A stretch of 64,000 nt of DNA from Amycolatopsis benzoatilytica AK 16/65 (lineage in GTDB: Bacteria > Actinomycetota > Actinomycetes > Mycobacteriales > Pseudonocardiaceae). The position numbers were made by a program, and so were the translations under genes. The notes below the pieces were generated by a model. The model was not told the origin of the DNA. It saw only the letters and a program-made list of their open reading frames with translations, and did no database searches. Shown here piece by piece: positions 1 through 64,000 of this stretch. How positions within the stretch are numbered: position 1 is the first letter of the stretch; every line of letters starts with the position of its first letter. The stretch covers positions 2,835,195-2,899,194 of the forward strand of contig NZ_KB912942.1 in assembly GCF_000383915.1 (NCBI RefSeq), given 5' to 3'.

Positions 1-160
1 AGCCGTTCACGAACAACCGGATCGCCCCGGAAACCGCTGCCCGCTTCGAGAATCCCCTGGCCACCGGCGCTGTTCCGCCGAGCGCCGGTAACCGTCCGGA
101 CACTCAGCGTCAATCCCGCTGGCTCGTAGACAACAACTTGGCAACCGGCTTGACACCAGC

Positions 161-176
161 TGTGGTCCGGACCACT
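161..176. promoter_or_regulatory. DasR-like operator (dre site) 1
   Basis: Positions 162-175 form a perfect 14-bp palindrome, GTGGTCCGGACCAC. It resembles the dre consensus (TGGTC..GACCA core) bound by the GntR-family regulator DasR, which senses glucosamine-6-phosphate. It lies 72 bp upstream of the sugar-binding-protein gene. A TTGACA hexamer at 150-155 just before it could be a -35 box, though no good -10 follows. DasR control is inferred from site and gene content. Confidence 0.6.
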
Positions 177-185
177 CTGCAGGAC

Positions 186-201
186 ATTGGTCTACACCAT
201 T
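186..201. promoter_or_regulatory. DasR-like operator (dre site) 2
   Basis: ATTGGTCTACACCATT is a near-perfect palindrome and matches the dre core TGGTCTAGACCA with one change. It sits 10 bp after the first palindrome and 46 bp before the GTG start of the sugar-binding protein. Two adjacent sites would suit tight repression of the importer operon until an amino-sugar phosphate signal appears. Confidence 0.65.
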
Positions 202-247
202 TGGCACCGGCCCCGCCGACGGCGGCCGGGCACGGAAAGGACGACAC

Positions 248-1540
248 GTGAAGCGCTGGCTCAAGCTGGCGGCGGGCGCCGCCGCCATCACGCTCGCGAC
301 AGCCGGGTGTGCCGGCTCCGGCGGGAGTGACAACGCCTCGAGCGCTGGGGGCGCGCAGGACGGCAAGCTGACGGTCTGGCTGATGACCGGCTCCGCCCCG
401 GACGCCCTCACCGCCTCGCTGAACAAGGAGTTCGAGGCGGCCCACCCGGGGGTCAAGGTCGACTACCAGATCCAGCAATGGAACGGCATCCAGCAGAAGC
501 TGACCACCGCACTGGCCAGCGACACTCCGCCGGACGTAATCGAAGTCGGCAACACTCAGACCCCGGCCTTCGCTTCGCAGGGCGTGCTGGCGGATCTGAG
601 CGGGGACGTGAACAACCTCAACGGCGCGCAGTGGCTCAAGGGCCTCAAGGCGTCCGGAGAGTACGACGGCAAGACCGTCGGCGTGCCGTTCTACGCCGCG
701 AACCGCGAAGTGCTCTACCGCAAGGACATGTTCGAGCAGGCGGGCATCGCGAAGACGCCGGCGTCGAACGACGAATGGCTCGACGCGATCGGCAAGCTCA
801 AGACCAAGTTCGGCAGCGACCCGCAGTTCCAGCCGCTCTACCTGCCGGGCCAGAACTGGTACGCGCTGTCCTCGTTCATCTGGGACAACGGCGGTGACAT
901 CGCCAAGGCGGACGGCAAGAAGTTCACGTCGACGCTGAACACCCCGCAGGCCAAGGCCGGGCTGGAGTTCTACAAGAAGCTCGTCGACACCTCCGGCACC
1001 ACCGCGCCGAAGGACAACGACGAAGCCACGCCGCAGCAGGCGGGCATCTACGGCGGCGGCAAGGTCGCGATGTTCATCGGCACTCCGAACGAGGTCGCGA
1101 CCGCGGCCAAGACGGACCCGAGCATCACCGCGAAGACCGGTGCCTTCCCGATCCCGTCGAAGAACGCCGGCCAGTCCGCGCCGGTGTTCCTGGGCGGCTC
1201 GAACCTGGTCGTCCCGCTCAACAGCAAGCACCAGGACCTGGCCAAGGACTACCTGAAGCTGCTGACCAGCACCAAGTACATGACCCAGATCGCGGCGAGC
1301 GGCTTCGTGCCGGGCACCTCGACCGATCTCACCGCGCTGGACAAGGACCCGTTGGGCTCGGTGATGGCGAAGGCGTCGCAAAACGGCCACGCGATGCCGA
1401 CCAGCCCGAAGTGGGGCGAGGTCGAGTCCGGCCAGAACCCGCTGAAGGACATGCTGACCGCCTACCTGACCGGGAAGAAGACCCTGGACCAGGCCACGGC
1501 CGACGCGAACACCGCCCTCGACAAGATCATCGGCGGATGA
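248..1540 (+). CDS. sugar ABC transporter substrate-binding lipoprotein (DasA-like)
   Basis: This is the extracellular solute-binding protein of a family-1 carbohydrate ABC importer, 430 aa. The N-terminus is a lipoprotein signal peptide with lipobox ATAGC; Cys21 would be the lipidated residue. The mature part begins with a Gly/Ser-rich tether and then the TVWLM strand typical of these proteins. The GTG at 248 has GGAAAGGA at 234-241 as ribosome binding site. The stop overlaps the next gene's ATG. Two DasR-type palindromes upstream and a downstream hexosaminidase suggest N-acetylglucosamine or chitobiose as ligand. That substrate is inferred; another oligosaccharide is possible. Confidence 0.9.
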   Translation: MKRWLKLAAGAAAITLATAGCAGSGGSDNASSAGGAQDGKLTVWLMTGSAPDALTASLNKEFEAAHPGVKVDYQIQQWNGIQQKLTTALASDTPPDVIEVGNTQTPAFASQGVLADLSGDVNNLNGAQWLKGLKASGEYDGKTVGVPFYAANREVLYRKDMFEQAGIAKTPASNDEWLDAIGKLKTKFGSDPQFQPLYLPGQNWYALSSFIWDNGGDIAKADGKKFTSTLNTPQAKAGLEFYKKLVDTSGTTAPKDNDEATPQQAGIYGGGKVAMFIGTPNEVATAAKTDPSITAKTGAFPIPSKNAGQSAPVFLGGSNLVVPLNSKHQDLAKDYLKLLTSTKYMTQIAASGFVPGTSTDLTALDKDPLGSVMAKASQNGHAMPTSPKWGEVESGQNPLKDMLTAYLTGKKTLDQATADANTALDKIIGG

Positions 1541-2520
1541 CCGCGACGAAGGACAAGCCGATGCCGGCGGGGGCGACTCCGCCGGCATCGGCGCGCGCCG
1601 GGGCGGCGCGGCAGCGGACCGGATGGTTCAGCGAACGAGTCATGCCGTACCTGCTGATCCTGCCCGCGCTCGCCGCCGTGCTGGTCCTGCTCGGCTGGCC
1701 CACCGTCCAGATGCTCGGCATCAGCCTGCGCCAGCTCGACCTGCGCGAACTGGTCACCGGCAAGATGGTGTGGATCGGCCTGCGGAACTACACCGACGTG
1801 CTGTCCGACCCCGAGTTCTGGTCCGTGGCGATCCGCACGGTCGTCTTCACCGGTGCGCTGGTCGCCGCGACGCTGCTGGTCGCCCTGTTCGTCGCGGTGC
1901 TGATGCGGCACCTGCCGCCCGCGCTGCGGATCTTCCTGCAAATCTCGCTCGTGCTCGCCTGGGCGGTGCCGGTCATCGCCACCACCACGGTGTTCCAGTG
2001 GATCTTCGACCAGCAGTACGGGATCCTCAACAAGACGCTGGACAAGCTGGGCTTCCACTCGTTCATCGGCTATTCGTGGTTCTCCAGCGGCCCCAGCACG
2101 CTCGTCGTGATCGGGTTGCTGGTGCTCTGGCAGGCTGTCCCGTTCGTCGCGTTCACGCTCTACGCGGGACTGATCGGCGTGCCGCGCGAGCAGTACGAGG
2201 CGGCCGGCATCGACGGAGCCGGGGCGTGGCAGACGTTCCGCGCGGTCAGCTGGCCGGCGATCCGGCCGATCCTGACTATGGTGACGTTCCTGTCGATCCT
2301 GTGGGACTTCAACATGTTCGCCCAGGTCTGGGCGATGCGCCAGGGCGGCCCGGACGGCGGCAGCACGACGCTGGCGATCCTGCAGTACCTCAAGGGCATC
2401 GCGGGCAGCCACTTCGGCTCGGCCGCGGCCATCGCCACCATCATGCTGGTGCTGCTCCTGCTGGTCACCGGCCGGTACGTGCAGCTGCTGGTCCGGACGA
2501 AGGACGGGGAGATCGCGTGA
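1537..2520 (+). CDS. sugar ABC transporter permease (DasB/MalF-like)
   Basis: Inner-membrane permease of the binding-protein-dependent sugar importer, 327 aa, with about six hydrophobic segments. The EAA loop (EQYEAAGIDGAGAWQTF) that docks the ATPase is visible around residues 213-229. The ATG at 1537 overlaps the preceding stop by ATGA, so an upstream extension in the same frame is not needed. The next permease starts within its stop codon. No ATPase gene is present in this operon, so the ATPase is probably shared and encoded elsewhere, as with MsiK in streptomycetes. Confidence 0.9.
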   Translation: MTATKDKPMPAGATPPASARAGAARQRTGWFSERVMPYLLILPALAAVLVLLGWPTVQMLGISLRQLDLRELVTGKMVWIGLRNYTDVLSDPEFWSVAIRTVVFTGALVAATLLVALFVAVLMRHLPPALRIFLQISLVLAWAVPVIATTTVFQWIFDQQYGILNKTLDKLGFHSFIGYSWFSSGPSTLVVIGLLVLWQAVPFVAFTLYAGLIGVPREQYEAAGIDGAGAWQTFRAVSWPAIRPILTMVTFLSILWDFNMFAQVWAMRQGGPDGGSTTLAILQYLKGIAGSHFGSAAAIATIMLVLLLLVTGRYVQLLVRTKDGEIA

Positions 2521-3347
2521 AGAAGTCCCTGACCGCCCGGATCGCGGTGTCCGCCGCGGGCATCGTGGCGGCGCTGCTGTTCCTCTTCCCGACGTACTGG
2601 ATGTTCACCACGTCGCTGAAGACCCCCGGCGACGTGCTGTCACCCAAGTACGACCTGATCCCGACTTCGGCGACGCTGTCGAACTTCGCGTCGGCGCTCA
2701 CCAAGCCGGGCTTCGTCACCTACTTGACCAACAGCCTGATCGTGACGCTCGGCGCGGTGCTGGCAGCGCTCGTGGTGGGCGTGCTGGCGGCGATCCCGCT
2801 GGCCCGTTTCCGCTTCCGCGGCCGCAAGGGCTTCCTGCTGCTGATCCTGGTCGCGCAGCTGGCCCCGCTCTCCGCGCTGTTCATCCCGATGTACCTGCTG
2901 ATGCGCGACATCGGGCTGCTGAACACCCTCCCGTCGCTGCTGCTGGTGTACTTCGCGACGTCGCTGCCGTTCACCGTGTGGATGCTCTACGGGTTCGTCA
3001 ACGGCATCCCGTACGACCTCGAAGAGTCCGCGATGATCGACGGCTGCAGCCGGGTCGGCGCGTTCCGCCGGGTCACCCTGCCGCTGCTCGGCCCCGGCCT
3101 GGTCACCACGTCGGTGTTCAGCTTCATCACCGCGTGGAACGAGTTCCTGTTCGCCCTGGTGTTCATGCGGGACCAGTCGAAGCAGACGCTGCCGGTGTGG
3201 CTGTCGTCGTTCAAGACCGCGTTCTCGATCGACTGGGGCGGGGTCATGGCGGCGTCGGTGGTCTACGCGATCCCGGCGGTGATCTTCTTCCTGTTCGTGC
3301 AGCGGAAGCTCGTGTCCGGCATGACCGCGGGCGCGGTGAAGGGATGA
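2517..3347 (+). CDS. sugar ABC transporter permease (DasC/MalG-like)
   Basis: Second permease of the importer, 276 aa, MalG type. It has an N-terminal membrane segment, a conserved periplasmic region and the EAA signature (LEESAMIDGCSRVGAFRRV) in its C-terminal half. The GTG at 2517 overlaps the previous stop (GTGA), and its own stop overlaps the ATG of the GH3 enzyme. The four genes therefore form one tightly coupled operon. Confidence 0.9.
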   Translation: MKKSLTARIAVSAAGIVAALLFLFPTYWMFTTSLKTPGDVLSPKYDLIPTSATLSNFASALTKPGFVTYLTNSLIVTLGAVLAALVVGVLAAIPLARFRFRGRKGFLLLILVAQLAPLSALFIPMYLLMRDIGLLNTLPSLLLVYFATSLPFTVWMLYGFVNGIPYDLEESAMIDGCSRVGAFRRVTLPLLGPGLVTTSVFSFITAWNEFLFALVFMRDQSKQTLPVWLSSFKTAFSIDWGGVMAASVVYAIPAVIFFLFVQRKLVSGMTAGAVKG

Positions 3348-4807
3348 CCGCCGGGTCCGAACCTCGCCGGCTCGCCGAAGCCGTGCTGCTGCCCGGATTC
3401 GCCGGGACGACCGCGCCGGACTGGCTGCGCCGTCGCCTCGCCGAGGGTCTCGGCGGCGTGGTGCTGTTCGGCCGCAACGTGGTCGACGACGAACAGGTCG
3501 CCGCGCTCACGTCCGCGTTGCGGGCGGAGCGGAACGACGTCGTGGTCGGCATCGACGAGGAGGGGGGCGACGTCACCCGGCTCGACGTCTCGGCTGGCTC
3601 GTTCGTGCCCGGCCCGCTCGCGCTCGGCGCGGCAGGCGATCCCGAGCTGACCGCGTCAGTGGCGGCCGCGCTCGGCGAACGCCTGGCGGCCTGCGGAGTG
3701 ACCGTCAACCTCGCGCCGTGCGCGGACCTCACGCTCGCCGCGGAGGACCCGATCATCGGCGTGCGGGCGTTCGGATCCGACCCGGCGGCGGCTTCGCCGC
3801 ACGTCGCGGCCTACGTGAGCGGGATGCAGAAGTACGGCGTCGCCGCGTGCGCCAAGCATTTCCCCGGACACGGCGCGGCGACCGAGGACTCACACGTCTC
3901 GCTGCCGGTCCTGCCGCGGACTCCGGCCGAGCTTCGGCAGATCGAGCTGGTCCCGTTCGCGGCGGCCATCGAGGCGGGCGTCCGGGCGGTCATGTCCGGG
4001 CATCTCGTCGTGCCCGCGTGGGGACAGGAACCGGCGACGTTCAGCCGGGTCGCGCTCACCGACGTGCTGCGCGGCCAGCTGGGCTTCACCGGAGCGGTTG
4101 TCACGGACGCGCTGGAGATGGGCGCGGTGTCCGGCTCGTTCGGCCGGCACGACGGCCTTGGCGAAGCCGCCGTCCGGTCGCTCTCGGCGGGCGCGGACGC
4201 GCTCTGCATCGGCGGCGAGTCGTTCGACGCCGCGCGGCTGGACCAGATCGCCGAGACGATCGTCGCCGCCGTCGCGGACGGACGGCTTCCGTTGGAGCGG
4301 CTCGCCGAAGCGGCCGCGCGAACGGCTGCGCTGGGCACTTCGCCGAGTCCGGCCGAAGTGCGGCCGGTCGACTACACACTCGGACTGTCCGCGGCGCGGG
4401 CGGCATTGCGGGTGACCGGCACGCCTCGGCTGGCCGGTCCGCCGCTGGTGCTGGATGTGCACACTGAGCCGACCATCGCGGCGGGACCGATGCCGTGGGG
4501 TCTCGGAGCGCATCTCGGCGAGCTGGTGCCGGGCACCCGGGCGCGATCGGTCTCGCCCGCGGACCCTGCGTCGATCCTCGCGGACGCCGCGTCGGCGGCC
4601 AGCGTCGTGGTCACCACCCGGGAAGCCCACCGGCATCCGGCGGTCCGGGAACTGCTGGCCCAGCTGTCCACTGTGGACTACGTACGGGTCGAAACCGGCG
4701 TTCCCGGACCGGATCTCGGCGCTGGCCCGCGGATCGACACGTTCAGCGGATCCTACGTCAGCCTGCGGGCGGCGGCGGAGCACCTGGCCGCGACGCTGGG
4801 CCGCTGA
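3344..4807 (+). CDS. GH3 beta-N-acetylhexosaminidase (NagZ/DasD-like)
   Basis: Glycoside hydrolase family 3 enzyme, 487 aa, predicted to release N-acetylglucosamine from chitobiose or muropeptide fragments. The NagZ signature KHFPGHG is at about residues 171-177, followed by the Asp/His pair (TEDSH) of the GH3 N-acetylhexosaminidase subgroup. The probable nucleophile Asp lies in VVTDALEMG near residue 254. No signal peptide is seen, so it should act in the cytoplasm on imported sugar. It is coupled to the importer by an ATGA overlap, which supports an uptake-then-cleave pathway. The C-terminal 130 residues are less conserved. Confidence 0.9.
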   Translation: MTAGSEPRRLAEAVLLPGFAGTTAPDWLRRRLAEGLGGVVLFGRNVVDDEQVAALTSALRAERNDVVVGIDEEGGDVTRLDVSAGSFVPGPLALGAAGDPELTASVAAALGERLAACGVTVNLAPCADLTLAAEDPIIGVRAFGSDPAAASPHVAAYVSGMQKYGVAACAKHFPGHGAATEDSHVSLPVLPRTPAELRQIELVPFAAAIEAGVRAVMSGHLVVPAWGQEPATFSRVALTDVLRGQLGFTGAVVTDALEMGAVSGSFGRHDGLGEAAVRSLSAGADALCIGGESFDAARLDQIAETIVAAVADGRLPLERLAEAAARTAALGTSPSPAEVRPVDYTLGLSAARAALRVTGTPRLAGPPLVLDVHTEPTIAAGPMPWGLGAHLGELVPGTRARSVSPADPASILADAASAASVVVTTREAHRHPAVRELLAQLSTVDYVRVETGVPGPDLGAGPRIDTFSGSYVSLRAAAEHLAATLGR

Positions 4808-4825
4808 TCCCGGCTCCCGAAGTCC

Positions 4826-4872
4826 GTGAAGGGAACATTCAGGGACTCTGATTCCCTCAATGTTCCCTTCAC
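4826..4872. repeat. intergenic hairpin repeat, copy 1 (likely bidirectional terminator)
   Basis: A 47-bp dyad. The outer arms are GTGAAGGGAACATT and its complement; the inner arms read AGGGA and TCCCT. It lies between the convergent ends of the GH3 gene and the zinc dehydrogenase. It is the first of six related hairpins in the window. Confidence 0.8.
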
Positions 4873-4898
4873 AGACCACGGCCCGCCGGGCGACCGGA

Positions 4899-5891
4899 TT
4901 ACCAGCGCGGGTCGACGTGGATCTTGGGCCCCGCCCCGGCCCCGTCCGGCCGCTTCCCGCCCAGCACGGCCGCGACCTCGTCCAGTCCGACCGTCGCGGC
5001 GACCAGCGGCCGCGGGTCGACGTCCTCGCCGGCGTACGCGTCGATCGCGTCCGGCAAGCCGGGCGAACCGCTCAGCACGCCGACCGCGGTGACGTCCTTC
5101 AACGCCACCAGCCGGGTGTCCAGCAGGCTCGCCTTGCCGGCGAGTCCGATGTAGACGATCCGGCCGGCTGGTTCGACCAGCTCCGCGGCGAGCGCGGGGG
5201 CGGCTGGATCGTTCGTCGCGTCGACCACCGCGTCGAACGGCGGGTCCGGGACCGTGGTGGCGGCCGGGAACCCGAGGCCGCGGGCGAACTCCACCGACCA
5301 GGGCGTGGCGCCGACCAGATGCACCTCGCTGCCCGCGGCCCGCAGGAACAGAGCGGTGAGCAGTCCGATCGTCCCCGGCCCGAGCACCAGCACCCGCTCC
5401 CCCGCGGCCGCCCGGGCTGCCCGGCAGGCGTTGCCGCCCGGCTCGACCAGCGCGCCGGCCATCGGGTCGAGTCCGCCCAGCTCGTGCAGGGACCGCACCG
5501 GAACGGCGAGTTTCTCGGCGAGCGCTCCGGCCCGGCCGCCGCGGATGCCGACTTCCTGCCGGGTCTCGCAGACGTGCTGATGCCCAGCGCGGCACCGGCG
5601 GCATTCGCCGCAGCCGAGCATGGTGTCCCCGGTGACGCGCCGGCCGATCCAGGCCGGATGCACGCCCGGGCCGACGCCGGAGACGGTGCCGCACCATTCG
5701 TGGCCGAGGCGCAGCGGGTAGCTGGCGTGGCCGTCCGCGAGGTACTGCATTTCGCCGGTGAAGAACTCGACGTCAGTGCCGCACACTCCGGCCCGCTCGA
5801 CGTCGACCACGACTTCGCCGACCCCGGCGACCGGCTCCGGTACGTCGGCCGGGCCGGCTTCCCCGGGCCCGGTCACCACGAATGCCCGCAT
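4899..5891 (-). CDS. zinc-dependent alcohol/polyol dehydrogenase (MDR family)
   Basis: Medium-chain dehydrogenase/reductase of 330 aa, resembling threonine or galactitol-phosphate dehydrogenases. Visible are the catalytic-zinc ligands (GVCGTD near residue 37 and GHEW near 62), the four-Cys structural-zinc loop (CGECRRCRAGHQHVC), and a Rossmann motif (LGPGTIG). The substrate cannot be read from sequence. It is the last of three minus-strand genes after the nitroreductase and XRE regulator, with a 56-bp gap, so it may belong to that transcript. Confidence 0.85.
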   Translation of the reverse strand: MRAFVVTGPGEAGPADVPEPVAGVGEVVVDVERAGVCGTDVEFFTGEMQYLADGHASYPLRLGHEWCGTVSGVGPGVHPAWIGRRVTGDTMLGCGECRRCRAGHQHVCETRQEVGIRGGRAGALAEKLAVPVRSLHELGGLDPMAGALVEPGGNACRAARAAAGERVLVLGPGTIGLLTALFLRAAGSEVHLVGATPWSVEFARGLGFPAATTVPDPPFDAVVDATNDPAAPALAAELVEPAGRIVYIGLAGKASLLDTRLVALKDVTAVGVLSGSPGLPDAIDAYAGEDVDPRPLVAATVGLDEVAAVLGGKRPDGAGAGPKIHVDPRW

Positions 5892-5947
5892 GAGGGCGAT
5901 GGTAGCGGGGATCGGAAGCGGCGGCGGCTCGTTCGCGAGCTACCCGG

Positions 5948-6745
5948 TCAGCCGGTCACCCGTTCCCGCAAGTACGCCGCCGTCTGCGGATCGGCCGGGT
6001 AGAACGACTCGATCACCAGCTCCGCCACCGTCACGTCCAGCGGCGTCCCGAACGTGGCCACCGTGCTGAAGAAGGTGAGCTCGAGGTCCTCGTGCCGGTA
6101 CCGCAGCGGCACGAAAATGTCGCCCGGCCCCGGAATCTCCACCTCCGGCACCTCGTCCGCGCACGGATACTCGCGCAGCTCCGCCAGCAGCTCCGCGAGC
6201 CCGGCGTCGGCGGTCTGCTCGACCTGGCGGCGCAACCGGCCGAGCAGGTGCGCCCGCCACTCCCCCAGGTTCAGCACCCGCGGCGCCATTCCGCCCGGGT
6301 GCAGCGTCGCTCGCAGCACGTTCACCGGGCCGGTGAGCAACTCCGGGGCGATGCCTTCGGTCAGCACGCCCAGGCTGAGGTTCGCGTCCACCAGGTTCCA
6401 GCCGCGGTCGACCACCGCCGCCGGGTACGGGTCGTGGCCCGCCAGCAGGCGCCGGACGGCGTCGCGCACCGCGGTCATCTCCGGCGCGCCGATGTCCGAC
6501 TCGCCGTACGCGGGCGCGTATCCCGCGGCCAGCAGGAGCCGGTTGCGCTCGCGCAACGGGATGTCCAGGTGCTCGCCGAGGCGCAGCACCATGTCCCGGC
6601 TCGGGCGGGACCGGCCGGTCTCGACGAAGCTCAGGTGGCGGGTCGAGATGTCCGCCGAGATCGCCAGGTCGAGCTGGCTGATCCGGCGCCGGTCGCGCCA
6701 TTCCCGCAGCAGTTCGCCGACCGGAGCCTTCAGGGTGGTGGTCAC
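5948..6745 (-). CDS. XRE-family regulator with MmyB-like ligand-binding domain
   Basis: DNA-binding transcriptional regulator of 265 aa. An N-terminal helix-turn-helix (about residues 10-65, LREWRDRRRISQLDLA then TRHLSFVETGRSRPS) is followed by an MmyB-type ligand-binding region, a layout common in actinomycetes and thought to bind fatty-acid-like ligands. It lies 36 bp downstream of the nitroreductase on the same strand, so the pair may be co-transcribed. The target is unknown but is often the neighbouring oxidoreductase. Confidence 0.85.
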   Translation of the reverse strand: MTTTLKAPVGELLREWRDRRRISQLDLAISADISTRHLSFVETGRSRPSRDMVLRLGEHLDIPLRERNRLLLAAGYAPAYGESDIGAPEMTAVRDAVRRLLAGHDPYPAAVVDRGWNLVDANLSLGVLTEGIAPELLTGPVNVLRATLHPGGMAPRVLNLGEWRAHLLGRLRRQVEQTADAGLAELLAELREYPCADEVPEVEIPGPGDIFVPLRYRHEDLELTFFSTVATFGTPLDVTVAELVIESFYPADPQTAAYLRERVTG

Positions 6746-6781
6746 CCGGCCGACGCTACGGGGTCCGGCGTGGGCGGACCA

Positions 6782-7471
6782 TTACTTTCGAGGTAATGGC
6801 GGGTGCACCAGCAGCGCCTCGGCCAGCGGCTTGCGGTCCAGGTCCGGGACTTCGCAGTCCGGCGCCGGATAGCCGACCGGGAACAGGATGCAGGGCCGTT
6901 CGGTGGCCGGCCGGCCGAAGACCTCGGCAAGGAAGCCCATCGGGTTCGGGGTGTGGGTGAGCGTCGCGAGGCCCATCGTGTGCAGCGCGGTGACGAACAT
7001 GCCGCAGGCGATGCCGACGCTTTCGTTGACGTAGTAGTTCTTCCGCAGCGAACCGTCCGGCAGCGGCGTGCTCTTCTGCGCGAACGCGACCACCAGCCAC
7101 GGCGCGGTCTCCAGGAACTCCTTGTGCTCGTCGGTTTCCAGCCGCGCGAGCGCCGCGTGCCAGTCCGGCGCGTTCCTCTCGCGGTAGAACTTCCGCTCCT
7201 CGGTCTCGGCCGCCTCGCGCACCGCGCGCTTCACGTCCGGATCCGCCGTCGCCACGAACGTCCACGGCTGGTGGTGCGCCCCGCTCGGCGCGGTGTTCGC
7301 GACCCGGACCGCGGTCTCGACGAGTTCGAGCGGCACCGGGTCGCAGGAGAACCAGCGCACCGAACGGCGCTGGTCGAGCAACCGATACAGGTCCTGTCCC
7401 CGGGCGAGGCTCTCCGCCGGGGACAGCCGCGGCGGACAGTACGGGACGAACGGATGCGTGTGCCGGGTCAT
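6782..7471 (-). CDS. nitroreductase-family flavoprotein, iodotyrosine-deiodinase-like
   Basis: FMN-dependent nitroreductase-fold protein of 229 aa. The N-terminal RRSVR(W)F and APSGAHHQPWTF segments and the C-terminal PVGYPA..VPDLDRKPL segment match the reductive dehalogenase (iodotyrosine deiodinase) branch better than generic nitroreductases. Bacterial members of that branch have been reported to remove halogen from halotyrosines; activity here is inferred. It diverges from a LysR gene across a 70-bp A/T-richer promoter region. Confidence 0.85.
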   Translation of the reverse strand: MTRHTHPFVPYCPPRLSPAESLARGQDLYRLLDQRRSVRWFSCDPVPLELVETAVRVANTAPSGAHHQPWTFVATADPDVKRAVREAAETEERKFYRERNAPDWHAALARLETDEHKEFLETAPWLVVAFAQKSTPLPDGSLRKNYYVNESVGIACGMFVTALHTMGLATLTHTPNPMGFLAEVFGRPATERPCILFPVGYPAPDCEVPDLDRKPLAEALLVHPPLPRK

Positions 7472-7507
7472 GCCTCGACCCTGCCGCCACCCTTGTCATC
7501 GGTCCAG

Positions 7508-7524
7508 TTCATATTTCTTGTGAA
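7508..7524. promoter_or_regulatory. dyad in the nitroreductase/LysR intergenic region
   Basis: The dyad TTCA-N9-TGAA sits between the divergent nitroreductase and LysR genes, in the size range of LysR-type binding sites. Just after it, TAATCT (7530-7535) lies 6 bp before the LysR ATG, so LysR may be leaderless. The regulator pairing is inferred from position. Confidence 0.4.
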
Positions 7525-7541
7525 GGACATAATCTAGCCTC

Positions 7542-8441
7542 ATGTCTCCTTCGTTGCGGCAGCTCGAGTACCTGGTGGCCATCGCGGACACCGGCGGTCT
7601 CACCGCGGCGGCGGACGCCTGCCACGTGTCGCAGTCCGCGGTGTCCCTGGCGCTCGCGTCGCTGGAGCGAGCCCTTGGCGTACAACTCATCCTGCGCGGC
7701 CCGGGCCGCACGACCTCGCTCACCGACGCAGGCCGCCAGGTGGTCAGCGAAGCTCGCGCTGTGCTCACCGCGGTCGCCGAACTGGGCACCGCCGCACGCG
7801 ACCTCGGCCACGACCTCACCGGCCGGTTGACGTTCGGCTGCTACACACCGCTCGCGCCGCTGCACGTCCCCGCCGCGCTGGCGACTTTCCGGACCCTGCA
7901 CCCGGAAGTCGACGTCAGCTTCGTCGAAGGCACCCTGCCGGACCTTCAGCACCTCCTCCTGGACGGCCGCTGCGAGTTGGCCGTGCTGTACCGGCAAGAC
8001 CTGATGCCCGGGATCGCCGCGGACCAGCTTTACGACCAGCCGCCGAGCGTGCTGCTCCCGGCGGACCATCCGCAAGCCCACCGCAAGACCGTCTCGCTGC
8101 GCGCGTTGGCGGACGAGCCCTTCGTCCTGCTGGACGTGCCTCCTTCCGCGCGGTACTTCGAGGACGTATTCGCCGCGGTGGGGCTCCCGATGCCGGTCGC
8201 GCATCGGACGACCAGCTTCGAACTCGCCCGCGCGCTGGTGGCACGAGGGCTCGGGTACACGCTGTCGGTGCAGCATCCGCCGCTGGAGCTTTCGGTGGAG
8301 GGAACGCCGTTCGCGGTACGGCCGCTGCGGGAGCGGGTGCCGACCACGCCCGTCGTGCTCGCCCGTGCGGAGGGCGCGCGGCTGACCCGGCGGGCGGAGA
8401 CCTTCCGGACGTTCTGCCGGGAGTTCTTCGGGGCCGGCTAG
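7542..8441 (+). CDS. LysR-family transcriptional regulator
   Basis: LysR-type regulator of 299 aa. An N-terminal winged helix-turn-helix (LRQLEYLVAIADTGGLTAAA, then SQSAVSLALASLERALG) is followed by a periplasmic-binding-protein-like effector domain from about residue 90. It is divergent from the deiodinase-like nitroreductase and separated by 70 bp, the classical arrangement for a LysR regulator and its target. The effector is not evident. Confidence 0.9.
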   Translation: MSPSLRQLEYLVAIADTGGLTAAADACHVSQSAVSLALASLERALGVQLILRGPGRTTSLTDAGRQVVSEARAVLTAVAELGTAARDLGHDLTGRLTFGCYTPLAPLHVPAALATFRTLHPEVDVSFVEGTLPDLQHLLLDGRCELAVLYRQDLMPGIAADQLYDQPPSVLLPADHPQAHRKTVSLRALADEPFVLLDVPPSARYFEDVFAAVGLPMPVAHRTTSFELARALVARGLGYTLSVQHPPLELSVEGTPFAVRPLRERVPTTPVVLARAEGARLTRRAETFRTFCREFFGAG

Positions 8442-8500
8442 CCGGAATTGTCGGTGGTCGTTGTTACCGTGCCCGCTGGAAGTCCGACGAGGGGGTAGTC

Positions 8501-8974
8501 ATGACAGAAGTCGCGCTGCGGACGGTCGAGGAAGCCGATCTTGATGCGCTGTTCGCGATGATGCGCGATCCGGAGGCGGTCCGGATGGCCGCGTTCACCG
8601 TTCCGGACCCGGACGACCGGGCGACCTTCGACGCGCGGGCAGCGCGTTCGCGGGCCGATCCGGACGTCACCGAGCGGGCGATCACCTGCGATGGGCGGCT
8701 GGTGGGCAGCATCGCGAGTTTCGTGATGGAAGGCGACACCGAATTGACGTACTGGATCGACCGTGCGGTGTGGGGGCAAGGGATCGCGAGCCGCGCGCTC
8801 GGGTTGTTCCTCGAGACGGTACGGGTCCGGCCGCTGCACGCACGGGCGGCGAGCGACAATGCCGGGTCGCTCCGGGTGTTGGAAAAGTCCGGATTTTCGG
8901 TTGTGGGCAAGGAGGTTTCGTACGCGGCGGCGCGGGGAGGCGAGATCGAGGAGACGATTCTCCGGCTTGGATAG
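8501..8974 (+). CDS. GNAT-family N-acetyltransferase
   Basis: Acetyltransferase of 157 aa, RimJ/RimL-like. The acetyl-CoA-binding region is GQGIASRALGLFLE at about residues 90-103, with ASDNAGSLRVLEKSGF further on, the usual motif B/C pattern. A good ribosome binding site (GAGGGGG) precedes the ATG. Acceptor unknown. It stands alone between LysR and a convergent nucleotidyltransferase-like gene. Confidence 0.85.
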   Translation: MTEVALRTVEEADLDALFAMMRDPEAVRMAAFTVPDPDDRATFDARAARSRADPDVTERAITCDGRLVGSIASFVMEGDTELTYWIDRAVWGQGIASRALGLFLETVRVRPLHARAASDNAGSLRVLEKSGFSVVGKEVSYAAARGGEIEETILRLG

Positions 8975-8984
8975 GGGCCGGGGC

Positions 8985-9071
8985 GAACCGCGGCTCGCCC
9001 CGCCGGACCGGGCCGGGCGGCCGAGCCGCGGTTCAGCCGCCAGGCCCGGTCTGGCGGCCGAGCCGCGGTTC
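8985..9071. repeat. three-copy 12-bp repeat forming nested hairpins
   Basis: GAGCCGCGGTTC occurs at 9023-9034 and 9060-9071, and in inverted form at 8985-8996. The inverted copy can pair with either direct copy, giving alternative hairpins between convergent genes. A terminator role is likely. Confidence 0.6.
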
Positions 9072-9183
9072 GGGCAATGCCGCCTGCCTAAGAGCTCCGC
9101 CGTGATCCGTTGCACGCCGGTCGCTTCACCGCGTCTCCTGCGCGGAGTCGTGAGCAAGCCCGCGGCACCGCGGATCAGGCGGC

Positions 9184-9798
9184 TCAGTCCGGATTCCCCC
9201 GCGGCAGCCAAGGAAGCACCGTCAACTGCGGCCATTGTGCTTGCCAGCGCCGGGACTTCGCCTGATACGAGCTCTGCGGCGCGTGCACCGGATTGGGCCG
9301 GACGACGAGGTTGAACATGTCCCCGAACCCGTGCGGCGCGTAGACACGCCACGCGCCGTCTCGAGTCTGCCGGATGCCGAGGCACGGCGTGGAAGACGGG
9401 AACGAGTCGATCGCCGCTTCGGTCGACTCGTAGGGCGCACATGGCACGCCGAAGCGCTCCTCGTACCAAAGGTGAACCCGCGCCTCATTGCGGATCTCGA
9501 CCGCCGCGGGCAAATCGCCGAACAGTTTGGCGCCAGCTTCGATGACCGAGTTTTCCGCTTCCCAGCTGAGGTCCGAGTCGTCGAAGTAGAAGAGGTCGTA
9601 GTCCTTGATCCCCTCGGCCGGCGGCCGTCCGGTCAGCACGTTCCACACCGTCTGGCAGAGGCAGCCCGCGGTCAGGTACCAGCCGGGCAGGTCGAACTCG
9701 GCCGCGCGGGCGAGGATCTCGGGCACCAGCCCGTTGCGCAGGACCGTGGCGCGGAAGACGTCCAGTTGTTCGGCGATCGGCAGCCGTCCGTAGTTCAT
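9184..9798 (-). CDS. nucleotidyltransferase-family protein (COG3575-like)
   Basis: Protein of 204 aa with the features of the uncharacterised COG3575/DUF925 nucleotidyltransferase-like family: YLTAGCLCQTVWN near residues 42-54, then KDYDLFYFDDSDLSWEAE, then EIRNEARVHLWYEERFG. The acidic DYDLFYFDD stretch is the probable metal-binding part of a minimal nucleotidyltransferase fold. Function and substrate are unknown. Confidence 0.8.
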   Translation of the reverse strand: MNYGRLPIAEQLDVFRATVLRNGLVPEILARAAEFDLPGWYLTAGCLCQTVWNVLTGRPPAEGIKDYDLFYFDDSDLSWEAENSVIEAGAKLFGDLPAAVEIRNEARVHLWYEERFGVPCAPYESTEAAIDSFPSSTPCLGIRQTRDGAWRVYAPHGFGDMFNLVVRPNPVHAPQSSYQAKSRRWQAQWPQLTVLPWLPRGNPD

Positions 9799-9910
9799 CG
9801 GCCAGGTTTAGCACAGCGATCCGGTTACCTCCGGGGTAATCGACCAGCCGCCGGTCTTCGGACAAGCTTGGCGCAGTCAGAAACCGATACCGCACAAGGA
9901 GAACCGAGAA

Positions 9911-10291
9911 ATGACCACCGCCAGCACCGTTCCGGCCGCCGCCGACGTCGCCCGCCGCTACCTCGAAATCTGGAACGAGACGGACCCGCAGCAGCGTCGC
10001 AAGCTGGTCGCCGAGGTGTTCGCCCCCGGCGCGACGTACACCGACCCGCTCGGCACGGCCGTCGGGCAGGACGAGATCGACGGATTCATCGGCGGCGCGC
10101 AGGCGCAGTTCGCCGGGCTGGTCTTCAGCCTGCCCGCGGACCCGGACGCCCACCACGACCTGGCCCGCTTCCAGTGGCACCTGTCGGCCCCCGGAGCCGA
10201 CGAGCCGATCGCGATCGGGTTCGACGTCGTCGAACTGGCAGACGGCCGGATCGCGAAGGTGCACGGCTTCCTGGACAAGCTCCCGGGCTGA
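9911..10291 (+). CDS. SnoaL-like (NTF2-fold) protein
   Basis: Small protein of 126 aa with a SnoaL-like/NTF2 fold pattern: RYLEIWNETDPQQRR, ATYTDPLG and VFSLPADPDAHHDLARFQW. This fold is used by polyketide cyclases, isomerases and many proteins of unknown role. The ribosome binding site is strong (AAGGAGAA). It occupies ground where synteny with mycobacteria would place gcvP on the other strand. No operon partner. Confidence 0.85.
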   Translation: MTTASTVPAAADVARRYLEIWNETDPQQRRKLVAEVFAPGATYTDPLGTAVGQDEIDGFIGGAQAQFAGLVFSLPADPDAHHDLARFQWHLSAPGADEPIAIGFDVVELADGRIAKVHGFLDKLPG

Positions 10292-10665
10292 GCACCCCCT
10301 CGCCCAGGGACGGGGTCCCAGCACAGCCCTGTCCCCGGGTCGTCGCTTCCCGGCACGGCTATGCCCTGGCCGGGGTTCCCGGCAGGTCGCCGTCCTGCTC
10401 ACCTCCGGACTTGGCCGGACAGCGGGCCGGGGAAGGTCCTGCGCACCTGCGCACGGCCTTCCCTGCCCGCCGCGGCAGAAGTCCCGCTGCGCGTCCCGCC
10501 AGGATTCCGGCCCGCCACCGATTCGCCCGGCACAAGTCTTCGAGCACTGGTCGAGACTGAACGAGGTGCCCGCTTCGAGAACCAGCGCCGCCGGCGACCA
10601 ACGTGCCTCGGCGGCACGGGAGCCGGAATCCCTGGCGCAGCACCGAAAATCACCGAATACCCGGA
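10292..10665. other. gene-free stretch after the SnoaL-like gene
   Basis: About 370 bp with no convincing coding region on either strand. Open frames here give Arg/Gly/Pro-rich translations without family features. It is the segment that the minus-strand glycine riboswitch would transcribe into. I see no remnant of a glycine-metabolism enzyme in it. Confidence 0.5.
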
Positions 10666-10681
10666 TGTGGTCTTGACCACA
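10666..10681. promoter_or_regulatory. dre-like palindrome (third DasR-type site)
   Basis: TGTGGTCTTGACCACA has arms GTGGTC and GACCAC around a TT centre, close to the DasR dre consensus and the same class as the sites at 161-201. No gene starts close to it on either strand. Confidence 0.4.
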
Positions 10682-10725
10682 TCGAGAGGTCCACACCTGC
10701 CGGGAGGTCTGCATCTCGACCGGCC

Positions 10726-10750
10726 GTCCGGACCGCACAGCGGTCCGGAC
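10726..10750 (-). terminator. strong hairpin after the glycine riboswitch
   Basis: A perfect 10-bp stem (GTCCGGACCG with its complement) closes a 5-nt loop immediately downstream (minus strand) of the second glycine aptamer. It is well placed to be the expression platform of the riboswitch. There is no U-tract, as usual in high-GC actinomycetes. Confidence 0.5.
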
Positions 10751-10756
10751 CCTCCC

Positions 10757-10966
10757 CACTCTGTCCGTACCCCGCAGGGCGCCTGAGAGTTTCACCCGCA
10801 CGGATAGCCAGGTTTGCACCGTCGGCGGCATCGGCTGGTGGTCTCCGGCCGATGCGCTTTCCAGAGGCGTCTCGTCCACGCGGTCCAGGGTGCCTGAGAG
10901 GTTCCGGGGAGGATTTGCTCCTTCGGCGCCGCACCGGGGATACCGGCTCGGTCTCTCCCGCATGGG
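10757..10966 (-). promoter_or_regulatory. tandem glycine riboswitch
   Basis: On the minus strand the sequence shows both aptamers of a classical tandem glycine riboswitch. Aptamer 1 has GGGAGAG, then GCGCCGAAGGAGCAAA, then CCTCTCAGGC. Aptamer 2 has CCTCTGGAAAGC, GCCGACGGTGCAAA and ACTCTCAGGCGCC, closing with GACAGAG. This matches leaders of actinomycete gcv genes. Downstream there is a hairpin but no glycine cleavage gene, so the element appears orphaned. Identity is from recognition of the aptamer core; boundaries are approximate. Confidence 0.9.
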
Positions 10967-11112
10967 TTCATCGAACGCGCACTCAGCTTAGCGCGGACCA
11001 AGATCCGTCCGCTCGGCGGGATCGGGCACGCCCCGGATGTCTCACGCCAGCCGGTCCGCACCCACTGAGCCACTCCCGCCCAGCCGGTCCCGCTCCCGCC
11101 CAGCCGGTCCGT

Positions 11113-11694
11113 TCAGCCCGTCCGGCGGGCGTTGCGCCGCTGGGTCAGCTCGTCCGGGACCACCGATTCGACCAGACCGCCGTCCGCGCGCTCGGCCGGG
11201 AATTCGTGGATCGTCCCGCTGATCTCCTGCATCGCACCGCTCACCGCGATGCCGAACACGCCCTGGCCGCCTTGGAGCAGATCGACGATCTCCTCCGGCG
11301 AGGTGCATTCGTAGACCGTCGTGCCGTCGGAGAAGAGCGTGACCTTGGCCAGGTCCCGAACCCCGCGCACGCGCAGGTGGTCCACTGCCACCCGGATGTT
11401 CTGCAGTGACACCCCGGTGTCCAGCAGGCGCTTGACCACCTTCAGGACCAGGATGTCCTTGAACGAGTACAGCCGCTGCGAGCCCGAGCCGTGTGCGGTG
11501 CGGATGCTCGGCGCGACCAGCTTCGTGCGCGCCCAGTAATCCAGCTGCCGGTACGTGATGCCGGCGATCTGGCAGGCCGCCGGGCCCCGGTAGCCGACCA
11601 GTTCGTCGGGCAGCGAGGCGTCGGGGAACAGCTCGCCCTGCTCGCCGTCGGCGACATGTCCGGCAGCATTCTCCGGACTACCAGCCTCGACCAC
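11113..11694 (-). CDS. MerR-family regulator (Rv1830-like)
   Basis: MerR-type DNA-binding protein of 193 aa, homologous in layout to mycobacterial Rv1830. The HTH covers roughly residues 30-75 (GYRGPAACQIAGITYRQLDY, then STR-type recognition residues and RLYSFKDILVLKVV). The GTG at 11694 is chosen because GGGGAGG lies 6 nt upstream; the frame remains open further up without another good ribosome binding site. It belongs to the conserved gcvH-garA-ftsR-nuclease-merR block but is separated from the nuclease gene by an opposite-strand tetR. Confidence 0.85.
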   Translation of the reverse strand: MVEAGSPENAAGHVADGEQGELFPDASLPDELVGYRGPAACQIAGITYRQLDYWARTKLVAPSIRTAHGSGSQRLYSFKDILVLKVVKRLLDTGVSLQNIRVAVDHLRVRGVRDLAKVTLFSDGTTVYECTSPEEIVDLLQGGQGVFGIAVSGAMQEISGTIHEFPAERADGGLVESVVPDELTQRRNARRTG

Positions 11695-11926
11695 CGCAAG
11701 CCTCCCCTCGCCCGGCCTCGCGGCGGGCGTTCGACAGGCCGGTCGAGCCCAGGATCGGGATCGGCCGGGGAAAACTGCCACGAGCGCGCCGGGTCGGCGA
11801 ATCACATCGTGGCGATTTACCGCCTTTGACGGTAAGGCTGCACCGCGAGCCGGTCAACGCGACGCGCGGCGGGCCTCAAGCGCATGTCGAGGCTTTGGCC
11901 CGTTCGCCCTAACCGGTTGCGCGGAT

Positions 11927-11942
11927 TTACTTGGACGAGTAA
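11927..11942. promoter_or_regulatory. operator-like dyad upstream of tetR
   Basis: TTACTTGGACGAGTAA is a 16-bp inverted repeat with one mismatch, ending 10 bp before the tetR ATG in unusually A/T-rich DNA. A further CAAGTAA lies just inside the coding sequence. It is a natural autoregulation site for the adjacent TetR protein. Confidence 0.55.
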
Positions 11943-11952
11943 TTTATTAATC

Positions 11953-12588
11953 ATGCAAGTAAACATCGACACGCAAGCCGAGCTCGGCCTCAGCGTCACC
12001 GAGGCCACCACCCGCGCGCAGATCATCGGGGCGACTATCGCCACGATCGCCGAGCAGGGCTATTCGCGTGCCACCTTCGCGCGGATCAAGGAGCGCGCCG
12101 GGTTGAGCAGCACGCGGCTGATCTCCTACCACTTCACCAGCAAGGCCGGCCTCATGCAGGCGGTGCTCAGCACGGTGTCCGAGACCAAATCGGAATATCT
12201 GCGCCTGCGCAGCGAGGGCCTCGACCCGGCGGACCGCATGGGGAACCTGCGCGCCTACATCGAGACCTCGGTCGCGTTCCTGCGCGACTACCCGCAATGC
12301 GAGCGGGTGCTGGCCGAAATGGCCGCCCACGCCGACGACCGGGACGGCTGGGCGATGGCCGGCGTGATGGTCGGTCAGCTGCGCACCGGGATGTTGCGGC
12401 GGCAGCTCGACCAGGGCTGCCGAGAAGGCGCGTTCGGCGACATTTCGCCGGAGATCGTGGCGCTGTCGATCGCGCAGGCGATCGACGGGGTCGCGATCGC
12501 CTGCGCCGCCGATCCGTCGATCGACCTGGACCGGTACGGCCGCGAGCTGGCCGATCTGTTCGCCCGCGCGACCGCGCCCGCGCGATGA
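11953..12588 (+). CDS. TetR-family transcriptional regulator
   Basis: TetR regulator of 211 aa. The N-terminal HTH (RAQIIGATIATIAEQGYSRATFARIKERAG, then YHFTSKAGLM) covers about residues 20-65. The ATG at 11953 is preferred over upstream in-frame starts, which would put the operator-like dyad inside the gene. It lies on the plus strand between two minus-strand genes that are neighbours in mycobacteria, so it looks like a lineage-specific insertion. Confidence 0.85.
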   Translation: MQVNIDTQAELGLSVTEATTRAQIIGATIATIAEQGYSRATFARIKERAGLSSTRLISYHFTSKAGLMQAVLSTVSETKSEYLRLRSEGLDPADRMGNLRAYIETSVAFLRDYPQCERVLAEMAAHADDRDGWAMAGVMVGQLRTGMLRRQLDQGCREGAFGDISPEIVALSIAQAIDGVAIACAADPSIDLDRYGRELADLFARATAPAR

Positions 12589-12595
12589 ACCGGGG

Positions 12596-12620
12596 TCCCC
12601 GGCGGGCGGGCCGCCGGGGA
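12596..12620. terminator. bidirectional hairpin between tetR and nuclease gene
   Basis: A perfect 10-bp stem, TCCCCGGCGG with its complement, with a 5-nt loop. It starts 8 bp after the tetR stop and ends 2 bp before the stop of the convergent nuclease gene, so it probably terminates both transcripts. Confidence 0.7.
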
Positions 12621-12621
12621 A

Positions 12622-13095
12622 TCAGGTGTCGGCGCCGCGAAAATCTTCCGGCGAGACCGAGTCGAGAAACTCGCGGAACTTCTCGACCTCGTCCTCCTGC
12701 TCGTCCGGGATGATCAGGCCGGCCTCTTCGAGGACCGCGTCGACCGCATGGATCGGCACGCCGATCCGCAGCGCCAGCGCCACCGAGTCGCTCGGCCGGG
12801 CCGAGACGCGGACGTCGCCGTCGAAGACGAGTTCCGCGAAGAACGTGCCCTCTTTCAGGTCAGTGATCACGACCTGCTCAAGTTCGCGGCCCAAGGCGCC
12901 GATGACTTCTTTGAGCAGGTCGTGGGTCAGCGGCCGGGCGGGCCGGACCCCCTGCTGCTCGAGGGCGATCGCGGTGGCCTCTACCGAGCCGATCCAGATC
13001 GGCAGGTACCGTTCTCCGTCGGTCTCCCGCAGCAACAAGATCGGCTGATTGTTGGGCAGTTCGACCCGCACGCCGACGACACGCATCTCGCTCAT
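12622..13095 (-). CDS. bifunctional nuclease family protein (Rv1829-like)
   Basis: Conserved protein of 157 aa in the bifunctional nuclease (DUF151) family, syntenic with mycobacterial Rv1829. Family hallmarks are the N-terminal MRVVGVRVE strand, YLPIWIGSVEATAIALEQQG, and RPSDSVALALRIGVPI. The family name comes from a plant nuclease; the bacterial role is not settled. It lies between ftsR and the MerR gene and is probably co-transcribed with ftsR. Confidence 0.9.
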   Translation of the reverse strand: MSEMRVVGVRVELPNNQPILLLRETDGERYLPIWIGSVEATAIALEQQGVRPARPLTHDLLKEVIGALGRELEQVVITDLKEGTFFAELVFDGDVRVSARPSDSVALALRIGVPIHAVDAVLEEAGLIIPDEQEDEVEKFREFLDSVSPEDFRGADT

Positions 13096-13312
13096 CGGGC
13101 TTCGCCTCCCTCTTGGTGCACACGGGCCGCAGTGCTGGCGACGGCTGACGGCCGTTGTCTCCGACGCTACCCGTCATCCGGGCGCTGTGCTCGCTCGCAG
13201 CGGACAATTCCGGTCCGCGGCTGCGCGAACCTTCTCTCACGGTACGGCATCGCGGCGCTGTCGTTCAGTCATTGACTTTCGAGCGGATCACGTTTCGCGG
13301 CAACGCCGCAGT

Positions 13313-14083
13313 TCAATCGCCGGCGACGCCTCGGATTCCGGCTTTGACGAGCAGGGTGTGCAGGGTCACGGACAACGCCGCCAGCTCTCGGACCACCTCG
13401 TCCGCGCGTCCCTTGGCGTCCGCGTCACGATGCCGGTACGCCGGGGTCACGATTTGCTCCAGCAGGCCGACCTCGCGGTCGGCCGCGGCGCGGAAAGCGC
13501 GCAGATGCCTCGGTTCCAGCCCGAATTCGGTCATCGCCTTGACAGTGCGCGCGATCAGCACCGACTCCGGGCCGAAGAACCCGGCCGCGCCAGGCCGCAG
13601 CAGGCCGTACTGGACCAGTTCGGCGAGCATCGGCTCGTCGATCCCGGCATGCGCCAGCACGTCTTCCTGGGTGAGCCGGTGGTCCGGCCCGCTCTCGAAG
13701 TCCGCCGGGGCGGGCGGGCCCGCCGGATCGCTGCCGTCGCCGAGCGGCACGAGCCGCCGCGGCAGCCGGGGCGCGGACGCGGCCGGCGCGGGCGGTTGCT
13801 CGCCCGCGTCGGCCGCGTCCAGTTGCTCCTTGATGACCTTCAGCGGGAGGTAGTGGTCGCGCTGCGCGGACAGCACGAACCGCAGCCGTTCCACGTCCGC
13901 CGGCGCGAACTGCCGGTATCCCGAAGGCGTGCGGCCTGGCCGGACCAGGCCCTCCGCCTCCAGGAAACGGATCTTGGAAATCGTGACATCGGGGAAGTCC
14001 CCGCGCAGCTGCGCGAGCACCGCCCCGATGCTCAACCCGTCCCGCCGGGCCTCCTGACGACCGGGCTGCCCGGCCGCCGTCAC
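13313..14083 (-). CDS. ftsR: MerR-family regulator FtsR
   Basis: MerR-type regulator of 256 aa corresponding to Rv1828/FtsR, which in corynebacteria activates ftsZ. The HTH runs LSIGAVLAQLRGDFPDVTISKIRFLEAEGLV, then SGYRQF and DVERLRFVLSAQRDHYLPL, over residues 17-85. A disordered Ala/Pro-rich linker separates it from a second helical domain. The GTG start overlaps the garA stop (GTGA), so garA and ftsR are translationally coupled. Confidence 0.9.
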   Translation of the reverse strand: MTAAGQPGRQEARRDGLSIGAVLAQLRGDFPDVTISKIRFLEAEGLVRPGRTPSGYRQFAPADVERLRFVLSAQRDHYLPLKVIKEQLDAADAGEQPPAPAASAPRLPRRLVPLGDGSDPAGPPAPADFESGPDHRLTQEDVLAHAGIDEPMLAELVQYGLLRPGAAGFFGPESVLIARTVKAMTEFGLEPRHLRAFRAAADREVGLLEQIVTPAYRHRDADAKGRADEVVRELAALSVTLHTLLVKAGIRGVAGD

Positions 14084-14550
14084 TGCGCTCCCTGGCCCCC
14101 GTGCCCCGGGCCGGTCAGGAAGACCAGGCGGAACTTGCCGATCTGCACCTCGTCGCCGCCGGCGAGGACGGCCTGGTCGACCGGCTCGCGGTTGACGTAG
14201 GTGCCGTTGAGGCTGCCGACGTCGATCACGACGAACTCCCCGCCTTCGCGCCGGAATTCCGCGTGCCGGCGGGAAACCGTGACGTCGTCGAGGAAGATGT
14301 CGCTGTCCGGGTGCCGTCCCGCGCTGGTGGTGTCGCGGTCGAGCAGGAAGCGGGAGCCCGCGTTGGGCCCGCGCTTCACGACCAGCAGCGCGGAACCCGG
14401 CGGCAGGGCGTCGACGCCCTGCACGGGTGCCTCGGCGGCCGGTGCGGACTCCTGCTGGGCTTCCATGTCGGCCAGGAAATCGGCCCGGAAGACAGAGGTC
14501 CGCTCCGGAGACTGCTCCGGGGGAACGCCGGGCCCGTCGTTCGTGCTCAC
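14080..14550 (-). CDS. garA: FHA-domain metabolic regulator GarA
   Basis: GarA/OdhI-type protein of 156 aa. Family members bind and inhibit 2-oxoglutarate dehydrogenase and glutamate dehydrogenase and are switched off by Ser/Thr kinase phosphorylation. The FHA domain (about residues 55-145) is nearly identical to the mycobacterial one (SAGRHPDSDIFLDDVTVSRR, GSLNGTYVNREPVD). The N-terminal phosphosite motif is ERTSVFRADFL rather than ETTSVFR: the PknB-type Thr is kept (Thr18) but the neighbouring Thr used by PknG is Arg17. The GTG start has GGAG upstream. Confidence 0.95.
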   Translation of the reverse strand: MSTNDGPGVPPEQSPERTSVFRADFLADMEAQQESAPAAEAPVQGVDALPPGSALLVVKRGPNAGSRFLLDRDTTSAGRHPDSDIFLDDVTVSRRHAEFRREGGEFVVIDVGSLNGTYVNREPVDQAVLAGGDEVQIGKFRLVFLTGPGHGGQGAQ

Positions 14551-14673
14551 CTGAGCTCTCCTCTACGCATGATTGTTGTCGTCGACCAAGAACGTGTAGC
14601 TGTCAACGTACCGTGTCCGGAGGTCACCGGACCCCGGGGCTCCCCAAGAGCCGCGAGGCCTGCGCCGTTCGGC

Positions 14674-15057
14674 TCAGCCCTTGATGAGGGCCTGGTACGC
14701 CTCGGCCTCGAGCAGCGCTTCGAGACCGGCGGGGTCGTCCAGCCGGATCTCCACGAGCCAGCCCTCGCCGTAGGGGTCGGAGTTGATGAGTTCGGGCGAA
14801 TCGGCCACCGCCGAGTTCACCGAGACGATCTCGCCGTCGACCGGCGCGAACAGCTCGGAGACGCTCTTCGTGGACTCCACCTCGCCGAAGACGTCCCCGG
14901 CCCCGACCTGCTTGCCGACCTCGGGCAGGTCGACGAAGACGACGTCGCCGAGCTGGTCCTGCGCGTACTCGGTGATGCCCACCCGCACGAGCGAGCCCTC
15001 GCGGGTGGCGACCCACTCGTGCTCCTCGGTGTAGCGCAGTTCTTCCGGAGTGGTCAA
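14674..15057 (-). CDS. gcvH: glycine cleavage system H protein
   Basis: Lipoyl carrier protein of the glycine cleavage complex, 127 aa, shuttling the aminomethyl group between P, T and L proteins. The lipoylation site is Lys64 in GEVESTKSVSEL, and the family start RYTEEHEWV is present. A TTG at 15057 is chosen: GGGGAGG precedes it and the length fits the family. It is followed by garA as in mycobacteria. No gcvP or gcvT is present in this window. Confidence 0.95.
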   Translation of the reverse strand: MTTPEELRYTEEHEWVATREGSLVRVGITEYAQDQLGDVVFVDLPEVGKQVGAGDVFGEVESTKSVSELFAPVDGEIVSVNSAVADSPELINSDPYGEGWLVEIRLDDPAGLEALLEAEAYQALIKG

Positions 15058-15106
15058 CGCCCCTCCCCTTCCTGGTGCGAGCGTGCTGTTGGCGCAGATC
15101 TTCCCA

Positions 15107-15703
15107 TCACCGGGTGCGCAGCGCGCGCACCGCCTGCACCACGTAAAGCGCGCCGGACCAGACATAGAGGACGCCGCCCCAGACCATGAACCCGTAGGCG
15201 ATCGGCCGCGAGATCGCGGCGAGGGTCGAGCCGCCCTGAGTGAGCAGCAGGAACGGGAAGGCGTACATGAGGACGAACGTCGCGCCCTTGCCGATGTAGG
15301 TGACCTCGGGCGGCGCGAACCCGCCCCGGCGCAGCGCCAGGACACACCCGCCGAGCACCAGCTCGCGCAGCACCAGCGGCGCGACGACCCACCAGGGGAC
15401 GATGTCGCGGATCAGGAAGGCGACCAGGGTGGCGAGGATGTAGAGCCGGTCGGCCGCCGGGTCGAGCAGCTGGCCGAGCCGCGACATCTGGTCCAGCCAG
15501 CGGGCGAGCTTGCCGTCGAGCCAGTCGGTGAGCGCGGAGAAGATCAGCAGGGCGAGCGCCCAGCCGTCCTCTTTCGGGCCGAGCAGCAGCCAGAGGAAGA
15601 CCGGCACGCCGGCCAGCCGCAGCAAGGACAGCAGGTTCGGGATGGTCAGCGCCTGCCGCCACAGGGGAGGCTCGGTTCTGGGCTCGTCGGGGGCGGTGGT
15701 CAC
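15107..15703 (-). CDS. CDP-alcohol phosphatidyltransferase (PgsA-like)
   Basis: Integral membrane enzyme of 198 aa that transfers a CDP-linked phosphatidyl group to an alcohol in phospholipid synthesis. The complete CDP-OH-PT signature D-x2-D-G-x2-A-R-x8-G-x3-D-x3-D is present (DWLDGKLAR, then GQLLDPAAD). About five hydrophobic helices follow. It lies 49 bp upstream of gcvH on the same strand. The acceptor (glycerol phosphate or another alcohol) cannot be fixed from sequence. Confidence 0.9.
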   Translation of the reverse strand: MTTAPDEPRTEPPLWRQALTIPNLLSLLRLAGVPVFLWLLLGPKEDGWALALLIFSALTDWLDGKLARWLDQMSRLGQLLDPAADRLYILATLVAFLIRDIVPWWVVAPLVLRELVLGGCVLALRRGGFAPPEVTYIGKGATFVLMYAFPFLLLTQGGSTLAAISRPIAYGFMVWGGVLYVWSGALYVVQAVRALRTR

Positions 15704-16338
15704 AGGGTGAGCCTAGTGGGGCACAGCTGGTCGAGAGCTTGGGCGGGGCCGTGCGCGGCGGTTCGGGGGAACCGTCGCCCGGTGCCCCGCAGCGGGATTG
15801 CCGGGGCTTCGGATCGACGTGCCGGACGGAGGCTGGGCGCTTGAGGCGGAGTCGGCGCGGCGGCGGCCGGAGTCAGCGGGGCGGCGGACGGTCGGCGGAG
15901 CAGCAGCCGAAGTCCAGTGCGGTGGCGGACGCAGTCGGCGCGGAGGCGGGCGGGTCGGACCGTCCGGCAGCCGCGCGAGTTGGAGGCTGGGCGTTTGAGC
16001 CGCGAGCGCCCGGGGCAGTAAGGGTTGCGGCTCGGGGTGCGGGCTTCGGGGCCGCGGCGGGGAGCCGGATGGCAGGTCCGGTCCAGCGGTTCGCACGGGG
16101 GTGCGGGTCGTCCAGGTCTCGCGTGGGGCGATCGCTCGGCTGGGAGCGAAAGCGAATCGGTTCAGGCCGGTGCAGGGGAAACGCTGCTGGAACGATTCTG
16201 TTCTCGCCATGGGCGAATTCCCGTTCCTGCCGGGGAATTCGCGGCCAGGGCGGCACCGCGGCCGGAAGGTGCTCCGGCCCGGGGCGACGCGACATCAGCG
16301 GGAGAGGCCGGTTCAGCGCTGTTCCCGCGAGGAGCGGA
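15704..16338. other. gene-poor G-rich stretch with internal repeats
   Basis: About 630 bp with no gene I can support; open frames give low-complexity Arg/Pro/Ala translations. The plus strand is rich in GGCGG-type runs. An 18-bp direct repeat (GGAGGCTGGGCG[C/T]TTGAG) is at 15828-15845 and 15982-15999, and a perfect inverted repeat is at 16213-16242. Confidence 0.5.
16213..16242. repeat. perfect 10-bp inverted repeat with 10-bp spacer
   Basis: GCGAATTCCC (16213-16222) and its exact complement GGGAATTCGC (16233-16242) flank a 10-nt spacer. It sits in the gene-poor stretch, 97 bp beyond the end of a small minus-strand gene. It could be a terminator for that gene or a protein-binding site. Confidence 0.5.
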
Positions 16339-16569
16339 TCAGTGCGACCGGCGGTTTCCGCTCCGGCGGTGGCTCCATCCGCGGATCTGCAGCTGGGCGT
16401 TGCTCAGCGTTTCCGGGCGGCCGCGGCCGTCGGTGCCCACCCAGCGGGGGCTGACGCCGCCCGCCTCGAGGACGTACGGACGGCCGCCGCACCAGACGAC
16501 GCTGCAGGGTTCGGTCGGCGGGATGGTCGGGTCGTCGGCAGTGGCTGCGGGGACGGTTTCGGTGCTCAT
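16339..16569 (-). CDS. small hypothetical protein
   Basis: Possible 76-aa protein starting MSTETVPAATADD and ending in a basic tail (RGWSHRRSGNRRSH). The middle, CSVVWCGGRPYVLEAGG, has a compact hydrophobic pattern that does not look like chance translation. The ribosome binding site is weak and I recognise no family. Confidence 0.4.
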   Translation of the reverse strand: MSTETVPAATADDPTIPPTEPCSVVWCGGRPYVLEAGGVSPRWVGTDGRGRPETLSNAQLQIRGWSHRRSGNRRSH

Positions 16570-16839
16570 GTTCTGGGCGGCTCGCGCTCTCTGGGTCGGG
16601 CTTCGGGAATCGGCGGACGCGGGGGCGTCCACCCGGTACGTCGGCGCGGAAGGCTCCGGCGTTAACCGCCGCCGGCGGGATTCGTCCGATCGATTTCCCG
16701 TGGCGAAACGGATTTTCGGGTCCGGAACCGGGATCTCACCGTCCACAATAGACTGACCAGCCCCTGTGCGGGAGTGTCGGTGCCGCTCAGCGCGGGCGCG
16801 AGGGGCCAGAATGACGGCGACCCTGGCGAAAGGATCCCG

Positions 16840-17358
16840 GTGCTCCCGTCGAAACCCGTGTGCCGGCCGTGGTGCGCGGCCGTGATCGCGATGGCCGCGC
16901 TCTCCGCCTGTTCGGGGGATCCAGCCCCACCGCAAGCTGGATCTCCGGCGCCCTCCGCAATCGCCTCGGCGGCGCCGAGCACACACGCTCCCCCGCCGCT
17001 GCCGCAGACCGGCGACAGCTCGGCGCCGCCGAGCACCCCTGCCGCTGCGCCGAAGCCGTCGAAGCAGCCGCCCGCGGCACCGCCGGGCACGCCAGGCACC
17101 TGCGGCACGGTCACCGCGGCCAGCGGGCTGACGCTGTACGTCTACGACCCCAAGGCCATCCCGTGCCCGGCGGCGATGACGCTGGTCAAGAAGTTCCACG
17201 CGGCGATCAACGGCAAGCAGCCCGCCGGGTCGAACAGCCCGGTCAACGCGACCGTCGACGGCTGGCTGTGCGTTTCCGGTCCGCCTGCCGCGCAGGGCGG
17301 CACGACGTGCAGCAAGGGCGAGCAGACCGTGCTGGCGGCCGTCGTGCCCGCCGAGTAG
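16840..17358 (+). CDS. secreted lipoprotein of unknown function
   Basis: Lipoprotein of 172 aa. The signal peptide ends in lipobox LSAC with Cys24, followed by a Pro/Ala/Ser-rich spacer to about residue 90. A small C-terminal domain with paired cysteines follows (PGTCGTV, AIPCPAA, GWLCVS, GTTCSKG), which suggests two disulfides outside the membrane. The GTG at 16840 is chosen because AAAGGA lies 5 nt upstream and the resulting signal peptide has a normal length. No family recognised. Confidence 0.7.
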   Translation: MLPSKPVCRPWCAAVIAMAALSACSGDPAPPQAGSPAPSAIASAAPSTHAPPPLPQTGDSSAPPSTPAAAPKPSKQPPAAPPGTPGTCGTVTAASGLTLYVYDPKAIPCPAAMTLVKKFHAAINGKQPAGSNSPVNATVDGWLCVSGPPAAQGGTTCSKGEQTVLAAVVPAE

Positions 17359-17377
17359 CGCTTGTGCCCGGTCGCCG

Positions 17378-17433
17378 GTCCGTGAAGGGAACATTCACCG
17401 ACTCTGAGTCCCTCAAGGGGCCCTTCACGGACC
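17378..17433. repeat. intergenic hairpin repeat, copy 2
   Basis: Outer arms GGTCCGTGAAGGG and CCCTTCACGGACC match perfectly, but the inner part is mixed: ACATT on the left and AAGGGG on the right, so the middle of the stem is broken. It lies between the convergent lipoprotein and acyl-CoA synthetase genes. Confidence 0.75.
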
Positions 17434-17476
17434 TGGCGGGCGGGCGGGGAGGCGGACCTCGCCAGACTGGCTGGGC

Positions 17477-19183
17477 TCAGCCCTTGAGGTCCGGGAAATC
17501 GTCTTCGCGGTACTCGCCGTCGGGCCGTCCGCCCTGCTCGCGTCCGCGCAGCTCGACCCGGCGGATCTTGCCCGAGATGGTCTTCGGCAGCTCCGCGAAC
17601 TGCAGCCGGCGGATCCGCTTGTACGGCGCGAGGTGCTCTCGCGCGTACGCGAGGATCGCCCGTGCGGTCTCAGCGGACGGCTCGTGCCCAGCGGCGAGCA
17701 CCACGTACGCCTTGGGCACCGACAGCCGGATCGGGTCCGGTGCGGGCACCACGGCGGCCTCGGCGACCGCCTCGTGCTCCAGCAGGACGCTCTCCAGCTC
17801 GAACGGCGAGATCCGGTAGTCCGACGCCTTGAAGACGTCGTCGGTGCGGCCCACGTAGGTCAGGTAGCCCCGCTCGTCGACCGAAGCGACGTCGCCGGTG
17901 TGGTAGTAGCCGTTCGCGAAGGCGGCCGAGGTGCGCTCGTCGTCGTCCGCGTAGCCGGCCATCAAGCCCACCGGCCGGTGTGCGAGGTCCAGGCAGATCT
18001 CGCCCTCGGTCGTGCGCTCGCCGGTGACCGGGTCGACCAGTGCGACCGCGAACCCGGGCAGCGGCCGGCCCATCGAACCCGCGACCACGTCCTGGCCGGG
18101 CGTGTTCGCGACCTGGACGCTCGTCTCGGTCTGGCCGAAGCCGTCCCGGATGGTGACGCCCCAGGCCTTCTCGACCTGTTCGATCACCTCGGGGTTGAGC
18201 GGCTCCCCCGCGCCGACGACCTTCTTCGGCGGGGTCTTCAGCGCGCGCAGGTCGGCCTGGATGAGCATCCGCCAGACCGTCGGCGGAGCGCAGAAGCTGG
18301 TGACGGCGCACCGGTCCATCTGCGCCATCAGCGCGGCCGCGTCGAACCGGGCGTAGTTGTACAGGAACACCGTGGCCTCGGCGTTCCACGGCGCGAAGAA
18401 GTTGCTCCACGCGTGCTTGGCCCAGCCGGGCGACGAGATGTTGAGGTGCACGTCGCCCGGCTGCAGCCCGATCCAGTACATTGTGGACAGATGGCCGACC
18501 GGATAGGAAACGTGCGTGTGCTGCACGAGTTTCGGCTTCGCGGTGGTGCCCGAGGTGAAGTAGAGCAGCAGCGGGTCCCCGGCGCGGGTGACGCCGTCCG
18601 GGGTGAATTCGCCCGGCTCGGCGTAGGCGGTGGCGAACGCGTGCCAGCCCGGCACCGGCTCGCCGACCGCGATCCGCGTGTAGTCCCCCGCCACCCCGGC
18701 GAACTTCTCCGCGTCGGCATCCCGCACGATCACGTGCCTGGCGTTGCCGCGCTCGACGCGGTCGACCAGGTCGGCCGGGCCGAGCAGGGTCGACGCCGGG
18801 ATCACCACCGCGCCGAGCTTGATCGCCGCGAGGATCGTTTCCCAGAGTTCGCCCTGGTTGCCGAGCATGACGATCACCCGGTCGCCGCGAGTCACGCCGA
18901 GCCCGCGCAGCCAGTTCGCGACCTGGTTGGACCGGGCCGACATCTCCGGGAACGTCCAGCGGTTCTCGCGGCCGTCCTCTTCCACGATCCACAGCGCGTA
19001 CCGCTGCGCGTTGGCCGGGTCGCGGGCGATCGCGTCGAACCAGTCCAGCGCCCAGTTGAACTCGTCCAGCCGCGGCCAGGAGAACTCGCGGTAAGCGGTT
19101 TCGTAGTCCTCGCGATGAGCCTGCAGGTAGTCCCGCGCCGCGCGGAACGCCTCGTAACCGGTGACCTCAGCTCCGTTGCTCAC
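17477..19183 (-). CDS. acyl-CoA synthetase (AMP-forming, medium-chain type)
   Basis: ANL-superfamily acyl-CoA ligase of 568 aa. The ATP-binding P-loop FTSGTTAKPK lies at about residues 208-217, the Q-T-E motif is FGQTETS, and the C-terminal hinge and catalytic-Lys region is ISGKIRRVEL. The overall pattern (FNWALDWFD, WGVTIRDGFGQTE) fits medium-chain or acetate-type ligases. The GTG start has GAGGAG upstream. A crotonase gene lies 36 bp upstream on the same strand, so the two probably form a short acyl-CoA catabolism operon. Confidence 0.9.
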   Translation of the reverse strand: MSNGAEVTGYEAFRAARDYLQAHREDYETAYREFSWPRLDEFNWALDWFDAIARDPANAQRYALWIVEEDGRENRWTFPEMSARSNQVANWLRGLGVTRGDRVIVMLGNQGELWETILAAIKLGAVVIPASTLLGPADLVDRVERGNARHVIVRDADAEKFAGVAGDYTRIAVGEPVPGWHAFATAYAEPGEFTPDGVTRAGDPLLLYFTSGTTAKPKLVQHTHVSYPVGHLSTMYWIGLQPGDVHLNISSPGWAKHAWSNFFAPWNAEATVFLYNYARFDAAALMAQMDRCAVTSFCAPPTVWRMLIQADLRALKTPPKKVVGAGEPLNPEVIEQVEKAWGVTIRDGFGQTETSVQVANTPGQDVVAGSMGRPLPGFAVALVDPVTGERTTEGEICLDLAHRPVGLMAGYADDDERTSAAFANGYYHTGDVASVDERGYLTYVGRTDDVFKASDYRISPFELESVLLEHEAVAEAAVVPAPDPIRLSVPKAYVVLAAGHEPSAETARAILAYAREHLAPYKRIRRLQFAELPKTISGKIRRVELRGREQGGRPDGEYREDDFPDLKG

Positions 19184-19219
19184 GTCATGCTCCTCGTGCT
19201 CGCCGTGCCTGCCCCGTTT

Positions 19220-20071
19220 CTACTCGCCCTTGAACTCCGGCGCCCGTCGCTCCAGGAACGCCTGGACCGCTTCTTGGAGGTCCTTGCTGGGCAGGAACGC
19301 CGAGTTCCACGCGGCGACATAGCGCAGGCCCTCGACCACGTCCCGCTCAGTGTTCGCCGAGAGCACCTGCTTGGTGCCCTGCACGACCAGCGGCGGGTTG
19401 GCGGCGATCTCCGCAGCCAGCTCGCGGGCCTTGGCCAGCAGCGTCTCCTGGTCCGGATACACGTCGTTGACCAGGCCGATCTTCTCCGCACGGGCGGCGT
19501 CGATGTCCTTTCCGGTGAGCGCGAGCTCGCGAACGTGGCCCTCGCCGATGATCGGCGCGAGCCGCTGCAGGCTGCCGATGTCGGCGACGATGGCGACCTT
19601 GACCTCGCGGACGCTGAACTTGGCGTCTTCGCTGGCCAGGCGGATGTCGGCGGCGGTGATGACGTCCACGCCGCCGCCGATGCACCAGCCGGAGACAGCG
19701 GCGACGACCGGCTTGCGGCATTCCGCGATCGAGCTGACCGCCTGCTGCAGCCGCTGGACCTCGCGGTGGAACTCGGTGCGCGGCCCGGCCAGCGCGTCGC
19801 CGGCCAGCAGCGGAGCCCAGCTGCCCATCATCGCGGGCAGGTCGAGGCCGTAGGAGAAGTGCTTGCCGCCGCCGGTCAGAACGACCGAGCGGACGCGCGG
19901 GTCGGTGTCCAGCGCGGCGAACACCAGCGGCAGCTCGTTCCAGAAGTCGGGGCCCATGGCGTTGCCCTTGCCCGGGCCAAGCAACGTCACCTCGGCGACC
20001 GGTCCGTCGAGGTCGACGCGCAGGGACTTGAGTTCGGGCAGGGCGGCTACAGGTTCGGTCATGCCGGTCAT
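19220..20071 (-). CDS. crotonase-family enzyme, dienoyl-CoA-isomerase-like
   Basis: Enoyl-CoA hydratase/isomerase-family protein of 283 aa. The oxyanion-hole segment is FSYGLDLPAM. The three acidic residues of delta3,5-delta2,4-dienoyl-CoA isomerase (ECH1) appear in order: Asp in GGGVDVIT, Glu in VREVK and Asp in VADIGS. A role in handling double bonds during fatty-acid oxidation is therefore more likely than simple hydration. Co-directional with the acyl-CoA synthetase and divergent from an alpha/beta hydrolase. Confidence 0.85.
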   Translation of the reverse strand: MTGMTEPVAALPELKSLRVDLDGPVAEVTLLGPGKGNAMGPDFWNELPLVFAALDTDPRVRSVVLTGGGKHFSYGLDLPAMMGSWAPLLAGDALAGPRTEFHREVQRLQQAVSSIAECRKPVVAAVSGWCIGGGVDVITAADIRLASEDAKFSVREVKVAIVADIGSLQRLAPIIGEGHVRELALTGKDIDAARAEKIGLVNDVYPDQETLLAKARELAAEIAANPPLVVQGTKQVLSANTERDVVEGLRYVAAWNSAFLPSKDLQEAVQAFLERRAPEFKGE

Positions 20072-20104
20072 CTTCGCTCATCGCCGCGGACTCGGCTCAT
20101 CCCG

Positions 20105-20121
20105 GTTGACACTGTGCCAAC
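20105..20121. promoter_or_regulatory. operator-like dyad between crotonase and hydrolase genes
   Basis: GTTGACACTGTGCCAAC is a 17-bp inverted repeat with one mismatch in the 104-bp divergent intergenic region. It contains a TTGACA (20106-20111) usable as -35 box for the hydrolase gene. The regulator is not encoded nearby. Confidence 0.45.
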
Positions 20122-20175
20122 ACGGTTGGGGCATGCTTTCCTGGAGATTCGAAAGTGAAGAGGGGAGGCGCCCGC

Positions 20176-21060
20176 ATGGATCCGGCAACGGCACCCGCCG
20201 CCGACGATGCCTCCACCGCGCCAGCACCGCCCGCTCCGGCGCGCAAGGCCCGGCCGATCGAGCTGTCCGGCTCGTTCCGGCACGACGGCCACCGCCTGTG
20301 CTACACCGAGTACGGCAGCGGCGACCGCGTCGTCGTGCTGATGCACGGCATCATGTTGACCAGGCGGATGCACGCGCCGCTGGCCCGCCGGCTGGCCGGC
20401 GCGGGGTTCCGCGTGGTGACCCTCGATCTGCTCGGCCACGGCGATTCGGACCGGCCGACCCAGTCCTGGCGATATTCGATGCCCGCGTTCGGCGAACAGG
20501 CAGTCGCGCTGCTGGATCACCTGGAGGTCCCGGACGCGGTGATCGGCGGAACCTCGCTGGGCGCGAACGTCGCGCTGGAGGTAGGCGCGGCCGCGCCGTC
20601 GCGGGCGCGGGGGCTGGTGGTGGAGATGCCGGTGCTCGACAACGCGATCGTGGCCGGCCTGCTGACCTTCGCCCCGCTGCTGTTCGCGGCCCGCTTCCTG
20701 CCCTCGACAGTGCGCGGCGTAGCGCTGGCCGCGCACCTGGTCCCGCAGGGAAACCAGTGGGTGGACGTCGTCCGGGACACGCTCAGCCAGGAGCCAGCCC
20801 CGATGGCCGCGCTGCTGCACGGCGTGCTCTTCGGCCGGATCGCGCCGCCGAAGTCGGTGCGGTCGGCGATCGCCACGCCGGCGCTGGTGATCGGGCACGA
20901 AGGCGACCCGATCCATCCGTTCGGTGACGCGGGCAGCCTGGCCGAGGACCTGCCGCGGGCGGAGTTCGTGCAGGCGCGCAGCCCGGTGGAGCTGCGGCTC
21001 GATCCGCAGCGGCTGACCGCGGCGATCCGGGACTTCGCGTTCCGCTGTTATCCCGGCTGA
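20176..21060 (+). CDS. alpha/beta hydrolase
   Basis: Alpha/beta-hydrolase-fold enzyme of 294 aa. The oxyanion region is LMHGIMLTRR, the nucleophile elbow is GGTSLGAN, and the HGDSD strand and a C-terminal GHEGDPIHPF (acid region) are visible. The first 30 residues are Ala/Pro-rich and probably disordered. The ATG at 20176 is chosen because GGGGAGG lies 7 nt upstream. The final 13 bp overlap the convergent deacetylase gene. Substrate unknown. Confidence 0.85.
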   Translation: MDPATAPAADDASTAPAPPAPARKARPIELSGSFRHDGHRLCYTEYGSGDRVVVLMHGIMLTRRMHAPLARRLAGAGFRVVTLDLLGHGDSDRPTQSWRYSMPAFGEQAVALLDHLEVPDAVIGGTSLGANVALEVGAAAPSRARGLVVEMPVLDNAIVAGLLTFAPLLFAARFLPSTVRGVALAAHLVPQGNQWVDVVRDTLSQEPAPMAALLHGVLFGRIAPPKSVRSAIATPALVIGHEGDPIHPFGDAGSLAEDLPRAEFVQARSPVELRLDPQRLTAAIRDFAFRCYPG

Positions 21061-21824
21061 TTCTCCTCGGCGTCGGCGGGCTCCGGCGGCGCCTGCAGGT
21101 CGTGGGCGCGAAACAGCACGGCGTGTTCGACGCCCATGGCTTTGCCACTCATGGCGGCGAACTGGGGAATGAAGTCCCGCGGCGCGGGGTGGTCCGGAAG
21201 CGCGGCCAGGTACGCGGCGTGCGCCTCGAGGGAAGCGACACCCCGCCGCAGCGGCTCGCCAGTGACGTCGACGCCGTGGGTCGCGCCGGAACCGGCCGGC
21301 CCTGGGACGAGGTACCAGCGCACCGAATGCGGGGCCAGGCCCTCGTCGTCGATCTGCTCCGGGAAGACCCACCGGTTGCCCGCGTCGCGGATCGCGTCGA
21401 GCGTGGCGAGCCCGGCAGCGCGGTGGTCGGCCTGGTCGAAGCCGTAAGGCGTTTCGACCTCGAACGAGGTGCCGAGCAGGACGTCGGGCTTGAACCGGCG
21501 GATCTCGCGGCAGATGTCCCGGCGCAGGTCGAGTCCGTAGACGAGCACGCCGTCTGGATGGTCGAGGACGGTCAGCCGCTCGACTCCGACGGCCGCGCAG
21601 GCGTTGCGCTGTTCGGCGACGCGCAGCCGGGCCGTCTCCTCGGGCGGGTTCGGCATCCCTGCCTCGCCGCGAGTGAGCAGGAGGTAGCCGACCTCGATGC
21701 CGCGAGCGGTCCAGCGCGCGACGGCCGCGGACGTGCCGTACTCCATGTCGTCCGGGTGCGCGACAACGCAGAGCACGCGCTGGAAGGACTCCTCGGGCAG
21801 TCCAGGCAAAGTCATGCCGGACAT
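21048..21824 (-). CDS. PIG-L family deacetylase
   Basis: LmbE/PIG-L-type zinc deacetylase of 258 aa. The metal-binding motif AHPDDMEYG is at about residues 22-30 and a second His motif, DQADHRAAG, is in the middle. Family members de-N-acetylate GlcNAc-containing conjugates such as mycothiol or lipid precursors. The substrate here is unknown, since this gene is not near the other mycothiol genes. Its 3' end overlaps the convergent hydrolase by 13 bp. Confidence 0.9.
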   Translation of the reverse strand: MSGMTLPGLPEESFQRVLCVVAHPDDMEYGTSAAVARWTARGIEVGYLLLTRGEAGMPNPPEETARLRVAEQRNACAAVGVERLTVLDHPDGVLVYGLDLRRDICREIRRFKPDVLLGTSFEVETPYGFDQADHRAAGLATLDAIRDAGNRWVFPEQIDDEGLAPHSVRWYLVPGPAGSGATHGVDVTGEPLRRGVASLEAHAAYLAALPDHPAPRDFIPQFAAMSGKAMGVEHAVLFRAHDLQAPPEPADAEENQPG

Positions 21825-21853
21825 CTTCGCGCGGGGACGGCCCGCTGTCTGCG

Positions 21854-23080
21854 TTACCGCGCCTGATTCCGGTCCAGCCCGGCCACCGGGCCGAAGACGA
21901 TCACCGCCGGCGGCCGAACTCCGGCGGCGGCCGCTTCCTCGGCCACCGTGGACAGCTTCGACCGCAGCACCCGCTCGGTCCGCATCGTGCCGTCCTCGAT
22001 CACCGCGACCGGTGTGTCGCCCGGGCGGCCGCCTTCCAGCAGCGCGGCGGCGAACTTCGGGAGCCGTTCCACGCCCATCATCAGCACGATCGTGCCGTTC
22101 ATCCGGGCCAGCATCGACCAGTCCACCAGCGACCGCTCGTCCCCCGGCGCGACGTGCCCGGACACCACGACAACCTCGTGCGCCACCCCGCGGTGCGTCA
22201 CCGGGACGTCAGCCACCGCGGGCACCGAGAACGCCGACGTGATGCCGGGAACCATCGTGACCGGCACGCCGGCCTCGGCGCACGCCTGGACCTCTTCGAA
22301 CCCGCGGCCGAACAGGTACGGATCGCCGCCCTTCAGCCGGACCACGAACTTGCCTTCGCGGGCCTTCTCGATCAGCGTGCGATTGATCACGTCCTGGCTG
22401 GCCGCACGGCCGTACGGAATCTTCGCCGCGTCGACGACCTCGACTTCCGGCGCGAGCTCGTCCAGCAGCTCGCGCGGACCGAGCCGGTCGACGACCACGA
22501 CGTCGGCGCGGGACAGCAGCCGGCGGCCGCGAACGGTGATCAGGTCCGGGTCGCCGGGCCCGCCGCCGACCAGGGCGACCCCGGGCAGGACATCGTCTGC
22601 GCGCGGGGCCGGGCCACCGGCCACCGCGCCGGAGTGCAGGGCGTCGAGGATCGAGTCGCGGACCGCCGCCGAACGCAGCGGCTCGCCGCCGGACAGGACG
22701 CCGAACAGGAGGCCGCCGTGCCGGCCGGAAGCCGGGGTAACCGCGGAGCCGGCCTCGCCGTCGTCGGCCCGGACGCAGAAGACGCGTTCCCGCTCCGCCT
22801 CGGCGCAGATCGCCGCGTTGGCTTCCGGGTCGTTCGTGCAGGCCAGCGCGTACCACGCGTCCCGGAGGTCGCCCGCGGCGTAACGACGCTGGTGCCAGAC
22901 CACCTCGCCCGCGTCCGCCAGGCCCTGCACGGACGGCGTCGTCGACGGCGACACCAGCTCGATGCGCGCGCCTGCGCTGATCAGGCGGGGCAGCCGGCGC
23001 TGCGCCACCGTGCCGCCGCCGAAGACCACGACGCGGCGGCCGGTCAGGTTCAGGCCGGAGAGGTAGTGCGGGTCGTCCAT
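21854..23080 (-). CDS. cobA: uroporphyrinogen-III C-methyltransferase / siroheme synthase
   Basis: Two-domain CysG-like enzyme of 408 aa. The N-terminal 140 residues carry the precorrin-2 dehydrogenase Rossmann motif (VVVFGGGTVAQRR). The C-terminal part is a SAM-dependent tetrapyrrole methylase with VALVGGGPGDPDLITVRG, VRLKGGDPYLFGRG and VPGITSAFSVPA. It makes precorrin-2 for siroheme (sulfite/nitrite reductases) or cobalamin. No sulfur-assimilation genes adjoin it here. Confidence 0.9.
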   Translation of the reverse strand: MDDPHYLSGLNLTGRRVVVFGGGTVAQRRLPRLISAGARIELVSPSTTPSVQGLADAGEVVWHQRRYAAGDLRDAWYALACTNDPEANAAICAEAERERVFCVRADDGEAGSAVTPASGRHGGLLFGVLSGGEPLRSAAVRDSILDALHSGAVAGGPAPRADDVLPGVALVGGGPGDPDLITVRGRRLLSRADVVVVDRLGPRELLDELAPEVEVVDAAKIPYGRAASQDVINRTLIEKAREGKFVVRLKGGDPYLFGRGFEEVQACAEAGVPVTMVPGITSAFSVPAVADVPVTHRGVAHEVVVVSGHVAPGDERSLVDWSMLARMNGTIVLMMGVERLPKFAAALLEGGRPGDTPVAVIEDGTMRTERVLRSKLSTVAEEAAAAGVRPPAVIVFGPVAGLDRNQAR

Positions 23081-23189
23081 GCCAGGAATCTAACAGCGGC
23101 GCGCAGCGCCTCCGTTGAGGGCAGCGGAGGGGACGAAGGCGGAAGCCGCGCCGCTGGGCCGGTCCGCCCGTCCGGCGTGGCTTGCGCCA

Positions 23190-23648
23190 CTACAGCTCGC
23201 GGGTCAGGTAAACGCTGTTCGGATCCTCCACATAGGACCCGAACGGCGCACAGTCGGCAAACCCGGCTTTGCGGTACAGGCGGCGTGCGGGCGCGAAGAA
23301 CTCCATGCTGCCGGTTTCCAGCGAAACCCTCGTCACGCCTCGGGACCGCGCATCCTGCAACGCGTGCTCCAGCAGCCGCGACGCGATCCCGGCGCCACGC
23401 CGCGCGGGGGCGGTCCGCATGCTCTTCAGCTCTTCGTGCCTGTTGGACAGTCCGGCCAGCGCGACGGTGCCCACGATCGCCTCGCTCTCCCGCGCGACCC
23501 ACAGGCGCACGCTCGGCTGCCGCAACGCGGTCAAGTCCAGCGCGTGCTGGCTCTCCACCGGCGCGGTCGGGGCAAGGTCGGCCAGGTGTTCCCGGAGGAA
23601 AGCGGCCAGGCGGACGTCGTCGAAATCGGCCAAAGACACTTCGAGCAT
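23190..23648 (-). CDS. GNAT-family N-acetyltransferase
   Basis: Acetyltransferase of 152 aa. The acetyl-CoA loop is ARRGAGIASRLLEHAL, followed by VSLETGSMEFFAPARRLYRKAGF, a common motif B/C arrangement in small-molecule acetyltransferases. It lies upstream of cobA on the same strand with a 109-bp gap. The ATG at 23648 is the first start in a good context, but the ribosome binding site is weak. Acceptor unknown. Confidence 0.85.
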   Translation of the reverse strand: MLEVSLADFDDVRLAAFLREHLADLAPTAPVESQHALDLTALRQPSVRLWVARESEAIVGTVALAGLSNRHEELKSMRTAPARRGAGIASRLLEHALQDARSRGVTRVSLETGSMEFFAPARRLYRKAGFADCAPFGSYVEDPNSVYLTREL

Positions 23649-23662
23649 GCCGCCATCCAACC

Positions 23663-24025
23663 TCAAGCCGCCCGGAACACCGGTCCGCGCGGCACGAACG
23701 GCAGCCGGGTGCCGTCGCGGCCGCGGACCTTCGCCCGGCCCGCGAGCCGATCCGGTGGCCTCGGAACGCCGATCAGGTCGTCCGGCGCGCGCTGGGCGCC
23801 GGGCAACGAGACGCAGTCGAGGCTCGGTGCCGTGGCGAAATCCCGGACCGGCGACGGTTTCCGGATTCCGGGCGCGCCTCGGAGGAACACCGGCCGGCCT
23901 ACCGCGGTGGTGAGCAGGATGCGGGGCAGCTGGGCAGGCGCGACGGTGAGCTGGGCGTGCTCGACGTGGACACCTCCGGTGTCGGGACATCCTCGCGCGA
24001 CGCCCGTTTCGTCCCGCCTGGTCAT
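23663..24025 (-). pseudogene. truncated MoxR-type AAA ATPase fragment
   Basis: The 120-codon frame contains APAQLPRILLTTAVGRPVFL, then RGAPGIRKPSPVRDFA and DDLIGVPR. This closely follows the N-terminal segment of MoxR-family AAA ATPases. The Walker A should read G-x-P-G-I-G-K-S/T; here it reads GAPGIRKP, with the essential Gly-Lys-Ser lost. The frame ends where Walker B should begin. I read it as a decayed fragment. It directly follows the rpsR stop. The family call rests on memory of the motif. Confidence 0.45.
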
Positions 24026-24055
24026 GCGCCGGGCCAGCTGCCCGCATCCGGTTTT

Positions 24056-24301
24056 TCAGCCCCGCGCCGCCCCCGGGTACGGCAGCAGCGCCATCTCGCG
24101 GGCGTTCTTGATCGCGGTGGCGACCTGTTTCTGTTGCTGCGGCGTCAATCCGGTCACCCGGCGGGCGCGGATCTTGCCCCGGTCGGAGATGAATTTCCGC
24201 AGCAGGTCCGCGTCTTTCCAGTCGACCCGGGTGATTCCGGCCGCATGCAACGGATTCGGGCGGCGGCGCGGCGAGCGATCCGGCTTGGGCACGGCGGTCA
24301 C
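24056..24301 (-). CDS. rpsR: 30S ribosomal protein bS18 (zinc-independent paralogue)
   Basis: Ribosomal protein S18, 81 aa, with the diagnostic C-terminal [20 protein letters not shown] and [11 protein letters not shown]. The GTG at 24301 overlaps the rpsN stop (GTGA). It is the last gene of the Zur-type operon rpmB-rpmG-rpsN-rpsR. It has no Cys residues, consistent with the alternative C-minus ribosome set made in zinc shortage. Confidence 0.93.
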
Positions 24302-24603
24302 CAACTCGACTTCGAGACGCCGGGCAGTTCGCCGTTGTGCGCCATCTGCCGCATCCGTACGCGGGACAGCCCGAACTTGCGCAGGTATCCGCGCGGGCGG
24401 CCGTCGGCGGCGTCGCGGTTGCGGATCCGGGTCGGGCTGGCGTCGCGCGGCATCCGCTGCAGCGCGACGACCGCGTCGGCCTTCTCCTCCGGCGAAGCCG
24501 ACGGAGACGCGATCACCGCCTTCAGCGCGCGCCGCCGTTCGACGTACCGCGCCGCGATCACCTTGCGCTGCTCGTTCTTCGCGATCTTCGATTTCTTCGC
24601 CAT
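24298..24603 (-). CDS. rpsN: 30S ribosomal protein uS14 (zinc-independent paralogue)
   Basis: Ribosomal protein S14, 101 aa, the longer type without the CxxC...CxxC zinc ribbon. [20 protein letters not shown] and [29 protein letters not shown] are diagnostic. Its ATG shares one base with the rpmG stop, and its stop overlaps the rpsR start, so translation is coupled along the operon. It would replace the zinc-binding S14 when zinc is scarce. Confidence 0.95.
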
Positions 24604-24770
24604 CAGCGTTCTTCCTTGAATTCGACGTGCTTGCGCGCCACCGGGTCGTACTTGCGCAGCACCATCCGGTCCGGGTCGTTACGCCGGTTCTTCTTCGTCA
24701 CGTACGTGTAGCCAGTGCCGGCGGTGGACCGCAGCTTGATGATCGGCCGGATGTCCGTGCTCTTCGCCAT
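24603..24770 (-). CDS. rpmG: 50S ribosomal protein bL33 (zinc-independent paralogue)
   Basis: Ribosomal protein L33, 55 aa, starting [20 protein letters not shown] and ending KHVEFKEER. The CxxC pairs of zinc-type L33 are absent (no Cys at all). The ATG at 24770 lies directly before the rpmB stop, and its own stop overlaps the rpsN start. Second gene of the zinc-starvation ribosomal operon. Confidence 0.95.
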
Positions 24771-25007
24771 CTAGAACTTCACCCCCTTCGCGACCAGCTC
24801 CGCGACGACCGCCTCGATGCCGCGCTTGTCGATCGTCTTCATCCCCTTCGCGGACACCTTGAGCCGCACGGTGCGACCGAGGCTCGGCACGAAGTAGCGG
24901 CGGCTCTGCAGATTCGGCTCCCAGCGCCGCGAGGTGCGACGGTGCGAATGCGAGACCTGCTTGCCGTAGCCCGGCTTGCGGCCGGTGACCTGGCACACGG
25001 CTGACAC
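24771..25007 (-). CDS. rpmB: 50S ribosomal protein bL28 (zinc-independent paralogue)
   Basis: Ribosomal protein L28, 78 aa, with [20 protein letters not shown] and ending [11 protein letters not shown]. The first zinc CxxC is reduced to one Cys, and the second pair is missing. The GTG at 25007 has GGGAGGG upstream; an in-frame ATG further up would run through the Zur-like box and is rejected. First gene of the minus-strand operon. Confidence 0.93.
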
Positions 25008-25021
25008 GGACCCTCCCAAGT

Positions 25022-25042
25022 TGATAGTGACATTCGTTTTCA
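25022..25042. promoter_or_regulatory. Zur-box-like operator (bidirectional)
   Basis: TGATAGTGACATTCGTTTTCA is a 21-bp imperfect palindrome (6 of 9 arm positions match) in the only A/T-rich spot of the region. It lies 15 bp upstream of rpmB and 44 bp upstream of the divergent CobW gene. Its form resembles actinobacterial Zur sites, and both flanking operons are classical Zur targets. One site could repress both when zinc is plentiful. Confidence 0.75.
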
Positions 25043-25085
25043 ACTACGCTCGCCACCGTACCCCGCCCCGTCCTCTGGAGTTCCA

Positions 25086-26336
25086 GTGCCCCAACGTCCG
25101 CGCGTCCCGCTCGTGCTCGTCAGCGGTCTCGCCCCGGCCCCGAACGACGCCCTCGCCACGCTCCTGCTCCACGCGAGCCCCGGCACCGCCGTCGTCCACC
25201 ACGACCTGCGCGACATCGGCTCCGGCGTCGTCCGCCGGCGGCTGCAACTGCGCGGCCGCGACGAGCTGACACCGCTCGAACTCGCGCACGGCTGCGTCAA
25301 CTGCACCCTGCGCGAGGACCTGCTGCCACTGCTGCGGCGGCTGGCCCGGATGCCGCAGGTCGACCGCATCGTGGTGCGGCTGGACGAGGCGATGGAGCCG
25401 GAGCCGGTGAGCTGGGCGGTCCGCAATGTCCTGGTCGGCGACCGGCCGGTGATCGACGACGTCGAGTTCGAGGCGGTGTTCGCGGTGGTCGACTGCGCTA
25501 CCTGGCTCGCCGACGTCACCGGCGACGACCTCCTCGCCGACCGCGGCCTGCAAGGCAGCCCGGAAGACGAACGAACGGTCGCGCAAGTCGCGCTGTCCCA
25601 AGCGGAATCGGCGGACGTGCTGGTGCTCGCCAACGCCGCGCCGGACGCGTGGACCGCGGCCAAATCGTCCGCCGTGCTGGACCGCGTCGCGCCTTCGGTA
25701 CCCAGGATCGAGCTGGCTCGCGCCAATGCCGCCGAACTGCTTGGCGCGGTCCCGGCCGGCGCGCGGCGGGGCGAAGTCACCGACCTGCACGGCGCGTTGC
25801 TGCGCGGTGAACCGCCGCTGCACGCCGACTGCGGGATCGAACTGGTCCAGTTCACTGCCCAGCGGCCGTTCCACCCGGAACGGCTGCACGAAGCGATCGA
25901 CCTGCTGCTCGAAGGCGTGGTCCGCACGCGCGGCCGGGCCTGGGTAGCCAGCCAGCCGGATGTCGCGTTCTGGATCGAGTCGGCAGGCGGCGGCCTCGGG
26001 ATCGGGCACGCCGGGCCGTGGCTCGCCGCACCGGACGGACCCGCCTGGGCGGAGGTCTCCCCCGAACGCCGCACCCTCGCGTCGCTGCGCTGGGACCCGG
26101 TGCACGGCGACCGCGCACAGGAGCTGGTGATCGTGACCGATCAGGCCACCCCCGCCGAGATCGAAGCCGCGCTCCAGGAGGCGCTGCTCACCGACGCCGA
26201 ACTCGCCGAGGGCGAAGCCGCCTGGCGCGAGTACCCCGACCCGTTCGGGAACTGGCACGAGGACCCGTGCGAAGACCCCGAAGAAGAACCAGACCGGCAT
26301 GCCAATGCCGCCAACCGAAAGGACGAAACCCGGTGA
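25086..26336 (+). CDS. CobW-family protein with degenerate P-loop
   Basis: CobW/COG0523-like protein of 416 aa at the head of the zinc-starvation operon. The strand before the P-loop is intact (VPLVLVSG), but where [11 protein letters not shown] is expected the sequence reads [15 protein letters not shown], so GTP binding is doubtful. The metal-site segment is [10 protein letters not shown] (CxxC rather than CxCC). The acidic C-terminus ends in a His/Asp/Glu-rich tail. Position suggests a zinc-stress ribosome or metal-handling factor comparable to mycobacterial Mrf; that role is inferred. The GTG start has GGAG 5 nt upstream. Confidence 0.85.
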
Positions 26337-26596
26337 AACCCGGCATCCACCCCGACTACCACCCGGTGGTCTTCAAGGACTCGTCGACCGGCGACGCGTT
26401 CCTGACCCGCTCCACGATCAGGTCGCAGCGGACGATCGAATGGACCGACGGGCACACGTATCCGCTGGTCGTGGTCGACATCAGCGCGTGGTCGCACCCG
26501 TTCTGGACCGGCACCCAGCGGATCATGGACTCGGCCGGGCAGGTCGAGAAGTTCCATCGCCGCTACGGCGTCCGCAAGAGCGGAGGCGCCCGCTGA
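26333..26596 (+). CDS. rpmE: 50S ribosomal protein bL31 type B
   Basis: Ribosomal protein L31, type B (zinc-independent), 87 aa: [20 protein letters not shown], then [20 protein letters not shown]. The zinc CxxC motifs of type A L31 are missing. The GTG at 26333 overlaps the CobW stop (GTGA), and its stop overlaps the rpmF ATG. Part of the zinc-starvation replacement set. Confidence 0.95.
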
Positions 26597-26754
26597 TGGC
26601 CGTCCCGAAGCGGAAAATGTCGCGCAGCAACACCCGGTCCCGCCGCGCGCAGTGGAAGGCGGCGGTGCCGGACCTGGTGCCGATCGTCGTGGACGGCGAG
26701 CGGAAACTGGTGCCGCGCAAACTGATCAACCATTTCCAGCGGCTCGAGCGGTGA
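26596..26754 (+). CDS. rpmF: 50S ribosomal protein bL32 (zinc-independent paralogue)
   Basis: Ribosomal protein L32, 52 aa, starting [20 protein letters not shown]. The four C-terminal Cys residues of zinc-type L32 are absent. The ATG shares one base with the rpmE stop, and the stop overlaps the next CobW start (GTGA), giving a fully coupled chain. Confidence 0.95.
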
Positions 26755-27845
26755 GCGTTCCGGTCACTGTCCTTTCCGGATTTCTCGGGGCTGGCAAGAC
26801 CACCCTGCTCAACAGGATCCTGGCCAACCGCGACGGGCTGCGCGTCGCGGTGATCGTGAACGACATGAGCGAGGTCAACATCGACGCCCAGCTGGTCCGG
26901 GGCGGCGTGTCGCGGACCGAGGAGCGGCTGGTCGAGATGACCAACGGGTGCATCTGCTGCACCCTGCGGGAGGACCTGCTGGACGAGGTCGCGCGGCTGT
27001 GCGCGGAGGACCGGTTCGACCACCTGCTCATCGAGTCGAGCGGGATCTCCGAGCCGATGCCGGTGGCCGCGACGTTCTCGTTCCCGGACGAGGAGGGCGC
27101 GCCGGTGCTCTCCGGGGCGCGACTGGACACCATGGTCACCGTGGTGGACGCGGCGAACTTCGCCCGCGAACTCGCCCGGGGCGACACGCTGGCCGAGCGA
27201 CGGCTCGACCAGTACGACGGCGACGAGCGGACGGTCAGCGACCTGCTGATGGACCAGGTCGAGTTCGCCGACGTCCTGCTGCTCAGCAAGACCGACCTGG
27301 TGCCCGAGGCCGAGCGGGACCGGCTGATCGCGTCGCTGCGCCGGCTCAACCCGGTTGCCGACGTCGTGTCCGGCTCGTTCGGCCGGGTCCCGCTGGCGCG
27401 CGTGTTCGGCACCGGCCGATACGACGCCGAACGCGCGCAGCAGGCCCCCGGCTGGGTCGCCGAACTGAACGGCGACCACGTGCCGGAGACCGAGGAGTAC
27501 GGGATCTCCAGCGTCGTGTTCCGCTCCGGCCGAGCGTTCGACCCGGGCCGGTTGTGGGAGTTCGTGACCGCCCGGCTGGACTCCGGCGAGTTCGGGACGG
27601 TGCTGCGGTCGAAGGGATTCTTCAGCCTCAGCACCCGTCCCGGCCTGCTCGGACTGTGGTCGCAGGCGGGCAGCGTCGCACGGTTCGAGCCGCAGGGAGT
27701 CGCCGGAGAACCTCGGCAGGAGCTGGTGTTCATCGGGACCGGGCTTCAGCACGCCGCGTTGCGCGCCGCGCTCGAAGCCTGCCTCGCCGACTCCCCGGCG
27801 GCAGCGGACCCGTTTCCCGCGTGGGAGCCCGTTCACGTCCACTAA
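26751..27845 (+). CDS. CobW-family zinc-metallochaperone GTPase
   Basis: COG0523 GTPase of 364 aa. Walker [12 protein letters not shown] lies at about residues 10-20, the metal motif CICC ([13 protein letters not shown]) at about 65, and the nucleotide specificity motif SKTD (LLSKTDLV) near 180. A CobW C-terminal domain follows. Zur-linked members are thought to deliver zinc to essential enzymes in shortage. The GTG overlaps the rpmF stop. It is the intact paralogue of the degenerate protein at the start of this operon. Confidence 0.92.
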
Positions 27846-27848
27846 GGA

Positions 27849-27868
27849 CAGTTCCGGCTCACGGCCGC
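27849..27868. repeat. 20-bp direct repeat, left copy
   Basis: CAGTTCCGGCTCACGGCCGC occurs here and again at 27990-28009. The right copy covers the last codons and stop of the oxidoreductase gene; this copy is non-coding and lies just across the copy-3 hairpin. Confidence 0.7.
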
Positions 27869-27872
27869 TGGC

Positions 27873-27931
27873 CTGTCCGTGGAGGGCCCCTTGAGGGAAT
27901 CCAAGTCCCTGAAGGGGCCCTTCACGGACAG
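27873..27931. repeat. intergenic hairpin repeat, copy 3
   Basis: Outer arms CTGTCCGT and ACGGACAG, middle arms GAGGGCCCCTT and AAGGGGCCCTT, inner GAGGGA-type arms. It lies between the convergent CobW and oxidoreductase genes and uses the GGCCCCTT variant of the stem. Confidence 0.8.
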
Positions 27932-27999
27932 ACCGGCCCGCTGCCCACCCGGGCGTCACGACAGGACCACGTGCGACAAGCTTCAAGGGCAGTTCCGGC

Positions 28000-29079
28000 T
28001 CACGGCCGCAGCACCGTGAGCCGGAACCGCCCGCCTGCCTTCGCCGCGTGCTGCACGGCCTCGTCCGCCGCGGCCAGGGCGAACTCGTCCACCTGGAACT
28101 GAGCCAGGTCCAGCAGTCCGGAGCGCATCAGCGCGATCATCTTCGGCACCGCGTCGCGCGGGCACATCCAGCGGCCGCGCACGGTGATGCTGTTGCGCAT
28201 CAGCCATGGGTACGGCAAGGCCAGATCGTCCCCGCCGAGCATCCCGACGCCGCCCATCAGCACGACGCGGCCGAACTCCCGGACAGTCATCGCCGCCGCG
28301 CGCGCCGCGGCTGAGGACGCGGACGGCGGCAAGATGTCCAGCACCAGGTCGACCGGTCCGGCCGCCGCTGCCTGCATCGCGGCGCGGTCCTCGTCCTCGT
28401 TCCCGGTCAGCACGACGGTCCGCACCCGGTTGCCGAACCTGCGTTCCAGATCGGCCAGCGCCTCCCGGTTCCGGCCCGGTGCGACGACCCGGCCCGCGCC
28501 CATCGCGACCGCCACCGCGACGGCGGCGCCGCCGTACGCCCCGGTCGCGCCGCTGACGACGACCGTCTCCCCCGGCTGCAGCCCGCCGTCGAGGAAGCCG
28601 CCGTACGGGACCAGACAAAGGCTGAGCATCGCCCACCGGCCCGCGTCGGCCGGGTCGATGTCGCCGAGCGGGATCGCGTTCTCGGTCGGGATCATCGCCT
28701 GCTCGGCCCAGCCGCCGTCGCGGAAGTGCCGCTGCAGCCGCAAACCGCCCTCGCCGCGCGCGCTCCAGCCTTGCAGCACGATGTCCGGCGTCACGGCGTC
28801 GTCGCGCGAACGGACCGTCGGGTCGCAGTACACCCAGTCGCCGGGCCGCAGCTTCGTCGCGTCCGGGCCGACCGAGCGCACCCGGCCGACCGCGCCGACG
28901 CCCGGGATCGCGGGCAGGTCGAGCAGGTAGCGCCGGGCTCCGCTCAGCACCTCGTCGGAGTAGTGCAGCACCGGGGCGGCGACCACATCCACGACCGCCT
29001 CGCCGGTGCCCGGCACCGGGTCCGCGACGTCCTCGACCGCGAGCGGACGGCCGAACTCTTTCAGCACAGCAGCTTTCAC
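28000..29079 (-). CDS. MDR-family quinone-oxidoreductase-like protein
   Basis: Medium-chain reductase of 359 aa. The GroES-like N-terminal domain lacks zinc-ligand Cys residues, which favours the quinone-oxidoreductase/enoyl-reductase branch. The nucleotide loop VVVSGATGAYGG (a variant AxxGxxG) is at about residues 170-181. The GTG start has AAGGAGG upstream. It diverges from the MFS pump. Its 3' end contains one copy of a 20-bp direct repeat. Substrate unknown. Confidence 0.85.
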   Translation of the reverse strand: MKAAVLKEFGRPLAVEDVADPVPGTGEAVVDVVAAPVLHYSDEVLSGARRYLLDLPAIPGVGAVGRVRSVGPDATKLRPGDWVYCDPTVRSRDDAVTPDIVLQGWSARGEGGLRLQRHFRDGGWAEQAMIPTENAIPLGDIDPADAGRWAMLSLCLVPYGGFLDGGLQPGETVVVSGATGAYGGAAVAVAVAMGAGRVVAPGRNREALADLERRFGNRVRTVVLTGNEDEDRAAMQAAAAGPVDLVLDILPPSASSAAARAAAMTVREFGRVVLMGGVGMLGGDDLALPYPWLMRNSITVRGRWMCPRDAVPKMIALMRSGLLDLAQFQVDEFALAAADEAVQHAAKAGGRFRLTVLRP

Positions 29080-29187
29080 CAGATCCTCCTTGTTCTCCGA
29101 CCATCCTCGCGAGGGCCGGCGAGGCCAGCCAGGAGTCAGCTGGTGCCAGGATCGGCGGCACCACGCGGTTCGTCCGGTTTGCGCCAG

Positions 29188-29224
29188 TTGATCAACCCAG
29201 GTTTATCAGCCTAGGCTGTTGATT
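29188..29224 (+). promoter_or_regulatory. likely leaderless promoter with 12-bp palindrome
   Basis: TTGATC (29188-29193), an 18-bp spacer and TAGGCT (29212-29217) place transcription start at or near the A of the MFS ATG (29225), which has no ribosome binding site. The perfect palindrome CAGCCTAGGCTG (29207-29218) overlaps the -10 box and could be a repressor site. Confidence 0.45.
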
Positions 29225-30928
29225 ATGACGGACCAAGCTCTCCGGGGACGGACGGCACGGAGCGGGCGGTACAAGTGGGTCGCGCTCTCGAACACCACAC
29301 TGGGCGTGCTGATGTCGGCGCTCGACGGGTCGATCGTGATCATCTCGCTGCCCGCGATCTTCCGCGGGATCGGACTGGATCCGTTGTCCCCGGCCAACAT
29401 CGGCTACTTGCTGTGGATGATCCTCGGCTACCTGCTGGTGTCCGCGGTGCTGGTGGTCGCGCTGGGCCGGCTGGGCGACATGTTCGGCCGGGTCCGGATG
29501 TACAACGTCGGGTTCGTCATTTTCAGTGTCGCGTCGGTGGCGCTGTCGTTCGACCCGTTCCGCGCCGGCGGCGGGGCCCTGTGGCTGATCGGCTGGCGAG
29601 TGGTGCAGGCGGTCGGCGGCGCGATGCTCACCGCCAACTCGGCGGCGATCCTCACCGACGCGTTCCCGCGCGAGCAACGCGGGATGGCGCTGGGGATCAA
29701 CCAGATCACCGCGCTGGCCGGGCAGTTCCTCGGCCTCGTCGCGGGCGGCCTGCTCGCCGAACTCGACTGGCGCGCGGTGTTCTGGGTGAGCGTCCCGTTC
29801 GGCATCTTCGGCACCGTGTGGTCCATCCGCAGCCTGCGCGAGATCAGCAGCCCACGGCGGTCGAAGATCGACTGGGGCGGCAACGTCACCTTCGCGCTCG
29901 GCACCGCGGTGATCCTGGCCGCGATCACCTACGGCATCCAGCCCTACGCGGGCGCGGCGACCGGCTGGGGCAACCCGTGGGTGCTCGGCGGGCTCGGCTG
30001 CGGAATCGCCTCGCTGGTCGCGTTCTGCGTGATCGAGACCCGGGTCAAAACGCCGATGTTCCAGCTTTCGCTGTTTCGCATCCGGGCGTTCACCGCCGGC
30101 AACCTCGCCGCGCTGCTGACCGCGATCGCGCGCGGCGGGATGCAGTTCATGCTGATCATCTGGCTGCAGGGGATCTGGCTGCCGCTGCACGGGTACGACT
30201 ACGAGCAGACCCCGCTCTGGGCGGGCATCTACCTGCTGCCGCTGACCGCCGGCTTCCTGATCGCCGGACCGGTCTCCGGCTTCCTGTCCGACCGCTTCGG
30301 CGCGCGGTTGTTCTCCACCGGCGGACTGCTGCTGGTCGCTGTGTCCTTCCTGGGCTTGCTGGTGCTGCCGGTCGACTTCAGCTATCCGGCGTTCGCCGCG
30401 CTGCTGGTGCTCAGCGGTATCGGGCAGGGCATGTTCTCCGCGCCCAACACCTCGGCGATCATGAGCAGCGTCCCGGACCACCAGCGCGGCGTCGCGTCCG
30501 GGATGCGGTCGACGTTCCAGAACTCCGGCACGTCGCTGTCCATCGGCGTGTTCTTCTCCTTGATGATCGCCGGACTGGCCGGCTCGCTCCCGGCAACGCT
30601 CACCGGAGGGCTGCAGGCGCACGGCGTCCCCGCGGACGTCGCGTCGAACATCGCCCAGCTGCCGCCGGTGAGCACCCTGTTCGCCGCGTTCCTGGGCAGC
30701 AACCCGGTGGCGCACTTGGTCGGGCCCGGCATGCTGGCCCAGCTCTCCCCCGCCGATGCCGGCGCCTTGACCGGCAAGGAGTTCTTCCCGAACCTGATCG
30801 CCGGGCCGTTCCACGACGGCCTGGTCACCGTCTTCACCGCGGCGGCGGCGATGGCGCTGGTCGCGGCCTTGGCGTCGGTCTCGCGGGGAAAGAGGTACTT
30901 CCACCCGGACGCGGTCAGCCGAAAGTGA
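29225..30928 (+). CDS. MFS drug-efflux transporter (DHA2 family)
   Basis: Major-facilitator permease of 567 aa with about 14 membrane segments, as in EmrB/QacA-type drug:proton antiporters. Visible are LMSALDGSIVIISLPAI in TM1, the motif A loop LGRLGDMFGRVRMYN, and the motif C-like GQFLGLVAGGLLAE. The ATG at 29225 has no ribosome binding site and is probably leaderless. It is divergent from the MDR enzyme. Substrate unknown. Confidence 0.9.
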   Translation: MTDQALRGRTARSGRYKWVALSNTTLGVLMSALDGSIVIISLPAIFRGIGLDPLSPANIGYLLWMILGYLLVSAVLVVALGRLGDMFGRVRMYNVGFVIFSVASVALSFDPFRAGGGALWLIGWRVVQAVGGAMLTANSAAILTDAFPREQRGMALGINQITALAGQFLGLVAGGLLAELDWRAVFWVSVPFGIFGTVWSIRSLREISSPRRSKIDWGGNVTFALGTAVILAAITYGIQPYAGAATGWGNPWVLGGLGCGIASLVAFCVIETRVKTPMFQLSLFRIRAFTAGNLAALLTAIARGGMQFMLIIWLQGIWLPLHGYDYEQTPLWAGIYLLPLTAGFLIAGPVSGFLSDRFGARLFSTGGLLLVAVSFLGLLVLPVDFSYPAFAALLVLSGIGQGMFSAPNTSAIMSSVPDHQRGVASGMRSTFQNSGTSLSIGVFFSLMIAGLAGSLPATLTGGLQAHGVPADVASNIAQLPPVSTLFAAFLGSNPVAHLVGPGMLAQLSPADAGALTGKEFFPNLIAGPFHDGLVTVFTAAAAMALVAALASVSRGKRYFHPDAVSRK

Positions 30929-31079
30929 GCACGATCTTGCCGTCCGGATTGCCCGCTTGGCACCGGCGCATCGCGTCAGCCCGCGGGGAGGTCGCCATGT
31001 CGCGGTGCGTCAACTCGCTTTTCGCGCAGAGAGCAGGCAGCCAGCCGAGTTGAGTCGCGAGCGAGGGCACCCCGCCGCA
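30915..31079 (-). pseudogene. C-terminal remnant of a dehydrogenase-like gene
   Basis: Continuing in frame after the decarboxylase stop, the minus strand reads SLATQLGWLPALCAKSELTH and ends NPDGKIVLTFG before a TGA at 30915. An ending of the form GKIVLTFG is typical of quinone-oxidoreductase/MDR C-termini. It has no start or N-terminal domain, and its end overlaps the MFS 3' end. I infer a gene remnant. Confidence 0.35.
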
Positions 31080-32561
31080 TCACCCGCCGGACTGGACGGC
31101 GGAATCGCTGGCAGGCGATCCCTCCCGCTCCGACGAAGCCGGTGCCACGAACCCAGGCGTGTACAACGCGCCGAGGAACTCCACCAGCAACCGTTCCCGC
31201 AGCGGCGCCGACGCGACAGCCAGCAAGGCGTTGATCGGCGCCATCCGCTCCGGCAGCCCGTCGCCGCCGGTCATCCCCGCAGCGGCGAGCAAGCCCGCGA
31301 ACTGCTCGGCGGTCAACGTCGCCGGGTCCAGCGCCGCCACGAACGCCGCGACGTCCGGATCCACCGCCACCGCGCCCGCAGCCCGCGCCGCCGCCACCGA
31401 GGACGTCAGGTCCGCCAGGAACTCCGCCTCGCTGCCGTGGTTCGCGGCCGTGACCGTCAGATGCAGGTTGAGCGGCGAACCGCCCTCCGCGAACTGCGGC
31501 TGCACATACCAGCCGCGCAGCTTCATCTCGTCCGCGACCGTGAACAGGTCGAAACCGTCGTCCGCCGCGGTGAAGGCGATCAGCGTCGAATCCGGATCGC
31601 CCAGCACGCGCAGGCCCGGGATCCCGGTCACGCCGGCCCGGATCCGGCCGACGGCTTCCCGGGTTTTCGCGGCCAACTGAAGGTAGCCCTCCTCGCCCAG
31701 GTGGTTCACCACCGCCCACGCGGCGGCCAGCGGGCCGCCGGATCGGGTGCTCTGCAGGGTCGGGTTGAGCATTGTGTAGCCGGGCCACGCGGCGCTCGCG
31801 AAGTAGTGCGTCCGGCGCAATTCGGCCGAGGCGTGCAGCAGCACCGAAACACCCTTGGCGCAGTAGGCGTACTTGTGCAGGTCCACCGAAATGCTCGTCA
31901 CGCCGGGCACCCGGAAGTCGAACCGCGGCAGCTGCGCGCCGAGCTTCGCGAAGTACGGCAGGACCCATCCGCCGATGCAGGCGTCGACGTGCATCCGCAC
32001 CCCGCGCGCCGAAGCCGCGGCGGCGATTTCGGCGATCGGGTCGATCACTCCGTGCGCGTACGAAGGCGCGCTCGCCACGACGAGCACGGTGGACTCGTCG
32101 ATCGCGGCGGCCATCGCGGCCGGGTCCGCGCGGAAGGTGTCCGGGTCCACCGGCACGACGATCTTCCGGACCCCGAACAGGTGCGCGGCCTTGTGGAACG
32201 CGGCGTGCGCGGTTTCCGCCAGCACCATCGACGGCCGGTCCAGGTCCGGCCGGGAGTCGCGGGCCGCCAGCACAGCCAGCAGGCACGATTCGGTGCCGCC
32301 GGAGGTGACCGCGCCGACCGTGTCCGGGGTGCCGCCAAGCAGGCCGGCGGCGTGCGCGACCAGGTCGTTCTCCAGCTTCAGCAGGCTGGGGAACGCGGTC
32401 GGGTCGAGGCCGTTCGCGGAACTGGCCAGCGCGTGCGCGGCGGCGGCGATCTCGTCCACTTCGGACAGTCCGCTGTCGTACACGTAGGCGAGCGTGCGGC
32501 CGCCGTGCGTGGGCAGGTCGCCGGAGCGGAGTTCGCGCAGCCGCGCGAGCACGTCGGTCAT
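31080..32561 (-). CDS. PLP-dependent decarboxylase / sphingosine-phosphate-lyase-like enzyme
   Basis: Group II PLP enzyme of 493 aa. The cofactor Lys lies in SISVDLHKYAYCAKG, the substrate and phosphate loop is GAVTSGGTESCLLAVL, and HVDACIGGW precedes the Lys. These motifs fit the aromatic/glutamate decarboxylase to sphingosine-1-phosphate-lyase branch. The last 90 residues form an extra helical extension. The ATG overlaps the transporter stop (ATGA), so enzyme and transporter are probably used together on one amine or amino acid. Confidence 0.88.
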   Translation of the reverse strand: MTDVLARLRELRSGDLPTHGGRTLAYVYDSGLSEVDEIAAAAHALASSANGLDPTAFPSLLKLENDLVAHAAGLLGGTPDTVGAVTSGGTESCLLAVLAARDSRPDLDRPSMVLAETAHAAFHKAAHLFGVRKIVVPVDPDTFRADPAAMAAAIDESTVLVVASAPSYAHGVIDPIAEIAAAASARGVRMHVDACIGGWVLPYFAKLGAQLPRFDFRVPGVTSISVDLHKYAYCAKGVSVLLHASAELRRTHYFASAAWPGYTMLNPTLQSTRSGGPLAAAWAVVNHLGEEGYLQLAAKTREAVGRIRAGVTGIPGLRVLGDPDSTLIAFTAADDGFDLFTVADEMKLRGWYVQPQFAEGGSPLNLHLTVTAANHGSEAEFLADLTSSVAAARAAGAVAVDPDVAAFVAALDPATLTAEQFAGLLAAAGMTGGDGLPERMAPINALLAVASAPLRERLLVEFLGALYTPGFVAPASSEREGSPASDSAVQSGG

Positions 32562-33865
32562 TTCGCCGGCTCCAGGACCGAACGGCGCAGCAGCGGGATG
32601 CCGAGCGCGATCAGCACCGCGGGCAGCACCGACGCGCCGAGGAGGATCGCGGTGATCGCCGACGGCGGCTGCGGGGCGACCGCGGAACCGGAGCTGGACA
32701 CGTAGCTGCCGATCTGCAGCACGATCCCGAGCAGGCCGGGTCCGAGCGCGAGGCCGAGCGTTTCCGACGCGGTCCACACCCCGGCGGTGATCCCGGCGCG
32801 GGTCTCGCCGGTCCGCTCCTCCTCCGCGCTGATCAGGTCGGGCAGGATGGCCAGCGGGAACACCGAGATGCCCGCGTAGCCGACCCCGGCGAGCGCCACG
32901 AAGACCAGCGTCGCGGCGAACGGCAGCTTGTCCGCGAAGTACATCGCGACCAGGCCGACGAAGAACGACGCGGTGGCCACGCGGAACCCGGCCAGCTTGC
33001 CCCAGCGCGCGCCGAGCCGCGGCCACACCGGCATGGTGATCAGCGCCGGCCCGACGAATCCGACGAACAGGTACGTCCGGTACGCGGGGTTGCCCAGTAC
33101 GTGCTGCGCGAAGTACGGGATCGCGGCCAGCACGGTGCCGATGCCGAGCGCCTGGATGAAGTACACGCCGAGCAGCCAGCGGAACGACCGCCACTGCGCG
33201 ATGGTGCGCGCCAGTTCCTTGAGCCGCACGGTGTTCGGCCGCAGCGAGCCGACCGGCGCGCCCTTCAAGCCGAAGTAGACGCCGAGCGTGGCGAACAGGA
33301 TGATCACGGCCATCACCAGGCCCATCACCCGGTAGCCGGCCACCCCGGGCAGGACATCGGTGATCGCCGGCGCGCCGCCGCCGGACACCAGCACCGCCAC
33401 CGCCAGCACGCCGATCCGGACGCTGGTGAGTTTCGTGCGTTCCTCGGCGGAATCGGTCAGCTCCGCGGGCAGCGCGTTGAACGGCACCTGGAAGAACGCG
33501 TACGCGGTGGCGCACAAGAAGAACAGCACCACGACATAGGTCGCGTCCAGCGCCGGCGTGCCGAAGCCGGGATGCGCGAACAGCAGCGCGAACAGGATCG
33601 CCACCCCGATCCCGCCGCGCAGCAGGAACCGCCGCCTGCTGCCGGTGCGGGCCAGGTCGGCGTCGGACAGCCGGCCGGCGATCGGGTTGAACACCACGTC
33701 CCACGCCTTCGGCACGAACACGATGATCCCGGCCGCCGCCGCGGGCACCGCCATCGTGTCGGTCAGATACGGCAGCAGGAGCAGCCCCGGCACGGTGCCG
33801 AACCCGCCGGTGACGAAGGAGCCGAGCGAGTAGCGGAATCTCGTGCGGCGGGACAGCGACGCCAA
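32558..33865 (-). CDS. MFS transporter (GPH/MelB-like)
   Basis: Permease of 435 aa with about 12 membrane segments. RYSLGSFVTGGFGTVPGLLL and WDVVFNPIAGRLSDA are typical of the glycoside-pentoside-hexuronide:cation symporter family. The TTG at 33865 is chosen because AGGAGG lies just upstream; a GTG at 33898 would extend it by 11 residues. Translationally coupled to the decarboxylase. Confidence 0.85.
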   Translation of the reverse strand: MASLSRRTRFRYSLGSFVTGGFGTVPGLLLLPYLTDTMAVPAAAAGIIVFVPKAWDVVFNPIAGRLSDADLARTGSRRRFLLRGGIGVAILFALLFAHPGFGTPALDATYVVVLFFLCATAYAFFQVPFNALPAELTDSAEERTKLTSVRIGVLAVAVLVSGGGAPAITDVLPGVAGYRVMGLVMAVIILFATLGVYFGLKGAPVGSLRPNTVRLKELARTIAQWRSFRWLLGVYFIQALGIGTVLAAIPYFAQHVLGNPAYRTYLFVGFVGPALITMPVWPRLGARWGKLAGFRVATASFFVGLVAMYFADKLPFAATLVFVALAGVGYAGISVFPLAILPDLISAEEERTGETRAGITAGVWTASETLGLALGPGLLGIVLQIGSYVSSSGSAVAPQPPSAITAILLGASVLPAVLIALGIPLLRRSVLEPAK

Positions 33866-34054
33866 GGGTCCTCCTCGAAGGCGGAACGACGAACGCAATG
33901 CCTAATCGATCTTCGCCGGTCCCCGGTAGTGGTCGGGAGGAATCGTGCCACCGTCGTGATGCGCTGACCGTACCGGGCCGATTACAGCCGTCCAGTCAGG
34001 ACAGTGCGTCCGGAGTGCTCGGCGAGCAACCGGTCCGGTGTTCGCCCGGCACCA

Positions 34055-34078
34055 GGTCTCGGCGCCAGCGCCGAGACC
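34055..34078 (-). terminator. intrinsic-type hairpin after the LLM oxidoreductase
   Basis: A perfect 10-bp stem GGTCTCGGCG with its complement and a 4-nt loop lies 49 bp beyond the stop of the minus-strand oxidoreductase. No U-tract is present. Confidence 0.6.
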
Positions 34079-34126
34079 GACCTGGCAGTTCGGCCCGCGG
34101 TGCCGCCCAAGCGGGCGGCAGCGCGG

Positions 34127-35155
34127 TCAAGAGAGTGCTTTCGCAGCCCTCTCCAGCGAACCCGCGTCGCCGCGCAGCAGCAACGTGGTCACCACGGTGT
34201 CCTCCCATGCCGCCAGGTCCTCGCGGATCTTCTCCGGCGGCCCGATCAGCGACGTGTCCTCGACCAGCGACGTCGGGATCGCTTTGACGGCCTCTTCTTT
34301 CCTGCCCGCCAGGTAGAGCTCCTGCACCTGGTCAGCGACGTCCGCGTAGCCCAGCCGGGCGAAGACGTCGTGGTGGAAGTTCACGCTCTTCGCGCCCATC
34401 CCGCCGATGTACAACGCCAGCGCCGGCTTGACGAAGCTCGCCGCTTCCTCGACGTCGTCGTGCACGATCACCGGCACCGACGCGGCGACCTCGAAGCCGT
34501 CCAGGCCGGCGCGCCGGGCGCCCGGCCGGGCGAACCCCTCTTCGAGCGCGGCCCGGTAGAACGCGTCCGATTTCGGCGAGAAGAACAGCGGCAGCCAGCC
34601 GTCGCAGATCTCCGCGGCGAGCGCGACGTTCTTCGGGCCTTCGGCGGCGAGGTAGATCGGCAGATCGGCGCGCAGCGGGTGGACGGTCGGCTTGAGCGGC
34701 TTGCCGAGCCCGGTGCCGCCCTTCAGCGGCAGCTGGAAGAACTGCCCGTCGATCGTCACCGGCTCTTCGCGGGCCAGCACCTTGCGCACGATCTCGACGT
34801 ATTCGCGGGTGCGCGCCAGCGGCTTCGGATACGGCTGGCCGTACCAGCCCTCCACCACCTGCGGCCCGGACGCGCCGAGCCCGAGCACGAACCGGCCGCC
34901 GGAGAGGTGGTCCATGGTCAGTGCGGTCATCGCGGTCGCGGTCGGCGTGCGCGCGGACATCTGCACGATGTTGGTGCCGAGCTTGATCCGGCTGGTCGCC
35001 GCACCGGCCCAGGCCAGCGGAGTGAACGCGTCCGACCCGTAGGCCTCGGCCGACCACACCGAGTCGAACCCGAGCCGTTCCGCCTCGAGCACCGCCTCCT
35101 GCGCGCCCGGGATGGGGCCGCTGCCCCAATACCCGAGATGAAAGCCCAGCTTCAT
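34127..35155 (-). CDS. LLM-class F420-dependent oxidoreductase
   Basis: Luciferase-like TIM-barrel oxidoreductase of 342 aa. The N-terminal KLGFHLGYWG, SVWSAEAYGSDAFTPLAWAG, GTNIVQMSARTP and FVLGLGASGPQVVEGWYG are characteristic of the F420-dependent branch (methylene-H4MPT-reductase/glucose-6-phosphate dehydrogenase type). The ATG at 35155 has AGGAGG 5 nt upstream; a TTG one codon earlier is less likely. Substrate unknown. Confidence 0.9.
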   Translation of the reverse strand: MKLGFHLGYWGSGPIPGAQEAVLEAERLGFDSVWSAEAYGSDAFTPLAWAGAATSRIKLGTNIVQMSARTPTATAMTALTMDHLSGGRFVLGLGASGPQVVEGWYGQPYPKPLARTREYVEIVRKVLAREEPVTIDGQFFQLPLKGGTGLGKPLKPTVHPLRADLPIYLAAEGPKNVALAAEICDGWLPLFFSPKSDAFYRAALEEGFARPGARRAGLDGFEVAASVPVIVHDDVEEAASFVKPALALYIGGMGAKSVNFHHDVFARLGYADVADQVQELYLAGRKEEAVKAIPTSLVEDTSLIGPPEKIREDLAAWEDTVVTTLLLRGDAGSLERAAKALS

Positions 35156-35177
35156 CAAGCCCTCCTGATCTGGCGGT

Positions 35178-35228
35178 CCGTGAAGGGAACATTGAGGGAC
35201 TCTGAGTCCCTCAATGTTCCCTTCACGG
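35178..35228. repeat. intergenic hairpin repeat, copy 4
   Basis: A perfect 51-bp dyad with arms CCGTGAAGGGAACATTGAGG and complement around GACTCTGAGTC. It overlaps the stop codon (35223-35225) of the MpaB-like gene and separates it from the co-directional LLM gene. Confidence 0.85.
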
Positions 35229-36152
35229 CACGTCCGGCGAGTAGTGCTCCGGTCTCCCCCGCTCGGCGAGCGGCGGCAGGTTCCGGCGCGGCGTTTCCAC
35301 CAGCGGCGCGTTCGAGGCGAGTTCGCCCCGCGCCCGCCGCCAGCCCGCCCGCGCCCGCGGGTGGTAGCGGCGATCGCGCGGGACCACCGCGAACGCCGCG
35401 TTGATCAGCTTGCCCGCCCGGCGGTGCCGGCGCTCGTCGCGCGCGGTCCACCGGTAGCCGAGCAAGTCCCGCACTTCCTGGTCGTACAGCCCCACGGTCA
35501 GCCAGACGAAATTCTTCGCGATAACCGCCGAGACCGGCTTCCAGAGCAGCTCCGGCAGCCACGGCAGAAACGGCGGTTTCGCGATGCCGCGCAGGTCGAG
35601 CACGTCGCGGGTGGCTTTGTTGTCCTCCAGCACCTCGGCGCACATGTGCTTCCAGTACCGCTGGAAGTCCTCCCAGGACTCCGGGACCGGTCGCATCGTC
35701 ATGTCGTACATCCGCCACCAGCGCACGTGCTCGTCGAACAACGTGCGCTTTTCCTCTTCGCCGATGCCGCCCATGAAGTGGTCCGCGATGAGGATGGTGC
35801 TGACGAAGAACGTCGAATGCGCCCAGTAGAACGTGTCCGGGTCGAGCGCGTGGTAGCGGCGGCCTTTCCCGTCCACGCCCTTGATCCGGTCATGGTAGCC
35901 GCGCACTTCCAGCGCGGTCCGGTGCGCGCGCGGGCCGTCGTAGACCACGCCGCCGATCGGGTACAGCGAGCGGAACAGCCGCTGCCAGCGTTCCTCGAAG
36001 AACCGCGAATGCTGCTCGACGCCCGCGCCCAGGCCCGGGTGCATGTTCTGCATCGACCCGGCCCAGAGCGCGATCAAGAGCCCGCGCCAGTCGCCGAAGT
36101 ACTTCCAGGTCAGCGAATCCGGCCCCAGCGGCTCCGGCTCTTCCCGGGTCAT
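35223..36152 (-). CDS. MpaB/DUF2236-family oxygenase-like protein
   Basis: Protein of 309 aa in the MpaB (latex-clearing/ER-bound oxygenase, DUF2236) family. Conserved elements are GDWRGLLIALWAGSMQNMHP, VRGYHDRIKGVD..GRRYHA, and the WAHSTFF and RWWRMYDMTMRPVP segments. Their His/Arg residues bind haem in characterised members. The ATG at 36152 has GAGGAG upstream and is preferred to an earlier start inside the operator. The last codons and stop lie inside a hairpin repeat. It is divergent from tetR. Confidence 0.87.
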   Translation of the reverse strand: MTREEPEPLGPDSLTWKYFGDWRGLLIALWAGSMQNMHPGLGAGVEQHSRFFEERWQRLFRSLYPIGGVVYDGPRAHRTALEVRGYHDRIKGVDGKGRRYHALDPDTFYWAHSTFFVSTILIADHFMGGIGEEEKRTLFDEHVRWWRMYDMTMRPVPESWEDFQRYWKHMCAEVLEDNKATRDVLDLRGIAKPPFLPWLPELLWKPVSAVIAKNFVWLTVGLYDQEVRDLLGYRWTARDERRHRRAGKLINAAFAVVPRDRRYHPRARAGWRRARGELASNAPLVETPRRNLPPLAERGRPEHYSPDVP

Positions 36153-36179
36153 CGCGGCTCCTCGGCGAGTTGGCGAACT

Positions 36180-36223
36180 GACTACGGACGTTGTCAGGCT
36201 AAAATGTGACAACAGGCGTAGTC
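36180..36223. promoter_or_regulatory. 44-bp nested inverted repeat between MpaB-like gene and tetR
   Basis: The outer arms GACTACG (36180-36186) and CGTAGTC (36217-36223) and the inner arms TTGTCA (36191-36196) and TGACAA (36207-36212) share one centre, with matching 4-bp gaps. The A/T-rich centre holds the core of the divergent promoter. It is a clear candidate operator for the adjacent TetR protein. Confidence 0.75.
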
Positions 36224-36242
36224 AACTGGAACGGGAGCGGAT

Positions 36243-36842
36243 ATGCCGGGCCGCACGTGGGCGGGCACGACGCTGGACGACCGCAAGGCCCAGCGCCGGG
36301 CGCAACTGGTCGCCGCCGGTCTCGACCTGCTCGGCACCCAGGGCAGCGCCGCGGTGAGCGTGCGCGCGCTCTGCCGGTCCGCGAAGCTCACCGAGCGCTA
36401 TTTCTACGAGAGCTTCGCCGACCGGGAAAGCCTCGTGTCCGCGGTGTACGACGAGGTGGGCGACCAGGCCCGGCAGGCGCTCGCGGACGCGGTGGCCGGT
36501 TCCGAGGAGCCCCGCCTGCGCGCCGAACGCGCGGTCGCCGCGTTCGTCGAACTGATCGTCGACGACCCCCGCAAAGGCAGGGTCCTGCTGCTCGCGCCGC
36601 TCACCGACCCGGCGCTCACCCAGCGCGGGCTGTACCTGATGCCCGCCTTCACCGCGCTCGTCGGCCAGCAGCTTTCGCACGGCGACGAGACCGGCCGCCA
36701 GCTCGTGGCGATCGGTCTCGTCGGCGCGCTCAGCAACGTGTTCATCGCTTACCTCGACGGCACGCTGCAGGTGAGCCGCGAGCGGCTGGTCGAGCACTGC
36801 GTGCAGCTGGTGCTCGGCGCCGACGCGTTCGGGGCTCACTGA
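36243..36842 (+). CDS. TetR-family transcriptional regulator
   Basis: TetR regulator of 199 aa. The HTH spans about residues 14-62 ([39 protein letters not shown]). It is divergent from the MpaB-like gene across a 90-bp region containing the nested dyad, so repression of both genes is the simplest model. Its 3' end overlaps the convergent aldolase by 7 bp. Confidence 0.9.
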
Positions 36843-37858
36843 GCGGCAGCCCGCTCGTCCCGCAGCCGCAGGGCGATGTCGATGATCATGTCCTCCTGGC
36901 CGCCGACGTAGCGCTCTTCACCGACCTGGTAAAGGATTTCGTGCGCCGGGACGCCGTAGCGCTCGGCAGCGCGTTCGGCGTGCAGCAGGAAACTGGAGTA
37001 GACGCCGGCGAAGCCCTGAATGATCGACGACCGGTCCATCACCGGCAGCCGGGTCAGGTACTTCTTCACCACGTTCTCCGCGGCTTCCATCAGAACGTCT
37101 TTGTCCACACCGGTTTTCACGCCGAGCCGTTCGAAGGTCGCGGCGAGGACCTCGGTCGGCGAGTTGCCCGCGCCGGCGCCGAGCGCGGCGAGCGAGCCGT
37201 CGATCTGGCGTGCTCCCGCCCGGTACGCGAGCACCGAGTTCGCGACGCCGAAGCTGAGGTTCTGGTGTCCGTGGTAGCCGACTTGGGCCTCGTCGCCGAG
37301 TTCCGCGACGAGCGCGGCCACCCGGTCGGACGCGTCCTCGAGGATCAGCGCGCCCGCCGAGTCCACCACGTAGACGCACTGGCAACCCGCCTCGACCATG
37401 ATCCGGGCTTGCTTCGCCAGGTCCTCCGGCGCCGACATGTGCGACAGCATCAGGAATCCGACCGTTTCGAGGCCGAGTTCGCGGGCCGCGCCGAAGTGCT
37501 GGACGGACACGTCGGCCTCGGTGCAGTGGGTGGCGATCCGGACCGCGCCCGCGCCGAGATCGGCCGCCGCGCGCAGATCGGTGACCGTGCCGAGGCCGGG
37601 CAGCAGGAGCACGGCGATCTTCGCCCGCTTCGCCTCGTCGACCGCGGCAGCGATCAGTTTTCGCTCGTCCACCAAGGAAAAGCCGTAGTTGAACGTGGAG
37701 CCGCCGAGCCCGTCGCCGTGCGTCACTTCGATCAGCGAAATCCCCGCGTCGTCCAGAGCTCGGACGGTGTCGCGCACCTGCTGCTCGGTGAACTGGTGGG
37801 CCATCGCGTGGCTGCCGTCGCGCAGCGTGGTGTCGACGAGCCGGACGTCCGCGCTCAC
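36836..37858 (-). CDS. 4-hydroxy-2-oxovalerate aldolase
   Basis: DRE-TIM-type aldolase of 340 aa (MhpE/HsaF-like), cleaving 4-hydroxy-2-oxoacids to pyruvate and an aldehyde. Signature parts are [34 protein letters not shown] and [16 protein letters not shown] (metal His-x-His). The GTG overlaps the preceding stop (GTGA). The partner dehydrogenase normally binds it and receives the aldehyde by channelling. Confidence 0.93.
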
Positions 37859-38757
37859 GCGGCCACCTCCTGTGCGGCGAGAAGATCGCCGACGCGCGCG
37901 GCGGCGGCGGTCATGATGTCGAGATTGCCCGCATACTTGGGCAGGTAGTCGCCGTTCCCGGCGACTTCGAGGAAGACCCCGACGCGCGCCTTGCCGCTCC
38001 AGTCCGGCCGCGGCGGGTCGAATTGCGGCTCGGCTTTGAGCGCGTAGCCCGGCACGTACTGCTGGACGTCCTTCACCATCCGGTGCACGGATTCGCTGAT
38101 CGCGTCGAAGTCGGCGTCCGGGTCGACCGCGCAGAACACCGTGTCCCGCATGATCATCGGCGGGTCCATCGGGTTGATGATGATGATCGCGCGGCCCTTG
38201 TCCGCACCGCCGACCCGCTCGATCGCGTGCGCGGTGGTCTCGGTGAACTCGTCGATGTTCGCCCGGGTGCCCGGTCCGGCGGACCGCGACGACACCGACG
38301 CGACGATTTCCGCGTAGGACACCGGCGCGACCCGCGAGACCGCGTGCACGATCGGGATCGTCGCCTGGCCGCCACAGGTGATCATGTTGACGTTGCGGTC
38401 GGTCAGCCGGTCCGGCGGATTCACCGCCGGGCAGGTCAGCGGGCCGACCGCGGCCGGGGTGAGGTCGATGGCCCGGATGCCCGCCGCCGCGTAGCGCGGC
38501 GCGTTGGCCTGGTGCGCCTTGGCCGACGTCGACTCGAACACCAGCTGCGGCAGCTCCGCGCGTGACAGCAGCCAGTCGACGCCCTCGGCCGACGTTTCCA
38601 GCCCGAGCTTCGCGGCCCGGGCGAGCCCGTCCGACGCCGGGTCGACGCCAACCATGTACCGCACTTCCACGCGCTCGCTGCGCTGCAGTTTTGCCAGCAA
38701 GTCCGTGCCGATGTTGCCCGGGCCGACGATCGCGGCCGTCACCTTGCGTTCCGCCAT
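37855..38757 (-). CDS. acetaldehyde dehydrogenase (acylating)
   Basis: CoA-acylating aldehyde dehydrogenase of 300 aa (MhpF/HsaG-like), converting acetaldehyde or propanal to the acyl-CoA. The Rossmann start is [14 protein letters not shown], the catalytic Cys lies in [13 protein letters not shown], and [16 protein letters not shown] is also conserved. It forms the last step of meta-cleavage pathways together with the coupled aldolase. A hydratase and ring-cleavage genes are not nearby. Confidence 0.93.
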
Positions 38758-38796
38758 GCCTGCACGGTGCTCGCCAGGATGCGGCACACTCAACCT

Positions 38797-39552
38797 GTGC
38801 GTACCACTGGACGGAACGGCGACGGCTTGGTCGCCGCGCGCGTCGCCGCACTGCTGGAGGCGTTCCGGCCCGGCGACGACGCGCTCGGCGTCTCCGAACT
38901 CGCGCGCCGGACCGGCCTCGCGAAGACCACCGTGCACCGGCTCGCCGGGCACCTGGCCGACACCGGCCTGCTGGAACGCGACGGCGGTTCGGTCCGGCTC
39001 GGCCTGCGGCTGTTCGAGATCGGCCAGCTCGCGGTGCGTCGCCGGGGCTTGGTGGAGGCCGCCCGGCCGTACCTGGCCGACCTGCGGGAGGCCACCCGGA
39101 ACACGGTGCACCTGGCGGTGCTGGAGGGCACCGAGGTGGTGTACCTGGACGTGCTGCGCGGACCGGACGCGCCGGACCTCCCGTCCCGGATCGGCGGCCG
39201 GTTCCCGGCGCACGCGACGGGCGTCGGGAAGGCGATCCTGTCGTGCTCGCCGGACGAGGTCGTGACGCACGTGATCGACGCCGGGCTCCCCCGGGTCAGC
39301 CCGCGGACGATCACCGCTCCAGGCCTGCTCCGGCGCCAGCTGACGCGAATCCGGGAGGAAGGGATCGCGTTCGAGCGCGAGGAATCAGGCGTCGGAGTGG
39401 TGTGCGCGGCGAGCCCGCTGGTGGACGCTGCCGGAGTCGCGGTCGCAGCGGTGTCGATTTCGGGATGGGCGACGCGGATGCGGACCGAGCGGGTCGCGCC
39501 GGCGGTGCGGACGGTGGCGCTGGCGCTGTCGCGGACTATCGCCGAAACCTGA
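38797..39552 (+). CDS. IclR-family transcriptional regulator
   Basis: IclR regulator of 251 aa. The N-terminal winged helix ([20 protein letters not shown]) covers about residues 28-50. The C-terminal effector domain contains [14 protein letters not shown] and [16 protein letters not shown]. It is divergent from the aldolase/dehydrogenase pair, which it probably controls. The start is uncertain: in-frame GTG 38767 and ATG 38779 also exist without ribosome binding sites. GTG 38797 leaves room for a promoter. Confidence 0.85.
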
Positions 39553-39580
39553 CCGCCGCGCGCTCAGCCGGCCCAACCGG

Positions 39581-39631
39581 CCGTGAAGGCCCCCTTGAGG
39601 GACTTGGATTCCCTCAAGGGGCCCTTCACGG
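39581..39631. repeat. intergenic hairpin repeat, copy 5
   Basis: Arms CCGTGAAGGCCCCCTTGAGG and CCTCAAGGGGCCCTTCACGG (one mismatch) lie between the convergent iclR and metallo-hydrolase genes. It uses the GGCCCCTT stem variant. Confidence 0.8.
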
Positions 39632-39697
39632 ACCTGCCGCCGTGGAAGGCCGAGCTCTGCAGGCGCGCGATTGCGCCGGGGATCAGCAGGCTCGAGG

Positions 39698-40408
39698 TCA
39701 TCCGGCGAAAAGCCGCCGCCATTCCTCCAGCGACCGGGGCCGGAACACGAAATTCGTCCCCTTCACCCGCGAAAGCGAAGCCGACGACTCCGGCGAGTAC
39801 TGGTGCCCCGGATACACCACCGGGTCCCCCGGCAGCGTCGCGAGCCATTGCAGGCTGCGGAAAATCGCGTCCGAATCGCCGCCCGGGAAGTCGGTCCGCC
39901 CGCAGCCCTCCAGGAACAGCGTGTCGCCGGAGACCAGCCGGTCCTCGACCAGGAGACACTGGCTGCCCGGGGTGTGACCGGGGGTGTGCAGCAGCCGGAT
40001 GTCGATCGAACCGACCGTCACGACGTCGTCGTGGTCGTGCGAGCGCAGGTCGCTCTCCGATACCCCGGTCACCCGCCGCACCCATTCGCGTTCGTGCGAG
40101 TTCACGTGGATCGGCACCGGGCGCAGCGCGAGCAGTTCCGAGATCCCGGGCAGCGAGAACCCCATCATCTCGCCGCCGACGTGATCCGGATGGTGGTGCG
40201 TCGCGAGGACTCCGGTGAGCCGCATTCCGTCGGCTTCCAGCGTGTCCACCAGGTCGCCGACCGCGTAGGCCGGGTCGACCAGCACCGCTTCGCCCGCCTC
40301 CCGGTCGCCGATCAGGTAGGCGAAGTTCACCATCTGGGTCGCGACCGGGTCCCCGACGGCGAAATCGCGGCCGGCGAGCAGTTGGCGGAAGTAGAGCTGG
40401 TCTGCCAT
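39698..40408 (-). CDS. MBL-fold metallo-hydrolase (glyoxalase II/persulfide-dioxygenase-like)
   Basis: Metallo-beta-lactamase-fold hydrolase of 236 aa. The metal motif THHHPDHVGG is at about residues 69-78, followed by HTPGHTPGS, SGDTLF and YPGHQYSPES. The pattern is that of glyoxalase II and ETHE1-like enzymes that act on thiol adducts. The C-terminal RSLEEWRRLFAG tail is short. Physiological substrate uncertain. Confidence 0.88.
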   Translation of the reverse strand: MADQLYFRQLLAGRDFAVGDPVATQMVNFAYLIGDREAGEAVLVDPAYAVGDLVDTLEADGMRLTGVLATHHHPDHVGGEMMGFSLPGISELLALRPVPIHVNSHEREWVRRVTGVSESDLRSHDHDDVVTVGSIDIRLLHTPGHTPGSQCLLVEDRLVSGDTLFLEGCGRTDFPGGDSDAIFRSLQWLATLPGDPVVYPGHQYSPESSASLSRVKGTNFVFRPRSLEEWRRLFAG

Positions 40409-40590
40409 GCCCGCAGCCTAACCGGCGCGGGTCACTCCCCTGCCGAGCCGTCGTTGAGCTCGCGCGGCGCCATTCGACCGGGCAGGCGGCGATCGCGCCC
40501 GGGGACGTCGTCCGCGGGCCAGGTTCCGCCCGCGGCACCTCGGTCATGGCCGCGGGCCTGCCGCCGCCGGGCAGGAATATCCTCGCCCTC

Positions 40591-41502
40591 ATGGTGTGGG
40601 GATTCCTGTGCGCGCTGCTGTCCGCGGTCGCCTATGGCGTGGCTTCGGTCATGCAGGCGGTGGCCGCGAAGGCCGCGCCCGACGCGGGTCACGCGAGAGT
40701 CGATCCACGACTGCTCCTGCGGGTGCTGCGGCAGTGGCGGTACGTCGTCGGCCTCGCGCTGGACGCCGTCGGGTTCGTCGCGCAGATCGCTGCCTTGCAC
40801 GTCCTCCCGCTGTTTCTCGTCCAGGCGACGCAGGCCGCCAGCCTCGCGGTCACCGCTGTCGCGGTGCGGGTGTTCGGGGTCCGGCTCGGCGCGCGGGAGT
40901 GGACGGCCGTGGTCGTCGTCTGCGCCGGGCTGGCGCTGCTGGGTTCCTCCGCCGAGAGCGAAGGATCCAGCGCGGTCGGGCTCGGCTTCCGGATCGCGCT
41001 GGCCGGCGCCGCTGTCGTGCTCGGCGTCGCCGGGCTGCTGATCGGACGCGCTGGCGACCGCGTCCGCACGGCCGGTCTCGGCCTGATCGCGGGGCTCTGC
41101 TTCGGTCTCGTCGCGGTCGCCGGCCGGGTGATCCCGAGCCTCGCGCCGCTCGACCTGCTGCGCGACCCGGCGCTGTACGTCGTCGCGGTCGCCGGCGGAC
41201 TGGCCATGCTCTTCTTCGCGACCGCGCTCCAGCGCGGCAGCGTGACCACGGCGACCGCGATGATGGTGCTCGGCGAGACTGTCCTGCCGTCGCTGATCGG
41301 CGTCCTGATGCTCGGAGACCGGACGCGGCCCGGGTTCGCGGTCGTCGCTTTGGCCGGGTTTGTCCTGGCGGTCACCGCGGCGCTCGCGCTGGCGCGGTTC
41401 GGCGAGCCCGCGCCGTCAGCCGCGGTTGCGCCGCCAGCGGACGGCGAGGAGTCACCCGAGGTGAAGGCGTCCGACGGCAGCAGCCGCGATGCCCGCCGGT
41501 AG
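40591..41502 (+). CDS. EamA/DMT-type integral membrane protein
   Basis: Membrane protein of 303 aa with nine or ten hydrophobic segments and a duplicated EamA-like arrangement (VWGFLCALLSAVAYGVASVM at the start, ATALQRGSVTTATAMMVLGE in the second half). This suits a small-molecule exporter. The ATG at 40591 lacks a ribosome binding site, but TATCCT at 40578-40583 is placed for a leaderless transcript. An upstream in-frame ATG at 40546 is less likely. The C-terminal 40 residues are disordered. Confidence 0.8.
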   Translation: MVWGFLCALLSAVAYGVASVMQAVAAKAAPDAGHARVDPRLLLRVLRQWRYVVGLALDAVGFVAQIAALHVLPLFLVQATQAASLAVTAVAVRVFGVRLGAREWTAVVVVCAGLALLGSSAESEGSSAVGLGFRIALAGAAVVLGVAGLLIGRAGDRVRTAGLGLIAGLCFGLVAVAGRVIPSLAPLDLLRDPALYVVAVAGGLAMLFFATALQRGSVTTATAMMVLGETVLPSLIGVLMLGDRTRPGFAVVALAGFVLAVTAALALARFGEPAPSAAVAPPADGEESPEVKASDGSSRDARR

Positions 41503-41581
41503 CCCATCGTCTCCGGATCCCAGCCGGTTCCGCAGATCGACCCGCTCCCCCAGCTGAAGCTCAGCCCTGCCAGGCGCAGAT

Positions 41582-41632
41582 CCGGGAAGGGGTCCTCGAG
41601 GGAGTCAGATTCCCTCAAGGACCCCTTCCCGG
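41582..41632. repeat. intergenic hairpin repeat, copy 6 (divergent variant)
   Basis: Arms CCGGGAAGGGGTCCT and AGGACCCCTTCCCGG with inner GAGGGA/TCCCTC. The GTGAAGGG arm is replaced, with matching change on the other side, so the stem is preserved. It separates two co-directional genes. Confidence 0.8.
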
Positions 41633-41659
41633 CATCAGAGCCAAGAAACCCGACCCAAG

Positions 41660-41678
41660 TTAGGTTAGGCTCAGCTAG
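41660..41678 (+). promoter_or_regulatory. iron-box-like operator
   Basis: TTAGGTTAGGCTCAGCTAG matches 16 of 19 positions of the IdeR/DmdR iron box (TTAGGTTAGGCTAACCTAA). It lies 45 bp upstream of the formyltransferase start, the usual place for iron repression. Confidence 0.75.
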
Positions 41679-41723
41679 TAGTGTCCGGGGTTGTCCGCCC
41701 CGACCACGAAAGGTGCACCGCCG

Positions 41724-42671
41724 ATGCGCGTGGCCATGTTCGGCTACCAGACCTGGGGACACCGCACCCTGAAGGCCCTCCTCGACGCCGGTCACGACGT
41801 GCGGCTGGTGGTGACCCACCCGCCGAGCGACCACGCCTACGAACGGATCTGGAGCGACTCGGTGGCCGAGCTGGCCGCGGAGCACGGGATCGCGACGCTG
41901 TTGCGCACCCGTCCGGACGACGCCGAACTGCTCGCCGCGCTGAAGGCGGCGGACCTCGACCTGATCGTCGCCAACAACTGGCGCACCTGGCTGCCGCCGG
42001 AGATCTACGACCTGCCCCGCCACGGCACGCTCAACGTGCACGATTCACTGCTGCCCGCCTACGCCGGCTTCTCGCCGATCATCTGGGCGCTGATCAACGG
42101 CGAACCGGAAGTCGGCGTCACCGCGCACCTGATGGACGGCGAACTCGACGCGGGCGCGATCGTGGCCCAGCGCGCGGTGCCGGTCGGGCCTCGCGACACC
42201 GCCACCGATCTGTTCCACCGCACCGTCGACCTCATCGAACCGCTGACGGTGGAAGCCATCGGGCTGATCGAGTCGGGCGAGTTCACCCCGCTGCCGCAGG
42301 ACCGGTCGAAAGCCAGCTTCTTCCACAAGCGCGCGGCGCGCGACAGCCGGATCGACTGGACCTGGTCCGCCGAGGAACTGGACCGGCTCGTCCGCGCCCA
42401 GTCCGACCCGTACCCCAGCGCTTTCACTTACCACCGCGGCGAAAAACTGCGCATCGTGCGTGCTTCGGTCTCCGACGGGAACTACGGCGGAACGCCCGGC
42501 CGCATCTTCATCCGCGAAGGAGAGGGCGTGGTCGTCGTCGCCGGTCCGGAAGCGCGCCGAGGCCAGTCGCCGGGCCTGCGGATCGAACGCGTCCGCACCG
42601 CCGACGACCGCGAGCTTCCCGCGGCGGAGTACTTCACGACGATGGGCGGCTACCTCACCGACCGCCCCTAG
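41724..42671 (+). CDS. formyltransferase, N5-hydroxyornithine-formyltransferase-like
   Basis: Methionyl-tRNA-formyltransferase-fold enzyme of 315 aa. Catalytic residues Asn104, His106 (LNVHDSLLPAYAG) and Asp142 (MDGELDAGAI) are in place. It lacks the tRNA-type start; GYQTWGHRTLKALLDAGHDV and SDHAYERIWSDSVAEL fit the siderophore formyltransferases that make N5-formyl-N5-hydroxyornithine. The iron box upstream supports that role. No siderophore synthetase adjoins it. Its stop overlaps the convergent methyltransferase stop by CTAG. Function inferred from family and iron box. Confidence 0.85.
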   Translation: MRVAMFGYQTWGHRTLKALLDAGHDVRLVVTHPPSDHAYERIWSDSVAELAAEHGIATLLRTRPDDAELLAALKAADLDLIVANNWRTWLPPEIYDLPRHGTLNVHDSLLPAYAGFSPIIWALINGEPEVGVTAHLMDGELDAGAIVAQRAVPVGPRDTATDLFHRTVDLIEPLTVEAIGLIESGEFTPLPQDRSKASFFHKRAARDSRIDWTWSAEELDRLVRAQSDPYPSAFTYHRGEKLRIVRASVSDGNYGGTPGRIFIREGEGVVVVAGPEARRGQSPGLRIERVRTADDRELPAAEYFTTMGGYLTDRP

Positions 42672-43402
42672 CCAGCCCGCGCGACGGTGACGATCGACTG
42701 GCTCGTCTCGGTCAGCGGCCCGCCGGAGAAATCGCCGTACTGGTGCTCGACGGCGAACCCGGCTCGGCGCAACGCCGCGTTCAGCGGGTCGACGTCGAGA
42801 AACCGCAGGGTCGCGCGGTCCGCGCGCAACGGGGTGGTCCGGTCGAGTTCGCCGACCGTTTCGGTGAACGTCACGACCCCGTCTTCCGCGGACTCGACCT
42901 CCCACCACGTGGCGAGACTGCGGCCGTCGTACTCGAACGGCACCGGTTCCGCCGCCGCCCACGCCTCCCATGCCCGCGCTTGCGGATTCCGGGTCTCGAA
43001 GACGAACCGACCGCCGGCCGCCAAAGCCGCCCGCACCGCGGTGAGCGAAGCGGCGATGTCGCCGTCGGTGACCAGGCATTGGAACGCGTTGTTCGCCATC
43101 GTCGCAAGCTCGAACTCGCCGCGCCACGGAATGTCCGCCGCCGGGCCTTCGACCCACTCGACGTCGGTTCGCCGACGCGCCCGGCGCAGTGCCGCGCGGT
43201 CCGGGTCGATCCCGGCGAGCCGGCCATGATGTCCTTGCCGGCGCAGCAGGTGCAGCATCTGGCCGGTGCCGCAGCCGACGTCGAGCACGGACCCGGCGGC
43301 CATCGCATGGCCGGTGTAGAACGCGTCGCTCGTGCCCGGCTCGGCGCGCCAGGGGTTCGTCACGTCGTAGACCGCGGCCGCGTCGTCCTCGCTGAACTCC
43401 AT
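42668..43402 (-). CDS. class I SAM-dependent methyltransferase
   Basis: Methyltransferase of 244 aa. Motif I is SVLDVGCGTGQML at about residues 38-50, followed by the acidic strand AGIDPDRAALRRAR and the motif IV-like ATMANNAFQCL. The C-terminal half forms the acceptor-binding cap. The acceptor is unknown. Convergent with the formyltransferase, sharing the CTAG of both stop codons. Confidence 0.88.
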   Translation of the reverse strand: MEFSEDDAAAVYDVTNPWRAEPGTSDAFYTGHAMAAGSVLDVGCGTGQMLHLLRRQGHHGRLAGIDPDRAALRRARRRTDVEWVEGPAADIPWRGEFELATMANNAFQCLVTDGDIAASLTAVRAALAAGGRFVFETRNPQARAWEAWAAAEPVPFEYDGRSLATWWEVESAEDGVVTFTETVGELDRTTPLRADRATLRFLDVDPLNAALRRAGFAVEHQYGDFSGGPLTETSQSIVTVARAG

Positions 43403-43469
43403 GCGGAAACCGTAGCGACGGCGGGAATGCCGCGGCCACCTTCTTTTCCGGTTTCCCGCCGAACGTCGG

Positions 43470-45107
43470 CTAACGCTCCGCGACCCGTCCCCCGGCCACC
43501 TCGAGCCGGCGGGTCACCGAGACCGCGTCCAGCATCCGGCGGTCGTGCGTCACCAGCAGCAGCGTGCCCGGGTAACTGTCCAAAGCGGACTCGAGCTGTT
43601 CGATCGCGGGCAGGTCGAGATGGTTCGTCGGCTCGTCCAGCACCAGCAGGTTCACCCCGCGCGCCTGCAGCAGCGCCAGCCCCGCCCGGGTGCGCTCGCC
43701 GGGCGACAGCGTCGCCGCGGAGCGCAGGACGTGCGCCGCCTTGAGGCCGAATTTCGCCAGCAGGGTACGGACTTCCGCGTCCGCAAGCGACGGGACCTCT
43801 TTCGCGAACGCGTCGACGAGCGGCAGGTCGCCGAGGAACAGCCGGCGGGCCTGGTCCACCTCGCCGACCACCACGCCCGGGCCAAGCGCGGCGCTGCCCT
43901 CCTCCAGCGGCAGCCGGCCGAGCAGCGCGGCCAGCAGCGTCGACTTTCCCGCGCCGTTCGCGCCGGTGATGGCGACCTTGTCCGCCCAGTCGATCTGCAG
44001 GTCCACCGGTCCCAGCGTGAACTCGCCGCGGCGCGCCACCGCCCCGCGCAGCGTCGCGACCACCGCACCGGCCCGCGGCGCGGCGGCGATCTCCATCTGC
44101 AGCTCCCACTCCTTGCGCGGCTCTTCGACCACGTCCAGCCGCTCGATCAGCCGCGCCGTCTGCCGGGCCTTCGCGGCCTGCTTCTCGGTGGACTCGCTGC
44201 GGAACTTGCGACCGACCTTGTCGTTGTCGGTCGCCTTGCGCCGGGCGTTCTTGACGCCCTTCTCCATCCACGCGCGCTGCATCCCCGCGCGCGCCTCCAG
44301 CGACTCCCGGGTGTTCGCGTACTGCTCGTACTCCTCGCGAGCGTGCCGCCGCGCGACCGCCCGTTCCTCCAAATAGGACTCGTAGCCGCCGCCGTACGCG
44401 CGCACCTGGCGCTGCGCCAGATCCAGTTCCACGACCCGGTCCACCGTGCGGGCCAGAAACTCCCGGTCATGGCTCACCAGCACCGTTCCCGCACGCAGCC
44501 CGGTCACAAACCGCTCCAGCCGGGCCAGCCCGTCCAGGTCGAGATCGTTCGTGGGCTCGTCCAGCAGGAAGATGTCGTACCGGCTGAGCAGCAGCGACGC
44601 CAGCCCGGCGCGCGCGGCCTGCCCGCCGGACAGCGACACCATCGGCTGCTCCAGGTCGACCGCCAGGCCCAGATCCGCGGCGACTTCGTCGGATCGTTCG
44701 TCCAGGTCCGCGCCGCCGAGCGCGAGCCAGCGGTCCAGCGCCGTCCCGTAGGCGTCGTCCGCGCCGTCCTCGCCGGCGGTGAGCGCCTCGGTGGCAGCGT
44801 CCAGCGCCACTTGCGCCTCCGCCACCCCGGTGCGCCTCGCCAGGAACGCGCGCACCGATTCCCCGGGCCGTCGCTCAGGCTCCTGCGGGAGGTGCCCGAC
44901 CGTCGCCGCCGGCGGGTTCAGCCGCACCTCGCCGGATTCCGGGCGGGCGAGCCCGGCCAGCGTGCGCAGCAAAGTGGACTTGCCGGCGCCGTTGACGCCG
45001 ACCAGGCCGATCACCTCGCCCGGGGCGACGACGAGATCAAGGCCGGAGAAGAGAACGCGGTCACCGTGGCCCGCGGCCAGGTCCTTCGCGACGAGTGTGG
45101 CGCTCAT
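43470..45107 (-). CDS. ABC-F family ATPase
   Basis: Soluble ABC-F protein of 545 aa with two nucleotide-binding domains and no membrane segment. Walker A motifs are GVNGAGKST (near residue 37) and GANGAGKST (near 355); signature motifs are SLSGGQAARA and TLSPGERTRA; Walker B is LLDEPTNDLD and VLDEPTNHLD. A charged inter-domain linker (about residues 240-320) fits the ribosome E-site arm. Members protect or remodel ribosomes, and some give antibiotic resistance. The ATG at 45107 matches the family N-terminus. Confidence 0.92.
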   Translation of the reverse strand: MSATLVAKDLAAGHGDRVLFSGLDLVVAPGEVIGLVGVNGAGKSTLLRTLAGLARPESGEVRLNPPAATVGHLPQEPERRPGESVRAFLARRTGVAEAQVALDAATEALTAGEDGADDAYGTALDRWLALGGADLDERSDEVAADLGLAVDLEQPMVSLSGGQAARAGLASLLLSRYDIFLLDEPTNDLDLDGLARLERFVTGLRAGTVLVSHDREFLARTVDRVVELDLAQRQVRAYGGGYESYLEERAVARRHAREEYEQYANTRESLEARAGMQRAWMEKGVKNARRKATDNDKVGRKFRSESTEKQAAKARQTARLIERLDVVEEPRKEWELQMEIAAAPRAGAVVATLRGAVARRGEFTLGPVDLQIDWADKVAITGANGAGKSTLLAALLGRLPLEEGSAALGPGVVVGEVDQARRLFLGDLPLVDAFAKEVPSLADAEVRTLLAKFGLKAAHVLRSAATLSPGERTRAGLALLQARGVNLLVLDEPTNHLDLPAIEQLESALDSYPGTLLLVTHDRRMLDAVSVTRRLEVAGGRVAER

Positions 45108-45228
45108 GTCGGGAACGAGTGTACGGGCAGCGGCCACGCCGCGTGCCGTGTGTCGGATCCGTCACTCCGGGTGGGTACTCTGGGCGGGTTGCCAGGCAGA
45201 GCGAACAGCAGTGAGGTCGGTGAAAACG

Positions 45229-46119
45229 ATGGCGGAACCCGCCCCGGTCCCGCACGGCCAGGGGAAGCAGCGGGCGCCTCGGCCGACGGTCAGCAGACGC
45301 CGGGAAGTGAGCCATGCCAGCGCGCGGTCGCTGCTGATGACAGTGCTGGGCGAGTACGTGCTGCCGCGCGACCGTCCGGTGTGGACGTCGCTGCTGGTCG
45401 AAGCGCTCGGGATGCTCGACATCGAGGAGAAGTCCGCCCGGCAGGCGCTGGCCCGGTCCTCGGCCGAGGGCTGGCTGGTATCCGAGCGGGTCGGCCGCCG
45501 GGTCCGCTGGTCGCTGACCCCGCCCGGGCGGCGGCTGCTCACCGAGGGGGCCGACCGGATATACGCCTTCGGCCGCGACGCGCGCGGCTGGGAAGGCCGC
45601 TGGCTGATGCTGATCGTCTCGGTGCCGGAAGCGAAACGCGACCTGCGCCACCGCCTGCGCACCCGGCTGACCTGGGCCGGTTTCGGGTCTCCGGTGGCCG
45701 GGGTGTGGGTGAGCCCGGACCCGAGCCGCGAGCCGGAAGCCCAGCAGATCGTCTCCGAGCTGGGCCTGGAGGCGCAGGCGATGTCGTTCACCGCGGACTA
45801 CGGCGCGATCGGCGGCCAGGACAGCATGGTGGAGCGGTCCTGGGACCTGTCCGAGCTGACCGACCGCTACGAGGACTTCATCGACCGGTTCACCGGCGTC
45901 TCCCCTGCCGGCGCGCCCGCGGTGCTGCGCGCGCAGACCGAGCTCGTGCACGAATGGCGTCGCTTCCCGTTCCTGGACCCGCAGCTGCCCGACGACCTGC
46001 TGCCCGCGGGATGGAGCGGGGCCAAGGCGGCCGAGCTGTTCCACCGCAAGCACGTGGAATGGCGGCCGACCGCACAGGCGTATTGGGACGAGCTGACCGC
46101 GAACGAGGAGCAAGCATGA
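45229..46119 (+). CDS. PaaX-family transcriptional regulator
   Basis: PaaX-type repressor of 296 aa. It has an N-terminal winged helix (ARSLLMTVLGEYVLPRDRPV, EKSARQALARSSAEGWL), the family core WEGRWLMLIVSVPEAKRDLR, and the C-terminal EWRRFPFLDPQLPDDLLP segment. PaaX proteins sense phenylacetyl-CoA-like aryl-CoA compounds. The gene overlaps the downstream crotonase by ATGA, so the regulator and enzyme are co-expressed. A GTG 18 nt upstream is an alternative start. Confidence 0.9.
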   Translation: MAEPAPVPHGQGKQRAPRPTVSRRREVSHASARSLLMTVLGEYVLPRDRPVWTSLLVEALGMLDIEEKSARQALARSSAEGWLVSERVGRRVRWSLTPPGRRLLTEGADRIYAFGRDARGWEGRWLMLIVSVPEAKRDLRHRLRTRLTWAGFGSPVAGVWVSPDPSREPEAQQIVSELGLEAQAMSFTADYGAIGGQDSMVERSWDLSELTDRYEDFIDRFTGVSPAGAPAVLRAQTELVHEWRRFPFLDPQLPDDLLPAGWSGAKAAELFHRKHVEWRPTAQAYWDELTANEEQA

Positions 46120-46886
46120 CCAAGCTGGAGCGCGACGGCGGGCTTGCCGTGCTCACCATCGACGAACCGCCGCTGAACCTCTACACCGTGGCGCTGCAGG
46201 ACGCGCTGCTGAACGCGATCGGCTCGCTGGAGGAGGAGCCCGCCCGTGCGCTGCTGATCCGCGCCGAAGGCCGCGTGGTGAGCGGTGGCGTCGATGTCGC
46301 GCTGTTCGACGCCCAGCCGTCCGCGGTCGAGGCGAAGGTGCTGTTCGACCAGCTGCTGACGGTGCCGGACCGCCTTGCCGCGCTGCCCTTCCCGACTGTG
46401 TTCGCCGCCCACGGCCTGTGCCTGACCTGGGCGTTCGAGGTGGCGATGGCATGCGATCTGCTGCTCGCCGCCGAGCGCGCGAAGTTCGGCCTGGTGGAGA
46501 AGGTCGTCGGTCTGACCCCGACGATGGGCGGCACGCAACGGCTCGCCGCGCGGGCCGGCGTCGCGCGGGCGAAGGAGTTCGTCTTCACCGGCGAACCGTT
46601 CGACGCCGCGACCCTGGAGCGGTGGAACGTGGTCAACCGGGTGCTGCCGAACGACGGTTTCGACGAGGCCGCGCGGGAGTTCACCCGTCAGCTCGCCGAA
46701 GGGCCGACTCAGGCGCACGCCGCGACGAAGCGCATCCTGGCGCATTTCGAACACGGCGGGGTGCCGGAGGCGAACGCGCACGTCACCACCATCGCCGCCG
46801 AGCTGTACCACACCGAAGACCTTCGCGGCGCGGTGAAATCGTTCCTCGCCGACGGTCCCGGAAAAGCGACGTACACCGGCAAATAA
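46116..46886 (+). CDS. enoyl-CoA hydratase/isomerase family protein
   Basis: Crotonase-fold protein of 256 aa. The oxyanion-hole strands are AEGRVVSGGVDVALFD and AAHGLCLTWAFEVAMACDL; the second Gly-Gly is replaced by LTWAFE, and the catalytic Glu region is FGLVEKVVGLTPTMGG. Altered active-site residues leave hydratase or isomerase activity open. Translationally coupled to the PaaX-type regulator, which suggests a role with aryl-CoA or acyl-CoA. Confidence 0.88.
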   Translation: MTKLERDGGLAVLTIDEPPLNLYTVALQDALLNAIGSLEEEPARALLIRAEGRVVSGGVDVALFDAQPSAVEAKVLFDQLLTVPDRLAALPFPTVFAAHGLCLTWAFEVAMACDLLLAAERAKFGLVEKVVGLTPTMGGTQRLAARAGVARAKEFVFTGEPFDAATLERWNVVNRVLPNDGFDEAAREFTRQLAEGPTQAHAATKRILAHFEHGGVPEANAHVTTIAAELYHTEDLRGAVKSFLADGPGKATYTGK

Positions 46887-46939
46887 CGCATTCGCCGCGC
46901 ACCGCATCCCTTTCAGCGGGAACCTTCTTGACCCGGTTC

Positions 46940-46967
46940 GCGCCGGCCCCGGAAACTGGGCCGGCGC
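46940..46967 (+). terminator. hairpin after the crotonase gene
   Basis: A perfect 10-bp stem GCGCCGGCCC with its complement and an 8-nt loop lies 54 bp after the crotonase stop and 28 bp before the next gene. It probably terminates the paaX-crotonase transcript. Confidence 0.6.
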
Positions 46968-46995
46968 CGCCGGAATACCTGGTCAAGGAGGACCG

Positions 46996-48168
46996 TTGTC
47001 CCGCATCCTGTTCCGGAGAGCCCTCGCCGCTCTCGGCGCCGTACCGCTGACCTTCGGCCTGTGCGCGGCTCCCGCCGTCGCCGCCCCGTTCGTCCACCCC
47101 GGCGTGCTGGTCAGCAAGAACCAGCTCGATTTCGTTCGCGACAAAGTGAAAACCGGCGCACAGCCGTGGAAAGCCGCATCCGAGCAGATGCTGGCCAGCC
47201 CGTACGCCTCGCTCTCCCGGCAGCCCAAACCGCGCGCCGACGTCGATTGCGGTTCGCGTTCGAATCCGAACAACGGCTGCACGGACGAACGCCAGGACGC
47301 CATCGCCGCGTACACCGACGCGCTGGCGTGGTATGTGACCCAGGATTCCCGGTATGCCGAGAAATCCGTCGCGATCATGGACGCCTGGTCCGCCACGATC
47401 ACCGAACACACCAACAGCAACGCCCCGCTGCAGACCGGCTGGGCGGGCGCGTCGTGGGCGCGGGCGGGCGAGCTGATCAAGGCGACTTACCAGAAGTGGC
47501 CGAACGAAGCCAAGTTCGCCGCGATGTTGCGCAACGTATACCTGCCGACTGTGGCGAAAGGCAGCAACAGCAACGGAAACTGGGAACTGGTCATGATGGA
47601 GGCCGCGGTCGGCATCTCAGTGTTCCTCGACGATCGCGCCAGCTACGACGCCGCGATGACCCGCTACCGCGACCGTGCGGCCGCGTATGTGTATCTGCCG
47701 AGCGACGGCGCGCTGCCGCACACCACCGCGAGCAGCGGGTTGAAGACGAAGGCGCAGATCGTGAAGTACTGGCAGGGCCAGTCGACGTTCACCGCCGGCC
47801 TGGCACAGGAAACCTGCCGCGACTTCACCCACACCGGCTACGGTCTGGCGTCCATCGCCGACATCGCCGAGACCTCCCGGATTCAGGGCGCCGACCTGTA
47901 CTCGACGGACATCGGGAAGCGGCTGCAGGCCGGGTTCGAGTTCCAGGCGAAGTACGAGCTGGGCGCGAGGGCGCCCGCCTCGTTGTGCGGCGGGAAGCTG
48001 AACCTCGGCTTGGGACCGGTGACCGAGGTGGCGTACAACGCGCTGCACGGCCGGATGGGCGCAGCTATGCCGGAGACCGGGAAGCTGACCGACCAGGACC
48101 GTCCAGAAGGGACGAACACTCTGTTCGTCGCTTGGGAAACCTTGACGCACGCCGGAAATCCCGGCTGA
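46996..48168 (+). CDS. secreted alginate-lyase-family protein
   Basis: Exported protein of 390 aa. A Sec signal peptide ends near APAVAA (residue 29). The rest fits the alginate lyase/PL5-like alpha-barrel family: the SKNQLDFVRDKVKTGAQPWK start, TNSNAPLQTGWAGASWARAG, GNWELVMMEAAVGISVFLDD, and the C-terminal YNALHGRMG. It probably depolymerises a uronate-containing or related polysaccharide outside the cell. A TTG at 46996 with AAGGAGG upstream is the start. Confidence 0.85.
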   Translation: MSRILFRRALAALGAVPLTFGLCAAPAVAAPFVHPGVLVSKNQLDFVRDKVKTGAQPWKAASEQMLASPYASLSRQPKPRADVDCGSRSNPNNGCTDERQDAIAAYTDALAWYVTQDSRYAEKSVAIMDAWSATITEHTNSNAPLQTGWAGASWARAGELIKATYQKWPNEAKFAAMLRNVYLPTVAKGSNSNGNWELVMMEAAVGISVFLDDRASYDAAMTRYRDRAAAYVYLPSDGALPHTTASSGLKTKAQIVKYWQGQSTFTAGLAQETCRDFTHTGYGLASIADIAETSRIQGADLYSTDIGKRLQAGFEFQAKYELGARAPASLCGGKLNLGLGPVTEVAYNALHGRMGAAMPETGKLTDQDRPEGTNTLFVAWETLTHAGNPG

Positions 48169-48208
48169 CCGGATCGCTGGGGGTGCGGCCCGCACCCCCA
48201 GCTCCGGT
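48168..48208. terminator. bidirectional hairpin between lyase and membrane-protein genes
   Basis: A 12-bp stem GCTGGGGGTGCG with its complement and a 3-nt loop is flanked by further pairing ACCGGA/TCCGGT. It lies between the convergent stops at 48168 and 48217. Confidence 0.75.
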
Positions 48209-48216
48209 CTGCCCCG

Positions 48217-49038
48217 TCAGCCTGGCAACTGCCCGGGACGGTCCACGATCCCGTACCCGACCAGCGCTTCGGCCGTGGTGCCCAGGTACGCATGCGTTGC
48301 CGGGTCGAATACCAGCGTGGTCCCCTGCCAGCTGACCCCGATCCCCGCCCGCCCGGCCGGATCCTTCGCGTTCTCGACCGCCGTCAGCCCCGGCACTTCA
48401 GCGACCGCGTTGTACATCGCCGCCCGCGACTGCGGCGCGAGGTAGCTCTCGCTGGACAGCTGGCCCACCTTGGCCCCCATCGCCGCCGACCCGCCGCCGA
48501 GGTACTTGTACATCTGATCGGTCGTCGCCGGAAGTCCTTTGCGGTAGGCCGGAGTTTTCTGGCAGCCCTGCTTCGGCTCCGGCAGTTTCTCCCCGGCCGG
48601 GTGGTATTTCCCGTCGACGCACACCGGCGCCGGCATCCCCTTGCCGTCGGCCCGGACGTAGCCGTCCTGCTCCCCGTCCGCCGACAGCCACTCCTCGCGA
48701 GTGCCGGCCGGAGTCTGCGTCTTGACGTAGAGGAACTGATCCCCGCGTGGCGGCGCGTCCGGATTGTTCAGGGCGGCGGCCGCGGCGTCGTGCAGCACCC
48801 GCACCGGGTCAGCCGCCGCAGTCTGCGCACTGCCGAACGGCCCCAGCGCCGCGACCGCTGTAATCGCCGCCGCGATCCCGGCCACCCCCGCCCCAGCCCA
48901 ACCGAACTTCTTGCGGCGCTCGGCTTTGACTTCTGCCGCGGCCGCCCGCAACAGCTTCTCGCGCGCCGCCGACAGGTCGTCCAGCGCAGGCAACGGCACT
49001 GCCGCCGCGCGCTCCCGGACCATCTTCAGCTCATCCAT
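48217..49038 (-). CDS. CU044_5270-type membrane protein (sigma-factor partner)
   Basis: Single-pass membrane protein of 273 aa. The cytoplasmic N-terminus (about 45 residues, many Arg/Lys/Glu) precedes one membrane helix (AGAGVAGIAAAITAVAALGP) and an extracytoplasmic domain (QFLYVKTQTPAGTREEWLS, MYNAVAEVPGLTAVENAKD). This is the usual layout of CU044_5270-family proteins encoded after ECF sigma factors. Its ATG overlaps the sigma gene by 8 bp. An anti-sigma-like or sensor role is inferred from position. Confidence 0.8.
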   Translation of the reverse strand: MDELKMVRERAAAVPLPALDDLSAAREKLLRAAAAEVKAERRKKFGWAGAGVAGIAAAITAVAALGPFGSAQTAAADPVRVLHDAAAAALNNPDAPPRGDQFLYVKTQTPAGTREEWLSADGEQDGYVRADGKGMPAPVCVDGKYHPAGEKLPEPKQGCQKTPAYRKGLPATTDQMYKYLGGGSAAMGAKVGQLSSESYLAPQSRAAMYNAVAEVPGLTAVENAKDPAGRAGIGVSWQGTTLVFDPATHAYLGTTAEALVGYGIVDRPGQLPG

Positions 49039-49597
49039 GTACGGAAACCTCCTCCGAATCAGTGCCGAGCGCGGCCCGCAACTTCCGCCGGGCGCGATTC
49101 AGCCGGGACCGGACAGTGCCGACCGGAATGCCGAGTGCCTCCGCGACCTCCTCGTAAGAAAGCCCCTCAGCCGCGGTAAGCAGGACAACGTCCCGGTCCC
49201 CGTCTGCGAGCGCCGCCAGCGCCGCCCCGAGCTCCGGCCCCCGCGCCTCCGCCACGACCCGCGCCGCGACGTCGTCGTCATGCGCCTCGGCGTGCGGCTG
49301 CGGCCGGACGACACGCAGCAGCCGGTACTCGCGAACCTCGTCGCGCCGATGCTGAGCCACGACGTTGGTCGCGATGCCGTACAACCACGGCCGCGCATCG
49401 GGACGCTGCCGGTCGTACCGCGCCCGCCGCCGAAACGCCGCCAAGAAGGTCTCGGCGAGCGCATCGTCAGCGACATCGCGCCCCAGCCGCCGGGCGAGAT
49501 ACCGGTGCAGATACGGCGCATGCCGGTCGAAGATCGCCGCGAACACCTCCGGCTCCCCGACCGAACGCCCGATCACGCCGGCGTCGTCTTCCGTCAC
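49031..49597 (-). CDS. ECF-type RNA polymerase sigma factor
   Basis: Sigma-70 family (extracytoplasmic function) factor of 188 aa. Region 2 is IFDRHAPYLHRYLARRLGRD and ALAETFLAAFRRRARYD, and region 4 is LSYEEVAEALGIPVGTVRSR. The GTG at 49597 gives the usual ECF length; the frame stays open further upstream. It is coupled to the membrane protein gene that follows. Confidence 0.9.
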   Translation of the reverse strand: MTEDDAGVIGRSVGEPEVFAAIFDRHAPYLHRYLARRLGRDVADDALAETFLAAFRRRARYDRQRPDARPWLYGIATNVVAQHRRDEVREYRLLRVVRPQPHAEAHDDDVAARVVAEARGPELGAALAALADGDRDVVLLTAAEGLSYEEVAEALGIPVGTVRSRLNRARRKLRAALGTDSEEVSVHG

Positions 49598-49783
49598 CCT
49601 GTGCCCCCGATCCCGTGGCCCGCTCTGTCCACCCTGTTGTCCGCACTCTGCCGGGTTTGAGTTCACGGCGCAGAGTTTGCGCAGGTCAACGGCAAGGGGG
49701 TACCTCATTGCGGGGGCAATCAGCCGACCCGCTAGAGTAGTCGCATCGCACTTCGCGGGGGTTGCTCCGGGAAGTGAGGAGTC

Positions 49784-49857
<74 letters not shown>

Positions 49858-49972
49858 CCGGACGACGGGTTTCCGCAGCTCAGCGCAGCGGGAACCCGTT
49901 TTTTCATGTGGTCGCAGGTGTCCTTCCGGTCTAGCACAGCGCTCGGTGACACCTTGACTGGAGGCTCTCCTC

Positions 49973-50269
49973 ATGCCGACCAATTTGACCAAACAGGGTC
50001 TGCCCCGCCCGGCCAGCGACCTGTGGCGCTCCTACCTCGAGGAGTGGGACCGCAGCCTCCGCGCCGACAACAAACCCCACACCACCCGCTGCAACTACGA
50101 ACTCGCCGTCAGCCAGCTCGCCGATTTCCTGGCCGAACGAGGCGGGCAACATCTCCAACCTAGCGGGATCAAGATCATGCTCCGCCGTCGCGGGCAGCTG
50201 GCCGGCATCCCGCACATGCACGCCCACCGGCCCCGGCACATCCTGTCCCACAACTGGCAGCTCGCGTAG
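49973..50269 (+). pseudogene. decayed tyrosine recombinase/integrase
   Basis: The first 60 codons resemble an integrase core-binding domain (LWRSYLEEWDRSLRADNKPH, TTRCNYELAVSQLADFLAE). The sequence then jumps to the second half of a catalytic domain (GIPHMHAHRPRHILSHNWQL), so most of the catalytic region is deleted. An in-frame TAG follows QLA, after which the frame continues with GNESDLMAIT. The catalytic Tyr is lost. Inactive relic beside tRNA-Pro. Confidence 0.8.
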
Positions 50270-50335
50270 GGCAACGAGTCCGACCTGATGGCCATCACTC
50301 TCTGTCGTCCGAGGGGAGCGACCGGAGGGGGAGCA

Positions 50336-50764
50336 ATGCAGCGGAGAACGGGGAGGGCCCTCGCGCTGGGCGGAACGATGGCGCTGTTCGCCGGGCTGGC
50401 TGCCAGCCCGGCGAACGCCGTCACCACCAACCCCTACACCCCCGAGGAGGTGTGCGGGGCGGGCTATCAGGTGATCGACTCGAGACCGGCGACGTGGAAC
50501 GGCAAGGCCTACGCGGGCGTGTACCTGCTATACAAATCGGGCGGCTACAACTGCGTAGCCACGATCAAGTGGACCGCGATCGGGACCCCGACCGACACCA
50601 TGGCCAGCCTGTACCGCGACTCCGAGGATTCCAGCCGGAACATCATCGACCAGGGCGACTACAAGTACTACGCCACGGTGCGCGGGTATGCGCCGGCCTG
50701 CATCAGCTACGCGGGCTGGTCCGGCGCTGCGGACGGCACAAGCGAATGGGGATGCTGTTCCTGA
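50336..50764 (+). CDS. secreted small protein, spore-associated-protein-A-like
   Basis: Exported protein of 142 aa with a signal peptide ending ASPANA. The mature part (YTPEEVCGAGYQVIDSRP, VYLLYKSGGYNCVATIKW, GDYKYYATVRGYAPACISY) follows the pattern of SapA-type spore-associated proteins: paired Cys and a beta-sandwich-like alternation. A strong ribosome binding site (GGAGGGGG) precedes the ATG. Its C-terminus (GCCS) is shorter than typical and may be altered. Lies within the decayed element. Confidence 0.7.
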   Translation: MQRRTGRALALGGTMALFAGLAASPANAVTTNPYTPEEVCGAGYQVIDSRPATWNGKAYAGVYLLYKSGGYNCVATIKWTAIGTPTDTMASLYRDSEDSSRNIIDQGDYKYYATVRGYAPACISYAGWSGAADGTSEWGCCS

Positions 50765-50987
50765 ACGGCGGCTACGAAGCCGTCGTGCTCGGGCCGGGAG
50801 CCACCGGCAAAGCGCTGACCGGCGCGGGCGTCCGTTTCGGACCGAGCCCGCAGTGACCACTGTGGACACGGTCGGCTCGTGTCCGCTTACTACTCGATCG
50901 GGGCTGTTGACCGGATACGTCCATAATATTACGCTCCGAACTGAAGTGCCCACACTCGGTGAGCACCGTCTTTACGTGGGGGTTGCG

Positions 50988-51446
50988 ATGCAGGTGCTTC
51001 GAAACGTGTTCCGTCCCGTCGCCGCTGGCGCGTGCGCGACCGCGTTGCTAACCACGGCGCTGAGCGGTCAAGCCGCAGCAACGACCGGCGCATCGGCCAA
51101 GGTCAGTTGCACCTCCGCCGACCGCTACATCAGCTACCCCAGCACCACCCACGCCACCGCAGTGCAATGGGCAGTGCGGGTCGACTGGTGCTACGACGGG
51201 AAAACCGTCAGCAACATCCGCCACTACGACTACCTCAAACAAGACGGCGGCGGAGTCGCCGACTACCAGGGCCTCATTCAGAACCAGCTCACCTACCCCG
51301 GCTCCGTCCATTACGAAGCAACGCTGGTGAAGCAGGCCAAGATCGCGCTGTGCGTGTTCAAAGTCGGCTGCTACCGGACGTACTACCCGATGGAGCGCTT
51401 CGTCCTCGGCAACAACGGCAGCTACCGCCTCGAACAACGCAAATGA
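50988..51446 (+). CDS. secreted hypothetical protein
   Basis: Exported protein of 152 aa with a signal peptide ending GQAAA. The mature domain has four Cys (SCTSAD, DWCYDG, ALCVFKVGCYRT) that could form two disulfides, and is rich in Tyr and Thr. I recognise no family. The start has GTGGGGG upstream. The upstream region (50765-50987) holds an A/T-richer promoter-like stretch. Confidence 0.65.
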   Translation: MQVLRNVFRPVAAGACATALLTTALSGQAAATTGASAKVSCTSADRYISYPSTTHATAVQWAVRVDWCYDGKTVSNIRHYDYLKQDGGGVADYQGLIQNQLTYPGSVHYEATLVKQAKIALCVFKVGCYRTYYPMERFVLGNNGSYRLEQRK

Positions 51447-51812
51447 CCACCGCACCCGATCATTGCCGATCGGGCCGCGACGCTGACGGAACTCGTTTGA
51501 CAGACCCTCCGGAACGGCGCGAGCGGGCCAACCAACGCGCCGGCAAGCGCGCAGAGCCGCGCGAGGACTTTGTTCATCGGGCGATCGTCGAGCCCTTGTG
51601 CAGCGGGTCGGTGAGGGCCCAGCGGATCGACCCCACCTGATTATGTCCGCGAGTTTTGAACGCACTTGTTCGTGGATTCTGAACGCGCATGTTGATCATC
51701 TTCGACCGCAGTACGGCGTTCCTCGCGATCAAGTGTGGCTTTTGCTCGCCGCGCTTTCGAGTCGGTCGTCCTCCGCTTCGCGCTGGGCGGTCCTTCAGCG
51801 TCGCCCGCGCCG
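51447..51812. other. gene-free, A/T-richer stretch
   Basis: No gene can be supported over about 360 bp. Composition is less G/C-rich than the rest of the window. Short related segments TTTTGAACGCACTTGTT (from 51654) and TTCTGAACGCGCATGTT lie about 24 bp apart, possibly an imperfect tandem repeat. It fits foreign or decaying DNA within the element. Confidence 0.4.
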
Positions 51813-52544
51813 TCATGGGAACATCTTGCCGGTCGTGTGGCTGCCGACGGCAGTGCAAAAGTGGAACAGGTTATCGTGCCGCCGATTGGCGAACGCCGCG
51901 TTCGACGAACGTGCGGCAAGCCATGACAGGGCGTGCCCGCGGCCCGGGAGCGGCGGGTTGCACGCGGCATTTCGATGCCCGTCAGCTCGGAAGCTGGTCG
52001 GCCCTAGTCTCGAGTGAAGGTGACGGTCGCGGTGTGGGTCTCGCTGCACTGCCATCGTCGTCGCGGGCACCTCGGCGGCGCCGAGGTGAGCGGTGTCGAA
52101 GGCTGGCGTGTTGGTCTGGACGGCCACCGGCACGAGCAGAGGGTCGATGACCCGCCAGCGGGTGAACACGCCAAACCTGTTGGGCTCACGCCGCACCCGC
52201 AACGCCGCGTTGCCGTGGCCGCCCGACAGCGAGTAGTCCACGTCGACCGTCACGATGTCCGCGGATGGGTCGCTCGACGTGAGGAGCCTGTTGATGGTGA
52301 TGCGCGCCTTGGCTGAGCGAAGCCCGTCGACCAGGCGTGCCGGGTCGACCTCACCGTCCCCGGTGTGGCCGTGCGGGTCGACCAGCGCGTTGGCCGCGGT
52401 CGCGTCTCCTTGCGCGATCAGAGTGAGGTAGTCCCGGACTGCCTGCTCGGGCGTGTGGCTGCTGTCGACCACCACGACCGTGAGGGCCGCGATGAACAGC
52501 ACGGCCACACTGCCCGCCGAGATCAATACGTTCCTGCGACGCAC
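51813..52544 (-). CDS. membrane-anchored hypothetical protein (possibly frameshifted)
   Basis: N-terminal membrane anchor (NVLISAGSVAVLFIAALTVV) followed by an NTF2-like external domain: EQAVRDYLTLIAQGDATAAN, VDPARLVDGLRSAKARITIN, RRNVL-type basic start, and FGVFTRWRVIDPLLVPVAVQ. After VPATTM near residue 180 the frame turns basic and low-complexity, whereas another frame reads THTATVTFTRD then stops. A frameshift near 52050 is therefore likely. The GTG 52544 has GGGGGTGG upstream; ATG 52556 is an alternative. Confidence 0.5.
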   Translation of the reverse strand: MRRRNVLISAGSVAVLFIAALTVVVVDSSHTPEQAVRDYLTLIAQGDATAANALVDPHGHTGDGEVDPARLVDGLRSAKARITINRLLTSSDPSADIVTVDVDYSLSGGHGNAALRVRREPNRFGVFTRWRVIDPLLVPVAVQTNTPAFDTAHLGAAEVPATTMAVQRDPHRDRHLHSRLGPTSFRADGHRNAACNPPLPGRGHALSWLAARSSNAAFANRRHDNLFHFCTAVGSHTTGKMFP

Positions 52545-52726
52545 CGCCACCCCCATCGCGACGACCGGCACGACGACGCCCGTGCCCTCGCGGTTCCGTT
52601 CCGCGCGGCCTTCTCCGCCGGCCGCGCGCCAGCCGCGAAGCTCGTGACCTGCTCCTCCTGCGCGAGCGCGCCCGCGAGCACATGCGACCGGGACCGGCCG
52701 AACACGCGATCTCCCGCGATCCCCAT
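52523..52726 (-). CDS. short hypothetical ORF with strong ribosome binding site
   Basis: A possible 67-aa product starting MGIAGDRVFGRSRSHVLAGA. The ATG at 52726 is preceded by GGAGGG at good spacing, better than most starts nearby. Its end overlaps the start of the membrane-anchored protein. It could be a small leader gene or the true N-terminus of that protein separated by a frameshift. Confidence 0.3.
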   Translation of the reverse strand: MGIAGDRVFGRSRSHVLAGALAQEEQVTSFAAGARPAEKAARNGTARARASSCRSSRWGWRCVAGTY

Positions 52727-52980
52727 GCGTCCCTCCACAAGACAGTCCACCGACCGGCCGGGCAAACCTAACGACGGCCCATGAAATCCCGATGACACGC
52801 CGGCAGCCTCGTCGCCCAGAACCGCCCCAACGCTCGCCACAACGACACCCACATCGGCATAGAAAGACGTTCGATCGCCGTTGGCGGTCCGTCGACCGGG
52901 AACGTGATGATCCCGCAGCAGCTGGCAAGCGGGACCTGCTCCTTCGTGGCAGCCAAGGGCAGGAGCGCAGAGTGCCCGTC
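52727..52980. other. stretch between surface-polysaccharide operon and short ORF
   Basis: About 250 bp after the last gene of the polysaccharide operon. A 62-codon minus-strand frame (52768-52956, starting MAATKEQVPLASCC) exists but has no recognisable feature. I cannot support a gene here. Confidence 0.35.
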
Positions 52981-54120
52981 TCACAAGCCGGAGATCGCGC
53001 GCGGTCGGGCGTAGGCGGCTTCCAGTTCGGCGCGCAACGCGGCTTCGGTGTACCGGCCCGACACGCGTGCTCGCGCATTGCGGGCGAATCTTGCTGCCGT
53101 GGCGGGAGAACTGAGCAGATGATCGACCGCCTCCGCGAGCAGGTCCGGTCGTTCCGGCGGCACGAGAAGCCCGGTCTCGCCGGGGACGAGGAGGTCCGGC
53201 ACGGCATTGACGGCCGTGGCGATCGCGGGAACACCGGCGGCCATCGCTTCGGCCAATGCGGTCGGGAGACCCTCGTACCGGCTGGCGAGCACGAACACGT
53301 CGAAGGCGGGCAGGAGGTACGGGACGTCGGCGCGCTCCCCGGTGAGGACGGCGTTGTCGCCGAGAAGCGACCGGGCCAGCCGCGCGGTGCGCGAGGCCAG
53401 ATCGCCGCTGCCGACCCATACGCCGACGGTGCGTGCGCGATTCAGCAGGTGCAGCGCGGTGAGAAAGTCCTCGGGTGCCTTCTGATACGTGAGACGGCCG
53501 ACTGAGCCGACCACGGTCGTTTCGGCGGAGATTCCCAGGTCGTCGCGCGCGGCGGCCCTGGCCCGCGCGTCGTCGCGGCTGGCTGGCTGGTCGACGACTA
53601 CCCCGATGGTGCGTACTCGGCGCGGGTCGGTGAGTTCCCGCCGAACCGCTTCCGCGGCCACCGCCGCGCCCACGCAGAGCGTCACGTCAGTGAGGTGCCG
53701 AAGCCGACGCTCGATCGCGACGTAAAGCTGCCTGCGTGCCGAGGATTGGTAGGGATGGAAGGGAAAGCCGTGATAGGTGTGCACGACGCGGGGAATGCCG
53801 GCCCGATGGGCGGCGAGCCTGCCGAGGACGCCGGCCTTGGCGCAGTGGGTATGCGCGACATCGAATCCCCGGGAACGCAACAGCCCGGTCAAGCGGTGCA
53901 ACGCGGCCAGGTCGTCCGCGGGGCTGATCGGCGCCCGAAGCGACGGCTCGACGAGAACCTCGATTCCGCTGCGGATCGCCGCGTCCAGCAGGCGGCGCTG
54001 CCCTGCGCCGGTCACCACGGCGACCTGCCAGCGGGCGGGATCGAGCGACTGCGCGCCGCGCAGCGCGAGCGCCCCTGCTCCGCCCGCCAGCCGGGTGATG
54101 ATCACCGCGACGCGCATCAT
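52981..54120 (-). CDS. GT4-family glycosyltransferase
   Basis: GT-B fold glycosyltransferase of 379 aa. It has the N-terminal Gly-rich loop (ITRLAGGAGALAL), HTYHGFPFHPYQSS in the middle, and the donor site VGSVGRLTYQKAPEDF with SRYEGLPTALAEAMA (E-x7-E motif). It probably adds a sugar to a lipid-linked or growing glycan in the cytoplasm. The ATG at 54120 lies 4 bp after the preceding stop. Last gene of the operon. Confidence 0.9.
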   Translation of the reverse strand: MMRVAVIITRLAGGAGALALRGAQSLDPARWQVAVVTGAGQRRLLDAAIRSGIEVLVEPSLRAPISPADDLAALHRLTGLLRSRGFDVAHTHCAKAGVLGRLAAHRAGIPRVVHTYHGFPFHPYQSSARRQLYVAIERRLRHLTDVTLCVGAAVAAEAVRRELTDPRRVRTIGVVVDQPASRDDARARAAARDDLGISAETTVVGSVGRLTYQKAPEDFLTALHLLNRARTVGVWVGSGDLASRTARLARSLLGDNAVLTGERADVPYLLPAFDVFVLASRYEGLPTALAEAMAAGVPAIATAVNAVPDLLVPGETGLLVPPERPDLLAEAVDHLLSSPATAARFARNARARVSGRYTEAALRAELEAAYARPRAISGL

Positions 54121-54124
54121 GGGC

Positions 54125-55516
54125 TCATCCTGCTTCCGGACCAAGTCCAGGGCGCGCGGCACGCCTGGCCGGACTGCGCCACCGGCCGCTGGAGTGGGTG
54201 AACCGCGCCCGCACTATGGCGTAAAGGAAGATCGCCGCGTCGGCGAACCGCACAAGCAGGAACAACGGGCCGTAGCGCAGCAAGCGAGGCTCTCGCTCCA
54301 GCGCAGCCGCCAAGCAGGTGAGCAAATAGTCCGGTGCCAACACGCCGATCGCGAGCACCGGCAGGCTGACGTGCGCTGCGAGGACCGAGTGCAGCCCGGC
54401 CAGCGAGGACAGCGGATCGCCCGGCAGATACGGCACGAGGAGCACGACCACCACGGCCGGCAGCACCAGGTAGAGCACGCTGCTCAGCACCTGCTCGGCC
54501 AGCAGAAGCACCAGCATGGCGGTGAACAGGTCCGCCCGAGGCGGGTGGCGCCACACGGTCTGCCAGAAGCCGACCGACCAGCGCCGGATCTGGCGCAGGT
54601 AGTCGCCGAGCCGGTCCGGGTCTTGGGTGACAGCGGTCGCCCGCAAGGAAAACCCGACTTTTCCGAGGCGCTTGCGGTACACCTCGAACGTCATGTTGAA
54701 GTCTTCGATGACCAGGCCGGGCGGGTTGATGTCGATCTGCGGGAGGACGTCGCTGCGGTAGAGGCTGGCGAAGCCGGGCACGATGTGGGTGGCGTTGAGG
54801 TGCAGCCAGGTCTGTCCGTACTTCAGCAGCCGCTGGCCGATCGAGTAGACGCGCTGGCGATGCGCGACCAGCAACGACCCCAGGCTGGAAAGATCGCGTT
54901 CGAACTCGGTGCGCACGCAGCCGGCGACGGAGACGACCTCGGGATTGTCGAACATCGGCAGCGCCGCGTCGAAGTATCCGGGTTCGATTCTCGTGTCGGC
55001 GTCCAGCAACAGCACCGCCGCGAACCGGCGCGCCAGTTCGAACCGGCGGATCGCCATCTCCAGGGCACCGGCCTTGCCCAGGTTCTGCGGCGTCCGCAGG
55101 ACCCGGACTCCGGCTTCCTCCGCGATTTCGGCGGTGCGGTCGGTGGAGCCGTCGGAGACGACATGGACGTTCGCGGGCGGCACCAGGCTGACGATGGCGG
55201 CGAGGCTTTGCCCGATGACCGCGGCCTCGTTGTGGGCCGGGATCAGCACGGCGACATCGTCGACCGTCATCCGGTCGCGGACGGCCCGGCGCGGCGGACG
55301 GCCCACGAGCAGCCGCCAGTCCGGGCCTGCGGGCAGACACAGGCCCGTGCGGCCGCGGGGCGGAAGCGGGGCAGCGCGCCGCATCCGCCGATGCAGCCGG
55401 CGGGCTTCGACAGCGAACGGCTCGGCGAGCCGGCACAGTCCGACCAGGCCCCACAGCATGAAGTTGACGCCGACGATCGCCAACGCCCAGGCCCACCACG
55501 GCAGCATCCCGCTCAC
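54125..55516 (-). CDS. processive GT2 polysaccharide synthase
   Basis: Membrane glycosyltransferase family 2 of 463 aa. One N-terminal helix (WWAWALAIVGVNFMLWGLVG) is followed by a cytoplasmic GT-A domain with LIPAHNEAAVIGQSL, DAD (LLLDADTRIE), the ED motif (VIEDFNMTFE) and QIRRW at residues 309-313. At least four C-terminal membrane helices follow. D-D-D-QxxRW is the mark of processive synthases such as those for poly-GlcNAc, hyaluronan or cellulose. The GTG overlaps the GH18 stop (GTGA); ATG 55507 is an alternative. Confidence 0.9.
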   Translation of the reverse strand: MSGMLPWWAWALAIVGVNFMLWGLVGLCRLAEPFAVEARRLHRRMRRAAPLPPRGRTGLCLPAGPDWRLLVGRPPRRAVRDRMTVDDVAVLIPAHNEAAVIGQSLAAIVSLVPPANVHVVSDGSTDRTAEIAEEAGVRVLRTPQNLGKAGALEMAIRRFELARRFAAVLLLDADTRIEPGYFDAALPMFDNPEVVSVAGCVRTEFERDLSSLGSLLVAHRQRVYSIGQRLLKYGQTWLHLNATHIVPGFASLYRSDVLPQIDINPPGLVIEDFNMTFEVYRKRLGKVGFSLRATAVTQDPDRLGDYLRQIRRWSVGFWQTVWRHPPRADLFTAMLVLLLAEQVLSSVLYLVLPAVVVVLLVPYLPGDPLSSLAGLHSVLAAHVSLPVLAIGVLAPDYLLTCLAAALEREPRLLRYGPLFLLVRFADAAIFLYAIVRARFTHSSGRWRSPARRAARPGLGPEAG

Positions 55517-56673
55517 CGCCCGCCGGTCGCGCGGGGGAACGCCTCGCTCAGCTGGGCCCAGGTACCGGGGTCGGCCGGCCCGTACATCCAGAAGTAGACG
55601 CCGCCGATGCCGGCCGCCCGCGCGGCATCCAGCTTGGCGCGCGTGCTCGCCGCGTTTTCGAACCACACCTGGTGGAAGCGCCCGGCGGAGTCGTCGTAGC
55701 TGAGTGTGGGCGACTGGCTCCGCGCATCGAATCGCACCACCGCTTGGTGCTGGGCGACGAGCTGCGCAACCTGCTGGGTGGTGACGACCGTGCCGTCACC
55801 GCCGGCCGGCCAGTCGTAGCCGGAAAGCGGGATGCCCAGGACGATCTTGGCCGGCGGGATCTGGGTCCTGGCATAGGCGAGCACGTTCTGCACCCAGCCG
55901 ACCGGAGCGACCGGGCCCGGCGCGGACGCCGCCCAGTGGTAGTCGTAAGCCATCAGCCGCACTTCGTCGGCCACCCGGCCGACGGCCGCGTAGTCCTGGG
56001 CCAGGTTGCGCTGGTCGTAGCCGGCGTCGGTGGTCTTGGCGAACAGCGCAACCGACAGCGTCTTGCCGCGTCCGTGCAAAGCCGCTGCGAGGTCGCTGAC
56101 GAACTCCGTGAACGCGGTCCGGTCGCCGGCACTGAGTTCCTCGTAGTCGATGTCGATCCCGCCGAAGCCGCGTTCAGTGACCAGCGCGACGATCGCCGCG
56201 ATGTGAGCGGCCCTCGCCGCGGGCTCCCGCATGATCGACGCGACCGGCTGATCGCTGAAACGGCCGTTGACCACATTGGCCAGCGTCGGCACCAGGTTCA
56301 GGCCGCCGCCGCGCAGCCGGGCGAGGCCGTCGGTCACCGCTTTGGTGTCGGACGGGCCGTAGAGCGGGACGACCCGGCCTTCGGCGTCGAGCCCGAAAAG
56401 CCACGGCGACGCGCCGGTGAAGTCCTGCCGGTTGGCCAGGGTCGTATCAGTGCCGGCGCCGATGTTCCAGTACGGAACGGACGCGACGATCGTGCGCGCC
56501 GGCCCGCCCGGACGCGGCATCAGCCCCACCACCAGCGCGGCGGCGACCAGGAGCGCCGCCGTGGCCACGGCGAGCAACGCCGGCCGCCGGATCGACAGCC
56601 AGGACGGCACGCCGCGGGCCGCGCCCGGCCGCGGCCCCCGCTCACCGGCGCGGAACGGTCGGCTGCCGGACAC
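55513..56673 (-). CDS. membrane-anchored GH18 glycoside hydrolase
   Basis: Glycoside hydrolase family 18 protein of 386 aa. An N-terminal membrane anchor (LLAVATAALLVAAALVVGLM) is followed by the barrel. The catalytic motif is GGIDIDYEEL with the acid Glu at residue 178; RLMAYDYHW and FWMYGP fit later barrel strands. It should cut GlcNAc-containing polymers outside the membrane. The start codon lies inside the epimerase gene (32-bp overlap), and the stop overlaps the GT2 start, so it is made together with the synthase. Confidence 0.9.
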   Translation of the reverse strand: MSGSRPFRAGERGPRPGAARGVPSWLSIRRPALLAVATAALLVAAALVVGLMPRPGGPARTIVASVPYWNIGAGTDTTLANRQDFTGASPWLFGLDAEGRVVPLYGPSDTKAVTDGLARLRGGGLNLVPTLANVVNGRFSDQPVASIMREPAARAAHIAAIVALVTERGFGGIDIDYEELSAGDRTAFTEFVSDLAAALHGRGKTLSVALFAKTTDAGYDQRNLAQDYAAVGRVADEVRLMAYDYHWAASAPGPVAPVGWVQNVLAYARTQIPPAKIVLGIPLSGYDWPAGGDGTVVTTQQVAQLVAQHQAVVRFDARSQSPTLSYDDSAGRFHQVWFENAASTRAKLDAARAAGIGGVYFWMYGPADPGTWAQLSEAFPRATGGR

Positions 56674-57631
56674 GCCGGGCGATCTCTTCGGCTACCGAGT
56701 CGATGATTTCGTCGAGCGTCGTGTGCGCCTCGAACCCGACGAGCTCCTTGGCCAGGGTGCAGTCGGGAACCCGCCGCAGCATGTCCTCGTAGCCTGGGCC
56801 GTAGGCTTGCTCGTACGGCAGGTAGCGCACCTCGCTGCGCGACCGAGTCGCCGCGACGACGCGGTCGGCGAGATCGCTGATAGTCACCTGCTCGGTGCTG
56901 CCGAGGTTGACGGCGCTGCCGAACGCCCGCGGCTCGTGTGCCAACGCGATCAGAGCAGGAACCACATCGGCGACATGGCAGAAGCAGCGGATTTGCGTGC
57001 CGGTGCCGAACACCGTGAGCGGCTCGCCGGTCAGCGCCTGCCGCACGAAGCGCGGGATGACCATGCCGTAGCGCCCGGTCTGGCGGGGGCCGACTGTGTT
57101 GAACAGGCGGACGATCACCGCTGCCAGGCCCCGTTGCCGGCAGTAGGCGTCGACGAGACTCTCGTCGAGCGCTTTGGCCTCGGCGTAGCTCCACCTCGAT
57201 TTCAGCGGCGATCCGAGCACTCGGTCGTCGTCTTCTCGCAGCCCCGCCAGCGTGTTCTTCCCGTAGATCTCGCTCGTGGACGCCAGCAGCAGCGTCGCGT
57301 TGTTCCGGTACGCCGCTTCCACGACGTTTTCGGTGCCGTGCACGTTGGTGCGCAAGCTTTCCAGCGTTCGGTCGCGGATGACGAACGCGCCGACGGCGGC
57401 GGCGAAGTGGAAGACGACGTCCGCGCCGTGCGCGTCTTCCTCGACGCGCGCGCGGTCGAGGACGGTGCCCTGCCGGAACCGGAACCGGGGGTGTTCTCCG
57501 GCTCGGGACAGGTTCTCCAGCCGGCCGGTGCTCAGATCGTCCAGTCCGGTCACGGTGTGGCCCGCGGCGAGCAGCGCATCGGTCAAGTGGGAACCGATGA
57601 ACCCGGCCGCGCCAGTCACGAATGCCTTCAT
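56642..57631 (-). CDS. NAD-dependent nucleotide-sugar epimerase/dehydratase
   Basis: Extended short-chain dehydrogenase of 329 aa. The cofactor loop is VTGAAGFIGSHL, the active-site region is TSEIYGKN and WSYAEAKALDE (Tyr-x3-Lys), and RLFNTVGPRQTGRYGMVIPR is the sugar-nucleotide-binding signature of UDP-glucose/UDP-GlcNAc-type enzymes. With the 6-dehydrogenase in this operon it could make an epimerised uronic acid. The ATG overlaps the preceding stop (ATGA). Confidence 0.9.
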   Translation of the reverse strand: MKAFVTGAAGFIGSHLTDALLAAGHTVTGLDDLSTGRLENLSRAGEHPRFRFRQGTVLDRARVEEDAHGADVVFHFAAAVGAFVIRDRTLESLRTNVHGTENVVEAAYRNNATLLLASTSEIYGKNTLAGLREDDDRVLGSPLKSRWSYAEAKALDESLVDAYCRQRGLAAVIVRLFNTVGPRQTGRYGMVIPRFVRQALTGEPLTVFGTGTQIRCFCHVADVVPALIALAHEPRAFGSAVNLGSTEQVTISDLADRVVAATRSRSEVRYLPYEQAYGPGYEDMLRRVPDCTLAKELVGFEAHTTLDEIIDSVAEEIARRVRQPTVPRR

Positions 57632-58719
57632 CGCGTTCCTTCCGCCAAGTCGTCGTACAGGCGGTCGATGCGGTCCGCGATCGCCGCCATGCCGAATCTC
57701 CCGCTGATCGCCGGATCGACCAGACGTTCGCGCCGGCCGAGGGCCATCTCCGCGGCCAAGGCTTCGCGCAACGCGGACGCCGACCCGGACACCCGCCGGG
57801 CGCGGGCGCTTTCGACGCCGTCGAGCGCAGGGCACGTCGTATACAGGACGGGCAGCCCGTTCGCCAGGCTTTCGAGCACTGACAGGCCGAAGGTTTCCTG
57901 CGCCGAAGCAGCGACGAACAGGTCCGCTGTGGACAGCATGGCAGCGACGTCGTGGCGTTCCCCGGCGAAGATCACCTGGCCGTCCACGCCGCCTGCCCGC
58001 GCGGTTTCTTCCAGCCGTGCGCGTTCCGCGCCGTCGCCGACGACCAGCAGGAGGGTCTTTTCGTCCAGGAGCGGAGCAGCCGCGGCGATGACGAGGTCCA
58101 CGCGCTTGTTCGGGTCGAGCCGTCCGAGCACGCAGATGACGTAGGCGCTCGGATCGATCCCCAATTCCGCACGGGTGCGCTCCCGTGCGTCCGGGTCGAA
58201 CGCGACCCGGTCGAGATCCAGCCCGTTCGGGATCACCGTGACCCGGTCCTCGGGCACTCCCCAGTCGACCAATCGCTGGCGGACCGCGCCGGACACCGCG
58301 ATCGTGGTGTCGGCGAAGCGTTCGGTGGCCAGGTAGAGGGCGCGCACGCCCCGCGTCATCCGGCGGCGTTCGAGGTGGGTCTCTCCGATGGAGTGCTCGG
58401 TGCTCACCACGACCGGTGTGCGGGCCAGCCAGGCAGCGGTGCGGCCGTAAAGGCACGAGCGGTAGAGGTGGGTGTGCACGACGTCGTAGCCGCCGGCCCG
58501 GATGAGCCGGTACAGCCGGGCCAACGCGGAGAGCTGGGTGTTGCGGACCATCCCGAGGTCCCGGACTTCGGTCCCCTCGGCGCGGATCATGTCCGCCACC
58601 GGCCCCGGGTTGTAGAGGGTGACGACGTCGGTTTCGTGGCGCGTGTGGCGAAGCAGCGAGCGCAGCTGCAACTCGGCGCCGCCGACGCCCAAGCCGGTGA
58701 TGACGTGCAGGACTCTCAT
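57628..58719 (-). CDS. GT4-family glycosyltransferase
   Basis: GT-B glycosyltransferase of 363 aa. HVITGLGVGGAELQLRSLLR lies at the N-terminus, VVSTEHSIGETHLERRRM in the middle, and LGRLDPNKRVDLVI with SAQETFGLSVLESLANGLP (E-x7-E) in the donor domain. It resembles exopolysaccharide transferases that extend a lipid-linked primer. Coupled on both sides by ATGA overlaps. Confidence 0.9.
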   Translation of the reverse strand: MRVLHVITGLGVGGAELQLRSLLRHTRHETDVVTLYNPGPVADMIRAEGTEVRDLGMVRNTQLSALARLYRLIRAGGYDVVHTHLYRSCLYGRTAAWLARTPVVVSTEHSIGETHLERRRMTRGVRALYLATERFADTTIAVSGAVRQRLVDWGVPEDRVTVIPNGLDLDRVAFDPDARERTRAELGIDPSAYVICVLGRLDPNKRVDLVIAAAAPLLDEKTLLLVVGDGAERARLEETARAGGVDGQVIFAGERHDVAAMLSTADLFVAASAQETFGLSVLESLANGLPVLYTTCPALDGVESARARRVSGSASALREALAAEMALGRRERLVDPAISGRFGMAAIADRIDRLYDDLAEGTR

Positions 58720-60008
58720 CTGGCCCCTCCGTGCGGCCGCCGGGGCGTCGGCACGAGCGTGCGCAGCATGATCCGCACGTCCAGCCACGGCGACCAGTAG
58801 TCGATGTACGCGTTGTCGAATCGGATCCGTTCGGCGATCGAGGTGTCCCCGTGCAGGCCGTGCACCTGCGCCCAGCCGGTGATCCCGGCCGGCATCCGCT
58901 GCCGGTCCAGGTAGCCGGGAATCCGGCCCGCGAACTGCCGGGTGAAGTAGGGCCGTTCCGGACGAGGACCCACCAGCGACATCTCGCCTCGCACCACGTT
59001 GACCAATTGCGGCAGTTCGTCCAGGTGGGTCCGCCGCAGCCACCTGCCCAATCGCCCGCAGCAGCCTTGCGGGACAGCCCACCGGGTGTCCGCGTCCGGA
59101 TGGCCGGGAAGCGTGCGCAGCTTCAGGATGCGGAGCTGCCGGCCCTCCCCCGCGTCCCGGATCTGGGTGAACAGCGCAGGCGGACCGCACCGGACGCGCA
59201 CCAGCGCGGCAAGCGCCGCCAGCACGGGAGCCAGCACGGCCAGCAACGCCGTCCCGGCAAGGACATCGACAGCCCGCTTGACCCGCCGGCGCCCGCCCGA
59301 GTACGACCCGGCGCGCAGCGGCACGATCGGCACACCGCCGATTTCGCCACCCTGCCCGCCCGGCACCAGGCCCGGCGGACACCGCGACGTCAGCGCGACC
59401 CAGACCTGAACTGGCCGATCCGGTCCGGCCAGCTCCCGCGGCCAGTCGTCCGCACCGCACGCGATGACGACCTCGGCCCGGCCGCCGCCCAGGCCGGCGG
59501 GCACCCGGTCGGCCACGCCGCACAGCCGCAGCCCGCACTCAGGATGCCGGCGCACCGTGTTCGCGAACTCGTGCGCCACCTGGCCCGCACCGATCACCAG
59601 CGCAGGTCGGAGCCCGTGCCCGCGGCGATGCCACTCGCGCACCGCGCCCGCCGCGGCGCACCGGAACACCAGCACCACACCCGCTGTCCAGGCCGCCATC
59701 GCGGAAACAAGGTCGAGCGGGAGCCACAGTGCGGTCGCGAGCGCCACTCCGCACACCGTCGCGATCAGGCACAAGCTGTAGGCGGGCAGGTTCGGCGGGC
59801 GCCAGCCGGGACGGTACTGGCCCCCTGCGGCCAGCACTGCGACCACGGCCGCGCTATAGCAAGCCATCGGCACCCCGGCCGAAGGGCCGACCGCTCCTGC
59901 GGTGGCCGCCGCAGCCAGGTCGAGTGCCGGCCATAGCTGCTGCGGAAGCGCCGGCAGACGAGACTTCGGCCACGGAGCCGACCGCGTGGCCCCCGGCAAC
60001 GCCGTCAC
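58716..60008 (-). CDS. polyprenyl-phosphate sugar-1-phosphate transferase (initiating enzyme)
   Basis: Bacterial sugar transferase of 430 aa (WcaJ/WbaP-like), which loads the first sugar phosphate onto undecaprenyl phosphate. Four N-terminal membrane helices and a CoA-binding-like middle part precede the C-terminal catalytic domain: KRAVDVLAGTALLAVLAPVL, LKLRTLP, RWLRRTHLDELPQLVNVVRG, SLVGPRPERPYF and the PAGITGWAQVHG motif. The GTG overlaps the upstream stop. Confidence 0.93.
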   Translation of the reverse strand: MTALPGATRSAPWPKSRLPALPQQLWPALDLAAAATAGAVGPSAGVPMACYSAAVVAVLAAGGQYRPGWRPPNLPAYSLCLIATVCGVALATALWLPLDLVSAMAAWTAGVVLVFRCAAAGAVREWHRRGHGLRPALVIGAGQVAHEFANTVRRHPECGLRLCGVADRVPAGLGGGRAEVVIACGADDWPRELAGPDRPVQVWVALTSRCPPGLVPGGQGGEIGGVPIVPLRAGSYSGGRRRVKRAVDVLAGTALLAVLAPVLAALAALVRVRCGPPALFTQIRDAGEGRQLRILKLRTLPGHPDADTRWAVPQGCCGRLGRWLRRTHLDELPQLVNVVRGEMSLVGPRPERPYFTRQFAGRIPGYLDRQRMPAGITGWAQVHGLHGDTSIAERIRFDNAYIDYWSPWLDVRIMLRTLVPTPRRPHGGAR

Positions 60009-61240
60009 GGCTCAGCCCCGATGACGCGGCCCGCGTCCGGGGACATGGCTGCGGCGGCCACCAAGGCAGTACTGACCGCTCGCGAGGCGTGCGCGGCGCC
60101 GTGCACGAACCGCATGACCGGACCGAAACTGGTCGCGACCGCCGGACCGATGAAATACAGGCCGGGCACGGACGACTGGTAGTCGCGGCCTACCTCGACG
60201 CCGCCGGCCACCGCGCGCAACCGGGACCGCACCGGCGGTGCGAGAAACTCCAGTCGCCACGGGGCGGGGCGGTAGCCGGTGGCCGCGATCAGGTGGTCGG
60301 CCACGAGCTCGGTGTCTGCCCCGGCGCGGTCGCGCAGCCCCAGGCGAACCTCGTCGCCGACGACGCGCGCCTGGGTCACCGTTCGGCCCAGCATGACCGG
60401 GAAGGCCCCTTCCACTCGAGGACGCAGCCAGCTCGCGCCGGCCGGGCCGAGCGCGCTCGCCGCCCGCGAGACACGGGTCCTTCGCGGCAGCCGCCGGAAC
60501 CAGTCCGGGTGGCCGGAGTAGAACCAGGTTCCCCAGCCCGAGCCCAGCGCGGCCTCCGGCTCGCGCAGCCGGCGCCACGGCGAGCGGCCCGACGGGAGCG
60601 GGTACCCGTTCCACGACAGCGCGGGCCGCCGTGACACGAGAGTCGCCTCGGCGCCGTTCTCGTGCAGCAAGGCAGCGCATTCCAACGCCGACTGGCCCGC
60701 GCCGAGGACGGCTACCCGACTTCCCCGGAAGGCGGAGAGGTCCGAATGGGAAGAGCTGTGCGTACAGACCTCAGACGGAAGCGCGGCCAGCTCGGCCGGG
60801 ACGTGCGCGAAGTGCTGCACGCCCGCGGCCACCACGACGGCGCCGGCCCGCAGGCATTCACCGTCGGCGAGGGTGACGGTGAATCCGGACTCGCCCGGAC
60901 GCACGTCCCCGACCAGGGTCTGCTCGACCGGAAGCGCCAGCTCTCGCGCGAACCACAGACCGTACTCGGTGAAGGTTTCCACCGGGACCGGCTGGCCGTA
61001 GTGCGCGTACGGCCGCTCGGTGCGCCGGCAGAACTCCGCGAGCGTCAGCCGTCCGTCCGGATCGGACAGGTTCGAGGCGAATCCCTGCGATTTCAGGAAC
61101 ATGCCGTTCGGCATCGACTCCCGCCACAGCTGCATCGGAAGTCCGAACTGGCGGTAGCGCACACCGGCCGCCCGCAGGTGTGCGGCCAGCGACAACCCGT
61201 ACGGTCCCGCCCCGATGACCACGACCTGGCTTTCGTTCAT
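60005..61240 (-). CDS. FAD-dependent oxidoreductase (monooxygenase-like)
   Basis: Flavoprotein of 411 aa with two dinucleotide folds: VVVIGAGPYGLSLAAHL at the N-terminus (FAD) and VAVLGAGQSALECAALL at about residue 175 (NAD(P)H). It also carries the ATGYRPAP motif of flavin monooxygenases. The arrangement resembles Baeyer-Villiger or N-hydroxylating enzymes. The ATG at 61240 is favoured because GAGGGG lies 9 nt upstream; ATG 61249 is closer to that site. An oxidoreductase in this operon may modify a sugar, amine or lipid decoration; substrate unknown. Confidence 0.85.
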   Translation of the reverse strand: MNESQVVVIGAGPYGLSLAAHLRAAGVRYRQFGLPMQLWRESMPNGMFLKSQGFASNLSDPDGRLTLAEFCRRTERPYAHYGQPVPVETFTEYGLWFARELALPVEQTLVGDVRPGESGFTVTLADGECLRAGAVVVAAGVQHFAHVPAELAALPSEVCTHSSSHSDLSAFRGSRVAVLGAGQSALECAALLHENGAEATLVSRRPALSWNGYPLPSGRSPWRRLREPEAALGSGWGTWFYSGHPDWFRRLPRRTRVSRAASALGPAGASWLRPRVEGAFPVMLGRTVTQARVVGDEVRLGLRDRAGADTELVADHLIAATGYRPAPWRLEFLAPPVRSRLRAVAGGVEVGRDYQSSVPGLYFIGPAVATSFGPVMRFVHGAAHASRAVSTALVAAAAMSPDAGRVIGAEP

Positions 61241-61241
61241 G

Positions 61242-62465
61242 TCAGTCATCCCCTCGTTCAGCGCGGCTTCGGTGCAAGGCGAACGGCCGCGTGACCGCAC
61301 GCCACCCCATGCGCAGGCACATCAGTCCGAACGGCCGCAGATCGTCTCGGGCGAACCACGCGGGCTCGTCCACCGTCCGCAGCGATTCCAGCCAGGACCG
61401 CGCATCCAGCTCGCCGCGACGCCAGTAGGTCAAGGCCGCGATCGGGTCGTAGTTCTCCGTCAGAAACGCCCGGCCGGACACTTGCGGGCGTTCGGCGACC
61501 GGCTGCCCGGTCAGATCGAGGTATTGGGCGAGCACGACATCGATGCCCGCGGTGTCGCGAAACAGCCGGAACTGGGCGCCCAGCCGGGGGTTGAAATCGA
61601 GCAGCTTGTACTGGCGGTCGCGCACGTCGTAACGGAAATCGAGGTCGACGATGCCGCGGTAGCCCAGCCTCGAAAGCAGAGCCGTCGCCGCGGCCCGGAG
61701 CGGTTCGTTCGACGCGGCGACGCCGAAGCTGGTCAGCCCCGCGTGTGCGGGATACGAACGCCGCTTGATCCCGGTGAAGGCCGGACGGCACACCGAATCG
61801 CGGTCGCAGTAGCCGTGGAAGAACCAGTCGCAGTCGGCGCTGCCGGGGATGAACTCCTGCCAGACCAGCTCGACCGAGGCGCGGTCCGCCGCCCTGCTGG
61901 CTTCGTCGAGTTCCCGGGGCGTGCGCACGAGCCGGGTGCCGCGCACCGTACTCGGCGCCTTCCACGGGCTCGCCGCTTTGGCCACCAGCGGAAACCCCGC
62001 TTCGCGGGCGAAAGCGGACAGCTCCGTTCCCGACGACGGAACCGCCGTCGCCGGGAACGGCACCGCGAGCCGCCGGCAGAGCTCGGCAAGCGACCCCTTG
62101 CCCGCCACCGCTCGCGGAAGGCCGGCGGCGGGCTTCGGGAACTTGAATCTCTCCCGGAGCAGATCGCCCCGTTCGGCGAGGAAAATCGCCGCCGCGTCGT
62201 CGGCGGCGATCAGCACCGCCGGCCTGCCGATGCGCTCGGCTACCTCGCCCAGCGCCGCCAGCCGCTGGCTCGACCGGCTGATCCCGGACGACCACACCAG
62301 GCATCCGCTCGAATACCGGGACCGCGCCGCCGGCGCCCAGCGATGTTCGTGGACGCCGTAGACGGGCACCCCCGCGCGGCCCAGGCTGCGGATCGCTCCC
62401 AGCCCGCCGTGGTGCAGCACGTTGCGGTCGAACTTCAGGACCAGTGCCGGCGTCGAAGTGTCCAT
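61242..62465 (-). CDS. ATP-grasp carboxylate-amine ligase
   Basis: ATP-grasp enzyme of 407 aa. It has an N-terminal domain (LVLKFDRNVLHHGGLGAIRS), ATP-binding lobes with PLVAKAASPWKAP and ELVWQEFIPG, and metal ligands in VDLDFRYDVRDRQYKLLDFN. Such enzymes join a carboxylate to an amine through an acyl phosphate. The neighbouring 6-dehydrogenase makes a sugar carboxylate that could be the substrate; this link is inferred. Separated by 1 bp from the dehydrogenase gene. Confidence 0.88.
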   Translation of the reverse strand: MDTSTPALVLKFDRNVLHHGGLGAIRSLGRAGVPVYGVHEHRWAPAARSRYSSGCLVWSSGISRSSQRLAALGEVAERIGRPAVLIAADDAAAIFLAERGDLLRERFKFPKPAAGLPRAVAGKGSLAELCRRLAVPFPATAVPSSGTELSAFAREAGFPLVAKAASPWKAPSTVRGTRLVRTPRELDEASRAADRASVELVWQEFIPGSADCDWFFHGYCDRDSVCRPAFTGIKRRSYPAHAGLTSFGVAASNEPLRAAATALLSRLGYRGIVDLDFRYDVRDRQYKLLDFNPRLGAQFRLFRDTAGIDVVLAQYLDLTGQPVAERPQVSGRAFLTENYDPIAALTYWRRGELDARSWLESLRTVDEPAWFARDDLRPFGLMCLRMGWRAVTRPFALHRSRAERGDD

Positions 62466-62466
62466 G

Positions 62467-63831
62467 TCACGGCACCACCCGGTGCGGGGCGTCGAACCGG
62501 TAGGTGGCGTCGAGCACCTGCGCGCAGCAACCGGCCACCCAGCTGTAGTCGATCTGCGGATGCGCGGTGTGGATCAGGGCCAGGTCCCACCCGGTCTTCC
62601 AGGGCTCTGGCACGCTCGTCATCGTCACGCCGTCGCCCGGCTCGATCCGCGGGAGCAGCGGATCGTAGTAGCTCACCCGCGCGCCACGCTCCGCGAGTCC
62701 CGCGATGATCGGCAGCGAAGAAGACTCCCGCACGTCCGCCACCCCCGCCTTGTAGCTCGCGCCGACGACCAGGACGCGCGAGCCCGCGAGATCCGTGCCC
62801 CGGTCGGCGAGGACCTGCTTCGCCCGCTCGACGACGGTCTGCGGGCGTCGCCGGATCCCGTGCATCGCCTCCTCGATCAGCGGGGCGAAGTCGCCTTGCT
62901 GGCGCAGCTGCCACAGCAGGTAGTAGGGATCGCAGGGGATGCAGTGCCCGCCCACGCCCGGGCCGGGGAAGACTCCGAGGAACCCGTAAGGTTTCGTGCC
63001 TGCGGCGAGCGTCACCTCGATCGGGTCCACCCCGAGCGTCGAGCACGCGTCCGCGAACTCGTTGGCCAGCGCGAGAGTCACGGCCCGAAAGACGTTCTCG
63101 TAGAGTTTCGCGGCCTCGGCCGCGTCGGGAGTGCTCACCAGGTACACGTCGTCGGTCAGGGCGCTGATCACCTCGGCCGCGCGTTTCGCGCACTCCGCGG
63201 TCACCCCGCCGACGATCCGGGGCGTATCCCGCTGGACGTGATCGGGGTTTCCCGGATCGATCCGCTCCGGACTGTAGGCAACGTAGACGTCCTGCCCGGG
63301 GCGCAGACCGCGCCGGGCCAACGGTTCGCTCAGCATTTCCCGGGTGGTCCCGACGTAGCTGGTGGAAGTCACGATGAAGACCTGGCCCGGCACCGCATGC
63401 CGGACGACAGTCGCGCACGCCTCGCGCAGCGCCGAGGGATCCGGCGTGCGTTCCCCGTCGACCGGGGTCGGCACGCACACCACCACGGCACCGGCTTCCC
63501 GCAGGACTCGCGGATCGGTGGTCAGCCGAAAACCGGGGCTGGCGCTCGCCCGGGCCAGCCGGCGACGGTCCGCGTCCGCGACGTCCACCTCGGCCGCCTC
63601 GATGGCACGGAGCCGAGCCGGATCGTTGTCCAGGCCGATCACCGGCCAGCCGCGGGAGTGGAACCCGAGCGCGGTCGGCAACCCCACGTAACCGAGGCCC
63701 ACCACGCCGACCGGCGCAGCCCGCATTCCGGGCCCGGCGTACGGTCGCGCCGCCGGATCGAACGCGACCAGCCGGCCGGCCAGCTCCCGTTCCCTGCCGT
63801 TGATCGCCAATGTCAGCTGCCGGTGCTTCAT
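62467..63831 (-). CDS. nucleotide-sugar 6-dehydrogenase (UDP-GlcNAc/UDP-glucose type)
   Basis: UDP-glucose/GDP-mannose dehydrogenase family enzyme of 454 aa, oxidising a nucleotide sugar to the uronic acid with two NAD. The first fold is VGVVGLGYVGLPTALGF, VVVCVPTPVD follows, and the catalytic Cys297 lies in GGHCIPCDPYYL. The LVVGASYKAGVADVRES C-terminal fold is typical of the WbpA/WbpO UDP-HexNAc branch. The first 35 residues are an unusual extension before the Rossmann fold; a start at MRAAPVG is possible. Operon gene. Confidence 0.92.
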   Translation of the reverse strand: MKHRQLTLAINGRERELAGRLVAFDPAARPYAGPGMRAAPVGVVGLGYVGLPTALGFHSRGWPVIGLDNDPARLRAIEAAEVDVADADRRRLARASASPGFRLTTDPRVLREAGAVVVCVPTPVDGERTPDPSALREACATVVRHAVPGQVFIVTSTSYVGTTREMLSEPLARRGLRPGQDVYVAYSPERIDPGNPDHVQRDTPRIVGGVTAECAKRAAEVISALTDDVYLVSTPDAAEAAKLYENVFRAVTLALANEFADACSTLGVDPIEVTLAAGTKPYGFLGVFPGPGVGGHCIPCDPYYLLWQLRQQGDFAPLIEEAMHGIRRRPQTVVERAKQVLADRGTDLAGSRVLVVGASYKAGVADVRESSSLPIIAGLAERGARVSYYDPLLPRIEPGDGVTMTSVPEPWKTGWDLALIHTAHPQIDYSWVAGCCAQVLDATYRFDAPHRVVP

Positions 63832-63855
63832 GATCTCCGCTCTCCGAGTGCGACC

Positions 63856-64000
63856 TCACCGCGACCACGGCGGTGTGCTGAACGCGTGGCGCAGGGCTTT
63901 GGCCCACAACCGCGGCGACGAATCGGCCTGGCCGATGTAGGTGCGCGGCAGCGCATACGGCCCGGGACCTACGGGAGGCCGTGTCGCGCAGGCGTAGCGG
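63856..64000 (-). CDS. C-terminal part of a gene cut by the window edge
   Basis: The minus strand is open from the right edge to a TGA at 63856 (about 47 codons seen), ending RLWAKALRHAFSTPPWSR with good codon use. The stop is 24 bp before the dehydrogenase start, so it is the preceding operon gene. Too little remains to name it. Confidence 0.55.
   Translation of the reverse strand, partial: RYACATRPPVGPGPYALPRTYIGQADSSPRLWAKALRHAFSTPPWSR

Follow-up and report, generated by a model that had tools for sequence, protein, structure and literature searches.

Riboswitches that act in antisense to a gene are represented by the SAM riboswitch at ubiG-mccBA and by the B12 riboswitch of AspocR. The tandem glycine riboswitch (Rfam family RF00504) is found in Mycobacterium, Rhodococcus, Nocardia, Saccharothrix and Lentzea as the leader of gcvP, and lies there behind merR, either directly or somewhat further downstream. 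For the glycine class as a whole, PMC9943018, in the part considered here, counts 32 out of 3,185 riboswitches in antisense position, and its main text, within the same part, mentions neither Actinobacteria nor Amycolatopsis. In Listeria, according to the portion of PMC8079631 used, riboswitch RNAs act beyond the downstream gene, SreA on prfA and Rli55 on EutV. Actinobacteria are described, in the part of PMC6944388 considered, as preferring control at the level of translation, so that a short terminated RNA is not predicted by this preference alone. A literature search retrieved no paper joining the terms "glycine riboswitch" and "Amycolatopsis", and no title or beginning of an abstract dealing with the locus described below.

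The analysed DNA (the window) is a stretch of 64,000 nucleotides from the genome of Amycolatopsis benzoatilytica AK 16/65, in which a glycine riboswitch without a glycine gene behind it had been predicted from the sequence. Such gcvP-less riboswitches are called orphans in the following, and those followed by gcvP are referred to as gcvP-type. The locus is made up of the following features:

14674-15042, minus strand: gcvH, glycine cleavage H protein (PF01597), head of a conserved gene string
11113-11805, minus strand: merR, MerR-family gene (PF13411), upstream neighbour
10990-10985, minus strand: -10-like element TAAGCT (TAnnnT upstream of aptamer 1), presumed promoter of the riboswitch itself
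10970-10871, minus strand: tandem glycine riboswitch, aptamer 1 (RF00504, 59.8 bits)
10875-10756, minus strand: tandem glycine riboswitch, aptamer 2 (covariance model R1, 84.2 bits)
10750-10726, minus strand: terminator-like hairpin of 11 bp (3-nt loop), immediately behind aptamer 2; lacks a T-run
10717-10686, minus strand: imperfect inverted repeat, degenerate here; each of the eight closest relatives aligned has it with perfect 12-bp arms
10683-10664, no strand assigned: inverted repeat, two perfect 9-nt arms separated by 2 nt, GATGTGGTC-TT-GACCACATC
9911-10291, plus strand: SnoaL-like gene (SnoaL_2, PF12680, 44.3 bits), convergent
9184-9798, same strand as the riboswitch: nucleotidyltransferase gene (PF06042)
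5948-6745, minus strand: MmyB-type (MLTR_LBD) regulator gene (PF17765), 4.0 kb beyond aptamer 2

The original prediction of a tandem riboswitch on the minus strand was borne out by covariance searches of the whole 64 kb window. Aptamer 1 matches RF00504, whose curated cut-off is 32 bits, with an E-value of 7.6e-10. Aptamer 2 has no RF00504 match in the window, even at E<=5, and was recognised by model R1, a covariance model based on aptamer 2 of 23 loci from genera other than Amycolatopsis (E 3e-18, the E-values of this model being rough); with R1, a second homologous aptamer is found directly behind the first, as in the tandem form. Judged by these models, the element belongs to the tandem glycine riboswitches. 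Its core letters are kept, and the orphan is predicted to bind glycine. The riboswitch begins 142 nt downstream of the merR stop codon, on the same minus strand, and its P1 helix has, in the window, an A-U pair where 21 of the 23 other orphans have G-C. In 24 out of 24 orphan loci a TAnnnT motif precedes the GGGAGAG of aptamer 1 by 31-32 nt, and in all 53 gcvP-type loci one lies within 18-43 nt upstream of it. A simple scan of window positions 10200-11200 revealed neither a sigma-70 consensus promoter pair nor a T-run terminator. Matches to PtaRNA1, FAM13A-AS1_2 and RT-19, obtained from Rfam at relaxed E-values, were far under the respective cut-offs and were dropped. Elsewhere in the genome of the window a third, sub-threshold RF00504 match of 23.5 bits is present (G000:C1:4969671-4969743), and the genomes of several relatives hold three to four RF00504 matches each.

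Upstream of the riboswitch, the order gcvH-garA-ftsR-nuclease-merR is kept as predicted, with a plus-strand gene, TetR-like by eye, intervening between the nuclease gene and merR. Pfam confirms GCV_H, the bifunctional nuclease and two MerR-type genes, while garA and ftsR are names which we assign, presumably correctly, by place in the gene string. The merR gene is present in all 80 Amycolatopsis genomes analysed. Downstream, a search at E<=1e-5 over the 8 kb that follow merR at the window locus detected no gcvP remnant. What comes next, after 372 nt without an assigned gene behind the last inverted repeat, is the convergent SnoaL_2 gene, in agreement with the predicted lack of a glycine gene. 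The two same-strand downstream genes run against Pfam are the nucleotidyltransferase and the MmyB-type regulator; the glycine gene usual for the class is not among them. The bounds first proposed for the element, 10666-11112, are reasonable, as they start at the merR stop and their other limit is no more than 2 nt away from where the last inverted repeat ends. The nucleotidyltransferase stretch of the window, which its eight closest relatives share, sits between SnoaL and the MmyB-type regulator; these two genes are direct neighbours in many other loci of the genus.

The genome to which the window belongs (8.70 Mb, one contig) contains a single gcvP, with domain matches at 5,047,434-5,045,305, adjoining gcvT. 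Immediately in front of it is a separate riboswitch, which gives one RF00504 match and, for aptamer 2, a match of 74 bits, and in which two aptamer motifs are 101 nt apart. Of the 80 Amycolatopsis genomes, 53 show two matches to gcvP at E<=1e-100, and the other 27 a single one. Practically all the former, 52 out of 53, have a gcvP directly behind the merR-side riboswitch; in the remaining one, G043, the contig ends 354 nt after merR. None of the 27 single-gcvP genomes, that of the window included, has gcvP at this place. As to the duplication itself, two gcvP genes are kept in 53 of the 80 genomes, and the one cross-genome comparison, between the merR-side gcvP of G074 and the gcvP of the window's genome, gave 70% identity.

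A scan of named genomes, based on the best 80 of at least 538 MerR relatives (79 evaluable loci, L244 being incomplete), found gcvP behind the riboswitch in 75 of the 79, namely in 72 of 73 loci of other actinobacterial genera and in three of six Amycolatopsis loci; at least two aptamer motifs are present in 72 of the 75 gcvP-bearing loci, and one in the other three. Four loci of this set (best 80 of at least 538) are without gcvP: those of A. deserti and A. thermalba keep both motifs, and those of A. antarctica and Prauserella endophytica have no motif. As judged from gene content and order, gcvP behind this riboswitch is the ancestral condition, since it is found in 72 of 73 other-genus loci (best 80 of at least 538), and the copy has been lost here. 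Many gcvP-type loci feature gcvP, then a convergent SnoaL, then the MmyB-type regulator, which indicates that gcvP was deleted from between the riboswitch and SnoaL. Of the two possibilities initially offered, that gcvP was either lost or moved, the first is borne out for this locus by the single gcvP of 27 out of 80 genomes and by the other-genus loci. The second is disfavoured, because 53 of the 80 genomes have two copies and the remaining one is the gcvT-locus gene with a riboswitch of its own.

On a tree built from five linked genes (962 aligned codons, 80 genomes, gcvH present in 78 of them), the gcvP-less genomes, 27 in number, occupy six positions: a clade of 17, including the window (support 0.997), a clade of five (0.827), the pair G027/G036, and the single genomes G058, G006 and G005. 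The number of losses may be smaller than six, because the node separating G005 from the pair G027/G036 has a support of 0.07, and that placing G058 a support of 0.61. Between the two clades and the pair stand gcvP-bearing genomes, the separating nodes having supports of at least 0.98.

Both aptamers are intact in 24 of the 27 gcvP-less loci, retention of aptamer 1 being scored by RF00504 matches beside merR, which in one separate search were obtained for 7 of 10 loci. Aptamer 2 gives matches of at least 79.8 bits in 23 of 26 gcvP-less loci, in addition to the window. Nothing is left of the riboswitch in G005 and G073, the latter being absent from the first alignment for want of a riboswitch motif and lacking a SnoaL match within 8 kb downstream of merR. 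In G021, the sister genome of G073, the second aptamer is broken, with 25 of 91 core letters changed and no RF00504 match over the cut-off. Decay is therefore possible after release, as these sisters have broken or lost their riboswitch; similarly, its absence from G005, G073 and, by motif, Prauserella endophytica, together with the half-broken copy of G021, makes the riboswitch dispensable in some lineages. Loci L121 and L122, from G073 and G021, with a lost and a half-broken riboswitch, constitute a natural control for release from selection.

The conservation of the intact orphans was evaluated on a core of 91 columns, defined on 68 riboswitches from genera other than Amycolatopsis (73 loci, L177-L249, among the best 80 of at least 538 relatives; five were left outside, showing no motif pair with the expected spacing and end). 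This other-genus core was used instead of one defined on the gcvP-type copies, which would be biased toward them. Orphans and gcvP leaders have the same two aptamers, with 0-2 mismatches per 91 core letters in the 24 intact orphans; they differ in that no glycine gene follows the orphan and that the stretch after aptamer 2 is unconserved. Core changes were compared with those at four-fold sites of the neighbouring genes, in groups comprising all the intact orphans but the single ones of G006 and G058, hence 22 of 24. The clade of the window, with 15 intact orphans, has 5 core changes versus 274 at 268 four-fold sites (ratio 0.054), the 5-genome clade 2 versus 166 (ratio 0.035), and the pair G027/G036 none versus 53. 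At the four-fold rate 93, 56 and 18 core changes would be expected, respectively (Poisson P 2e-33, 6e-22 and 1.5e-8). Per site, the 15-genome clade accumulated about one change at four-fold positions and 0.055 in the core; the comparison is conservative, because parsimony undercounts fast sites. Five gcvP-type groups show core/four-fold ratios of 0-0.028, and the two larger orphan clades (0.054 and 0.035) may be under somewhat weaker selection, of the same order as in gcvP-type loci. On these rates, the orphan core is under strong purifying selection after the loss of gcvP, and the suggestion that the RNA does something else now has gained support.

Pairing is preserved as well: in the 24-orphan alignment, 98.9% of 1197 pair cells are standard, and double changes occur in 9 of 50 pairs, versus 5.1 in shuffles (none of 500 reaching 9) and at most 3 in slid controls, figures to be read bearing in mind that the structure was derived from the same alignment and that kinship inflates such counts. 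Further pair types showed no excess (21, versus 21.1 in shuffles). For the window, copying from the genome's own gcvP riboswitch was rejected as an explanation for the conservation, since the orphan is identical to that riboswitch at 127 of 188 positions, versus 188-197 of 215-216 for four orphans of the same clade; identity with the orphan of G072 is 166 of 214.

The strong downstream hairpin of the original prediction is present as the 11-bp stem listed above, and the 55 nt from the aptamer-2 tail on fold with -31.7 kcal/mol (z -3.8 versus 100 shuffles). Across lineages, however, a strong hairpin (z < -2) is found behind aptamer 2 in just 9 of 24 orphan loci, versus 15 of 52 gcvP-type ones, so that a fixed RNA end, and with it a conserved hairpin or terminator as common 3' end of the orphans, is not supported. 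The inverted repeats between riboswitch and SnoaL are present in the window and its eight closest relatives. The repeat at 10664-10683 (core TGTGGTCTTGACCACA), which in our opinion resembles a GntR/DasR-type operator or a two-way terminator, is common to the eight closest relatives and absent from G020; its 16-nt core has a single copy each in the window's genome (G000) and in G048, and none in G020. A dispersed repeat or a regulator site was considered as the origin of the inverted repeats and set aside. The sequence GGTCNNGACC has 7 copies in the window, versus a mean of 3.1 in shuffles, and the 12-mer arm has 3, 5 and 4 copies in G000, G048 and G055, lying at this locus only in G048. The G-rich tail of P1 has, in the predicted folds, four or more of its first 6 letters paired in 16 of 24 orphans, versus 46 of 52 gcvP-type riboswitches. 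A loss of switch-like tail pairing in the orphans amounts, on these counts, to a tendency, and the pairing that persists in the modelled folds would suit a remaining cis role.

What lies behind the orphan is not constant. Of the 24 intact orphan loci, 21 have a convergent SnoaL a short way beyond aptamer 2, and the MmyB-type regulator is the next conserved same-strand gene in most orphan loci; in G027 and G036 this regulator follows aptamer 2 by about 77 nt, on the same strand (as identified by Pfam for the G027 copy), and G006 has neither gene nearby. SnoaL was therefore rejected as a constant partner, there being no adjacent SnoaL in these three genomes. The downstream neighbour thus varies across orphan lineages, while the -10-like element and the two aptamers are constant.

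This variation bears on the main alternative, antisense control of SnoaL, in which glycine would gate transcription starting at about 10978, to stop at the hairpins or to run on through the 3' half of SnoaL, lowering its expression. Like the known antisense-acting riboswitches, the orphan lies 3' of, and opposite to, a gene; the kind is a described one (32 antisense versus 3,153 sense glycine cases in the part of PMC9943018 considered), SnoaL has the appropriate position in 21 of the 24 intact loci, and inverted repeats separate the two in the window, as they do in its eight closest relatives. Unlike in the known cases, the adjacent gene is inconstant across lineages and the antisense transcript is hypothetical; by a same-neighbour test, which is our own and not part of the published definition, SnoaL adjoins the orphan in those 21 of 24 loci rather than in all. 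Moreover, many gcvP-type loci already have SnoaL behind gcvP, as a neighbour of long standing. G021 and Prauserella have kept it in the absence of an intact riboswitch, and the orphans persisting in G006, G027 and G036 have no SnoaL next to them. We know of no link of SnoaL to glycine. Antisense control, one of the roles originally suggested for the RNA, is not needed to account for the orphan; it may operate in the lineages having SnoaL, and we regard it as unlikely.

Alternatively, the orphan could be a relic, i.e. a functionless leader left by gene loss and slowly decaying. The absence of gcvP, and the decay or loss seen in the sisters G021 and G073 and in G005, are in keeping with this idea, which is strongly disfavoured by the substitution rates of the 15-genome clade; the preserved covariation and -10-like element also argue against it, and many separate recent losses would be needed. 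We hold it to be improbable. A new cis target, the riboswitch leading into the MmyB-type regulator through or around SnoaL, would fit G027 and G036, where the two are close, the presence of the regulator downstream on the same strand in 24 out of 24 intact orphans (0.4 to 6 kb behind merR), and the platform pairing that persists. Nevertheless, the distance from merR to the regulator is 2.5-4.9 kb in G020, in the window and in the eight relatives closest to it, and 6 kb in G006, an opposite-strand SnoaL intervenes elsewhere than in G027 and G036, and G005 has the regulator and no riboswitch, which makes this solution very improbable. An assembly error hiding a gcvP that really follows, put forward with the prediction as a reason for doubt, deserves practically no credit: the genome is a single contig, the locus is arranged alike in A. 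deserti and A. thermalba, and the 27 of 80 genomes with a single gcvP, left at the gcvT locus and never found here, indicate gene loss rather than mis-assembly; these independent genomes exclude it.

In the explanation we prefer, which is rather more probable than its negation given the sequence evidence, the tandem glycine riboswitch has outlived gcvP and is likely to be a stand-alone glycine-sensing RNA kept for its own sake. A self-contained sensor of this kind is favoured, although not compellingly, by a neighbour that varies beside a -10-like element and aptamers that do not. As the comparison of loci shows, the element originally served as the leader of gcvP behind merR; a deletion then removed the gcvP that separated it from the convergent SnoaL, and the aptamers, helices and -10-like element have been kept since. 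Its own promoter would still give a short RNA, of roughly 220-315 nt, which would bind glycine and end in the inverted repeats before SnoaL. By analogy with Listeria SreA and Rli55, whose RNAs, in the part of PMC8079631 used, have a role beyond their own downstream gene, this RNA would most likely act away from its locus, perhaps through a side activity already present in the gcvP leader. The analogy has limits, as SreA, in the same source, keeps its cis operon, ligand, phylum and target differ, and trans action of the orphan is something we infer. If the orphan is functional, a trans-acting or self-contained RNA has about an even chance; a glycine-gated antisense transcript reading into SnoaL is a distinctly weaker candidate, and other cis roles are weaker still. 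The fullest version, a free-standing, promoter-bearing sensor RNA without a cis target, selected in three Amycolatopsis lineages and acting in trans on glycine or one-carbon genes, is put forward here as tentative.

Riboswitches are commonly understood as switches placed ahead of genes. The loss of the gene, with the switch kept in related genomes, amounts to a natural experiment, which parts the value of the sensor from that of the gene. The orphan makes a trans or antisense action of a glycine riboswitch RNA directly testable, and suggests caution in naming the target of a riboswitch from whatever gene adjoins it. Should a free-standing sensor RNA acting in trans exist here, it would suggest that a second role, in trans, is already present in the ordinary gcvP leader.
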